From the NCBI GenBank assembly GCA_018713305.1, contig DVFI01000095.1, forward strand, positions 1-38,774: a stretch of 38,774 bases of DNA, read 5' to 3'. A model generated the notes under the pieces. The model made no database searches and was not told the DNA's origin. It saw nothing but the letters and a program-made list of their open reading frames with translations. Positions 1-38,774 of this stretch are shown here, piece after piece. The position numbers were made by a program, and so were the translations under genes. The stretch's first letter is position 1; the number at the start of each line of letters is the position of its first letter. This DNA is from Candidatus Avichristensenella intestinipullorum (GTDB lineage: Bacteria > Bacillota > Clostridia > Christensenellales > Aristaeellaceae).

Positions 1-1099
1 CGTTGTAGTCCCAGAAGATGCCCTGCCGGCCCCAGGCCACGGTATAGGTATTTTCGGGCGTTGCGGCAATCCATTCCGCAAGCTGCATGACCACTTCCGG
101 ATGCTCGCAGGCGGAGGTAATCATGAAGGGCTTGCTGGTCTGCAGCTTGAGCTGACGGCGAATATAGGGATTCTCGCAATACTCGGACGAAAGGGGCGCC
201 AGCGCCGTGAACTTGTCGGGCACGGTGTTGTGGAACGCATGGAACGCGCCGACCATGGGCTCGGTGGACGTGGTGATGGAGCGGTACGTGTTCGAGTCGG
301 CGGTGAAGCAATCGGGCGTGATGAGGCCCTCCGCATACAAATCGCGCAGGTACTGCAGGGCGGGCTTGAGCTTCTCGTTGACGCCCTGGTAGACCACCTG
401 GCCGTCTTCCACCGTCATCATGTTTTCATCGGACACGTAGACGCCAAAGCAGGCGTACAAATCATACTGGCCGTTCACCCATTGGTCCATCCGGAAGAAG
501 TACGGAATGACGTTTTCCGGAATGGTGCCGGTGCCGGCGGCCGCTTTGATGGCGCGCAGCACCTCGGTATACTCGTCAATGGTGGTAGGATACGCAAGGT
601 TCAGCTCTTTGAGCCAGGCTTCGTTGATGCACCACTGATCGCGCAGGTTGCGTTCCACGCCGGAGTAGTCGATGGTGGGCAGCGCGTAGAGCTTGCCGTC
701 GGGGAAGCGCATCAGGGTATTGGCCACGGGATCGCTTTCCAGGAAGGCCTTCCAGGTGGGCGCGTATTGCTCAATCAAATCGTCCAGGGGAATGATGGCT
801 CCGTCCTCGGCGGCGAGGATCAGCTGGTCGTCAGACAAGCCGGTGTTCATGAAAAAATCCGGGAATTCCTGGCTGGTAAAAATCAGGCCCATCTTTTCCA
901 CGTCGGCAATTTCCGTGATTTCCACGCGAATGCCGGTCTGCTCCTCAATATAGTCCAGCACGCTGTTGTCGGAAGCGTCCGGGAGAATGGCGTCTTTGAG
1001 AATCATTCCGGTGATGACGATTGGCTCTTCCGCCAGGGCTGCCGGGATTAAGCCCATGAGCAGCAGGAGCGCCGTAAGAAGGGACAGAAATTTTTTCAT
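1..1099 (-). CDS. Extracellular solute-binding protein (family 1), C-terminus beyond window
   Basis: This is the binding protein of a carbohydrate-type ABC importer, acting outside the membrane. About 366 residues are visible. The frame stays open to base 1, so the C-terminus lies outside the window. The ATG at 1099 follows a GGAGACTTCC ribosome site. Residues 1-23 form a Sec signal peptide (KKF, a leucine-rich core, then AALA before EE) with no lipobox cysteine. The mature part resembles YtcQ/LipO-like binding proteins, including a segment around FPDGKLYALP. It lies 58 nt downstream of pdxA on the same strand with no terminator seen between them, so it may be the last visible gene of the sugar-acid operon and may import that operon's substrate. 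The substrate is inferred from context only. Confidence 0.85.
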   Translation of the reverse strand, partial: MKKFLSLLTALLLLMGLIPAALAEEPIVITGMILKDAILPDASDNSVLDYIEEQTGIRVEITEIADVEKMGLIFTSQEFPDFFMNTGLSDDQLILAAEDGAIIPLDDLIEQYAPTWKAFLESDPVANTLMRFPDGKLYALPTIDYSGVERNLRDQWCINEAWLKELNLAYPTTIDEYTEVLRAIKAAAGTGTIPENVIPYFFRMDQWVNGQYDLYACFGVYVSDENMMTVEDGQVVYQGVNEKLKPALQYLRDLYAEGLITPDCFTADSNTYRSITTSTEPMVGAFHAFHNTVPDKFTALAPLSSEYCENPYIRRQLKLQTSKPFMITSACEHPEVVMQLAEWIAATPENTYTVAWGRQGIFWDYN

Positions 1100-1157
1100 G
1101 GGAAGTCTCCTTTCTACCTGTAGTTCTTTATATGACACCGTAGACAGGTGTGCATTT

Positions 1158-2180
1158 CTACCGGCCGGCAAGGCGCGCGGCGTACTCGACGGCGTGTTTC
1201 AGGCTCAGCTCGCTGGCCGTCCCCCTGCCCGCCTGGTCAAAGGCGGTACCGTGGTCGACCGACGTGCGGATGATGGGCAGGCCCAGCGTAATATTCACGC
1301 CGCCGACCGCCTGCCACGCCTTCGCGTCGCGGTCGTATACGAAGCCGAGCAGTTTCAGCGGAATGTGGCCCTGGTCATGGTACATGGCGACCACGACATC
1401 GTACCATCCGCCGCGCGCCTTGGCATATACGGTGTCAGGCGGCACGGGGCCGTCGGCGTCAATGTTCTCGGCGCGGGCCGCCTGGATGGCGGGCGAAATT
1501 TCCTCTATCTCCTCCCGGCCGAACAGTCCGTTCTCTCCGCAGTGGGGGTTGAGTCCCGCCACCCCCACGCGGGGCTGCGCAACGCCCATGCTGCGGCAGG
1601 CCCTGTCCGCCATGCGGATGACCTCCAGCACGCGTTCTTTCTTCACGCAGTTGCAGGCCTCGCGCAGCGACACATGGGTGGAAACGTGCGCGATGCGCAT
1701 GTCCTCGTCCGCCAACAGCATGGCGTAACGCGAAGTGTGGGTGTAGTGGGCATAGATTTCCGTGTGCCCGGAAAAGTGGTGGCCCGCCAGGTTCAGCGCC
1801 TCCTTGTTCAGCGCGTTGGTCACCGTGGCGTCCACGTCCCGCGCCATGGCCAGGGCAATGGCCTTTCGCACATACCGGAATGCCGCGTCGCCCGCCCGGG
1901 CGCTCACGCGGCCCGGAACAATCTCCTCCGGTGCGCAGGCGTGCATGTCCAGCACATCCAGCGTGCCGTGGGTATACAGCGCGTCATCCGGGGTCTCCAC
2001 AGGCCTGAGGGAAAGCCGCGGCATGCCGGGAATGTCCATGGCACGCACGAGAATCCCGCTGTCGCCGACAATCAGCGGCCTGCAGATATCGTACGTCTCC
2101 GCATTCGCCAGCAGGCGAACGCAGAGCTCCGGCCCAATGGACGCGGGGTCGCCCATGGTGATGGCAATGCGCGGCTTCAT
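1158..2180 (-). CDS. pdxA2: PdxA2-type 4-phospho-D-threonate/erythronate 3-dehydrogenase
   Basis: This 340-residue PdxA-family NAD-dependent dehydrogenase would oxidise and decarboxylate a 4-phosphorylated acid sugar to dihydroxyacetone phosphate in the cytoplasm. Visible family marks are the N-terminal ITMGDPASIGPE, GHTE (H139), the STHVSL histidine near residue 168, and YHDQGHIPLK near residue 268, which supply metal and substrate ligands. Its ATG at 2180 abuts the stop of the upstream lyase gene, so translation is probably coupled. PdxA proteins also make vitamin B6, but the neighbouring DUF1537 kinase, aldolase-type lyase and absence of other pdx genes point to the PdxA2 branch used for D-threonate or D-erythronate. 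The family is certain; the exact substrate stereochemistry is inferred. Confidence 0.9.
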   Translation of the reverse strand: MKPRIAITMGDPASIGPELCVRLLANAETYDICRPLIVGDSGILVRAMDIPGMPRLSLRPVETPDDALYTHGTLDVLDMHACAPEEIVPGRVSARAGDAAFRYVRKAIALAMARDVDATVTNALNKEALNLAGHHFSGHTEIYAHYTHTSRYAMLLADEDMRIAHVSTHVSLREACNCVKKERVLEVIRMADRACRSMGVAQPRVGVAGLNPHCGENGLFGREEIEEISPAIQAARAENIDADGPVPPDTVYAKARGGWYDVVVAMYHDQGHIPLKLLGFVYDRDAKAWQAVGGVNITLGLPIIRTSVDHGTAFDQAGRGTASELSLKHAVEYAARLAGR

Positions 2181-3077
2181 TCAACGCACCCCCTGTTCGG
2201 CCAGCTCGGCAAGCACCTGCCGGACGGCTGCCAGCCCTTCCTCCGGCAGACGGTCGAAGGGTCTGCGGCACTTGCCCACCGGATAGCCCTGCAGCGCGAC
2301 GGCGGCCTTGACAACGGTATTGGGATTGCCGAATCGGAAGCAGTCCCGAAAAGGACGAACGGCGTCCTGCGCCCTGCGCGCCCCTTCGATATCGCCCGCC
2401 AGGAAGCGCTCGTAGATGGCAGTCATGGTTTCGGGAAACACGTTGGCGCATCCGGCGATTCCCCCTGCCCCGCCCGCCAGCAGCGTCCAGAGGATGAGCG
2501 AGTCGTTGCCGGACAGCACGACAAACCCGCTGCCACGCGTGCGCTCGATGTATTGCAGGATGTTGTCAAAGTTGCCGCTGGAATCCTTGACGCCCACGAT
2601 ATTGGGAATACGGCTCAGCCGCTCCACCGTCGCAGGGGCCAGCGCATTCCCCGTGCGGGCGGGGATATTGTAAAGCAGGATGGGCGCATCGACGCTTTCT
2701 GCCACGGCGCGGTAGTGCGCATAGAGCTCCTCCTGGGAGGCCGCCGCGAAGCCCGGCGTAATGACGGACAATACGTCGGCCCCCATATCGGCCGCTTTTC
2801 GGGACAGGCGTATGGTATCGCGCGTGCCGACGCAGCCCGTCCCCGCAAACACCGGCACACGGCCGGCCGTCTGCGAAAGGCAGATGGCGAACACCTCTTC
2901 CTTCTCGCCTTCGGACAGGATATATCCTTCGCCGTTGGTGCCACAGGGGAAGAGGCCGTGTACGCCGCCTTCCAGCATCCTGTCGATGTGGTTTCGAAGC
3001 GCCGGTTCATTGATGCGCTCGTCCGCATGCATCGGCGTGAGGATGGGTACGATGATGCCGCCAAGGGTCTTTGCCAA
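2181..3077 (-). CDS. Dihydrodipicolinate synthase/N-acetylneuraminate lyase family protein
   Basis: This class I aldolase/lyase of the DapA superfamily has 298 residues, a normal length. Visible residues are CGTNGEG (45-51), the YNIPARTG tyrosine (Y136) and the Schiff-base lysine in VGVKDSSG (K164). The start chosen is TTG at 3077: a GGAGG lies 9 nt upstream and the protein then begins MAKTLGGIIVP, as family members do. Upstream in-frame codons give only unrelated sequence that overlaps the previous gene. It starts 1 nt after the dehydrogenase stop. Because it sits among sugar-acid genes, it is more likely to cleave or dehydrate a 2-keto sugar acid than to make lysine. Its substrate cannot be read from sequence. 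Confidence 0.88.
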   Translation of the reverse strand: MAKTLGGIIVPILTPMHADERINEPALRNHIDRMLEGGVHGLFPCGTNGEGYILSEGEKEEVFAICLSQTAGRVPVFAGTGCVGTRDTIRLSRKAADMGADVLSVITPGFAAASQEELYAHYRAVAESVDAPILLYNIPARTGNALAPATVERLSRIPNIVGVKDSSGNFDNILQYIERTRGSGFVVLSGNDSLILWTLLAGGAGGIAGCANVFPETMTAIYERFLAGDIEGARRAQDAVRPFRDCFRFGNPNTVVKAAVALQGYPVGKCRRPFDRLPEEGLAAVRQVLAELAEQGVR

Positions 3078-3078
3078 C

Positions 3079-4218
3079 TTATGCGCCTCCTTCCAGCAGT
3101 TCGCGATAGAGCCTGCGCGCATCGACGGCGGTAACGCGCCGCTTGTTATTGACCAGCAGCCGCTGCACGTCCATGCCCGCCGCGACCAGGGAATCCAGGT
3201 CGTCCGCAGATACGCCGTACGCATCCAGTCGGGTGGGGATATGCAGCGCCCTGACGATGTCTTCCATACGCCCGAGCACCCATGCGGCCTTATCGGCCGC
3301 GCCCGTCCGGCCCAGGCCGTCGTACACGCGCGCCAAATCCTCGCGGCAGGCGTCGAAATTAAAGCGCATGACCGGCATCAGCAGCATGGCGTTGGCCACG
3401 CCATGAGGAATGCGGTACTTTCCGCCCAGCGGGTAGCTGAGCGCATGCACCGCCGTGGTGCCGGAACAGGAAATGGCCACGCCCGCATAGTAGGCGGCCC
3501 GCAGCATGGCGTTCTTGGCCGCCATGTCTCCGGCTTCCAGACACGCGGGCTCGATATTGTCAAAAATCAGCCGCAGCGCTTCCAGGGCATACAAGTCGCT
3601 AAAGGGCGTGGCCTTCCTGGAGGTGAAGCACTCTATCGCATGGCACAGCGCGTCCACGCCGGTGGAGGCCGCAACGCCTGCAGGCAGCCCCCGCAGCAGT
3701 TCGCCGTCCAGCACGACCGCATCCGGCAGCATCTCGTCGGACACGATGCCCACCTTGAGCGCCTTCTCCGGCACGGCCACAATGCTGTTGGGCGTGGCTT
3801 CCGCGCCCGTGCCCGCCGTGGTGGGAACCATGACGGCAAAGCCGCTCCGCCGGGCCAGGGAAGCATCGTCCAGAAGCTCGCGCACGGTGTGCTCCCGCCC
3901 CACCACGGAGCAGAGCTTGGCCACATCCATGACGCTGCCGCCGCCAATGGCTACGATGGCCCCGGCGCCGGTCTCCCGGAAGGCGTCGACCGCCTCCTGT
4001 GCCTGCTCGCAGGTCGGCTCGGCGGGAATGTCCAGCAGCAGCGCCACGTCGTGGCCCGCGCGCCTGAGCAGGGCCAGAGGCCTGGCCAGGCCTCCCGCCT
4101 TCTCCACGCCCCGGTCGCCGAACACCGCAACCTTCTCGCAGGGAATCAGCGGCGCGGACAGTATCTCCAGCGCGCCTTCGCCCGCGTACACGGCGCGCGG
4201 CAACCTGCAGGCATACAT
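3079..4218 (-). CDS. Iron-containing alcohol dehydrogenase
   Basis: This group III (iron-type) dehydrogenase has 379 residues. It shows the NAD(P)-binding GGGSVMDVAK motif, the iron ligands of STGVDALCHAIE (Asp and His), and further histidines in AVHALSYPLGGKYRIPHGVAN. The start is ATG at 4218, which shares one base with the TGA of the upstream kinase (TGATG) and has GGGGAGG 8 nt upstream. A GTG at 4227 is possible but overlaps the ribosome site. In the operon it could interconvert a sugar-acid alcohol with its keto form, before or beside the kinase step. That role is inference, since the family is broad and includes butanol, glycerol and hydroxybutyrate dehydrogenases. Confidence 0.88.
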   Translation of the reverse strand: MYACRLPRAVYAGEGALEILSAPLIPCEKVAVFGDRGVEKAGGLARPLALLRRAGHDVALLLDIPAEPTCEQAQEAVDAFRETGAGAIVAIGGGSVMDVAKLCSVVGREHTVRELLDDASLARRSGFAVMVPTTAGTGAEATPNSIVAVPEKALKVGIVSDEMLPDAVVLDGELLRGLPAGVAASTGVDALCHAIECFTSRKATPFSDLYALEALRLIFDNIEPACLEAGDMAAKNAMLRAAYYAGVAISCSGTTAVHALSYPLGGKYRIPHGVANAMLLMPVMRFNFDACREDLARVYDGLGRTGAADKAAWVLGRMEDIVRALHIPTRLDAYGVSADDLDSLVAAGMDVQRLLVNNKRRVTAVDARRLYRELLEGGA

Positions 4219-5483
4219 CACTGGCACCTCCCCGTCATCCGTTCGGAAACGACATCTCCCAGCAGCGTGCGGCTGCCGAAACCGCCGCTCTTGGAGAGCA
4301 TCCGAATGGTCCTGCCCCGGAAAACCATGGAAAACATCACCACGCCCGCGCTCACTTCGCCCTCCAGCACAACGCGGGGAAAGCCGGCCTGCGTCAGGAA
4401 GGCGATGAGCGTGTCCCCGCCAATAATCATGGGCGTGTAGTCCCGGGCCTCCTCCATGCCGAGCATGCGCAGCAGCAGCGCGCCCAGCCTGCGCGCGATG
4501 AGCACCCGCGTCTCCTCCAGGCAGTCGTCCGGCTCGTCCTTGGGCACGTCCAAACCGGTATCCAGCATGAGCGTTCGGCGGGAGCGCATCACGTCGCCCA
4601 AAGAGGCCAGCAGACGCCTGCCGTCTTCGCTTTCCAGGTAATCCGCTTCCAGAAGCTGGCGGCGGCTGAGGATGACGCGCTTGTAACCCATGCGCTCACC
4701 GTATTCAAACTGATAGCGCGTGACGGGATTCAGGCTTCCGCATACGATGACGAGCGGAGCATGCACCTCGGGCGCTTCGGCGGCACGGTCGGGCAGGCCG
4801 AAATAGGCGGGCAGAGAGGCGGCGAAAGCGGCGCACCCGGCCGTCACCCGCAGCCGGCCTTCGTCCCGGATCAGGCGCGCGATGCGATGAAAATCCTCGT
4901 TGCATTCGGCGTCGAATACCGCGGCGGTGGAAGGGCCGTAGGCAAGCTTGCAGGGCGCTTTGCACTCGCACACGTTCAGCCCGTAGGGGCTCAGGAGCTG
5001 CCCCACGCGCGAGGTGCGCACCGGCTCAAACAAATCCCGGCCGTAGACGCTGTCCTCTATGCGCTGGCCGTCCACCCACTGGCAGCCGTCGCGCGTGACG
5101 CGGTTGATGTCCGGATAGGCGGGCGCAAACGCTGCGAAGTCCTCTCCGGTGGCGTCCAGCACGGCCTTAATGGCCGGACCGATGTTCCCGCGCAGACCGG
5201 AATCGGTCTTGACGTACAGGTGGGGCGCCCGCCACGCGCCGACGGCGGAGGCGATGCGATAGGTTTCATGGTAAGCGTCCCGGGCGGTACGATGGCGCGT
5301 TTCGGCGTCGATGACGACCACGTCGGCCCGGGGCGCTTCCTCGCCCAGGCGCGCGCCGACGGCCACCTGGACGGACGCCCCGCGCTTGGAAAACTGAACG
5401 CCGGTATCAAACGCGCCGGTAATATCATCCGCAATCACGACGAGGCGTGTAAGATATTCCATTTTTGTTTCATTTTGGAACAT
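4218..5483 (-). CDS. Four-carbon acid sugar kinase (DUF1537 family)
   Basis: This ATP-dependent kinase phosphorylates acid sugars such as D-threonate, D-erythronate or related compounds at the terminal hydroxyl. It has 421 residues, typical for the family. The N-terminal domain carries ADDITGAFDTG (residues 18-28) and KTDSGLRGN (about 96-104). The C-terminal domain carries the GSLNPVTR and GGDT segments expected for nucleotide binding. It is the first gene of the minus-strand operon, which continues with a dehydrogenase, a lyase and PdxA2. The start at 5483 (MFQNETK) has a weak AGG-type site. An internal ATG at 5462 has none. A 17-bp dyad at 5466-5482 overlaps the first start codon, which leaves the true start slightly open. 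Confidence 0.9.
   Translation of the reverse strand: MFQNETKMEYLTRLVVIADDITGAFDTGVQFSKRGASVQVAVGARLGEEAPRADVVVIDAETRHRTARDAYHETYRIASAVGAWRAPHLYVKTDSGLRGNIGPAIKAVLDATGEDFAAFAPAYPDINRVTRDGCQWVDGQRIEDSVYGRDLFEPVRTSRVGQLLSPYGLNVCECKAPCKLAYGPSTAAVFDAECNEDFHRIARLIRDEGRLRVTAGCAAFAASLPAYFGLPDRAAEAPEVHAPLVIVCGSLNPVTRYQFEYGERMGYKRVILSRRQLLEADYLESEDGRRLLASLGDVMRSRRTLMLDTGLDVPKDEPDDCLEETRVLIARRLGALLLRMLGMEEARDYTPMIIGGDTLIAFLTQAGFPRVVLEGEVSAGVVMFSMVFRGRTIRMLSKSGGFGSRTLLGDVVSERMTGRCQ
5466..5482. promoter_or_regulatory. Candidate operator dyad, copy 1
   Basis: The sequence TGTTTCATTTTGGAACA is an imperfect palindrome that agrees at 14 of 17 positions with a second copy at 5604-5620. It overlaps the kinase start codon. 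It is a candidate binding site for the divergently encoded PrpR-type regulator. A site this far downstream of the operon promoter would suit repression. Binding is inferred. Confidence 0.5.
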
Positions 5484-5544
5484 ATGTGCCTACATCCTCA
5501 TGGTTTTCTTTCTGAAATACTCCGGTTGTTTTGATTGCGCCTCT

Positions 5545-5574
5545 AGAATAGCAGATTTCCGCGCGCGATTTCAA
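5545..5574 (-). promoter_or_regulatory. Promoter of the sugar-acid operon
   Basis: On the minus strand, TTGAAA (5574-5569) and TATTCT (5550-5545) are separated by 18 bp. The -35 overlaps ATTTCAAT (5568-5575), a half-site like those of the two 17-bp dyads. The leader to the kinase start would be about 55 nt. Confidence 0.5.
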
Positions 5575-5603
5575 TCGCTTTTCTACGCTTTTTACGCCTG
5601 AAG

Positions 5604-5620
5604 TATTTCAATTTGAAACA
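5604..5620. promoter_or_regulatory. Candidate operator dyad, copy 2
   Basis: TATTTCAATTTGAAACA is a near-perfect palindrome and the sister of the dyad at 5466-5482. It lies between the two divergent promoters, 30 bp upstream of the operon -35 and 11 bp upstream of the regulator -35. It could therefore serve both activation of the operon and autoregulation. Confidence 0.5.
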
Positions 5621-5631
5621 ATATGAAGATG

Positions 5632-5660
5632 TTGATTTTGGAATAAACATCTGATATGAT
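5632..5660 (+). promoter_or_regulatory. Promoter of the PrpR-type regulator
   Basis: TTGATT (5632-5637) and TATGAT (5655-5660) are spaced by 17 bp, about 37 nt upstream of the regulator start. This is a sigma-A type promoter. No -24/-12 sigma-54 element was seen in this intergenic region. Confidence 0.5.
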
Positions 5661-5696
5661 GAAATAGGAAACACGCAGAGAAAGGGGCGCTTTCCG

Positions 5697-7499
5697 ATGA
5701 AGCGCACACGGGTGCTGGGTATCGCTCCCTACGAGGGCATGCGCAATTTGATGGTGCAGCTGGCCGAAAAAATGGAGGATGTCTGCCTGACGTCCTTTGT
5801 CGGCGACCTGGAGCACGGCGCCTCCATCGCCGCGCAGTATAGCGCGGAGGATTTCGACGTTATCCTCTCGCGCGGCGGCACGGCCGAACTCATCCGGCAA
5901 AAGACCGACCTGCCCGTCGTCGATATCGAGCTGAGCGTATACGACATCCTGCGTTCCATCCGGCTGGCCGAGAGCAGCGGCAACCGCTTCGCCATCGTCG
6001 GCTTTCCTGCCATCACGCGCAACGTTTCCTTTTTATGCGACGCGCTGCGCTGCCAGATAGATTACTACACCATCCACGACGAGGCCGAGGCGCGCGCCGC
6101 GCTTGCCAGGCTGTCGACGCAGGGCTGCAACATGGTGCTGTGCGACATGATTACCAATTCGCTGGCACAGGAGTACGGCATCCCCGCCATTCTCATCATC
6201 TCCGGCAGCGAAAGCGTCGAGGCTGCGCTGCGGCAGGCCGTGAGCATCAGCCGTGTGTTCCGGCCCATGCAGGACCGCGCCGCGCTTCTGCATGCGCTGC
6301 TCTGCGGGTACGCCGAACCGCTGACCGTGCTGGACGAGAGCGGCGCCGTGGTATACAACACAGTGGAAGAGCGCTTGCCCGTCGAGGTCGACAGGCGCAT
6401 GCGCACGCTGGTCTCCGGCGTGCTGGCGGAGGGCGGCAAGCGTTCCAACCTGACCCTCGGCGCCCGGCAGTATCAGCTGAGCGGGCGCGCGCTTCTTCAT
6501 GACGGCGCGCGCTATGCGGTGTTCCGCGTCCGGGAAAGCAGCGTGCATCCCCATTTGGAAAAATCCGGCATCCGCTTTCTGGACAAAGAAGAGGCGTTCG
6601 ACCTGTTTTTCAACAGCTTTTACGGCGTCACCCAGCCCAGCATGCTGAAGCTGTATGAGCGCTATGCCGAAAGCGACGCCCCGGTGATGATTGTCGGAGA
6701 AAAGGGCACGGGCAAAAACCAGATGGCGCGTCTGCTGTACGGCAAGAGCCGCTATCAGAACGCGCCGCTGTGCATGGTGGATTGCATGCAGCTGCGACAG
6801 AAGGGCTGGAATTATCTGATGGTGAACGAAAGCACACCCTTGGCCAGCTCCGGCATCACGCTGTGCTTTCTCAACGCCGACGCGCTGGAGGAGGCGGCAT
6901 TTTGCCAGCTCTTTACGGCCCTGCGCGACACGCAGTTCGCCAAGCGCAACCGGCTGATGTTCCGCTGCACGCTGGAAGCGGACGGAACGCTGCCGCCATG
7001 CTACCAGCGGCTGCTCTCCTGGTTCGGGTGCATGGTGCTGGAGCTTTCCCCGCTGCGCGCGCACAAACAGGAGATTCCGCAGCTGAGCAGCCTGTACATC
7101 AGCCTGCTCAACATGCGCAACGCCACCGAGATTATCGGCATTGAGCAGGAAGGCCTCCAGCTGCTGGAAGCATACGACTGGCCGGAAAACTACGACCAGT
7201 TCAAGCGCGTGCTGCGCGACCTGGTGGTGACGGGCGATACGCCTTACATCCAGGCCAGCGCCATCCGCGAAGCGTTGCGGCGCGAACGCGCCATGTACCC
7301 GGAAAGCCAGGCCGCCCCCCTGGCCGAGGCGCTGCGCGGCAAGACGCTGGAGGAGATATCGCTGCTGGCCATCCGCCAGGCGCTCGTCGAAGAGAAGGGG
7401 AACCAAACCGCCGCGGCCAACCGGCTGGGCATCAGCCGCACCACGCTGTGGCGCATGCTGCAAAAGTACGAAGCGGAAGGCGCAAATAAGACGCGATAA
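5697..7499 (+). CDS. PrpR-N/degenerate AAA+/Fis-type HTH regulator
   Basis: This 600-residue protein is probably the regulator of the divergent sugar-acid operon. Residues 1-190 match the PrpR N-terminal sensor (APYEGMRNLM, LSRGGTAELIR, VVDIELSVYDIL). A PAS-like linker follows. An AAA+-like domain begins near 310 with Walker A GEKGTGKN (334-341). A Fis-type helix-turn-helix ends the protein (GNQTAAANRLGISRTTLW). The AAA+ domain is eroded: the region that should hold the GAFTGA sigma-54 contact loop is missing, and Walker B reads LCFLNADAL instead of a LFLDEI type. It therefore probably does not drive sigma-54 promoters, and the nearby promoters look like sigma-A. AAAGGGG lies 9 nt before the ATG. 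The ligand may be a sugar acid or its phosphate (inference). Confidence 0.88.
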   Translation: MKRTRVLGIAPYEGMRNLMVQLAEKMEDVCLTSFVGDLEHGASIAAQYSAEDFDVILSRGGTAELIRQKTDLPVVDIELSVYDILRSIRLAESSGNRFAIVGFPAITRNVSFLCDALRCQIDYYTIHDEAEARAALARLSTQGCNMVLCDMITNSLAQEYGIPAILIISGSESVEAALRQAVSISRVFRPMQDRAALLHALLCGYAEPLTVLDESGAVVYNTVEERLPVEVDRRMRTLVSGVLAEGGKRSNLTLGARQYQLSGRALLHDGARYAVFRVRESSVHPHLEKSGIRFLDKEEAFDLFFNSFYGVTQPSMLKLYERYAESDAPVMIVGEKGTGKNQMARLLYGKSRYQNAPLCMVDCMQLRQKGWNYLMVNESTPLASSGITLCFLNADALEEAAFCQLFTALRDTQFAKRNRLMFRCTLEADGTLPPCYQRLLSWFGCMVLELSPLRAHKQEIPQLSSLYISLLNMRNATEIIGIEQEGLQLLEAYDWPENYDQFKRVLRDLVVTGDTPYIQASAIREALRRERAMYPESQAAPLAEALRGKTLEEISLLAIRQALVEEKGNQTAAANRLGISRTTLWRMLQKYEAEGANKTR

Positions 7500-7547
7500 A
7501 AAGCGGCGGCCATTCTCCCCCATGCCTGTCTGCCGGCGGCGCAGGCC

Positions 7548-9395
7548 TTATTCCGCACGCCGTACCCGCAGCGCCCGCAGCGCGTTGAGGATGGCGAGGA
7601 CCGTGACGCCTACGTCTGCGAAGACCGCCGCCTGCATGCCCGCCAGGCCCAGCGCGCTCAGCGCCAGGACCAGCAGTTTGACCGCAAGGGCAAAGACGAT
7701 ATTCTCATGGGCGATGCGGAGCGTGCGCCGCGCGATGCCGATGGCGTCGGCCAGCTTGGACGGCTCGTCGGTCATCAGCACCACGTCCGCCGCCTCAATG
7801 GCGGCATCCGAGCCCAGGCCGCCCATGGCGACGCCCACATCGGCGCGCGCCAGCACCGGCGCGTCGTTGATGCCGTCGCCCACGAACGCCAGCTTGCCGC
7901 GTCCCGGCCCGGCCATCAGCCTTTCCAGCTCCGCTACCTTGCCGTCCGGCAGCAACTCCGCGCGCACGTCGTCCAGCCCGAGCGCGCGCGCCGTGCGTTC
8001 GGCGACCTCGCGCTTGTCGCCGGTGAGCATCACCAGCCGTCTGACGCCTGCCCTGCGAAGCGCCTGTATGGCCGCTCCGGCATCCTCCTTTATCCTGTCG
8101 GCAATGACGATATGGCCGGCATACCGTCCGTCCACGGCCACATGCACCAGCGTTCCCTCGCAGCCGTCCGGCTCAAAGTGCACGCCGTTTTCCCGCAGCC
8201 ACCGGGCGTTTCCCGCCAGCACGCGCCGTCCGTCCACGACGGCCTCCACGCCGCCGCCCCGAATCTCCCGCGCCTCGCGCACGCGTTCGGGCTCCACCCG
8301 CTTTCCCCAGGCGCGCAGGAGCGATTGGGAGATTGGATGGTTCGACACGCTTTCCGCGCAGACGGCCAGCTCCATCAGCGTCTCTTCGTCCATCCCCGCG
8401 CCATGCACCACCTGCACGGCAAAGACGCCATGCGTCAGCGTTCCCGTCTTATCAAACACGACGGTATCCGTCTGCGCCAGCGCCTCCAGGTCATTGCCGC
8501 CCTTGACCAGGATACCCTGGCGGGACGCGCCGCCGATGCCGCCGAAGAAGCTCAACGGCACGGAGATGACCAGCGCGCACGGGCAGGACACGACCAGGAA
8601 CGAGAGGGCCCGATAGAGCCAGACGGAAAACGCCTGCCCCGTCACGAGCGGCGGGAGGACGGCCAACAATACGGCCAGGCCGACCACCAGCGGCGTATAC
8701 ACCCGCGCAAAGCGCGTGATAAAGCGTTCGGAGCGGGATTTGCGCGCGCTTGCGTTTTCCACCAGCTCCAGAATCCGGCTGGCCGTGGATTCCTCCGCGG
8801 GCTTGACGGCCCGCGCCGTCAAAAGGCCGGTCAGGTTGATGCAGCCGCTAAGCAGCGTATCGCCCGCCGCCGCCGCGCGCGGCACGGATTCGCCGGTGAG
8901 CGCGGCGGTATCCAGCATGGACTCGCCTTCCACCACCACCGCGTCCAGCGGCACGCGTTCGCCCGGCCGTATTACCAGGGTTTCCCCCACCGCGACTTCC
9001 TCCGCATCCACCTCCCGCAGCTCGCCGTCCCGGCGCACGGTCGCCGTGTCCGGCCGGATATCCATCAACGAGGCGATGGAACGGCGCGATTTCCCCACCG
9101 CATAGTGCTGGAACATCTCTCCGATCTGATAAAAGAGCATGACCTCCACGCCTTCGGCGTATTTGCCGATGGCAAACGCGCCCACGGTGGCGATGGCCAT
9201 CAGAAAGTTCTCATTGATGAGTTCGCCGCCCAGCACGCCGCGCACCGCCTTATACAGCACGTCGCAGCCAATCACCAGGTACGCGGCGGCAAACAGCGCA
9301 AGGCTTACCCAAGCTGGCGCGCCCTGCGCCGCCAATCCCGCCGCAAACAATCCCGCGCAGAGCAGAATCCGTATTCCCTGCTTTTTCATTTTCAT
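7548..9395 (-). CDS. Heavy-metal P1B-type ATPase (Zn2+/Cd2+/Pb2+ exporter)
   Basis: This 615-residue membrane ATPase would pump divalent soft metals out of the cell. Visible marks are TGES (167-170), CPC in TM6 (271-273), the phosphorylated aspartate in DKTGTL (D315), the SNHPIS signature and GDGINDAP. A lysine in TM7 (ALAVKLL) and an aspartate in TM8 (VFADVGV) fit the P1B-2 (Zn/Cd/Pb) group rather than copper pumps. The usual N-terminal HMA domain is absent; it is encoded as a separate small gene directly upstream. GGGGG lies upstream of the ATG at 9395. It is the last gene of the CadC-type repressor operon and is convergent with the PrpR-type regulator gene. Confidence 0.93.
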   Translation of the reverse strand: MKMKKQGIRILLCAGLFAAGLAAQGAPAWVSLALFAAAYLVIGCDVLYKAVRGVLGGELINENFLMAIATVGAFAIGKYAEGVEVMLFYQIGEMFQHYAVGKSRRSIASLMDIRPDTATVRRDGELREVDAEEVAVGETLVIRPGERVPLDAVVVEGESMLDTAALTGESVPRAAAAGDTLLSGCINLTGLLTARAVKPAEESTASRILELVENASARKSRSERFITRFARVYTPLVVGLAVLLAVLPPLVTGQAFSVWLYRALSFLVVSCPCALVISVPLSFFGGIGGASRQGILVKGGNDLEALAQTDTVVFDKTGTLTHGVFAVQVVHGAGMDEETLMELAVCAESVSNHPISQSLLRAWGKRVEPERVREAREIRGGGVEAVVDGRRVLAGNARWLRENGVHFEPDGCEGTLVHVAVDGRYAGHIVIADRIKEDAGAAIQALRRAGVRRLVMLTGDKREVAERTARALGLDDVRAELLPDGKVAELERLMAGPGRGKLAFVGDGINDAPVLARADVGVAMGGLGSDAAIEAADVVLMTDEPSKLADAIGIARRTLRIAHENIVFALAVKLLVLALSALGLAGMQAAVFADVGVTVLAILNALRALRVRRAE

Positions 9396-9425
9396 CCTGC
9401 ATCCCCCGCTTTTGCGGTCTCCCGC

Positions 9426-9644
9426 CTACGCCTTGACGACGGCGTCCGGCTCCACCCGGCGCGCGGCGCTTTTGACGCCCTCCAGAACAGACGCGAGCTT
9501 TGCTTCCTCCACTTCGAGCGTCAGCTTCCCCGTCAGAAAGCTCAGGTTCGCCGCCTGCACGCCGTCCAGCGCCTGCACCGCCCGCTCGATTTTCGCCGCG
9601 CAGTTCGCGCAATCCAGCCCCTCGATACGAACCACCTTTTTCAT
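9426..9644 (-). CDS. Free-standing HMA metal-binding protein
   Basis: This 72-residue heavy-metal-associated domain has a beta-alpha-beta-beta-alpha-beta pattern. Its metal-binding CxxC lies in GLDCANCAAKIE (C12, C15). It starts at ATG 9644 after AGGAGG, between the repressor and the P1B ATPase on the same strand. Many CadA/ZntA pumps carry this domain at their N-terminus. Here the pump lacks it, so this protein probably replaces it in trans or acts as a cytosolic metallochaperone. The CANC motif with an aspartate before it is compatible with Zn, Cd or Pb. Metal specificity is inferred from the partner genes. Confidence 0.9.
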   Translation of the reverse strand: MKKVVRIEGLDCANCAAKIERAVQALDGVQAANLSFLTGKLTLEVEEAKLASVLEGVKSAARRVEPDAVVKA

Positions 9645-9664
9645 ATCCGGTTCCTCCTTTTTTC

Positions 9665-10027
9665 TTACGCTTCCTCGCGGATATGCTCCAGTCCCTTTTC
9701 GAAGATGATATGCACATGTTCATCCGACAGCGCGTAAAATACGTTTTTGCCCTCCCGCCGGTACTTCACCAGGTTGGCCTGCTTCAGCTGCCGCAGCTGA
9801 TGCGAAATGGCGGACTTTGTCATGTTCAGCAGCGCCGCCAGGTCGCACACGCACAGCTCCCCCGCATGAAGCGCGCAGAGAATGCGCACGCGCGTGCTGT
9901 CCCCAAACACCTTAAACAAGTCCGCCAGCGTATACAGTTCATTCTCTTCCGGCATTTGGGCCCGCACCGCTTCCACCGCGCCGGCGTGGATAACGTCGCA
10001 GTCGCAGAACATGCCTCCCGCGCACAT
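9665..10027 (-). CDS. ArsR/SmtB-family metal-sensing repressor (CadC-like)
   Basis: This 120-residue winged-helix repressor should leave its operator when Cd, Pb or Zn binds. It has N-terminal cysteines C2, C8 and C10, and ELCVCDL (C59, C61) in the recognition-helix region, the CadC-type alpha3N site. It also has D102, H104, H115 and E118 with exactly the spacing of the SmtB alpha5 zinc site. The HTH contains TKSAISHQLRQLKQANLV. The start is ATG at 10027 with GGGGGAAAGG upstream. A longer in-frame extension to 10156 would run through the promoter and is rejected. It heads the repressor-HMA-ATPase operon. Two 16-bp dyads lie in its promoter region. Confidence 0.92.
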   Translation of the reverse strand: MCAGGMFCDCDVIHAGAVEAVRAQMPEENELYTLADLFKVFGDSTRVRILCALHAGELCVCDLAALLNMTKSAISHQLRQLKQANLVKYRREGKNVFYALSDEHVHIIFEKGLEHIREEA

Positions 10028-10064
10028 ACGCCTTTCCCCCTTCCGCTTCACAACAGTTGAACGA

Positions 10065-10080
10065 TTGAATAACTGTTCAA
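10065..10080. promoter_or_regulatory. ArsR-family operator candidate, proximal copy
   Basis: TTGAATAACTGTTCAA is a dyad with TTGAA/TTCAA arms, placed near the transcription start of the repressor operon. It has the same 16-bp geometry as the perfect dyad at 10092-10107, 27 bp away. Confidence 0.55.
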
Positions 10081-10084
10081 ACGT

Positions 10085-10114
10085 ATTATAGTTGAGCGAC
10101 CGCTCAATTGTCAA
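10085..10114 (-). promoter_or_regulatory. Consensus promoter of the metal-resistance operon
   Basis: On the minus strand, TTGACA (10114-10109) and TATAAT (10090-10085) are both perfect consensus hexamers with an 18-bp spacer. A perfect 16-bp dyad fills the spacer, so bound repressor would block RNA polymerase directly. Confidence 0.85.
10092..10107. promoter_or_regulatory. ArsR-family operator inside the promoter spacer
   Basis: TTGAGCGACCGCTCAA is a perfect palindrome (7-bp arms, 2-bp centre) located between the -35 and -10 of the metal-resistance promoter. Position and symmetry fit a CadC/SmtB-type operator. Confidence 0.75.
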
Positions 10115-10149
10115 GAGGGCGCGCGCGCTTTGCGAAAAGTTTTTTTGAA

Positions 10150-10178
10150 TTGCCATTTTGCGCGGCTACTGTTATACT
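10150..10178 (+). promoter_or_regulatory. Promoter of pyruvate kinase gene
   Basis: TTGCCA (10150-10155) and TATACT (10173-10178) are spaced by 17 bp, about 45 nt upstream of the pyk start. It diverges from the metal-resistance promoter. Confidence 0.65.
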
Positions 10179-10222
10179 ACAAGCATGGAAGCGCGCCAGG
10201 CTTCGCGCAGAGGAGGCGTATC

Positions 10223-11653
<1,431 letters not shown>

Positions 11654-11727
11654 CGCCGCGCCGCAGCCGGAGCGCCCACGGAAGGCCCTTCGGCCGATTT
11701 GTCCTGTCGCGTCAAAGGAGGCACGAA

Positions 11728-12837
11728 ATGAACACCCCTACGGCCCGGCTCAGACGCCTGTTCCCGCTCTCGTGGCGGGATACGCTGGTCACGGGCGGCG
11801 TCTTTGCGGGCGCCATGCTCCTATGCGCCCTCTTGCTGCCCCTGTATGGCGACGGCGGGTATATATCCATGGTTTTCGTGCTGGCGGTCGTGCTGGTTTC
11901 CTACTGGACGAACGGCTACTTCTACGGCATGCTGATGTCCGTCTCCAGCGTGCTGTGCGTCAACTATCTGTTTACATATCCCTACTATCATCTGAATTTC
12001 ACCATTTCTGGCTACCCTATCGCCTTTGTCACCATGCTGGTCGTTTCGCTCATCATCTCGACCATCACCACCCAGGCGCGGGAGAAGGAAAAGCTTCGGG
12101 TGGCCGCGGAGGCGGAGCGGGTGCGCGCCAACCTGCTGCGCTCCATTTCGCACGATTTGCGCACGCCGCTGACCATCATCCTGGGCACCTGTTCCACGCT
12201 GCTGGAAAACGACGCGACCCTTTCGCCGCAAAAGCGCAGGGAGATGCTCGCTTCCATGCAGACGGACACGGACTGGCTGATTCGCATGGTGGAAAACCTG
12301 CTGTCCATCACGCGCATGAGTGGGGAGGGCACGGTGCTCAACAAGCAGCCCGAGGTTGTCGAGGAGGTGGTGGCGGACGTGGTGCGCAAGTTCCGCAGCC
12401 ATTTCCGGGAGCCGCCGGTGCGCGTACAAGTGCCCGAGGAACCGCTGGAAGCGCCCATGGACCCCATTTTGATTGCGCAGGTGCTTTCCAACCTGCTCAA
12501 CAACGTCGTCCATCACGCCCAGAGCGCCACGCACATTGATTTGCGGGTATGGAAGGAGGGCGAATGCGCGGTCTTCGAGGTGCGCGACGACGGCCCCGGG
12601 TTCTCTCCGGCCGTGCTCAACGCCCTGTCCGGCGGCGGCCCCATCGACATTCCCGGAACGCGCGCCGACCGGTCGCGCAACATGGGCATCGGGCTTTCCG
12701 TCTGTCTTTCCATCATTCGCGCGCACGGCGGACAGTTGCGCGCGCAGACCGCCCCGGAGGGCGGCGCGTCCGTCCGATTCACATTGCCGTTACAGGAGGT
12801 ACCTTATGAGCAATCACCACAGCATTCTCATCGTTGA
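11728..12837 (+). CDS. Short KdpD-like sensor histidine kinase
   Basis: This 369-residue membrane histidine kinase corresponds to only the C-terminal half of KdpD. Residues 15-115 hold the transmembrane DUF4118-type sensor. The H-box is SISHDLRTPLT (H142), followed by an N-box (NLLNNVVHHA), DDGPGF and GIGLS of the ATPase domain. The cytoplasmic KdpD and Usp-like N-terminal domains of the roughly 890-residue full-length protein are absent. AAAGGAGG precedes the ATG. The gene overlaps the response regulator by 32 nt, so they form a pair. No kdpFABC genes are in the window, so the regulated process, possibly potassium or turgor, is not shown. Confidence 0.9.
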   Translation: MNTPTARLRRLFPLSWRDTLVTGGVFAGAMLLCALLLPLYGDGGYISMVFVLAVVLVSYWTNGYFYGMLMSVSSVLCVNYLFTYPYYHLNFTISGYPIAFVTMLVVSLIISTITTQAREKEKLRVAAEAERVRANLLRSISHDLRTPLTIILGTCSTLLENDATLSPQKRREMLASMQTDTDWLIRMVENLLSITRMSGEGTVLNKQPEVVEEVVADVVRKFRSHFREPPVRVQVPEEPLEAPMDPILIAQVLSNLLNNVVHHAQSATHIDLRVWKEGECAVFEVRDDGPGFSPAVLNALSGGGPIDIPGTRADRSRNMGIGLSVCLSIIRAHGGQLRAQTAPEGGASVRFTLPLQEVPYEQSPQHSHR

Positions 12838-13516
12838 AGACGAGCGGGGCATCAGCGATTTTATCGCCACCGTCCTGACCGCCAATGACTATTCCGTGCT
12901 CAAGGCGCGGGACGGACAGACGGCGCTGTCCCTGATTCCCTCGCACTGTCCGGATTTGGTGCTGCTGGATTTGGGCTTGCCGGACATGGATGGCCTGGCC
13001 ATTCTGCGTTCGGTGCGCGAATGGTCCACCGTCCCCATCCTGGTGCTTTCCGCGCGCGACCATGAGCGCGAAAAGGTGGAGGCCCTGGATGCGGGCGCGG
13101 ACGACTATATTACCAAACCGTTCGGCATTTCCGAATTGCTGGCGCGCATTCGCACGGCCCTGCGCCACGCGCGCAGCGCCGCCGGCTCCTCGCTGGCGCC
13201 CAGCGGGGTGTTTACCTGCGGGGAGCTGAGCATCGACCACGGGCGGCGAAGGGTGAAAATCAGCGGCCGGGAAGTCCATGTGACGCAAATCGAGTTCAAA
13301 ATCCTGGCGCTTTTGAGCCAGTACGCAGGTCGCGTATTGTCCTATGACACCATCATCAAGCACGTCTGGGGGCCGCACGCGCAGGGCAACAACCAGATTC
13401 TCCGGGTCAACATGGCCAACATCCGCCGGAAAATCGAAGCCAATCCCGCCGAGCCGGTTTATATCCTCACCGATGTGGGGGTCGGCTATCGCATGGTGGA
13501 CAACGAATCGATGTAA
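12806..13516 (+). CDS. KdpE-like OmpR-family response regulator
   Basis: This 236-residue two-domain regulator has a receiver domain with the acidic pair in VEDE (11-12), phospho-acceptor D55 in LVLLDLGLPD, and the conserved lysine in DYITKPF. A winged-helix OmpR-type DNA-binding domain follows (TQIEFKILALLSQYAGRVLSYDTI is its core, cited by position near 154-177). The start is ATG at 12806 with AGGAGG upstream. It lies inside the 3' end of the kinase gene and is translationally coupled to it. The closest family is KdpE, which activates potassium-uptake genes, but targets here are unknown and no kdp operon is adjacent. Confidence 0.9.
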   Translation: MSNHHSILIVEDERGISDFIATVLTANDYSVLKARDGQTALSLIPSHCPDLVLLDLGLPDMDGLAILRSVREWSTVPILVLSARDHEREKVEALDAGADDYITKPFGISELLARIRTALRHARSAAGSSLAPSGVFTCGELSIDHGRRRVKISGREVHVTQIEFKILALLSQYAGRVLSYDTIIKHVWGPHAQGNNQILRVNMANIRRKIEANPAEPVYILTDVGVGYRMVDNESM

Positions 13517-13549
13517 TCCGGCGCAGGCGCGGCTGCGAACGGACCCTAT

Positions 13550-14920
13550 TCAGGCGGCCGCCTTTTCCCCCTGGCGCAGATGCTTCCATTCCGTGAGCAT
13601 AAACGTTGTAAAGCAGGCGACCGGCCCGATGAAGTCCGAAATGGGTTCGGCCAGGAACACGCCGTACACGCCCAGGTTAAAAAGCCGCGGCAGCGTCAGC
13701 GCCAGCGGGACGACGAGAAACGCCTTGCGCAGCAGCGAAAAAAAGATGGCCTGGCGCGATTTGCCCAGCGCGACAAAACAGCGCTGGCCCGTCAGCTGAA
13801 GGCCCATGAGCAAAAAGAGCGCGAAATAGATGCGGCAGCACGGCACGCCCGCCGCAATGAGCGCCGGGTCGTCGTTGAAAATGCGGATGAGCCATTCGGG
13901 CACGGACAGGGTGATAATCCAAACCAGCGTGGCAAACCCCATGCAGCCGCACAGCGTGAACATCGCCGCCTGCCGGACGCGGTCATACCGGCCGGCGCCA
14001 TAGTTGTACCCAATCACCGGCGAGGCGGCCTGCGAAAAGCCGCTCAGCGGCATGGTGAGCATGGAACGGACCGAGCTGACCACCGTCATCACGCCCACAT
14101 ACACGTCCCCGCCGAAGGCCTGCAGACTGGTGTTGCAGACGATGGACACCAGGCTGTCGTTGACGTTCATGACAAAGGTAGAAAGCCCCAGGCCCAGAAT
14201 CCGGCGCATGACCGGCCCGTCCGGCCGCATATGGCGCGCCTGCAGCCGCACGGTGCAGCGGTCGCAGGTCAGAAACTTCATGACCCATACCGCCGATACG
14301 CCCTGGGAAATGATGGTGGCAAGCGCCGCGCCCTGAACGCCCATATGCAGCACGAAGATAAAAATCGGGTCCAGAATGATATTGAGGACAGCGCCTATCA
14401 AAACGGTCATCATGCTCACGCGCGCAAACCCCTGCGCGCTGATAAAGCAGTTCATGCCCAGCGTCGCCATGACGAACAGGGAACCCAGCGCGTAAACGCT
14501 CAGATAGGCGTCCGCATACGGCATAGTCTCCTCGCTTGCGCCGAACCAGTACAGCACCGGGTCCTTGACGGCCAGGCATATCACCGTCAGCGCCACGCCA
14601 AAGACAAGCAGCATCGTGCAGGCGTTGCCGATGATTTGCGCGCCGTATTCATCCCGCCCTTCGCCCCGCGCGATGGACAGAAGCGGCGCGCCGCCCATGC
14701 CGGCCAGGGCAGCAAACGCGGAAATGATCATGATAAACGGAAACGTCACCCCGACGCCGGTCAGCGCCTGGCTGCCCACCTCCGGGATGCGGCCGATAAA
14801 CATGCGGTCGACCATGCTGTACAGCGCGTTGATAATCTGCGCGGCAATCATGGGCAGCGACAGGCGCAGAATGGTCTTGGGGATACTTCCCCGGGAAAAA
14901 TCGACGTCGGTTCGTGCCAA
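13550..14920 (-). CDS. MATE-family multidrug/metabolite exporter
   Basis: This 456-residue integral membrane protein of the MATE/MOP superfamily has about 12 hydrophobic helices. The typical N-terminal SLPMIAAQIINALYSMVDR and internal symmetry are visible, with a second half beginning near SLVSIVC. It would export cationic compounds in exchange for Na+ or H+. The TTG at 14920 was chosen because GGAGG lies 10 nt upstream and the length then matches the family; the upstream in-frame extension crosses the promoter. It is divergent from the GH20-type hydrolase gene. The substrate is unknown. Confidence 0.88.
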   Translation of the reverse strand: MARTDVDFSRGSIPKTILRLSLPMIAAQIINALYSMVDRMFIGRIPEVGSQALTGVGVTFPFIMIISAFAALAGMGGAPLLSIARGEGRDEYGAQIIGNACTMLLVFGVALTVICLAVKDPVLYWFGASEETMPYADAYLSVYALGSLFVMATLGMNCFISAQGFARVSMMTVLIGAVLNIILDPIFIFVLHMGVQGAALATIISQGVSAVWVMKFLTCDRCTVRLQARHMRPDGPVMRRILGLGLSTFVMNVNDSLVSIVCNTSLQAFGGDVYVGVMTVVSSVRSMLTMPLSGFSQAASPVIGYNYGAGRYDRVRQAAMFTLCGCMGFATLVWIITLSVPEWLIRIFNDDPALIAAGVPCCRIYFALFLLMGLQLTGQRCFVALGKSRQAIFFSLLRKAFLVVPLALTLPRLFNLGVYGVFLAEPISDFIGPVACFTTFMLTEWKHLRQGEKAAA

Positions 14921-14941
14921 GAAAACTTCGCCTCCGGCTCT

Positions 14942-14970
14942 ATTGTAACACCTGCGCCCGCGGCGCGCAA
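14942..14970 (-). promoter_or_regulatory. Promoter of the MATE exporter gene
   Basis: On the minus strand, TTGCGC (14970-14965) and TACAAT (14947-14942) have a 17-bp spacer, about 22 nt upstream of the TTG start. Confidence 0.5.
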
Positions 14971-15087
14971 CGCCGCCGGGACGGTTTGTCGAATAAACAT
15001 GCAGTCTTTCGCCGGAAATAAAAGGAAAAGGAACCCGTCGCGTCGAACTACGGCGCATACTATGCCGTATAAAAAGGAGGCGCCCGG

Positions 15088-16890
15088 ATGATGTTTACCG
15101 ACCAGGAGATTTCCCGCATTCGACAGACAGTGTTCGACACGGTAGGTTTTTCGTATGACGCGCCCGTCCGCGTAACCGAAGGCAAGGGGCTTCGCGTGGA
15201 GGGCGACCGGCAGGGCGCCGCCATTGCCTGCGACACCCTGCCCGCGCTGGCGCGCGGCTTTTTCCGCCTGGCGCAGGAGCTGACGGCCGGCCAGGCCCGG
15301 GTATCGCTGTGCGAGGAGCCCCGTTTTGCGTCCTGCGGTTGTTTTCTGGATATGTCCCGCCATGGCGTGATGACCGTCGACGCCTGCAAGCGATACATGG
15401 ACGCCACGGCGGCCCTGGGGATGAATCTCATTGTGCTGTATACGGAGGATACCTATACAGTGCCGGAATACCCGTACTTCGGCTATCTGCGCGGACGGTA
15501 TACGCCCGATGAGCTGCGGGAGCTGGACGCATACGCGTCTTCTCTGGGCATCGAGCTGATGCTCAGCATTCAGACGCTGGCCCACCTCGGGCAGTTCCTC
15601 CAATGGCGGGCCAACGAGCACCTGAAGGACCAGCCCACCTGTCTGCTGATTGACGACGAGGAGACCTACGCCTTCATCGAGGCGGAAATCCGCGCGGTGC
15701 GCCAGTGCGTCTCGGGCTCGCGCCTGCACATCGGCATGGACGAGGCGCACGGCGTGGGCCTGGGGCGCTATTTTGAGCAGCACGGGCTGACGGACCGCTT
15801 CGCGCTGCTGAACCGCCATCTCCGGCGGGTGGTGGACCTGTGCCGGAAATACGATTTCCAGCCCATCATGTGGAGCGATATGTATTTCCGCCTCGGCTCC
15901 AGGACAAACGAGTATTATGACCTGGAGGCGGACATTCCGCAGTCCGCCATAGACGCCATCCCGCCGGTGGACCTGTGCTACTGGGATTACTATCACTACG
16001 ACGAGTCGTTCTACGACCGCATGCTGACCCTGCACGAGCGCATGGGCCGGACGGTTTTCGCCGGCGGCATCTGGACCTGGAGCGGCTTCCTGCCGCAGGT
16101 GGAAAGGACGTACGCAACCATGGAACCCGCCCTGCGGGCGTGCGCCAAGCACCATGTGCAGACGGTCATGGCGACCATGTGGGGCGACGACGGCAATGAA
16201 ACCAACCACCTGCTCGCCCTCAGCCAAGCCCCGCTGTTCTCCGAGTTCTGCTGGCGCGGCGACGGCTGCACGCGCGAGGCGGTCGAGGCGACCGGCGAAT
16301 TCCTTACCGGCCTGCCCCGGACGGCCTACGAAGCGTTCGGCATGTTCTATCCCGGACGCGACGACGTGCGCACGGGCAAGGCGCTGCTCTACTGCGATTT
16401 GCTCTACCCCGTCGGGCCCACCGCGCCGGCCCTGGAAGAGGCGATGCCGCGCCTGGAAAAGGCGCGCGAGCTGCTGGCTCCGCACCTGGCCCGCCCCGAC
16501 TGCCGCTATGCCGACCAGCTCATGGAAATCTGCCTGCACAAGGCCGCGCTGCTGCGGGCCATACGTCCCGCCTATCTGGCAGGCGACCGCGAAACCCTGA
16601 CGCGCATCGCGCAGGAGGACATTCCCCGCCTGGTCGCCGCGTACCAGCGCCTGCGCGACACGCATCGGGCGCAGTGGGAGCAGGCGTACAAGCGCAACGG
16701 CTGGGAGGTCATGGCGCTTCGCTACGGCGCCGTCATCGGCCGCCTGGGCGATGTGCAGGACGCGCTGCTGCGCTGGGCGCGGGGCGAGCTGGCCGCGCTG
16801 TGCGAGCTGGAGGAGGAGCCTTTGAACCCCGCGCGCAAGGGCGGCATGCAGTTTTACAACGTCTATGTCTCCCCGGTCTTCAGCCTCTGA
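15088..16890 (+). CDS. Cytoplasmic GH20-type beta-N-acetylhexosaminidase-like hydrolase
   Basis: This 600-residue glycoside hydrolase of the GH20-like clan has the catalytic Asp-Glu pair in HIGMDEAHG (D218, E219). An N-terminal alpha/beta domain (residues 1-80) precedes the barrel, which opens with CGCFLDMSRHGVM. Conserved barrel tryptophans follow (MWSDMY, IWTWSG, MWGDDG). There is no signal peptide, so it should act inside the cell on imported hexosaminides rather than on polymers outside. GGAGG lies 7 nt before the ATG. The roughly 250-residue C-terminal helical extension is typical of this intracellular branch. Substrate (GlcNAc or GalNAc linkages) is not decided by the sequence. Confidence 0.85.
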   Translation: MMFTDQEISRIRQTVFDTVGFSYDAPVRVTEGKGLRVEGDRQGAAIACDTLPALARGFFRLAQELTAGQARVSLCEEPRFASCGCFLDMSRHGVMTVDACKRYMDATAALGMNLIVLYTEDTYTVPEYPYFGYLRGRYTPDELRELDAYASSLGIELMLSIQTLAHLGQFLQWRANEHLKDQPTCLLIDDEETYAFIEAEIRAVRQCVSGSRLHIGMDEAHGVGLGRYFEQHGLTDRFALLNRHLRRVVDLCRKYDFQPIMWSDMYFRLGSRTNEYYDLEADIPQSAIDAIPPVDLCYWDYYHYDESFYDRMLTLHERMGRTVFAGGIWTWSGFLPQVERTYATMEPALRACAKHHVQTVMATMWGDDGNETNHLLALSQAPLFSEFCWRGDGCTREAVEATGEFLTGLPRTAYEAFGMFYPGRDDVRTGKALLYCDLLYPVGPTAPALEEAMPRLEKARELLAPHLARPDCRYADQLMEICLHKAALLRAIRPAYLAGDRETLTRIAQEDIPRLVAAYQRLRDTHRAQWEQAYKRNGWEVMALRYGAVIGRLGDVQDALLRWARGELAALCELEEEPLNPARKGGMQFYNVYVSPVFSL

Positions 16891-16919
16891 CGAAAGGGAA
16901 GACGACCGCCTGAAACCCC

Positions 16920-16977
16920 GGACGCCCGCCGGCGCTTGAAAGCAGCGGCGAACCGCCATCCCCGCCCGCGGGCGTCC
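16920..16977. other. Hairpin between convergent genes
   Basis: GGACGCCCG (16920-16928) pairs perfectly with CGGGCGTCC (16969-16977) across a 40-nt loop with smaller GC stems. It fills the gap between the convergent hydrolase and nucleotidyltransferase genes. There is no T-tract, so a role as terminator is doubtful. Confidence 0.35.
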
Positions 16978-16978
16978 G

Positions 16979-19357
16979 TCATTCCGCCGTGCTCTCGCCG
17001 CCGCTTTCCGGGCGCTCCGGCGCCCGCTCCTGCTGCGCGCGCAGCGCCTCCCGGAATTTTTCCAGATAAAACCCGCACAGCTCCCGCGCGGTTTCCATGT
17101 CGGCCGCCTCGGCGCACACGGTGACCTCCGCAGCGCGGGCGTCCGCGTCCAGCGTCGCCCATCCGTCCGGCCGGGTGATGCGCAGGCCGCCGTCCAGCAG
17201 CGCGTCTTGCTCGCTTTCCGCCAGCACGCGCAGCGCGCGCCCCCTGACAGGAAGCGGACAGGGCGTCTGCTCGCTGCAGCGGCAGGTCGCCGGCAGCGAA
17301 GCCAGCACCCCGCGCAGCGTCGTGCGCTTGGCCGACAGCAGCGCTGCCATCCGCAGCGCGCGGTACAGCCCGTCAAAATGCATATCGAATTGCGCCGCGC
17401 CGGCCTGAAGCAGCGAAGCGGTCCACGTTTCGTGCACGCCGGATACGCGCCGGAGCGTTACCCGGCGCTCCCGCGCCAGCTTTTCCAATGCGGCCGGAGC
17501 GTCCAGCTTCGCAATCCATTCCATGCCGCCTCCCAGCGCGCTATATGCCAGCATGGTCTGCTCGGCCGCGTCCGGCACGCCGTGGCTGTCAAAGACCTCG
17601 ACCGTCTGCCCGTTCCGTTCCAGCCGGAAACCCACTTCCCAGCTTTCCACCGTCCCCTCCCCGCACGCCGTCCTTCCGCCCAGCCCCGCGGCGTTGAGGA
17701 CGCGCGCCGCCAGCGCCGTCAGCGCGGGCGTGGGGGCAAAGACGGCCACGTGCGGCTTCACGCCCGAAAAGGCGTCGGACGGAAGCGCCGCCGTCAACGC
17801 GCCGACGTAGAGCGCCTGGGCGTCGGGCAATGCCCGGGGGACCTCCGTTTTTCCGGAAAAGGGGCGGGGAAAATCCTGGCGCGCGAACAGCGCCTCGGTC
17901 TTGCGCTGCCCGTCGCGGGCGGGCGATATGCCGCCTGCGGCGCAGAGCGTCGCGCGCCCGGGCGTCCAGAAGACGGCGGCGTTGATGCCCTCCAGGCGCT
18001 GGACGCACCGAAGCACCGGCAGCGACGTCTCCCCCAGCAGCACGGGCGCAACGCCCTGCGCGCACAGCGCGCCGCATGCGGCGGTGCAGAGCGCCGCCGC
18101 TTCCGCCGAGCCGTCGTGCGCCAGGGCCATTTCCGCGCAGGAGGATGCCTCCGCCCAGCAGGCGGCCAGCTGGCAGGCGGCCTGCGGACAGGCAACGGAT
18201 GCCTCGCCGTTTTCGATGGTCAGCCGGTTTACGCCGCCCCAGACGAGGTTTTCCGTCACATGCATGCAGGGATCGACGCGCTTGCCCGGCCAGATTTTGA
18301 CGCCCGTCTCCAGCGAAGAGCGCGCGCCCAGCACCGCGCCGTCCCCCAGCGCGCTTTCCTCCCGCATCGACGCGCCCGCGCCCACCTGGGCGCCGCGCCC
18401 GACCACCGCGCCGCTCATCCGGACGAAATCCCCCACGCGCGCGTCCTCCCACAGCACGCTTCGGGCCATCCGCACGTTGGCGCCGACTATGGCCCCCGCG
18501 CCGACGATCGCGCCGTCGGAAAGCTGCGCGTTGGCGCCGACTATCGCCCCCGCGCCCACCCAGCAGAGGCTGTCCAGCTGCGCGCTGTCGGCAATCTGCG
18601 CCGTCTCGGCAATGCGCACGCCCGCGTCCAGCCGCACGCGCCCGGCGAGCATGTCGACCTGCGCGCGGACATAGGCGGCCTGGTCGCCGATGTCGCACCA
18701 GTAGCCGTCCATCACATAGCCGAACACCTCGCGCCCCTGCGCGACCAGGCGGGGAAACAGGTCGCGTCCGAAATCGCAGGGACCGTCCGGCCGTATCTCG
18801 CGCAGGATTTCCGGCTCCAGCAGGTAGATGCCCGTGTTGGCCGTGTCCGCATAGACCTCGCCCCAGCCCGGCTTTTCGATAAACCGGCGCACGCGCCCTT
18901 CCCCGTCGGTGACCACCATCCCGTATGCCAGCGGCTCGCGCACCCGTGCGAGCACCAGGGTCGCCAGCGCCCGCTTTTCCCGGTGAAAGCGCAGCGCGGC
19001 GGTCAGGTCGCAGTCCGTCAGCGCGTCCCCGGAGAGCACGGCGAACGTCTCTTCCGGCCTGCGCGCGCCGGCGGCCGCCCGCAGCACGCCGCCCGCCGTG
19101 CCCAGCGGCTCGCGTTCGCGGCAATAGTGCAGCCGCACGCCGTAGCGCTCCCCCGCCCCGAACGCGCGGGGTATCCGCTCCGGCAGGTACTGGAGCGTGA
19201 CGCCCACCTCATGGAAGCCGTGCTGATGCAGCAGCATCAGCGCATAGGCCAGAACAGGCCGTCCCAGCACGGGCACCATGGGTTTGGGGGTGTCACAGGT
19301 CAGCGGGCGCAGGCGCGAGCCCTCGCCGCCCGCCATGATGATGGCGCTAAGCGACAT
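16979..19357 (-). CDS. Sugar nucleotidyltransferase-LbH-phosphomannomutase-like fusion
   Basis: This 792-residue protein has three parts. Residues 1-230 are an NTP-transferase fold (IIMAGGEGSRLRPLT, TPKPMVPVLGRP, LSGDALTD, FIEKPGWGEV), as in mannose-1-phosphate guanylyltransferase. Residues 250-375 are left-handed beta-helix hexapeptide repeats (GAGAIVGAN repeated, GAIVG, GDGAVLG). The rest resembles a phosphomannomutase/phosphoglucomutase module, but the serine loop (normally TASHNP) reads WTPGRATLC and the metal loop (normally DGDxD) reads DSHGVP. The mutase part therefore looks inactive. ATG at 19357 has AAGGAG 7 nt upstream; ATG 19363 is too close to that site. It likely makes a nucleotide sugar for cell-surface glycans. 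The base and sugar are inferred. Confidence 0.85.
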   Translation of the reverse strand: MSLSAIIMAGGEGSRLRPLTCDTPKPMVPVLGRPVLAYALMLLHQHGFHEVGVTLQYLPERIPRAFGAGERYGVRLHYCREREPLGTAGGVLRAAAGARRPEETFAVLSGDALTDCDLTAALRFHREKRALATLVLARVREPLAYGMVVTDGEGRVRRFIEKPGWGEVYADTANTGIYLLEPEILREIRPDGPCDFGRDLFPRLVAQGREVFGYVMDGYWCDIGDQAAYVRAQVDMLAGRVRLDAGVRIAETAQIADSAQLDSLCWVGAGAIVGANAQLSDGAIVGAGAIVGANVRMARSVLWEDARVGDFVRMSGAVVGRGAQVGAGASMREESALGDGAVLGARSSLETGVKIWPGKRVDPCMHVTENLVWGGVNRLTIENGEASVACPQAACQLAACWAEASSCAEMALAHDGSAEAAALCTAACGALCAQGVAPVLLGETSLPVLRCVQRLEGINAAVFWTPGRATLCAAGGISPARDGQRKTEALFARQDFPRPFSGKTEVPRALPDAQALYVGALTAALPSDAFSGVKPHVAVFAPTPALTALAARVLNAAGLGGRTACGEGTVESWEVGFRLERNGQTVEVFDSHGVPDAAEQTMLAYSALGGGMEWIAKLDAPAALEKLARERRVTLRRVSGVHETWTASLLQAGAAQFDMHFDGLYRALRMAALLSAKRTTLRGVLASLPATCRCSEQTPCPLPVRGRALRVLAESEQDALLDGGLRITRPDGWATLDADARAAEVTVCAEAADMETARELCGFYLEKFREALRAQQERAPERPESGGESTAE

Positions 19358-19448
19358 AGGCATTCTCCTTCCGGCGGATTGAAGCTCTTTTCGTCTATTC
19401 TGCCCGAAACCGGCGGAAGGATGCGGCCGCAGGCGCAGGCCGCGCACT

Positions 19449-19476
19449 TTGCGTCCGCAGAAAAATGTAGTATACT
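19449..19476 (+). promoter_or_regulatory. Promoter of the radical SAM gene
   Basis: TTGCGT (19449-19454) and TATACT (19471-19476) are spaced by 16 bp, about 62 nt upstream of the GTG start, in the gap divergent from the nucleotidyltransferase gene. Confidence 0.5.
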
Positions 19477-19538
19477 GGAGACGGCTCCGCGCCCGGCGCG
19501 CGGGCCGGAACGCACAGGCAGGCACAGGAGGAAGCAGC

Positions 19539-20663
19539 GTGAATATTTCCAAATCAGACGCTTTGGCATGGTTTTCGTTTTTTGCCGAACTGCCGGAGGA
19601 CGAGGAGCTGACCGCGCGCCAGCAGGAAATCGTCTATGCGGTGTTCGCGCAGATTGAGGCGGCGGTCGAGCGGCAAAACGGCGCGCTGATGGCGGCGATT
19701 CCGGGGTTGAAAACGCTCGAAGGCCGAACGTACTTTGTCGGCGAGGACAGCCGTTTCCCCCAGGGGTGCCGTTCCTGCCTGCTGGGAACGGGGCTGAGCG
19801 CCGTCCGCAGAACCAACCGCTGCAATCTGGAATGCCCGTTCTGCTATAACTACGGGGAGCTGGACAGCATTGCGCCCGTGGGAGAGGGGCTGTGGGAAAT
19901 CGGCGGGACCCGCTTTTATGCCGGGGATCTGCCGCTGCTGCTGTCCATTCAGAAAAAGCCCACGGGCATCGCCTATGTGTATCTGGAGCCGTTTTGCGAA
20001 ATCGAACAGTATTACCCCGTCATTGAAACCTTCCACCGCGCGGGCATCCATCAGCACCTGTATACCAACGGCACGCTGGCCACGGCGGAAAACCTTGCCG
20101 CGCTCGGGCGCGCGGGGCTGGACGAGCTGCGCTTTAACCTGGGCGCCACGGGCTGTGCGGACGGCGTGATCGCCGCCATGGCGCTGGCCAAGGCGCACAT
20201 CCCCGCCGTCGGCATCGAAACGCCGATGACGCCCGACTTTTACGAAGCCTTCCATCGCAAAAAGGAGGCCATTCTGGGCACGGGTATCGACTTTATCAAC
20301 TGCGCGGAGCTGCACCTGAATGAAAACAACCTGGAAAACTACCTGGGCGAAAACCTCTACATCTCCCGCCTGGGCTATGTTTCCCCCATCTGGAGCCGCG
20401 CCCTGACGCTGCGCCTGATGGCGGAAGCCGCGCGCGAAGGCTGGCGCCCCGTGGTGCATGACTGTTCCAACCGCACCAAATTTGCCCGCGACCTGAACCT
20501 GCGCAGCCGCGAAGGGGGCTGGTTCGGAGCCAGCGGCTACGGATGCGAGTTTTCCCGCCTGCCTTTCGGCGCGTTCCTGCCCGTGCTGGAGGACGAGGAC
20601 TTTGCCTTTGTCCGGGAGGAACCGCTGCCCGAGGCGTTCCGGCCCGGCCATCTCATGTTCTGA
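19539..20663 (+). CDS. Radical SAM protein of unknown function
   Basis: This 374-residue radical SAM enzyme has the cluster motif CxxxCxxC in TNRCNLECPFC (C95, C99, C102). An extra CxxC pair (C77, C80; GCRSC) lies just upstream and could bind a metal or second cluster. The barrel shows YVYLEPFCEIEQY, LYTNGTLA and ELRFNLGA, as in activase and peptide-modifying subgroups. The GTG start at 19539 has AGGAGG 7 nt upstream; an in-frame ATG at 19449 lies inside the promoter. It has no SPASM-type cysteine-rich tail and no precursor peptide gene was seen beside it. Its reaction cannot be assigned from sequence or context. Confidence 0.85.
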   Translation: MNISKSDALAWFSFFAELPEDEELTARQQEIVYAVFAQIEAAVERQNGALMAAIPGLKTLEGRTYFVGEDSRFPQGCRSCLLGTGLSAVRRTNRCNLECPFCYNYGELDSIAPVGEGLWEIGGTRFYAGDLPLLLSIQKKPTGIAYVYLEPFCEIEQYYPVIETFHRAGIHQHLYTNGTLATAENLAALGRAGLDELRFNLGATGCADGVIAAMALAKAHIPAVGIETPMTPDFYEAFHRKKEAILGTGIDFINCAELHLNENNLENYLGENLYISRLGYVSPIWSRALTLRLMAEAAREGWRPVVHDCSNRTKFARDLNLRSREGGWFGASGYGCEFSRLPFGAFLPVLEDEDFAFVREEPLPEAFRPGHLMF

Positions 20664-20734
20664 CCGGCAGGGAACGCCTGCGCGTCCACCGCCGTCGCGC
20701 CCGATTTCTTTTCCGCGGGCGGCGCGCAAAACGG

Positions 20735-20763
20735 TTGACAAAATTTTCGGCGAATGGTATAAT
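20735..20763 (+). promoter_or_regulatory. Consensus promoter of tRNA-Trp
   Basis: TTGACA (20735-20740) and TATAAT (20758-20763) are perfect consensus hexamers with a 17-bp spacer. They end 13 nt before the tRNA, as expected for a strong stable-RNA promoter. Confidence 0.9.
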
Positions 20764-20776
20764 CCATCTCGCGCGT

Positions 20777-20851
<75 letters not shown>

Positions 20852-20907
20852 CTCGCATCCCAATCCGGACCGTTTCGATGGTTTCTTTCCAGGAACAGGA
20901 TGCACCG

Positions 20908-20940
20908 GGAATGGCTTGACAGCCATTCCTTTTTCTTTTC
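20908..20940 (+). terminator. Intrinsic terminator after tRNA-Trp
   Basis: A perfect 8-bp stem GGAATGGC/GCCATTCC (20908-20915 and 20922-20929) with a 6-nt loop is followed by a T-rich tract (TTTTTCTTTT). Confidence 0.9.
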
Positions 20941-21055
20941 CCGCTCCACCCCTGCCCGACACCGCAGACAAAGGCATATCCCCGAGCCCGTGCCCTTGGC
21001 AAAAAGCGCCGCGCGCCGTAAGGAAAGGCTGCCCGCGCCCTTCTTCCGCCAACGG

Positions 21056-21147
21056 CCGGGTCGAAAGGGCGGCCTGCGCTCCCCCACCGCTCTGCCGGGC
21101 CGAAGGGGCGGGCCTGCGCTCCCCCGCCGCCCTGCCGGGCGCGAAGG
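21056..21147. repeat. 40-bp GC-rich tandem repeat, about 2.3 copies
   Basis: The unit beginning GGCCTGCGCTCCCCC occurs at 21071 and 21111, a 40-bp period, with a partial copy before. The copies differ at a few positions near the centre and end. Function unknown. Confidence 0.7.
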
Positions 21148-21244
21148 AAAGCGCCGCAAGCCTGTTTTTCCCCGCCGCCCACGCGCAAATGCGGGCCGGG
21201 ACGAGAAACCCGAGTAATTTTGTCAAAAATCGTGCCATTCCCCC

Positions 21245-21273
21245 TTGACAGGCGCAGCAAGAGATGCTAGGAT
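21245..21273 (+). promoter_or_regulatory. Promoter of the Fe-S assembly operon
   Basis: TTGACA (21245-21250) and TAGGAT (21268-21273) have a 17-bp spacer. A 27-bp dyad directly downstream covers the expected transcription start. Confidence 0.75.
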
Positions 21274-21275
21274 AT

Positions 21276-21302
21276 CCGAGGAATCAGGTCAGGATTCTCC
21301 GG
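21276..21302. promoter_or_regulatory. Candidate IscR/Rrf2 operator dyad
   Basis: The arms CCGAGGAATC (21276-21285) and GATTCTCCGG (21293-21302) are inverted repeats matching at 8 of 10 positions around a 7-nt centre. Their position at the start site fits autorepression by the Rrf2-type product of the first gene. Confidence 0.5.
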
Positions 21303-21316
21303 AAAGGGGGATGCGC

Positions 21317-21742
21317 ATGAAGCTGTCTACACGCTGCCGCTATGGGATTCACGCGATGTTCGACCTGGCGCAGAACGTGGGCTGCGGTCCGCAGACGATT
21401 CGCGCCATCGCGGAGCGGCAAATGGTGCCGGAGCAGTATCTGGAACAGATTATCGGCACGCTGCGGCGCGAAGGGCTGGTGACGAGCGTGCGCGGCGCGC
21501 AGGGCGGTTACATGCTCGCGCGCGAGCCGTCGGAAATCACCATCGGCGAGCTGATGCGCCTGCTGGAAGGTCCGGTGCTTATGGCGGACTGCCTGGGAGA
21601 CGCGGACGCCTGCGTGCGAAGCGGCCAGTGCCCGTCCCGGCTGGTATGGGAACGACTGACGGATTGCATCAACCATGTTCTGGACGGCATTACGCTGCAG
21701 GACATGCTCAACGACCATAAGGAAATGACCAGGGCGGAGTAA
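21317..21742 (+). CDS. iscR: Rrf2-family regulator, IscR-like
   Basis: This 141-residue winged-helix regulator of the Rrf2 family begins MKLSTRCRYGIHAM and has the HTH core QYLEQIIGTLRREGLV. Three cysteines in the C-terminal part (C92, C99, C105; spacing x6 and x5) can hold an Fe-S cluster, as in IscR, which senses Fe-S status and represses the operon when loaded. The ATG at 21317 has GGGGG 6 nt upstream. It is followed 9 nt later by the cysteine desulfurase gene, then the scaffold gene, so the operon is iscR-iscS-iscU. CymR-type Rrf2 proteins lack these cysteines, which argues for the IscR type. Confidence 0.9.
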   Translation: MKLSTRCRYGIHAMFDLAQNVGCGPQTIRAIAERQMVPEQYLEQIIGTLRREGLVTSVRGAQGGYMLAREPSEITIGELMRLLEGPVLMADCLGDADACVRSGQCPSRLVWERLTDCINHVLDGITLQDMLNDHKEMTRAE

Positions 21743-21751
21743 GGAGAGAAT

Positions 21752-22936
21752 ATGGAGCGCATTTACATGGACAACGCGGCGACGACCCGCGTAAAGGATG
21801 AAGTGTTTGAGGCCATGCTGCCGTACTTCAAAGAAATGTACGGCAACCCCTCCAGCATTCACAGCTTCGGACGCGAAGCCAAAAAGGCCGTCGAGTACGC
21901 GCGCGGGCAGGTGGCGCGCGCCATCAACGCGCAGAAGGAAGACATCTATTTCACCGGCGGCGGCACGGAAGCGGACAACTGGATTGTCAAGGGCGCGGCC
22001 TTCGGCCAGCGCAGGAAGGGCAATCATATCATCACCTCGGCCATCGAGCACCATGCGCTGCTGCATACCTGCCAGTGGCTGGAAAAGCAGGGCTTCCGCG
22101 TGACGTATCTGCCGGTGGACGGCGACGGGCTGGTGAACCCGGAAGATTTGGAAAAGGCCATCACCAAGGATACCATTCTGGTGTCGATTATGTTTGCCAA
22201 CAACGAAATCGGCACGCTTCAGCCCATTGCGGAGCTTTCCCGCATCGCCCACGCGCATGGCGCGATTTTCCATACCGACGCCGTGCAGGCGGTCGGCGCG
22301 GTGCCGATAGACGTCCAGGCCATGGGCATTGACGCGCTGTCCATGGCAGCGCACAAGTTCTACGGCCCCAAGGGCGTAGGCGCGCTGTACATCCGCCGGG
22401 GCGTGCGCATCGACGTCAACCAGCAGGGCGGCGCCCAGGAGCGTTCGCGCCGCGGCGGCACGGAAAACCTGCCCGGCATCGTGGGCATGGGCAAGGCCAT
22501 CGAAATGGCCACGGAAAACCTGCCCGAGCATATGGCGCGGCAGACCGCCCTGCGCGACAAGCTCATCGACGGGATTCTCGAGCGCATTCCCGAAGTGCGC
22601 CTCAACGGCCATCGCACCAAGCGCCTGCCCAACAACGTCAATGTTTCCATCCGCTATATCGAGGGCGAGGCGCTGCTGCTCAGGCTGGACCTGGCGGGCG
22701 TGGCCGCGTCCAGCGGCTCGGCCTGCACGTCCGGCTCGCTCGATCCTTCGCATGTGCTGCTGGGCATCGGCCTGCCGCATGAAATCGCGCACGGTTCGCT
22801 GCGCCTGACGCTGGGGGATTTCAATACGGAGGCGGAAGTGGACTATGTCCTGGATAAGCTGCCCGATATCGTGAGAATCCTGCGCGACATGTCGCCGCTT
22901 TTTCACCAGGAAGAAGGAGGGAAAGTCCTTGTATAG
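21752..22936 (+). CDS. iscS: Cysteine desulfurase IscS/NifS
   Basis: This PLP enzyme converts cysteine to alanine and passes a persulfide to the scaffold protein during Fe-S assembly. It has 394 residues. Visible are the N-terminal YMDNAATT, the PLP lysine in AAHKFYGPKG (K202) and the active-site cysteine in SSGSACTSGSLDPSHVL (C325) on the long group I loop. AAGGAG precedes the ATG. The 3' end overlaps the iscU start by 8 nt. The operon context and group I loop favour a housekeeping Fe-S role over SufS or tRNA-only functions. Confidence 0.95.
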   Translation: MERIYMDNAATTRVKDEVFEAMLPYFKEMYGNPSSIHSFGREAKKAVEYARGQVARAINAQKEDIYFTGGGTEADNWIVKGAAFGQRRKGNHIITSAIEHHALLHTCQWLEKQGFRVTYLPVDGDGLVNPEDLEKAITKDTILVSIMFANNEIGTLQPIAELSRIAHAHGAIFHTDAVQAVGAVPIDVQAMGIDALSMAAHKFYGPKGVGALYIRRGVRIDVNQQGGAQERSRRGGTENLPGIVGMGKAIEMATENLPEHMARQTALRDKLIDGILERIPEVRLNGHRTKRLPNNVNVSIRYIEGEALLLRLDLAGVAASSGSACTSGSLDPSHVLLGIGLPHEIAHGSLRLTLGDFNTEAEVDYVLDKLPDIVRILRDMSPLFHQEEGGKVLV

Positions 22937-23303
22937 CGAAAAGGTTATGGATCACTTTGAACATCCCCGCAATGTGGGAGAAATCGCCGATGCCAGCGGC
23001 GTGGGCACGGTGGGCAACGCCAAGTGCGGCGACATCATGCGCATGTACCTCAAGGTGGAAAACGGCGTCATCGTCGATGTAAAGTTCAAGACGTTCGGCT
23101 GCGGCGCGGCGATTGCCACCAGCAGCATGGCTACCGAAATGGTCAAGGGCAAAACGCTCGACGAGGCGCTCCAGCTGACGAATCAGGCCGTGGCCGAAGC
23201 GCTGGACGGTCTGCCGCCCGTCAAAATGCACTGCTCCATGCTGGCCGAGGAGGCCATCAAGGCCGCCATCGAGGACTATAAGGCCAGGCATCCCGAAGCA
23301 TAA
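22929..23303 (+). CDS. iscU: Fe-S cluster scaffold IscU
   Basis: This 124-residue IscU/NifU N-terminal domain protein assembles Fe-S clusters with IscS. The three cluster cysteines are C33 (GNAKCGD, with D35), C58 (FGCGAAIA) and C102 (KMHCSMLAEEA). The start is TTG at 22929: GGAGGG lies 7-8 nt upstream and the protein then begins MYSEKVMDHFEHPRN as in the family. It overlaps iscS by 8 nt. No NifU C-terminal domain, HscA/HscB or ferredoxin gene follows, typical of the minimal clostridial ISC set. A strong terminator closes the operon. Confidence 0.95.
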   Translation: MYSEKVMDHFEHPRNVGEIADASGVGTVGNAKCGDIMRMYLKVENGVIVDVKFKTFGCGAAIATSSMATEMVKGKTLDEALQLTNQAVAEALDGLPPVKMHCSMLAEEAIKAAIEDYKARHPEA

Positions 23304-23350
23304 CCTCTGCAGGAACCGCCGGCACGGGGCGGTGAGACAAGAAATATTCG

Positions 23351-23387
23351 GAGGGACGGCACGCGGCCGTCCTTCTCTGTTTTTTTA
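23351..23387 (+). terminator. Intrinsic terminator of the iscRSU operon
   Basis: GGACGGC (23354-23360) pairs with GCCGTCC (23366-23372) around a 5-nt loop, with a T-run after it. A weaker ACCGCC/GGCGGT hairpin lies just upstream at 23315-23333. Confidence 0.85.
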
Positions 23388-23494
23388 AAGCACACCCCTA
23401 ACACCCTGCGCTTCTTTTGTCGGCACGCAACCCCAGGGCCGGGCATAGGCTGATACCGGACACGCGCGTGTATCCCCGTGAGAGGAGGACTCGC

Positions 23495-23662
23495 ATGAAG
23501 GTCATCGCGATCCTGCTGCTGGTCGCAGGCGTGGTTGGGCTGATATTGTCCGCCCTGTTTCCGGCGCTCTGCCTCGCCGGCATTCTCGGCGCCGTCGCCG
23601 CGCTGCTGAGCGGTCTGGGGTTCCTGTTGATGGGCCGTTACCGTCCCTATTGTCAACGATAG
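23495..23662 (+). CDS. Small membrane protein, 55 residues
   Basis: This predicted hydrophobic peptide has two membrane segments (residues 3-22 and 26-47) and a short basic tail (GRYRPYCQR). AGGAGG lies upstream of the ATG, and the gene sits between two strong hairpins, which supports a real gene. It is not recognised as any family. It could be a membrane-stress peptide or small regulator, but nothing in the sequence decides this. A perfect 11-bp hairpin starts 5 nt after its stop. Confidence 0.6.
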   Translation: MKVIAILLLVAGVVGLILSALFPALCLAGILGAVAALLSGLGFLLMGRYRPYCQR

Positions 23663-23666
23663 GCAA

Positions 23667-23693
23667 ACCGTTCCGTGTCTGGCACGGAACGGT
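23667..23693. other. Perfect 11-bp stem hairpin
   Basis: ACCGTTCCGTG (23667-23677) pairs with CACGGAACGGT (23683-23693) around a 5-nt loop. There is no T-tract at its 3' side, so it may stabilise the 3' end of the small transcript. Confidence 0.6.
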
Positions 23694-23724
23694 CAGGCCG
23701 TCGACATGGATTTTTGACAGTTTG

Positions 23725-23751
23725 AAGCCCGCCAGAATCCGGCGGGCTTTT
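23725..23751. terminator. Intrinsic terminator
   Basis: AAGCCCGCC (23725-23733) pairs with GGCGGGCTT (23741-23749), with Ts at the 3' side. It follows the 55-residue gene on the plus strand. The T-tract is short. Confidence 0.7.
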
Positions 23752-23897
23752 CGGCCGTTGAAAACGACGTCTGTGCGCGGAAGAAGGCCGAAACCGGGGG
23801 CTCGCTCTCCCGTTCATGCCTTTGCGCGGGAGGGCGGTTTGGCGGGGGATCCCGCGGATGGCCGGCAAAAGCCAGTCCCGCCCGACCGCCGTCGGTT

Positions 23898-24230
23898 TCA
23901 GCGCGCGTCCGCCAGCATCGTCAGCGCGCTGTGGATGGCCTTTTGAACGGAGGGGTCGCTTTCGTTTTTCAGCTGATAGCGCAGGTGCGTGCTGGCTGCG
24001 CTGTTTCCCGTTTTGCCCAGCGCCTCGGCGGCGGCGGCGCGCAGCGGCGCGTTCTGATTATGCAGCAGCGGCACCAGGGCGTTGTATGCGGTTTCGTCCC
24101 CGCATTCGCCCAGCCCGGCGACGGCGGCCAGCACGACGTTCATGTCCTTGTCTCCCAGATGCTGCACAATTTTGCCCGACTTCTTCTTCTCCGCAAGTTT
24201 GCGAATTTTTTCCTGCTTGCCTTCAAACAT
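23898..24230 (-). CDS. HEAT-repeat protein
   Basis: This 110-residue, alpha-helical protein begins with a very basic segment (GKQEKIRKLAEKKKSGK). It then has two to three HEAT-type repeats with the pattern DKDMNVVLAAVAGLGECGD and APLRAAAAEALGKTGNS. Such repeats make protein-binding scaffolds, as in phycobilin lyase-like and PBS-repeat proteins. GAGG lies 8 nt before the ATG at 24230. It has no signal peptide and is probably cytoplasmic. The partner is unknown. It lies 153 nt downstream of the glycosyltransferase gene on the same strand and may or may not be co-transcribed. Confidence 0.8.
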   Translation of the reverse strand: MFEGKQEKIRKLAEKKKSGKIVQHLGDKDMNVVLAAVAGLGECGDETAYNALVPLLHNQNAPLRAAAAEALGKTGNSAASTHLRYQLKNESDPSVQKAIHSALTMLADAR

Positions 24231-24383
24231 CTCTTTCGCCTCTTTTGCCTTTTTGTGATAAAAATTTCAATAAGCAAAGTATGGCGCGAAAAGATGGACA
24301 CAATATGAACAGAGGGAAAACACAGCGCGGCTGTTTGGCCATCTTGCGGCGGACGCCGCCGCGGGCCGAAAAGCCGGGCGAGG

Positions 24384-25529
24384 CTATCCCCTCTTTTCGG
24401 CAATGAGCCGCTCGTATTCCCGGACGACCTTTTGCAAAATGCCTTCCCAGGGCACGGGGATGGTTTTCCGGGCGTTTCTGCCGACCGTTTCCGTTTGGGG
24501 CAGGGCGCGCAGGACGGCCCGCGCGATGGCCGCGCCGGACTCGTCGTCGCAGATAAAGCCGTTTTCGCCGTCCGTAATGCCTTCGGCCGAGCAGCTGCCG
24601 CGCACCACCACGGTCGGCGTTTCCATGACGGCCGCCTCCCGCAGCACCATGGGCGCGTTGTCATACAGCGACGGGAAGACCAGCAGCGAGGCGCGCCGAT
24701 ACAGGGCCATGAGCTCTTCCCGGTTGGACAGGAAGCCGAGCAGATGGGTCTGCTCCGCCAGCCCCTTTTCCTCCACTTCGCGCCGGATGGCGGCCATGTC
24801 CGGGCCGTCGCCCGCGGTGACCAGCTGGAACGGCTGGCCCTGCGCCTTCAGCTGCACGCAGGCGTCCAGCACGCCGTGAAGGTTTTTCTTGTAATTGTGC
24901 TGTCCCACGAACAGCAGCACGGGCCGCTCGTCGAGCGTCAGCCGGCTGTCCAGGGCGCGCTGCCCCGCGGGCGACACCGACTCCAGGTCGGTGCCGTTTT
25001 CCATAATCAGGATGTTTCCCCGATAGCCGTAGGATTCCAGCACTTCCTTGGTGGCGTTGTTCACCGTCCAGACGCCGTCGCACCGGTTATAGAAGCGGAC
25101 GATATGGTTGACCACGCCCCGGGCAATGGCGTGCGATTTGGTCTTGTCGTAGAAGTCCTGATAATACTTGGAGTGGAACGTCGTCACCAGCGGCACCCTG
25201 CGCTTCCGGGCGATGCGCAGCGCTTCCTCGCCGGCGACGAAGGGGCTCTGCGCATGCACGATATCAAACGGGATGGCATCGAGCCGGCGGCGGTAGCGCG
25301 CGTCTATGGCCGGCAGGCCCATGCGGAAAAGCTCGCCCGGCACCTTCAGGCTCTTCTGCAGGAGCACCGGAAAGCCGTACTCCGACTCCGCGACCGTGCC
25401 GGCCGAATCCGGCGCGATATACCACGCCGTATGGCCCATGGCGGTCAGCGTCTCGCAATAGCTCTGCGTCACACGGCCCACGCCGTCCACGCAAGGCGGA
25501 TAGGTATCCACGAACTGCCCAATGACCAC
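24384..25529 (-). CDS. Glycosyltransferase family 4 protein
   Basis: This 381-residue GT-B fold glycosyltransferase has an N-terminal acceptor domain (QFVDTYPPCVDGVGRV, DIVHAQSPF, TTFHSKYY). Its C-terminal donor domain has LLFVGQHNYKKNL, VTAGDGPD and the sugar-nucleotide segment LYDNAPMVLREA. In the EX7E motif the first position is Asp (YDNAPMVLRE). The GTG start at 25529 has GGGGGAG 6 nt upstream. It resembles enzymes that glycosylate diacylglycerol or cell-surface lipids and uses a nucleotide sugar with retention of configuration. The acceptor cannot be fixed from sequence. It diverges from the ahcY gene. Confidence 0.88.
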   Translation of the reverse strand: MVIGQFVDTYPPCVDGVGRVTQSYCETLTAMGHTAWYIAPDSAGTVAESEYGFPVLLQKSLKVPGELFRMGLPAIDARYRRRLDAIPFDIVHAQSPFVAGEEALRIARKRRVPLVTTFHSKYYQDFYDKTKSHAIARGVVNHIVRFYNRCDGVWTVNNATKEVLESYGYRGNILIMENGTDLESVSPAGQRALDSRLTLDERPVLLFVGQHNYKKNLHGVLDACVQLKAQGQPFQLVTAGDGPDMAAIRREVEEKGLAEQTHLLGFLSNREELMALYRRASLLVFPSLYDNAPMVLREAAVMETPTVVVRGSCSAEGITDGENGFICDDESGAAIARAVLRALPQTETVGRNARKTIPVPWEGILQKVVREYERLIAEKRG

Positions 25530-25623
25530 GAAAAACTCCCCCTTACCGCCATTTTACCGCCACCATGATACCATACTTTTCCCGCGCTCACAAGCGCGCC
25601 GCAGGGGCCGGGCGCGCCGTTTC

Positions 25624-25652
25624 TTGACAGGCGCCCTGGCGCTCTGTATACT
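25624..25652 (+). promoter_or_regulatory. Promoter of ahcY
   Basis: TTGACA (25624-25629) and TATACT (25647-25652) have a 17-bp spacer, about 33 nt upstream of the ATG. The leader is too short for a SAH riboswitch. Confidence 0.8.
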
Positions 25653-25685
25653 CAAACACAACAGGATATCACGGAGGAAACGCAG

Positions 25686-26930
25686 ATGCAGTCCATTTTG
25701 AAAAACCCGGCGCTTGCGCCGGAAGGAGAAAAGAAAATCCGCTGGGCGCAGCGGCATATGCCGGTATTGTCCCTCATCCGCGAGCGCTTTTCCCGGGAAA
25801 AGCCGCTGCGGGGCCTTTCCATGGCCGTGTCCGTCCATCTGGAAGCCAAGACGGCCTGCCTCTGCCAGACGCTGGCGGCCGGCGGCGCGGAGGTCTGGGC
25901 GATGGGCTCCAACCCGCTGTCCACGCAGGACGACGTATGCGCGGCCCTGGCTGCCTCCGGGGTCGGCGTTCTGGCCACGCACGGCTGCACGGCCGAAGCA
26001 TACCATGACTATCTCGTGCAGGGCCTGCAATGCCGCCCGCATCTGCTCATCGACGATGGCGGGGACATGGTGCATATCCTGCATGAGGAGAAGCCCGATT
26101 TCGCCGGACGCCTGCTGGGCGGATGCGAGGAAACGACCACGGGCGTCATGCGGCTGCGCGCGCGCCAGCGGGCGGGCCGGCTCGACTTCCCCATGCTGCT
26201 GGTCAACGACGCGGACTGCAAGCATCTGTTCGACAATCGCTACGGGACGGGGCAGAGCGTCTGGGACGGCATTCTGCGCACGACCAACCTGACGGTCGCC
26301 GGGGCTACCGTGGTGGTGGCGGGGTATGGCTGGTGCGGCAAGGGCGTGGCGATGCGCGCCAAGGGGCTGGGCGCGCGCGTCATCGTCACGGAGGTAGACC
26401 CCGTCAAGGCCATCGAAGCGGTCATGGACGGGTTTTCCGTGCTGCCCATGGCGCAGGCCGCGCCCCAGGGAGATTTCTTCATTACCGTCACGGGCTGCTG
26501 CGGCGTGGTGGATGCGCGACATTTTTCCCTGCTCAAGGATGGCGCGATACTGGCCAACGCGGGGCACTTCGACGTGGAAGTCGACGTCCGCGCGCTGGCG
26601 GAAGCGTCCGTGCAGCGCTTTGCGGCGCGCAACAATATCGAAGGCTTTGTCCTGCCGGGCGGAAAGACGGTCTATGTGCTGGCGGAGGGGCGTCTGGTCA
26701 ACCTGGCCGCCGGCGATGGGCATCCGGTGGAAATCATGGACATGAGCTTTGCCCTGCAGGCGCTCTGCGCCGAACATCTCGCGCGGCACAACCGCATGGC
26801 GCCGGGCGTGTACGCCGTTCCGCGCGCCGTGGACGAGGCGGTGGCCAGGGCGAAGCTGGAAACGCTCGGCGTCCGCATAGACGCGCTGACCGGCGCGCAG
26901 GAAGCCTACCTGCGCGGCTGGGAGGGATGA
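25686..26930 (+). CDS. ahcY: S-adenosylhomocysteine (or S-inosylhomocysteine) hydrolase
   Basis: This 414-residue NAD-dependent enzyme hydrolyses S-adenosylhomocysteine, or its deaminated inosine form, to homocysteine and nucleoside. It recycles the product of SAM methyl transfers. Marks include SVHLEAKTACL, GSNPLSTQDDV, the FDNRYGTGQSVWDGI loop and the Rossmann motif VVVAGYGWCGKG. It is the short form lacking the roughly 40-residue insertion of many bacterial enzymes, as in archaea and Thermotoga. Some short-form enzymes prefer S-inosylhomocysteine, so the substrate is open. GGAGG precedes the ATG. It overlaps the next gene by ATGA. Confidence 0.92.
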   Translation: MQSILKNPALAPEGEKKIRWAQRHMPVLSLIRERFSREKPLRGLSMAVSVHLEAKTACLCQTLAAGGAEVWAMGSNPLSTQDDVCAALAASGVGVLATHGCTAEAYHDYLVQGLQCRPHLLIDDGGDMVHILHEEKPDFAGRLLGGCEETTTGVMRLRARQRAGRLDFPMLLVNDADCKHLFDNRYGTGQSVWDGILRTTNLTVAGATVVVAGYGWCGKGVAMRAKGLGARVIVTEVDPVKAIEAVMDGFSVLPMAQAAPQGDFFITVTGCCGVVDARHFSLLKDGAILANAGHFDVEVDVRALAEASVQRFAARNNIEGFVLPGGKTVYVLAEGRLVNLAAGDGHPVEIMDMSFALQALCAEHLARHNRMAPGVYAVPRAVDEAVARAKLETLGVRIDALTGAQEAYLRGWEG

Positions 26931-27280
26931 CGCCCGAGGACATCCGGGCCTATTGCCTTTCGCTGCCCGGCGCGCGGGAATCCTTTCCCTTCGGCCCGTA
27001 CCCGCGCCTGTTTGCCGCCGCGAACGGACGCCATTTCGTCTTCTTTTTCGAGCGCGCCCGGCCGCCGCACCTGGCGGTCAAGTGCGACCCGATGAAGGGA
27101 GAGATGCTGCGCGCCGCCTGCCCTTCCATCCGGCCCGGCTACCATATGAATAAGCGCCACTGGATTTCCCTGCTGCTCGACGGGGGCGTGCCGGACGAGT
27201 GGATTCGCGCGCTCATTTTCGATTCCTTTGCGCTGGTTCGCGCCAAGCCGCCCGTCAAGCCGCGGCGCGCGCAGCCGTAA
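26927..27280 (+). CDS. MmcQ/YjbR family protein
   Basis: This 117-residue protein of the MmcQ/YjbR (CyaY-like fold) family has the typical N-terminal TPEDIRAYCLSLPGARESFPFG, the central FVFFFERARPPHLAVKCDP, and the GYHMNKRHWISL signature (all about residues 2-88). Its start shares ATGA with the ahcY stop, so it is translationally coupled. Members are small proteins of unclear function, some proposed to bind DNA. Coupling to a methyl-cycle enzyme is the only functional hint here. Confidence 0.85.
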   Translation: MTPEDIRAYCLSLPGARESFPFGPYPRLFAAANGRHFVFFFERARPPHLAVKCDPMKGEMLRAACPSIRPGYHMNKRHWISLLLDGGVPDEWIRALIFDSFALVRAKPPVKPRRAQP

Positions 27281-27323
27281 GCCCGGTCTGTCACGGCGTG
27301 CGCAGCAGCCGCTTGCCGCGCAG

Positions 27324-28157
27324 TTACGTATACAGCCTCCACCCCGTCATCACCGCCAGCATCGCCGCCGCCACCAGGATATTGGCGCCATAGCCTGCCT
27401 TTTGCCTCGTTTCCAATTCCCCGCGCTTCCAGCAGCAGACCATTGCCACCGGCAGCGCCGCCAGAAGGGCCATCAGCGGCAGGTTCGCGCGCAGCAGCAG
27501 CCTTTGTACGCCCTCTATCGCCACGCCGTTCGCCGCCAGCGTCAGCAGGTGAAACGTGTTGAGCGCCGCCAGCGTCAGCGTGAGGCAAAGCGCGGTATGC
27601 AGGCGCGTCACCGCGAAGCTGCGCCACATGCGCCTGCGCGCGCGCAGCCAGCTCACGCCGATGCAGACCAGCGTCAGCGGCGCATAGAAGCAGAGGCCGT
27701 GCAGGAAGGCCAGCGTAATATTGACCAGCCAGACCGTTCGCCCCGTCGTCATCGGCTCGTAACGCTCGCCGGAAAAGTCCATCTCCACCGGCTCGCCCGC
27801 CTCGTCCACGACAAAGGAAATCACGTTGCCCTGCCTGTCCTCAAACACATACGGCGCGACCTGTTCCAGCTCCTCAAAATAGTTCACATACGCCTTGCGC
27901 GCAATCACCGGCGAGGTAAACGAGGTGGCATAGAGCAGAAGCCGCGTTCTGGAGTATTCCGTATAGGGGGCGACGGTCAGCACGGAGCGTGAATACAAAT
28001 AGGAGGCCAGCTCCTCCACGCCCCCGTCCGGCCGGTCCACGGCGATGTATTCTCCGGCCAGCGGCGCGGTCAGCGGCAATTCCCCGGCTGACGCCTGCCG
28101 GCAGAGCAGGCAGGCAAAAAGCGCCGCCAGCACCACATGCAGCACCCTCTTGCGCAT
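27324..28157 (-). CDS. Hypothetical secreted-domain membrane protein
   Basis: This 277-residue protein is not recognised as a known family. Residues 1-25 form a signal peptide (MRKRVLHVV, a hydrophobic core, QASAGE). Residues 26-150 look extracytoplasmic and contain AGEYIAVDRPDGG and FVVDEAGEPVEMDFSGERYEPM. Three to four hydrophobic helices follow (about 153-175, 192-212, 225-247, 254-275) with basic loops (RARRRMWR). ATG at 28157 has GGAGG 10 nt upstream; an in-frame upstream start at 28190 has no site. It is divergent from the Opp-type operon and has its own promoter. Confidence 0.75.
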   Translation of the reverse strand: MRKRVLHVVLAALFACLLCRQASAGELPLTAPLAGEYIAVDRPDGGVEELASYLYSRSVLTVAPYTEYSRTRLLLYATSFTSPVIARKAYVNYFEELEQVAPYVFEDRQGNVISFVVDEAGEPVEMDFSGERYEPMTTGRTVWLVNITLAFLHGLCFYAPLTLVCIGVSWLRARRRMWRSFAVTRLHTALCLTLTLAALNTFHLLTLAANGVAIEGVQRLLLRANLPLMALLAALPVAMVCCWKRGELETRQKAGYGANILVAAAMLAVMTGWRLYT

Positions 28158-28198
28158 CGTTCGTAGTCCTCCGTTTCCCGGGCTTTGCATACCATTAT

Positions 28199-28226
28199 AT
28201 TATAAGCCTTTTTCCCCTCCAGGCAA
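28199..28226 (-). promoter_or_regulatory. Promoter of the hypothetical membrane protein gene
   Basis: On the minus strand, TTGCCT (28226-28221) and TATAAT (28204-28199) are spaced by 16 bp, about 42 nt upstream of the ATG. A second overlapping TATAAT lies at 28199-28194. Confidence 0.6.
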
Positions 28227-28246
28227 GCAAAAAATGAACTTTTGGA

Positions 28247-28284
28247 GGAAATGCAAGAATGACCGCGCAAATATTCTCATTTCC
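28247..28284. promoter_or_regulatory. Split inverted repeat upstream of the Opp promoter
   Basis: GGAAATG (28247-28253) with GAAT (28257-28260) is mirrored by ATTC (28273-28276) and CATTTCC (28278-28284). It ends 2 nt before the -35, a suitable place for an activator or nutrient repressor. Binding is speculative. Confidence 0.3.
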
Positions 28285-28286
28285 CC

Positions 28287-28316
28287 TTGCGAAGGCCTGT
28301 CCCCATGTGTTACAAT
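28287..28316 (+). promoter_or_regulatory. Promoter of the Opp-type operon
   Basis: TTGCGA (28287-28292) and TACAAT (28311-28316) have an 18-bp spacer. The leader to the ATG is about 52 nt. Confidence 0.5.
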
Positions 28317-28374
28317 AACGCAGAGCAAGGATCATTTATATCCCTGCTATTCCATTTTCAAAGGAGGATATCTT

Positions 28375-30300
28375 ATGAAGAAGCTTCTTTCGATGCTTCT
28401 GGCGCTGGCGATGATGCTGAGCATGACGTCTGCCATGGCGGAGTCTGCGCCTGCCGGCGATGTGGGAACCGTCATCTATGGTTCGACCACTGAAATCACC
28501 GGCGACTTCGCGCCCGGCGCCTGGTGGTCCAACGGTGCGACCGACGCGATGCTCCGTGCGCTGAGCAACGACTATGAGACCGTCACCACCGATCAGGGCG
28601 GTGCTTTGGTCGTGAACCCCACGATTACCAAAGAGATGACGAGCACCGAGAACGAAGATGGCACCAAGACCTACACCATCACCATCAACGAGGGTCTGGT
28701 GTACAACAACGGCGATGCCATCACCGCCAAGGACTTCGTGTGGTCCACCGTGCTGCTGTGCAGCCCGCTGGTTCCCGGCCTGGCCATTTCCTCCTCTTCC
28801 TATCTGACCGTCGAGGGCGGCGAAGCGTTCTATAACGGCGAGACCCAGGCGCTCAGCGGCCTGCGCCTTATCGACGATTATACCTTCTCCGTCACCATCG
28901 TCGCGGACAAGCTCCCCTACTTCTATGACCTGAGCTACGCCGCGTTCGGCGCATTCGACATCGAGTACTGGCTGGGCGAAGGCTACGACGTGGCCGACGA
29001 CGGCGAGGGCTGCTACATCACCGGCGGCGACTTCACCGTGGACGCCATCAAGCCGCAGCTGGACTATGCCCGCTTCAACGCGGGTGAGGACCGCGTGTCC
29101 GCCGGCCCGTACAACCTGATTGAGTTTGACCAGAGCGCGCTGCAGGCCACGCTGGAAATCAACCCTAACTACGCCGGCAACTTTGAGGGCGTCAAGCCGT
29201 CCATCCAGCGCATCGTGGTGACCAAGGCCGAAGATGCGACCTGGGCCGACGCCATCCGCACCGGCGCCTTCAACTTCTACGATACCATCACCGACGGCGT
29301 CCAGGTTAACACCGCGATGGATATGATTGAGGACGAAACGCTGGCGGCGTCGCTGGGCTACGGCTTTGACTACGTCACCTTCGACCGTTCCGGCTACGGC
29401 AAGATCCAGTTCCAGTGCGACTTTGGCCCGACCCAGTTCATCAACGTGCGCCATGCCGTCGCGATGCTGCTGGACCGCAACGAGTTCGCCAACACCTTCT
29501 GCCAGGGCTGGGGCGGCGTCGTCAACGGCCCGTACGGCACCGGCATGTGGCAGTTCATCGACTCCGAGGAGTGGCTGAACGAGAACCTGAACACCTACGC
29601 CTATGACGCGGCCGCGGCGACGCAGCTGCTCATCGACGACGGCTGGGTCTACAACGCGGACGGCACCGACTACACCACGGGCATCCGCTACAAGAAGGTC
29701 ACCGAGGAAGAGGCCGGCACGTATGCGCACAACGTGACGCTGGACGACGGCACCATCCTCATGCCGCTCATCATTGAATGGAGCTCCTCCGAGGGCAACA
29801 CCGTGTCCGACCTGCTGGCCGTCATGCTGGCCGAGAACCCGGACGTGGCCGCCGCCGGTATGGAAATCCGTCAGAACATCATGACCTTCGACGAGCTGCT
29901 CAACTACCTCTACCGCGATGCGACCCAGGGCGAACAGTACGGCGTGCCGACCTACGGCATGTACAACTTGGCCACCAACTGGGAGCCGACTTATGACGCA
30001 TCCTACAACTTCACGAGCGATCCGGACATGGTAGCCGCCGGCTGGAACACCAACTACCTGTTCGACGATACGCTGGATCAGCTGACCATGGACATGGTCT
30101 ATGGCGTCGACTCCAGCGATACCGAAACGTACCTGAACATCTGGCGGGAGTACATCAAGCGCTGGAATGAGCTGCTGCCGGAAATCCCGCTGTACTCCAA
30201 CGTGTATCTGACCATGTATCCCGACTGGCTCGAGGGCTACGAGCAGGATTCCTTCTGGGACTTCCAGCAGGCGATTCTGTACGCGACCGTCGCGGAGTAA
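28375..30300 (+). CDS. Oligopeptide-type ABC transporter substrate-binding protein (SBP_bac_5)
   Basis: This 641-residue binding protein of the Opp/Dpp type probably captures peptides outside the membrane. Residues 1-23 are a Sec signal peptide (MKKLLSMLL to AMAES) with a signal peptidase I-like end and no lipobox cysteine. That is unusual for a Gram-positive binding protein, which is normally a lipoprotein. The body shows the family pattern: the KTYTITINEGLVYNNGDAIT and AKDFVWS segment near residues 100-125, YTFSVTI, and INVRHAVAMLLDRNEFAN near 360. AAAGGAGG lies upstream of ATG 28375. It heads a five-gene transporter operon plus a small membrane gene. A strong hairpin after it may set its transcript higher than that of the permeases. 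Confidence 0.92.
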   Translation: MKKLLSMLLALAMMLSMTSAMAESAPAGDVGTVIYGSTTEITGDFAPGAWWSNGATDAMLRALSNDYETVTTDQGGALVVNPTITKEMTSTENEDGTKTYTITINEGLVYNNGDAITAKDFVWSTVLLCSPLVPGLAISSSSYLTVEGGEAFYNGETQALSGLRLIDDYTFSVTIVADKLPYFYDLSYAAFGAFDIEYWLGEGYDVADDGEGCYITGGDFTVDAIKPQLDYARFNAGEDRVSAGPYNLIEFDQSALQATLEINPNYAGNFEGVKPSIQRIVVTKAEDATWADAIRTGAFNFYDTITDGVQVNTAMDMIEDETLAASLGYGFDYVTFDRSGYGKIQFQCDFGPTQFINVRHAVAMLLDRNEFANTFCQGWGGVVNGPYGTGMWQFIDSEEWLNENLNTYAYDAAAATQLLIDDGWVYNADGTDYTTGIRYKKVTEEEAGTYAHNVTLDDGTILMPLIIEWSSSEGNTVSDLLAVMLAENPDVAAAGMEIRQNIMTFDELLNYLYRDATQGEQYGVPTYGMYNLATNWEPTYDASYNFTSDPDMVAAGWNTNYLFDDTLDQLTMDMVYGVDSSDTETYLNIWREYIKRWNELLPEIPLYSNVYLTMYPDWLEGYEQDSFWDFQQAILYATVAE

Positions 30301-30335
30301 AAGGGCACAAAAGCCAACTACAGGTTCCCAGAAAC

Positions 30336-30370
30336 GGGGGCGGGCAAGGCTTGCCCGCTCCCCTCTTTTT
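30336..30370 (+). terminator. Intra-operon hairpin with T-tract (attenuator/partial terminator)
   Basis: GCGGGCAA (30340-30347) pairs with TTGCCCGC (30351-30358), extended by GGGG/CCCC flanks and followed by TCTTTTT. It lies in the 97-nt gap between the binding-protein gene and the first permease gene. It probably lets only part of transcription continue or protects the upstream mRNA end. Confidence 0.7.
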
Positions 30371-30397
30371 GAGGGGCCTTAGAAGGGATGGAGATGG

Positions 30398-31417
30398 ATG
30401 GGCAAGTATGTCCTCAAGCGTCTCGGGTACGTGGTGCTGGTATTTCTCATCATTTCGTTCCTGATGTACGCACTGTACAACCTAATCCCCACTGACCCCG
30501 CGCGCGCGCAGCTGGAGCCCATGCGCCAGCAGCTGCGCCCGGACGAGTATCAGGTCATGTACCAGCAGCTTCGCCAGCAGATGGGCCTGGACGATTCCCT
30601 TCTGGTGCGGTATCTGCGCTGGCTCGGCCTGTGGACGGATATGGACGGCACATTTAACGGCATGTTCCAGGGCAATATGGGGTATTCTCAGTTCTTCAAG
30701 AAAGACGCTGTTGACGTTATCATCGAACCGATGGGGAACACGATCTTCATCAATATCTTTTCCACGATTCTCTCTTTGGGCATCACCATACCGGTCGGCA
30801 TCTACTGCGCCGTGCATAAAGGCAAAAAATTCGATCAGGGCATGCAGGTCGTGACCATTCTGGGGTACAGCATCCCGATTTATATCATTGCGCTGGTCTT
30901 TATGTACTTCTTCTGCGTAACATGGCGCATATTCCCGGTCATGGGCAGCCGGACAGCCGGCATTATCTATGCAAACAGCTGGGAAGCGTTTGTGGACAAG
31001 CTGTACCACTTTACGCTGCCCGTTATCGTTATGACGTTCGGGTCCCTGGGCGGCATGACGCGCTATGTGCGCTCCTCCATGATTGAGGCGCTGAGCATGG
31101 ACTATATCCGCACGGCGCGCGCCAAAGGCCTGCGGGAAAAGGTGGTTATCTATTCCCACGCCTGGCGCAACGCGCTTTTGCCGGTCGTTACCAGCATTTT
31201 CGGCTGGTTCCTGAGCATTTTCAGCGGCTCGGTCATCATTGAAAACACGTTCGCTCTCAACGGAATGGGCCGACTGTACTGGCAGGGCCTGAACAACCAG
31301 GATTTCGAGCTGGTGCTGGCGATTCAGATGTTCTATACGGTCGTCTCGCTGATTGGCAGCCTGCTTATCGACATCAGCTACGGCCTGGTCGACCCGCGCG
31401 TGCGTGTAAACAAATAA
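30398..31417 (+). CDS. oppB: Oligopeptide ABC transporter permease, OppB/DppB type
   Basis: This 339-residue membrane protein is one half of the importer channel. It has the N-terminal TM1 (YVLKRLGYVVLVFLIISFLM), a longer extracellular loop typical of OppB, and about five further helices. The cytoplasmic EAA-type coupling loop reads DYIRTARAKGLREKVVIYSHAWRNALLP and contacts an ATPase. The C-terminus ends DPRVRVNK, as in the family (usually DPRIRY). A GGATGGAG site precedes the ATG. It is of normal length, unlike its partner permease downstream. Confidence 0.93.
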   Translation: MGKYVLKRLGYVVLVFLIISFLMYALYNLIPTDPARAQLEPMRQQLRPDEYQVMYQQLRQQMGLDDSLLVRYLRWLGLWTDMDGTFNGMFQGNMGYSQFFKKDAVDVIIEPMGNTIFINIFSTILSLGITIPVGIYCAVHKGKKFDQGMQVVTILGYSIPIYIIALVFMYFFCVTWRIFPVMGSRTAGIIYANSWEAFVDKLYHFTLPVIVMTFGSLGGMTRYVRSSMIEALSMDYIRTARAKGLREKVVIYSHAWRNALLPVVTSIFGWFLSIFSGSVIIENTFALNGMGRLYWQGLNNQDFELVLAIQMFYTVVSLIGSLLIDISYGLVDPRVRVNK

Positions 31418-31433
31418 GGAAGGAGGAAGCGAC

Positions 31434-33287
31434 ATGGCGAATAAAAAGAAAAAAGAGTTCTTCCTCGTGCGCTGGTTCAAGCGCGTCTTCCTCGGCACGG
31501 ACAGAGAAGTCAGGAGCATTCTGGAAGAGGAACAGGTGCAAACCCCGCTGCGCACGGTGGTGCACAACTTTGTGCGCAAGAAAAGCGCGATGCTGGGCGT
31601 CATCGTATTCCTGTGCATCTTTGCCCTGGTCATCATCGGTCCCTACATCTGGAAGCTGGACCTGAGCGAGCAGGACAGCACGCTGATTAACCTGCCCCCG
31701 GGCTATAACATGATGAGCCTGCCCAAGGAAACGGAAGGCAAGGTGTCCGATATTGCGGCGGGGCGCACCTACGGCATCGGCGTGGATACGGACGGCCATG
31801 TGTACACCTGGGGCCATACCCGCATTACCGACAAAATTGACATCGCCGATATCCCCGAGGAGGTACAGGAAGCCGATTTGTCCCTGATCGCCGCCGGCGA
31901 CGACCACGCGGTCGCGCTGGATGAAAACGGGCAGCTCTACGTCTGGGGCAATACCCGCCTGCGCCAGGACAACTTCTCCCGCGATATGGAAAAAGGCATG
32001 GAAACCGGCGAAAACTGGGATATCATCCAGCTGGAGGCCAGCAACCAGTTCTCCGCCGCGGTGTCCAGCGAGGGCACGCTCTATCTGTGGGGCAACCCCA
32101 ACATGGCGGACGTCAAAATACGCTCCGAGTACCAGGGCAATATCGCCAAGGTGGCCCTGACCGCCAACGAATATGTCAGCCTGCTCAAGGACGGCACGGT
32201 CGCCTACACCGGCTACAAGGGCAGCGGCAACCCGCTGGCCAGCATCCCCGAAGGGCTGACCGGCAAGACGGTCGTCGATATCGCCTCCACCGGCAAGACC
32301 GCCGCGGCGCTGACCGAGGACGGCGAAGTGTATGTCTGGGGCAACGCGACCTCGGGCGAAGCGAACCTGCCGGTATTTTCGTCCAGGCCCGTGGCGCTCT
32401 ACGGCGGCCGGTTCCACTACACCGCCCTGCTGGAGGACGGCAGCGTGGTCAGCTGGGGCAACAACAAATACGGTCAGACGGATGTGCCCGCCTCGCTCAA
32501 CGGCAAGGAGATTGTCGGCATATATACCGGCAACTTCCAGAACTATGCGCTGGACTCCGAAGGCAACGTGCATACCTGGGGCCTGAAGGGCTTCCTGCTG
32601 GGCACGGATGACCTGGGCCGCGACATGCTCACCCGCATCATCAACGGCGGCCGCGTGACCATGACGGTCGGCGCCATCTCCGTTGTCATCGCCACGTTTA
32701 TCGGCGTGCTGCTGGGCGGCCTGGCCGGCTATTTCGGCGGCAAGGTCGATATTCTGGTCATGCGCATCGCGGAAATTGTCGGCGGCCTGCCCTTTATCCC
32801 CTTTGCGATGATTCTTTCCGCCGTCATCGGAAGCCGCATCGACCCCACGCGCAGGATGTACCTCATCATGGTGGTTCTGGGCGTGCTGAGCTGGACCGGC
32901 ACCTGCCGCCTCATTCGCGCGCAGATTCTGGCCCAGCGCGAGATGGAATACGTCACCGCCGCCAAGGCCATGGGCATCAGCGAGCTGTCGATTGTGTTCC
33001 GGCATATTATGCCCAACGTGTTTTCCATCCTGCTGGTCAGCATGACGCTGGATTTTGCCACCTGCATGCTGACGGAGTCCACGCTGTCCTATCTGGGCTT
33101 CGGCATTCCGCTGCCCACGCCGACCTGGGGCAATCTGCTCGACGGCGCCAACAACTCCGTGGTCATCCAGCAGTATTGGTGGCGCTGGGTGTTCCCCGCG
33201 GCCATCTTCGGCATGTGCACCATCTGCATCAACCTGATCGGCGACGGTCTGCGCGATGCGATTGACCCCAAATCCAATGAGCGCTGA
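31434..33287 (+). CDS. oppC: OppC-type ABC permease with inserted RCC1/BLIP-II-like beta-propeller
   Basis: This 617-residue permease is about twice the usual OppC length (about 300). Residues 1-51 are a basic cytoplasmic tail and TM1 spans about 52-72. The family resumes at LGTDDLGRD (389-397), followed by about five helices and the EAA loop (EYVTAAKAMGISELSIVFRHIMPN, 505-528). Between them, residues 104-383 hold seven RCC1-type repeats, each ending in a Gly-x-[VL]-x-x-[WT]-G strand: TWG 125-127, VWG 170-172, LWG 218-220, YTG 258-260, VWG 301-303, SWG 340-342 and TWG 381-383. Repeat spacing is 39-48 residues. By the positive-inside rule the propeller is extracellular. One open frame covers both halves without a break. 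The ribosome site is AGGAGG. Role of the propeller is unknown. Confidence 0.93.
   Translation: MANKKKKEFFLVRWFKRVFLGTDREVRSILEEEQVQTPLRTVVHNFVRKKSAMLGVIVFLCIFALVIIGPYIWKLDLSEQDSTLINLPPGYNMMSLPKETEGKVSDIAAGRTYGIGVDTDGHVYTWGHTRITDKIDIADIPEEVQEADLSLIAAGDDHAVALDENGQLYVWGNTRLRQDNFSRDMEKGMETGENWDIIQLEASNQFSAAVSSEGTLYLWGNPNMADVKIRSEYQGNIAKVALTANEYVSLLKDGTVAYTGYKGSGNPLASIPEGLTGKTVVDIASTGKTAAALTEDGEVYVWGNATSGEANLPVFSSRPVALYGGRFHYTALLEDGSVVSWGNNKYGQTDVPASLNGKEIVGIYTGNFQNYALDSEGNVHTWGLKGFLLGTDDLGRDMLTRIINGGRVTMTVGAISVVIATFIGVLLGGLAGYFGGKVDILVMRIAEIVGGLPFIPFAMILSAVIGSRIDPTRRMYLIMVVLGVLSWTGTCRLIRAQILAQREMEYVTAAKAMGISELSIVFRHIMPNVFSILLVSMTLDFATCMLTESTLSYLGFGIPLPTPTWGNLLDGANNSVVIQQYWWRWVFPAAIFGMCTICINLIGDGLRDAIDPKSNER
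31734..32582 (+). repeat. Seven in-frame RCC1/BLIP-II-type repeats within the OppC-type permease
   Basis: The protein-level repeats have the core AAGxxxxxALxxDGxVYxWG and occur seven times in residues 101-383. The last full unit (residues 320-360) has YGQTDVP, like the roughly 40-residue blades of BLIP-II. At nucleotide level the copies are diverged, so this is an old domain and not a recent tandem duplication. Confidence 0.85.
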
Positions 33288-33301
33288 GGAGGTGTGTAAG
33301 A

Positions 33302-34294
33302 ATGGCATTGCTGGAAATGAATGATTTAAGAACCTTCTTCACCACCAAGCGCGGCATCATCAAGGCGGTCAACGGCGTGTCATACAGCGTGGAAGCGGGC
33401 AGAACGCTCGGCGTGGTCGGCGAGTCCGGCTCGGGCAAGAGCGTTTCGGCCATGAGCATCCTTCGCCTGCTGGACGGCAACGGCTACATCGACGGCGGCA
33501 GCATCCTCTTTGACGGGCGCGAGCTGACCAAGCTGCCGATGAGCGAAATGTACCGCATCCGCGGCAACCAGATTTCCGTCATCTTTCAGGAGCCCATGAC
33601 CAGCCTGAACCCCGTCTTCACCGTGGAACGCCAGGTGTCCGAGCCGTTCATTGTCCACCAGGGCATGAGCAAGCAGCAGGCCGCGGTCAAGGTCATCGAG
33701 ATGCTCAAGGACGTCAAAATCCCCAATCCCGAGGCGGTCGCCAAGCAGTATCCGCATCAGCTTTCCGGCGGCATGCGCCAGCGCGTCACGATTGCCATGG
33801 CCCTCGCCTGCCAGCCCAAGCTGCTCATCGCGGACGAGCCGACCACGGCCCTGGACGTGACCATCCAGGCGCAAATCCTCAAGCTCATGAACGACCTCAA
33901 GCGCGAGCACGGCACGTCCATCCTCTTTATCACCCATGACCTGGGCGTTATCTGCCAGATGGCGGACGACGTCGCCGTCATGTACTGCGGACAGGTCGTG
34001 GAAATGGCCCCGGCACGCACCATCTTTGGCAAGCCCCAATACTCGCACCCGTACACCGAAGGATTGATGGTCTCCATCCCGCGTCTGGACACGCCCGCCA
34101 ACGAGCGCCTCGACGCCATCCCCGGCGCGGTCCCCCATCCGCTGGACTTGCCCAAGGGCTGCAAGTTTGCGCCGCGGTGCAAATACTGCACCAAGCGCTG
34201 CGAAGAGGAAGAACCGGAATTTGTGCGCGTGAGCGAAACGCAGCAAATCCGCTGCTTCTATCCGGAAAAGGAGGCGCGACATGCAAGCAAATGA
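33302..34294 (+). CDS. oppD: Oligopeptide ABC transporter ATPase, OppD type
   Basis: This 330-residue ATP-binding subunit of the importer is normal in length. Motifs are Walker A GESGSGKS (about 40-47), Q-loop IFQEP, signature LSGGMRQR, Walker B LLIADEP and the H-loop ITHDLG. The C-terminal oligopeptide-family domain has the cysteine cluster [14 protein letters not shown] with a later Cys (RCFYP), as in proteins of this subfamily that bind an Fe-S cluster. GGAGG lies before the ATG, 14 nt after the oppC stop. Its 3' end overlaps the oppF start by 14 nt. Confidence 0.94.
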
Positions 34295-35828
34295 CAACAC
34301 GCGGAAAGTACTGCTGCGCATTTCCAACCTGAAGCAGTATTTCCCTCTCAAGCGAAAGGGCCTGTATGTCCGCGCCAACGACGGCGTCAGCCTGGACATC
34401 TATGAGGGCGAAACATTTGGCCTGGTCGGTGAATCGGGCTGTGGAAAGTCCACGCTGGGCCGGACGCTGCTCCAGCTCTACCGTCAGACCGACGGACGCA
34501 CCATGTACTACGGGCGCACGCTGGATGATTTGGCCCCCTCCTATGTCGGCCAAACCCTGCGCACGCTCGAAAAGCGCCGCGCGCAAATCAAATCGCTGAA
34601 CGAAAAGCGTGACGCCCTGCAGCGCGAGTACGATGCGATGCCGGACGGCCGCGCCAAGTACATCAAGAAAAACGAGCTCGACCGGGCGCAAAAGGCTGCC
34701 AACGACGCTTTCCTGGACGTGGTCAATCTCGTCGGCGGTTTCATCAATGCCAACGATTTGCGGGCAGTTTCCGAGGCTTTCCTGCGGGTGTACCGCCTGT
34801 CCTCCCGCCAGTGCGCGGCAGAGGAAAAGCTGGCGAAACTGCAGCTGCGCTATGATGACGCCGCCTTCGTCCTGAAGGAGGCCAACGAGGCGGGCAATCC
34901 TTCCGCCGCGCAGCAGGACCATGTCAAAAAGGCGGAAAACGCCCTGCACGCCCAGGAAAAGGTCATTGAGGACATCAAAGCGCTGCTGCGGGCGGAACGC
35001 GCAAAGATAGAGGAAATGCGCGCGCCCTACCGCGACGACGAGGAGTTTCAGCGCCTGGAGCAGTACCGCGACGACGGCATCGATTTGGCGCGCCTGCGCT
35101 ACAACGAGATTCGTCACCTGCGCCGCGACCTGCAAATGATTTTCCAGGACCCCTATTCCTCGCTCAACCCGCGCATGACGGTCGGCCAGATCATCGGCGA
35201 AGGCATGCGGGCGCACAAGTTCTTCAAGCGCAACGACAAGCGCATGCAGGATGAAATCCTCCGCGTGATGAACGACGCGGGCCTGGCGCCGTACTTCCTG
35301 CACCGCTACCCGCACCAGTTTTCCGGCGGACAGCGCCAGCGCATCGGCATCGCCCGTTCGCTTGCGGTTCGGCCCAAGTTCGTGGTATGCGACGAAGCGG
35401 TCAGCGCGCTGGATGTCTCCATCCAGTCGCAGATTATCAACCTGCTGCGTGACTTGAAGGAACAGCAGCACCTGACCTACATGTTCATTACGCACGATTT
35501 GTCGGTCGTCAAGTACATTTCCGACCGCATCGGCGTCATGTACCTGGGCAATCTGGTCGAGCTGGCCCCGTCCCAGGAGCTGTTTGACCATCCGCGCCAT
35601 CCTTACACCGAGGCGCTGATGTCCGCTATCCCGACGACGGACGTGGACTCGCAGCGCGAAATACAGATTCTGGAGGGCGATATTCCCAGCCCCGTCCGGC
35701 CGCCGTCGGGCTGCAAATTCCATACCCGCTGCCGCTACTGCACGGAAATCTGCGAGCACGCCGAGCCTGATTGGGTAGAAATCGGTCCGAACCATTTTGT
35801 GGCCTGCCATCATATGCTGGGCCAATGA
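34281..35828 (+). CDS. oppF: OppF-type ABC ATPase with coiled-coil insertion
   Basis: This second ATPase of the importer has 515 residues; OppF is usually about 320. The N-terminal part is ordinary to Walker A (GESGCGKST, 50-58) and YYGRTLDDL (77-84). The Q-loop (MIFQDP, 286-291), signature FSGGQRQR (347-354), Walker B FVVCDEA (367-373), H405 and the C-terminal cysteine cluster (CKFHTRCRYCTEIC) are intact. Residues about 85-278 are an insertion of around 195 residues, rich in Lys, Glu, Ala, Leu and Gln with heptad-like stretches (90-145 and 178-262). It replaces the normal short linker of about 30 residues and would project from the nucleotide-binding domain in the cytoplasm. AAAAGGAGG precedes the ATG. 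Confidence 0.93.
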   Translation: MQANDNTRKVLLRISNLKQYFPLKRKGLYVRANDGVSLDIYEGETFGLVGESGCGKSTLGRTLLQLYRQTDGRTMYYGRTLDDLAPSYVGQTLRTLEKRRAQIKSLNEKRDALQREYDAMPDGRAKYIKKNELDRAQKAANDAFLDVVNLVGGFINANDLRAVSEAFLRVYRLSSRQCAAEEKLAKLQLRYDDAAFVLKEANEAGNPSAAQQDHVKKAENALHAQEKVIEDIKALLRAERAKIEEMRAPYRDDEEFQRLEQYRDDGIDLARLRYNEIRHLRRDLQMIFQDPYSSLNPRMTVGQIIGEGMRAHKFFKRNDKRMQDEILRVMNDAGLAPYFLHRYPHQFSGGQRQRIGIARSLAVRPKFVVCDEAVSALDVSIQSQIINLLRDLKEQQHLTYMFITHDLSVVKYISDRIGVMYLGNLVELAPSQELFDHPRHPYTEALMSAIPTTDVDSQREIQILEGDIPSPVRPPSGCKFHTRCRYCTEICEHAEPDWVEIGPNHFVACHHMLGQ

Positions 35829-35844
35829 CCCGAAAGGAGCGCAC

Positions 35845-36060
35845 ATGATTTTTCAACGAAAGTATGAGCGCGCGCTGAACCGCGCCAGGGAAATCCGCGG
35901 TGAATCCCCCTCTGCCCTGACCGACGCTTCGCTGGGCGACCAGCTGGAAAAGGGCGATGTCCCGGCGATGATTATTTCCGCGCTGCTGGTGATTGTGCCC
36001 GTGGCTCTGGTGGCTTTGGTCGCGGTCTCTCTTCTGGGGGTCTTCTTCATCGTGCGCTGA
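35845..36060 (+). CDS. Small single-pass membrane protein, 71 residues
   Basis: This last gene of the transporter operon starts 16 nt after the oppF stop, with AAAGGAG before the ATG. Residues 1-40 are charged and cytoplasmic-like (FQRKYERALNRAREIRGE, GDQLEKGD) and 41-70 form one membrane helix ending FFIVR. It is not recognised as a family. The operon position, good ribosome site and the terminator 20 nt after it support a real gene. It could be an accessory subunit of the transporter (inference). Confidence 0.75.
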   Translation: MIFQRKYERALNRAREIRGESPSALTDASLGDQLEKGDVPAMIISALLVIVPVALVALVAVSLLGVFFIVR

Positions 36061-36079
36061 GGAATGCTCCACTTGCCTG

Positions 36080-36106
36080 AAAAAACCCGCTTCCGCGGGT
36101 TTTTTC
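36080..36106 (+). terminator. Intrinsic terminator of the Opp-type operon
   Basis: AAAAAACCCGC (36080-36090) pairs with GCGGGTTTTTT (36095-36105) around TTCC, giving a strong, bidirectional terminator 20 nt after the last gene. Confidence 0.95.
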
Positions 36107-36118
36107 GTTGGTCGCAGA

Positions 36119-36137
36119 AGCCCGGCCAAGCCGGGCT
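36119..36137. other. Hairpin
   Basis: AGCCCGGC and GCCGGGCT form an 8-bp perfect stem around CAA. It sits between two T-tailed terminators. Confidence 0.6.
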
Positions 36138-36141
36138 GCAG

Positions 36142-36171
36142 ACCGTCGACAAAGCCTTGTCGACGGTTTTT
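36142..36171 (+). terminator. Second intrinsic terminator
   Basis: ACCGTCGACAA (36142-36152) pairs perfectly with TTGTCGACGGT (36157-36167) around a 4-nt loop, followed by TTTT. It is a tandem backup to the operon terminator. Confidence 0.8.
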
Positions 36172-36199
36172 CGCTTCTCAGCCTTGCAGCGAAGGGAAC

Positions 36200-36239
36200 A
36201 TCATGTTCCTGTGCGCAAAGCGCACGGCCGGAACATGAT
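36200..36239. other. Long two-part hairpin
   Basis: The outer arms ATCATGTTCC (36200-36209) and GGAACATGAT (36230-36239) enclose an inner stem GTGCGC/GCGCAC (36211-36216, 36220-36225). It has no T-tract and no assigned role. Confidence 0.65.
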
Positions 36240-36240
36240 A

Positions 36241-36264
36241 GCGGAAGCGGCTTGCAGCCGCTCC
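36241..36264. repeat. REP-like palindrome, copy 1
   Basis: A 24-bp element beginning GCGGAAGCGGCTTGC contains the stem AGCGGC/GCCGCT. It matches the element at 36340-36363 at 23 of 24 positions. Confidence 0.65.
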
Positions 36265-36339
36265 TCGCGGCGTACACGCCGCCGCTGCGGATTGTATTTG
36301 GAGGGCTGCGGCCCTCCAATCCTCCCAAAGGGGTTTTCG

Positions 36340-36363
36340 GCGGAAGCGGCTTGCTGCCGCTCC
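36340..36363. repeat. REP-like palindrome, copy 2
   Basis: This is the second copy of the 24-bp palindromic element, differing from copy 1 at one base in the loop. A GGAGGGC/GCCCTCC hairpin (36300-36317) lies between the copies. Confidence 0.65.
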
Positions 36364-36564
36364 CGCAGGGCAGAAGCCGGGCATCGGGAAAGGGGAAAAA
36401 CCCGCCGCTCCCCCAGGAGAGCGCGGAAAGCCCGGCCGGCCCAACAGGCCGAAAGCCGGACATCTGCGCCGCACCCGGCATCCGCCGGAGGGCGGTGCGC
36501 ACGCATCGGCGCGCAAGATTACAAAGCGCTGCCTGCCGCAAGAAAACCGCGGCGCTGTCTCTGC

Positions 36565-37020
36565 CTATCGGTTCCGTGTGCGCCGCCTGGCCACAAGCCA
36601 TGTGGCGGCCATGCCCGCCACGGAGACCAGCAGCCCGGCTCCGGCCAGCGCAACCGGGCTGTCTACGCCGGTCGCGGGCAGGGTTTCAGCGCTTTCCACG
36701 GTGTTTGTCACGGTGAAGCCGTGCGCCTCATCCCCTTCGATGCGCACACGGACAAGTATCCCTTCGCTCGTGAAGCGGTCCCCGTCGCCGCAGGCAACGT
36801 CCCCGACGTTCTCCCGTACCGTATTGGTATCGAGATGGCCGTCCGCATACGTCTGGCCTTCCACCGATTCTCTCACGGTATAGGTAGGTGTATCTTTGGC
36901 CATCGTCGGCATGCGTTGGGACGTTTTCAAACGTTGCCTTCCAGCCGCTGCCTTCGTTAAGCGTAACGGAGCCGTGTTCATACCCATCTCTCCGCCCGTT
37001 GGCAAGCCTTTTCTCTCCCG
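36565..37020 (-). pseudogene. 3' remnant of an LPXTG-anchored Cna_B-type surface protein, frameshifted
   Basis: On the minus strand the last part encodes a sortase signal: TLPATG (LPATG at 36681-36667), a hydrophobic helix and the tail ARRRTRNR. Before it, Cna_B-domain text is split between frames: GSVTLNEGSGWKATFENVP and THADDG in one frame, then PTYTVRESVEGQTYADG in another. The shift lies near 36890-36905. There is no signal peptide, start or full adhesin domain. This is therefore the decayed end of a pilin-like or collagen-binding-like wall protein. Its 5' side runs into a damaged sigma-factor gene, which suggests a deletion or recombination joint. Confidence 0.7.
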
Positions 37021-37433
37021 CGCGGCAGGAGTGGCATTTCTCTCGCGCGGCCGGAGTGACCACAGTGATTCCGCCGCCTCGCTGTGCTGCGTGTCCGGCC
37101 AATATGTACGCCGATCACTCGCTGCGGCTGGCACAGGAAATAGTAACGAAAAATTTCTTCCTGTGCCTGCTCCGGCAAAAGGACAAGGGCAGCGGCAAGT
37201 TCCGCATGGTACAGAACGGCGGTCTGGCCGCAGGCGGTAAAAAGGTATTCTTCAAGCAGCTCCGGCTCGGCAAGCTGGACAAACCTTTCATTCATCAGAT
37301 AGTCAAGGGAAACTTCCCGTTCCCACCTCCGGCGCAGCTTCAAAATCTTGTCTATGGCTGCGTGACGAATGACAATCTTGCAATAGGCATTATGCGTGTG
37401 CCGGATATGCTCTTGATATTCTAACTCGGTCAA
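36978..37433 (-). pseudogene. Truncated ICE-type sigma-70-like factor with foreign tail
   Basis: The frame starts at TTG 37433, with AAAAGGAG 6 nt upstream, and reads 151 residues. The first roughly 110 match a small sigma-70-like protein common on clostridial integrative elements (TELEYQEHIRHTHNAYC, IVIRHAAIDKILKLRRRWER, EVSLDYLMNERFVQLAEPE, LLPEQAQEEIFRYYFL). The last part of region 4 is lost: after GRTRSTAR the frame reads unrelated sequence and enters the Cna_B remnant, ending at 36978. The tail overlaps the adhesin remnant by about 40 nt in another frame. It is probably non-functional, because the DNA-binding helix is incomplete. It marks a former mobile element. Confidence 0.7.
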
Positions 37434-37452
37434 AGAAATCTCCTTTTCTGAA

Positions 37453-37489
37453 TGATAAGAAAGGGCGGCAGCACTTTTTGCTGTCGCCC
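37453..37489 (-). terminator. Intrinsic terminator downstream of the ABC-2 exporter
   Basis: On the minus strand GGGCGACAGCA and TGCTGCCGCCC (37489-37463) form an 11-bp stem with one mismatch, followed by TTTCTT. It lies between the exporter genes and the sigma-like gene. Confidence 0.65.
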
Positions 37490-37522
37490 CTTGATTGCCT
37501 ACCAGCAAAGGCGGGCGGGGCT

Positions 37523-37564
37523 GTCAACGGCGGCGCGTATGCGCCGTTCATCTTGACCGTTGAC
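37523..37564. other. Nested 42-bp dyad
   Basis: Outer arms GTCAACGG (37523-37530) and CCGTTGAC (37557-37564) enclose an inner stem CGGCGC/GCGCCG (37531-37536, 37541-37546). It lies in the gap between exporter and sigma-like genes, perhaps part of the former mobile element. Confidence 0.55.
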
Positions 37565-37595
37565 TGGCTCGGCCGGTTTTGCTAATACATCGACT

Positions 37596-38234
37596 TTACA
37601 AATCAACTTTTTCAAAGCGTTTTGCGGAAATTCGATATGCTAATGGAACAAGTACGCCATAGCAGACAATCCCGACTATTAAAATCGGCAACTGTATCAG
37701 CAAATGCTCTGGCTGGTAGCTATCTATCCAAACAAGCGCCGGGATGTAAGAAGTGGCTTCTATCGCTACCATGAGAAAAACCATAGGAATTGCTGCAAGA
37801 ATAAATGATTTTCCGACTTTGTAACCGCTTTTATAAAATGCCGTGAGAAATACCAAATCAAACACCGCATATATAATAAATCCAAAACCATACCATGCAA
37901 CGGTGGCGTCTAAACCTACGGGGTTATTTGCTATATTCATGGTATTTCGCAAAAGTGCAAACGGGATAGAGAAAAGCAGTTGAAATAGCTGAAAGAAAAC
38001 GACAAGCAGGCATTTCCCCAGAACACTTTCCCGTTTTGTTACTGGTAAAACGGCTGTGTACCAGACATCATTTGTTTCTCGTGCATTTAAAAAAGTGATG
38101 TAAGGTGCTAAACAGCCAAACATAAAAATTACACTGTAAGGATAGGACGGCACCAGAACCAGACAGCCCAAAAAGGCAAAAACAATCGAGGTTGGGTGGG
38201 CTACAAGCCTCATTTCCTTATACAGTAATGTCAT
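37596..38234 (-). CDS. ABC-2 type transporter permease
   Basis: This 212-residue membrane protein has about six hydrophobic helices (around 15-32, 36-55, 82-105, 122-142, 150-172, 180-202) and forms the channel of an ABC-2 exporter. It resembles permeases of small two-gene exporters seen next to antibiotic- or stress-response genes, with AYITFLNARETNDVWYTAVLPVT as a family-like loop (cited as residues about 49-72). ATG 38234 lies 11 nt after AGGAG. It overlaps the ATPase gene by 17 nt. The gene is clearly AT-richer than the rest of the window, so it looks acquired. The substrate is unknown. Confidence 0.85.
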   Translation of the reverse strand: MTLLYKEMRLVAHPTSIVFAFLGCLVLVPSYPYSVIFMFGCLAPYITFLNARETNDVWYTAVLPVTKRESVLGKCLLVVFFQLFQLLFSIPFALLRNTMNIANNPVGLDATVAWYGFGFIIYAVFDLVFLTAFYKSGYKVGKSFILAAIPMVFLMVAIEATSYIPALVWIDSYQPEHLLIQLPILIVGIVCYGVLVPLAYRISAKRFEKVDL

Positions 38235-38774
38235 CGTCCCATTCACTCCTTTCTGTACGCAGCATAATTTCTTCCAAAGTGAGCGGCCCTGTATCATCTG
38301 GTGTTTTCAAATGATCAAAAGAACGCAGAAATGTATCTTTATCTGCGCTTTGCAATACCTGCCCATTCTGAATATAGGTAATATCATCTGTACATCTATC
38401 CAAATCAGAAGTAATATGTGTAGAAAACAGAATAGAACATTTTTCGCCTTTCACAATTTGCCGAAAAATATGAAGCAGTTCTTCACGGGATACCGGGTCC
38501 AAGCCAGAAGTTGGTTCATCGAGGATCAGCAACTCGGCGTGGTGGGACAGCGCCAGTGCAAGCAGGTATTTTACCTTCATTCCATTGGAAAGTTCCTTGA
38601 ATTTCCGGCTTTCATCCAAAGCAAAATACCTGATATACTTCTGATACCGGGACTCATCCCAGTGCGTATAGAATTTCCGTGTAACAGCCGTGATCAGAGA
38701 GAGTTTCTTCAGCGGATAAAAGTCAATGCCGCCAAACACAACGCCGATTTTCTGCTTGCACTCCTTTTCCTGCT
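38218..38774 (-). CDS. ABC transporter ATP-binding protein, N-terminus beyond window
   Basis: The frame is open to the right edge, so the N-terminus with Walker A lies outside. The visible 185 residues include the signature LSNGMKVKYLLALAL (a variant of LSGGQ), Walker B LLILDEPTSGLDP, and the H-loop FSTHITSDLDRCTD. The Q-loop side is around GVVFGGIDFYPLKKLS. The GVVFGG and TRKFYTHWD sequence resembles the ATPases of ABC-2 exporters paired with GntR-type (YtrA-like) regulators. It overlaps the permease gene, forming a coupled pair. Base composition is AT-rich compared with the main window. Confidence 0.87.
   Translation of the reverse strand, partial: QEKECKQKIGVVFGGIDFYPLKKLSLITAVTRKFYTHWDESRYQKYIRYFALDESRKFKELSNGMKVKYLLALALSHHAELLILDEPTSGLDPVSREELLHIFRQIVKGEKCSILFSTHITSDLDRCTDDITYIQNGQVLQSADKDTFLRSFDHLKTPDDTGPLTLEEIMLRTERSEWDDDITV

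Follow-up and report, generated by a model that had tools for sequence, protein, structure and literature searches.

The oppC gene analyzed here encodes the C subunit of an importer of the OppABCDF type that is complete and falls within a single Bacillota subfamily. In that subfamily, a seven-bladed propeller of the RCC1/BLIP-II type was inserted once into the TM1-TM2 loop of OppC, and the ATPase OppF carries a cytosolic insertion of its own. The gene lies on a 38,774-nucleotide contig of Candidatus Avichristensenella intestinipullorum, the whole of which is referred to as the window. A sequence-only reading had recognized the permease-propeller architecture, which stands, but had regarded the protein as an isolated oddity, whereas it belongs to a phylum-wide monophyletic subfamily. 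All components of the importer are of a known kind, whereas their conserved combination with two linked insertions is new and apparently undescribed. A search of papers available without subscription returned no description of an RCC1-bearing ABC permease, in agreement with the earlier reading, to which no characterized peptide importer built in this way was known.

OppC and its propeller

The oppC frame is uninterrupted, as first read, and runs from an ATG to a stop codon with exact coordinates (31434 to 33287, + strand; 617 residues). Pfam profiles matched OppC_N at residues 37 to 89 (E value, 7.7e-11) and BPD_transp_1 at residues 424 to 613 (E value, 2.9e-30), both above the Pfam cut-offs; together with the structural match to E. 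coli OppC, these bear out the normal OppC core that had been proposed. The same protein matched RCC1_2 (E value, 6.3e-37; five repeats pass individually) and the RCC1-like domain PF25390 (E value, 9.7e-44). Residues G390, D392, and G395 of the LGTDDLGRD motif were invariant in 61 homologues. The insertion is precise: residues 31 to 76 of E. coli OppC align with residues 44 to 89 of the window OppC and residues 81 to 301 with residues 386 to 614, so that ~296 residues stand where the E. coli protein has ~4. Sequence comparison relates the C-terminal part to OppC and DppC chains of known structure and the middle part to BLIP-II. Among the NCBIfam equivalogs compared (Opp1C to Opp4C, OppC, and DppC), the best was Opp4C with 297.5 bits against a cut-off of 350, and the protein was therefore assigned to none of the named Opp equivalogs.

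The seven RCC1-type repeats claimed from the sequence were recovered both as WG-type positions (residues 126, 171, 219, 258, 302, 341, and 382; spacings, 39 to 48) and as seven blades in an AlphaFold2 model built from 61 diverse homologues (alignment A1; mean pLDDT, 86.8; pTM, 0.80), in which almost all propeller blocks reached a pLDDT of at least 90. DSSP assigned seven three-stranded blades, the third strand of blade four being very short. Modeling OppC alone, which had been suggested as a check, thus predicted the propeller, and the BLIP-II type proposed for it was supported by a Foldseek search of the PDB, where BLIP-II was the top match (3qi0; TM-score, 0.77 by target length). The search also returned E. 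coli OppC (8z21_B; 0.72), DppC, and M. tuberculosis OppABCD. Within the genome of the window, RCC1_2 matches (PF13540 search) were found only in the oppC propeller gene, and a PF00415 profile search gave no matches because PF13540 is the better model for these repeats. Loop-class conservation alone, across the 61 homologues, picked out no binding face on the propeller.

Both the model and the alignment to E. coli OppC place the propeller, as claimed, in the loop before LGTDDLGRD, between TM1 (helix 50 to 72) and the motif at residues 389 to 397. Homology with solved OppC and DppC structures and the lysine-rich N terminus suggest an extracellular position next to the substrate entrance; that homology supports the extracellular loop of the earlier reading, and the TM1-TM2 region of DppC is periplasmic (PMC12136057).

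The system resembles E. coli OppBCDF and DppABCDF and M. tuberculosis OppABCD and DppABCD (structures 8z21, 8z1v-z, 8j5q-t, and 8wd9) in its gene set, its GTDxxGRD motif, its EAA-type loop, and the C-terminal cysteine cluster of its ATPases, and the core of the window OppC has a TM-score of 0.72 and 40% identity to OppC. However, the E. coli and M. tuberculosis systems have neither a propeller nor a four-helix insertion in OppF. BLIP-II (1jtd and 3qi0), a beta-lactamase inhibitor, is likewise a seven-bladed RCC1-type propeller (26% identity), but it is a free secreted protein, whereas here the propeller is a domain within a membrane permease; neither beta-lactamase binding nor Ran exchange is claimed for it. 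MalF-P2 is also a large extracytoplasmic domain inserted into a type I importer permease, the outside location being assigned by homology in our case, but its fold differs from the RCC1 propeller and it lies in the TM3-TM4 loop instead of the TM1-TM2 loop. The DppB scoop is another extracytoplasmic TM1-TM2 addition and contacts the binding protein, but it comprises ~30 residues and belongs to the B subunit, whereas the propeller belongs to the C subunit. Some clostridial OppCs (L011, L014 to L016, and L018) have a 200- to 400-residue insert in the same loop; it showed no RCC1 or other significant Pfam match, and these proteins form a separate clade with an ordinary OppF (Walker A to Q-loop spacing, 49 to 50).

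Table 1. Features of the opp operon in the window
Feature	Coordinates	Strand	Description and basis
oppA	28375..30300	+	Substrate-binding protein, 641 aa; SBP_bac_5, E 3.1e-31 (Pfam)
Terminator-like hairpin	30336..30362	+	oppA-oppB gap; 12 bp (9 G-C) and T run; consensus match only
oppB	30398..31417	+	Permease, 339 aa; BPD_transp_1, E 5.1e-39
oppC	31434..33287	+	Permease with propeller, 617 aa; Pfam, AlphaFold2 model, Foldseek
TM1 of OppC	31581..31649	+	Helix, residues 50-72; AlphaFold2 model, OppC_N 37-89
Propeller	31743..32582	+	Seven-bladed RCC1/BLIP-II type, residues 104-383; Pfam, AlphaFold2 pLDDT mostly >90, Foldseek BLIP-II 3qi0 (TM-score by target 0.77)
LGTDDLGRD motif	32598..32624	+	Residues 389-397; sequence; marks return to transmembrane core
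OppC transmembrane core	32625..33284	+	TM2 onward, EAA-type loop; BPD_transp_1 424-613, 8z21_B (TM-score by target 0.72)
oppD	33302..34294	+	ATPase, 330 aa; Walker A to Q-loop spacing 54, normal
oppF	34281..35828	+	ATPase with cytosolic insertion, 515 aa; motif spacing, AlphaFold2 model, Foldseek
OppF insertion	34566..35030	+	Residues ~96-250, four long helices; spacing 237, AlphaFold2 pLDDT mostly >90 over helices

The operon, its binding protein, and the OppF insertion

The operon contains a family-5 binding protein, OppB, and two oligo_HPY ATPases in addition to OppC, and the order oppA-oppB-oppC-oppD-oppF was preserved at most loci having sufficient flank. The best NCBIfam match of OppB was Opp4B (2e-72), under its cut-off. 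The hairpin between oppA and oppB is possibly a leaky terminator. Genes for M3 and M42 peptidases lie next to 10 and 5, respectively, of ~74 propeller operons, and no regulator or sensor gene was conserved beside the operons. The cargo is probably peptides, judging from homology and family, the peptidase neighbors being only suggestive.

The nearest solved structure to the window OppA is OppA 9p48. Its Sec signal peptide (28375 to 28450) ends in A-x-A and lacks a lipobox cysteine, and other Opp-type binding proteins of the same genome (L160, L162, L163, and L166) likewise have a Sec signal without the cysteine, even though the genome encodes Lgt and LspA. The propeller was considered as a substitute for the lipid anchor of OppA. 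This idea was rejected since an OppA lipobox is present in many propeller-system relatives, so that tethering of a nonlipidated OppA is not a general role, and since a lipobox is also missing from the Opp-type binding proteins encoded in this genome without a propeller partner. In six systems (L214, L215, L221, L224, L225, and L226), OppA is seemingly circularly permuted: a segment resembling residues 571 to 639 of the window OppA (42% identity) precedes the body (residues 23 to 556), and in L224 the segment spans residues 122 to 198 and the body residues 195 to 751.

The OppF insertion, which had gone unmentioned in the earlier reading, is linked to the propeller. It lies between Walker A and the Q-loop and measures ~135 to 190 residues across propeller operons. 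The distance between the two motifs was 220 to 249 residues in the OppF proteins of propeller operons (72/72) and 186 to 237 in those of the most divergent ones, as opposed to ~49 to 62 in OppD and in the non-propeller Opp/Dpp ATPases measured, with few exceptions: a non-propeller OppD measured 107, and three frames of the OppD class gave ~100, ~120, and ~400, probably through misfiring of the motif search. In the AlphaFold2 model of OppF (pLDDT, 87.2; pTM, 0.85), the insertion is predicted to form helices 96 to 119, 124 to 156, 160 to 203, and 209 to 250, and the rest of the protein has the standard fold (8z21_D; TM-score, 0.83). The insertion diverges fast (mean distance, 1.81), and with no exception observed, it and the OppC propeller mark the same subfamily. 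In E. coli Dpp, DppC pairs with DppF (PMC12136057), so the propeller and the OppF insertion should share one transporter half. These importers thus make up a separate subfamily in which an extracellular addition in OppC is matched by a cytosolic one in OppF, presumably on the same half.

Elsewhere in the window, the region from 1158 to 7499, judged by eye from its translations, contains PdxA-like, DapA-like, iron alcohol dehydrogenase-like, and four-carbon acid-sugar kinase-like genes on the - strand and an adjoining sigma-54-type regulator on the + strand, and resembles an ordinary cluster for the catabolism of sugar acids. A GC-rich intergenic stretch at 36241 to 36363 (+) holds two near-identical 24-nt copies, GCGGAAGCGGCTTGC(A/T)GCCGCTCC, 99 nt apart. 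The frame at 36565 to 37134 (-) ends in LPATG, a hydrophobic stretch, and a basic tail, like the C terminus of a sortase-anchored protein, and looks like a fragment.

Recurrence and single origin of the architecture

Co-occurrence of RCC1 and BPD_transp_1 domains in Bacillota, which had been proposed as a check, was found at every rank searched. The propeller-OppC architecture was present in 48 of 250 genomes of the family (one match being a contig-end fragment of the transmembrane domain [TMD] and a few others being truncated or split), in 17 of 391 genomes of the class, and in 14 of 398 genomes of the phylum, each count including the genome of the window. A wider search of genome contigs retained 80 loci, one of them from the cultured isolate Hungatella effluvii DSM 24995 (L102; 58% identity). 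Most records are from Clostridia and Erysipelotrichaceae; a few metagenome-assembled genome titles give other phyla and may be mislabeled. Plasmid records gave no match, which argues against a plasmid origin. In one family member (G148:C21:26165-27962), the propeller OppC is in two frames with a break near residues 274 to 289, representing a frameshift, a sequencing error, or a real split.

The genome of the window is fragmented (151 contigs), and a frame joining two genes through an assembly error was a concern of the earlier reading. The same frame is nevertheless conserved in dozens of independent assemblies and in the H. effluvii isolate, by which an assembly artefact is ruled out, and the Pfam E values together with recurrence in many genomes exclude a chance fusion; we give this explanation practically no weight.

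All propeller OppCs form one clade. In a tree of the TMD alone, 61 of them were separated with a support of 0.968 from 33 propeller-less paralogues, which were mostly near matches from a nonexhaustive sampling of such OppCs, and no full-length propeller-less relative was found among the strong matches in the family, class, and phylum searches. Purifying selection acts on the propeller, though less strongly than on the TMD: the median dN/dS values were 0.445 and 0.218, respectively, and propeller values were 0.23 to 0.40 for pairs with the window, a rough measure because of the shared ancestry of many pairs and the high level of synonymous change. Across the 61 homologues, 248 of the 280 propeller columns were gapless, and propeller and TMD distances were correlated (0.88 to 0.92).

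Possible roles of the propeller

Taking MalF-P2 and the DppB scoop as analogues, we tentatively favor, at somewhat below an even chance, a role in docking or retaining OppA over the translocator. The propeller would serve as a protein-docking platform holding OppA above the translocator, on the half opposite the OppB scoop motif, and docking could raise the local OppA concentration or steady its delivery. Its action would resemble that of MalF-P2 in maltose import, although the two folds are unrelated, and the helical insertion of OppF in the same half would probably be a second interaction or regulatory module. The loop position, equivalent to that of the DppB scoop, the MalF-P2 precedent, and the retention of the propeller point in this direction. 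In E. coli, the TM1-TM2 region of DppB carries a scoop that inserts into DppA (PMC12136057), and PMC3328499 cites work reporting that MalF-P2 binds MalE throughout the cycle. The partial distance correlation between propeller and OppA, 0.41 in 73 systems, was the largest for the propeller, but it fell to 0.18 without divergent members (60 systems; bootstrap, -0.01 to 0.45), where OppA was the top partner of the propeller in only 18% of bootstraps. The same analysis recovered the expected pairings of the B-C core (0.47) and of D with F (0.49), so it has some power.

The propeller could instead bind a target other than OppA, such as the cell wall, a surface polymer, a host or neighbor protein, or the peptide cargo, and place the importer near its substrate, which is unlikely. 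In its favor, BLIP-II, the closest structural match, is a protein-binding propeller, and a dN/dS about twice that of the TMD is what a surface recognition domain might show. However, the propeller occupies exactly the same position in every member, over a wide range of hosts and habitats, the correlation of its distances with those of the TMD indicates that it has seemingly not been swapped between lineages, and no cell-wall-binding family matched OppC in Pfam. That the propeller and the OppF insertion constitute a paired sensing unit (a transceptor reporting to a cytosolic partner) or an externally gated importer seems distinctly unlikely. The two insertions are on C and F, subunits in contact in E. 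coli Dpp, and co-occur without observed exception, and the propeller shows partial distance correlations of 0.24 to 0.29 with the OppF parts (60 systems); against this stand the lack of a conserved adjacent regulator or sensor gene and the fast variation of the OppF insertion. If true, such a coupled unit would mean that Bacillota harbor a widespread, unrecognized class of peptide importers that act as sensors or are gated from outside. More doubtful again is that the propeller is a decoration which the importer tolerates and which plays only a small stabilizing part. The different insert at the same loop of the unrelated clostridial OppC clade implies that the site tolerates insertions, but the long retention of the propeller with no loss observed and the purifying selection on it argue otherwise.

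The subfamily is widespread, being common in gut and rumen Clostridia, and has a protein-binding-type propeller beside the channel mouth. The ways in which importers of cells lacking a periplasm capture their binding proteins and coordinate them are incompletely understood. Many binding proteins of this lineage have no lipid anchor, and the propeller provides a natural removable module with which binding-protein capture can be tested.
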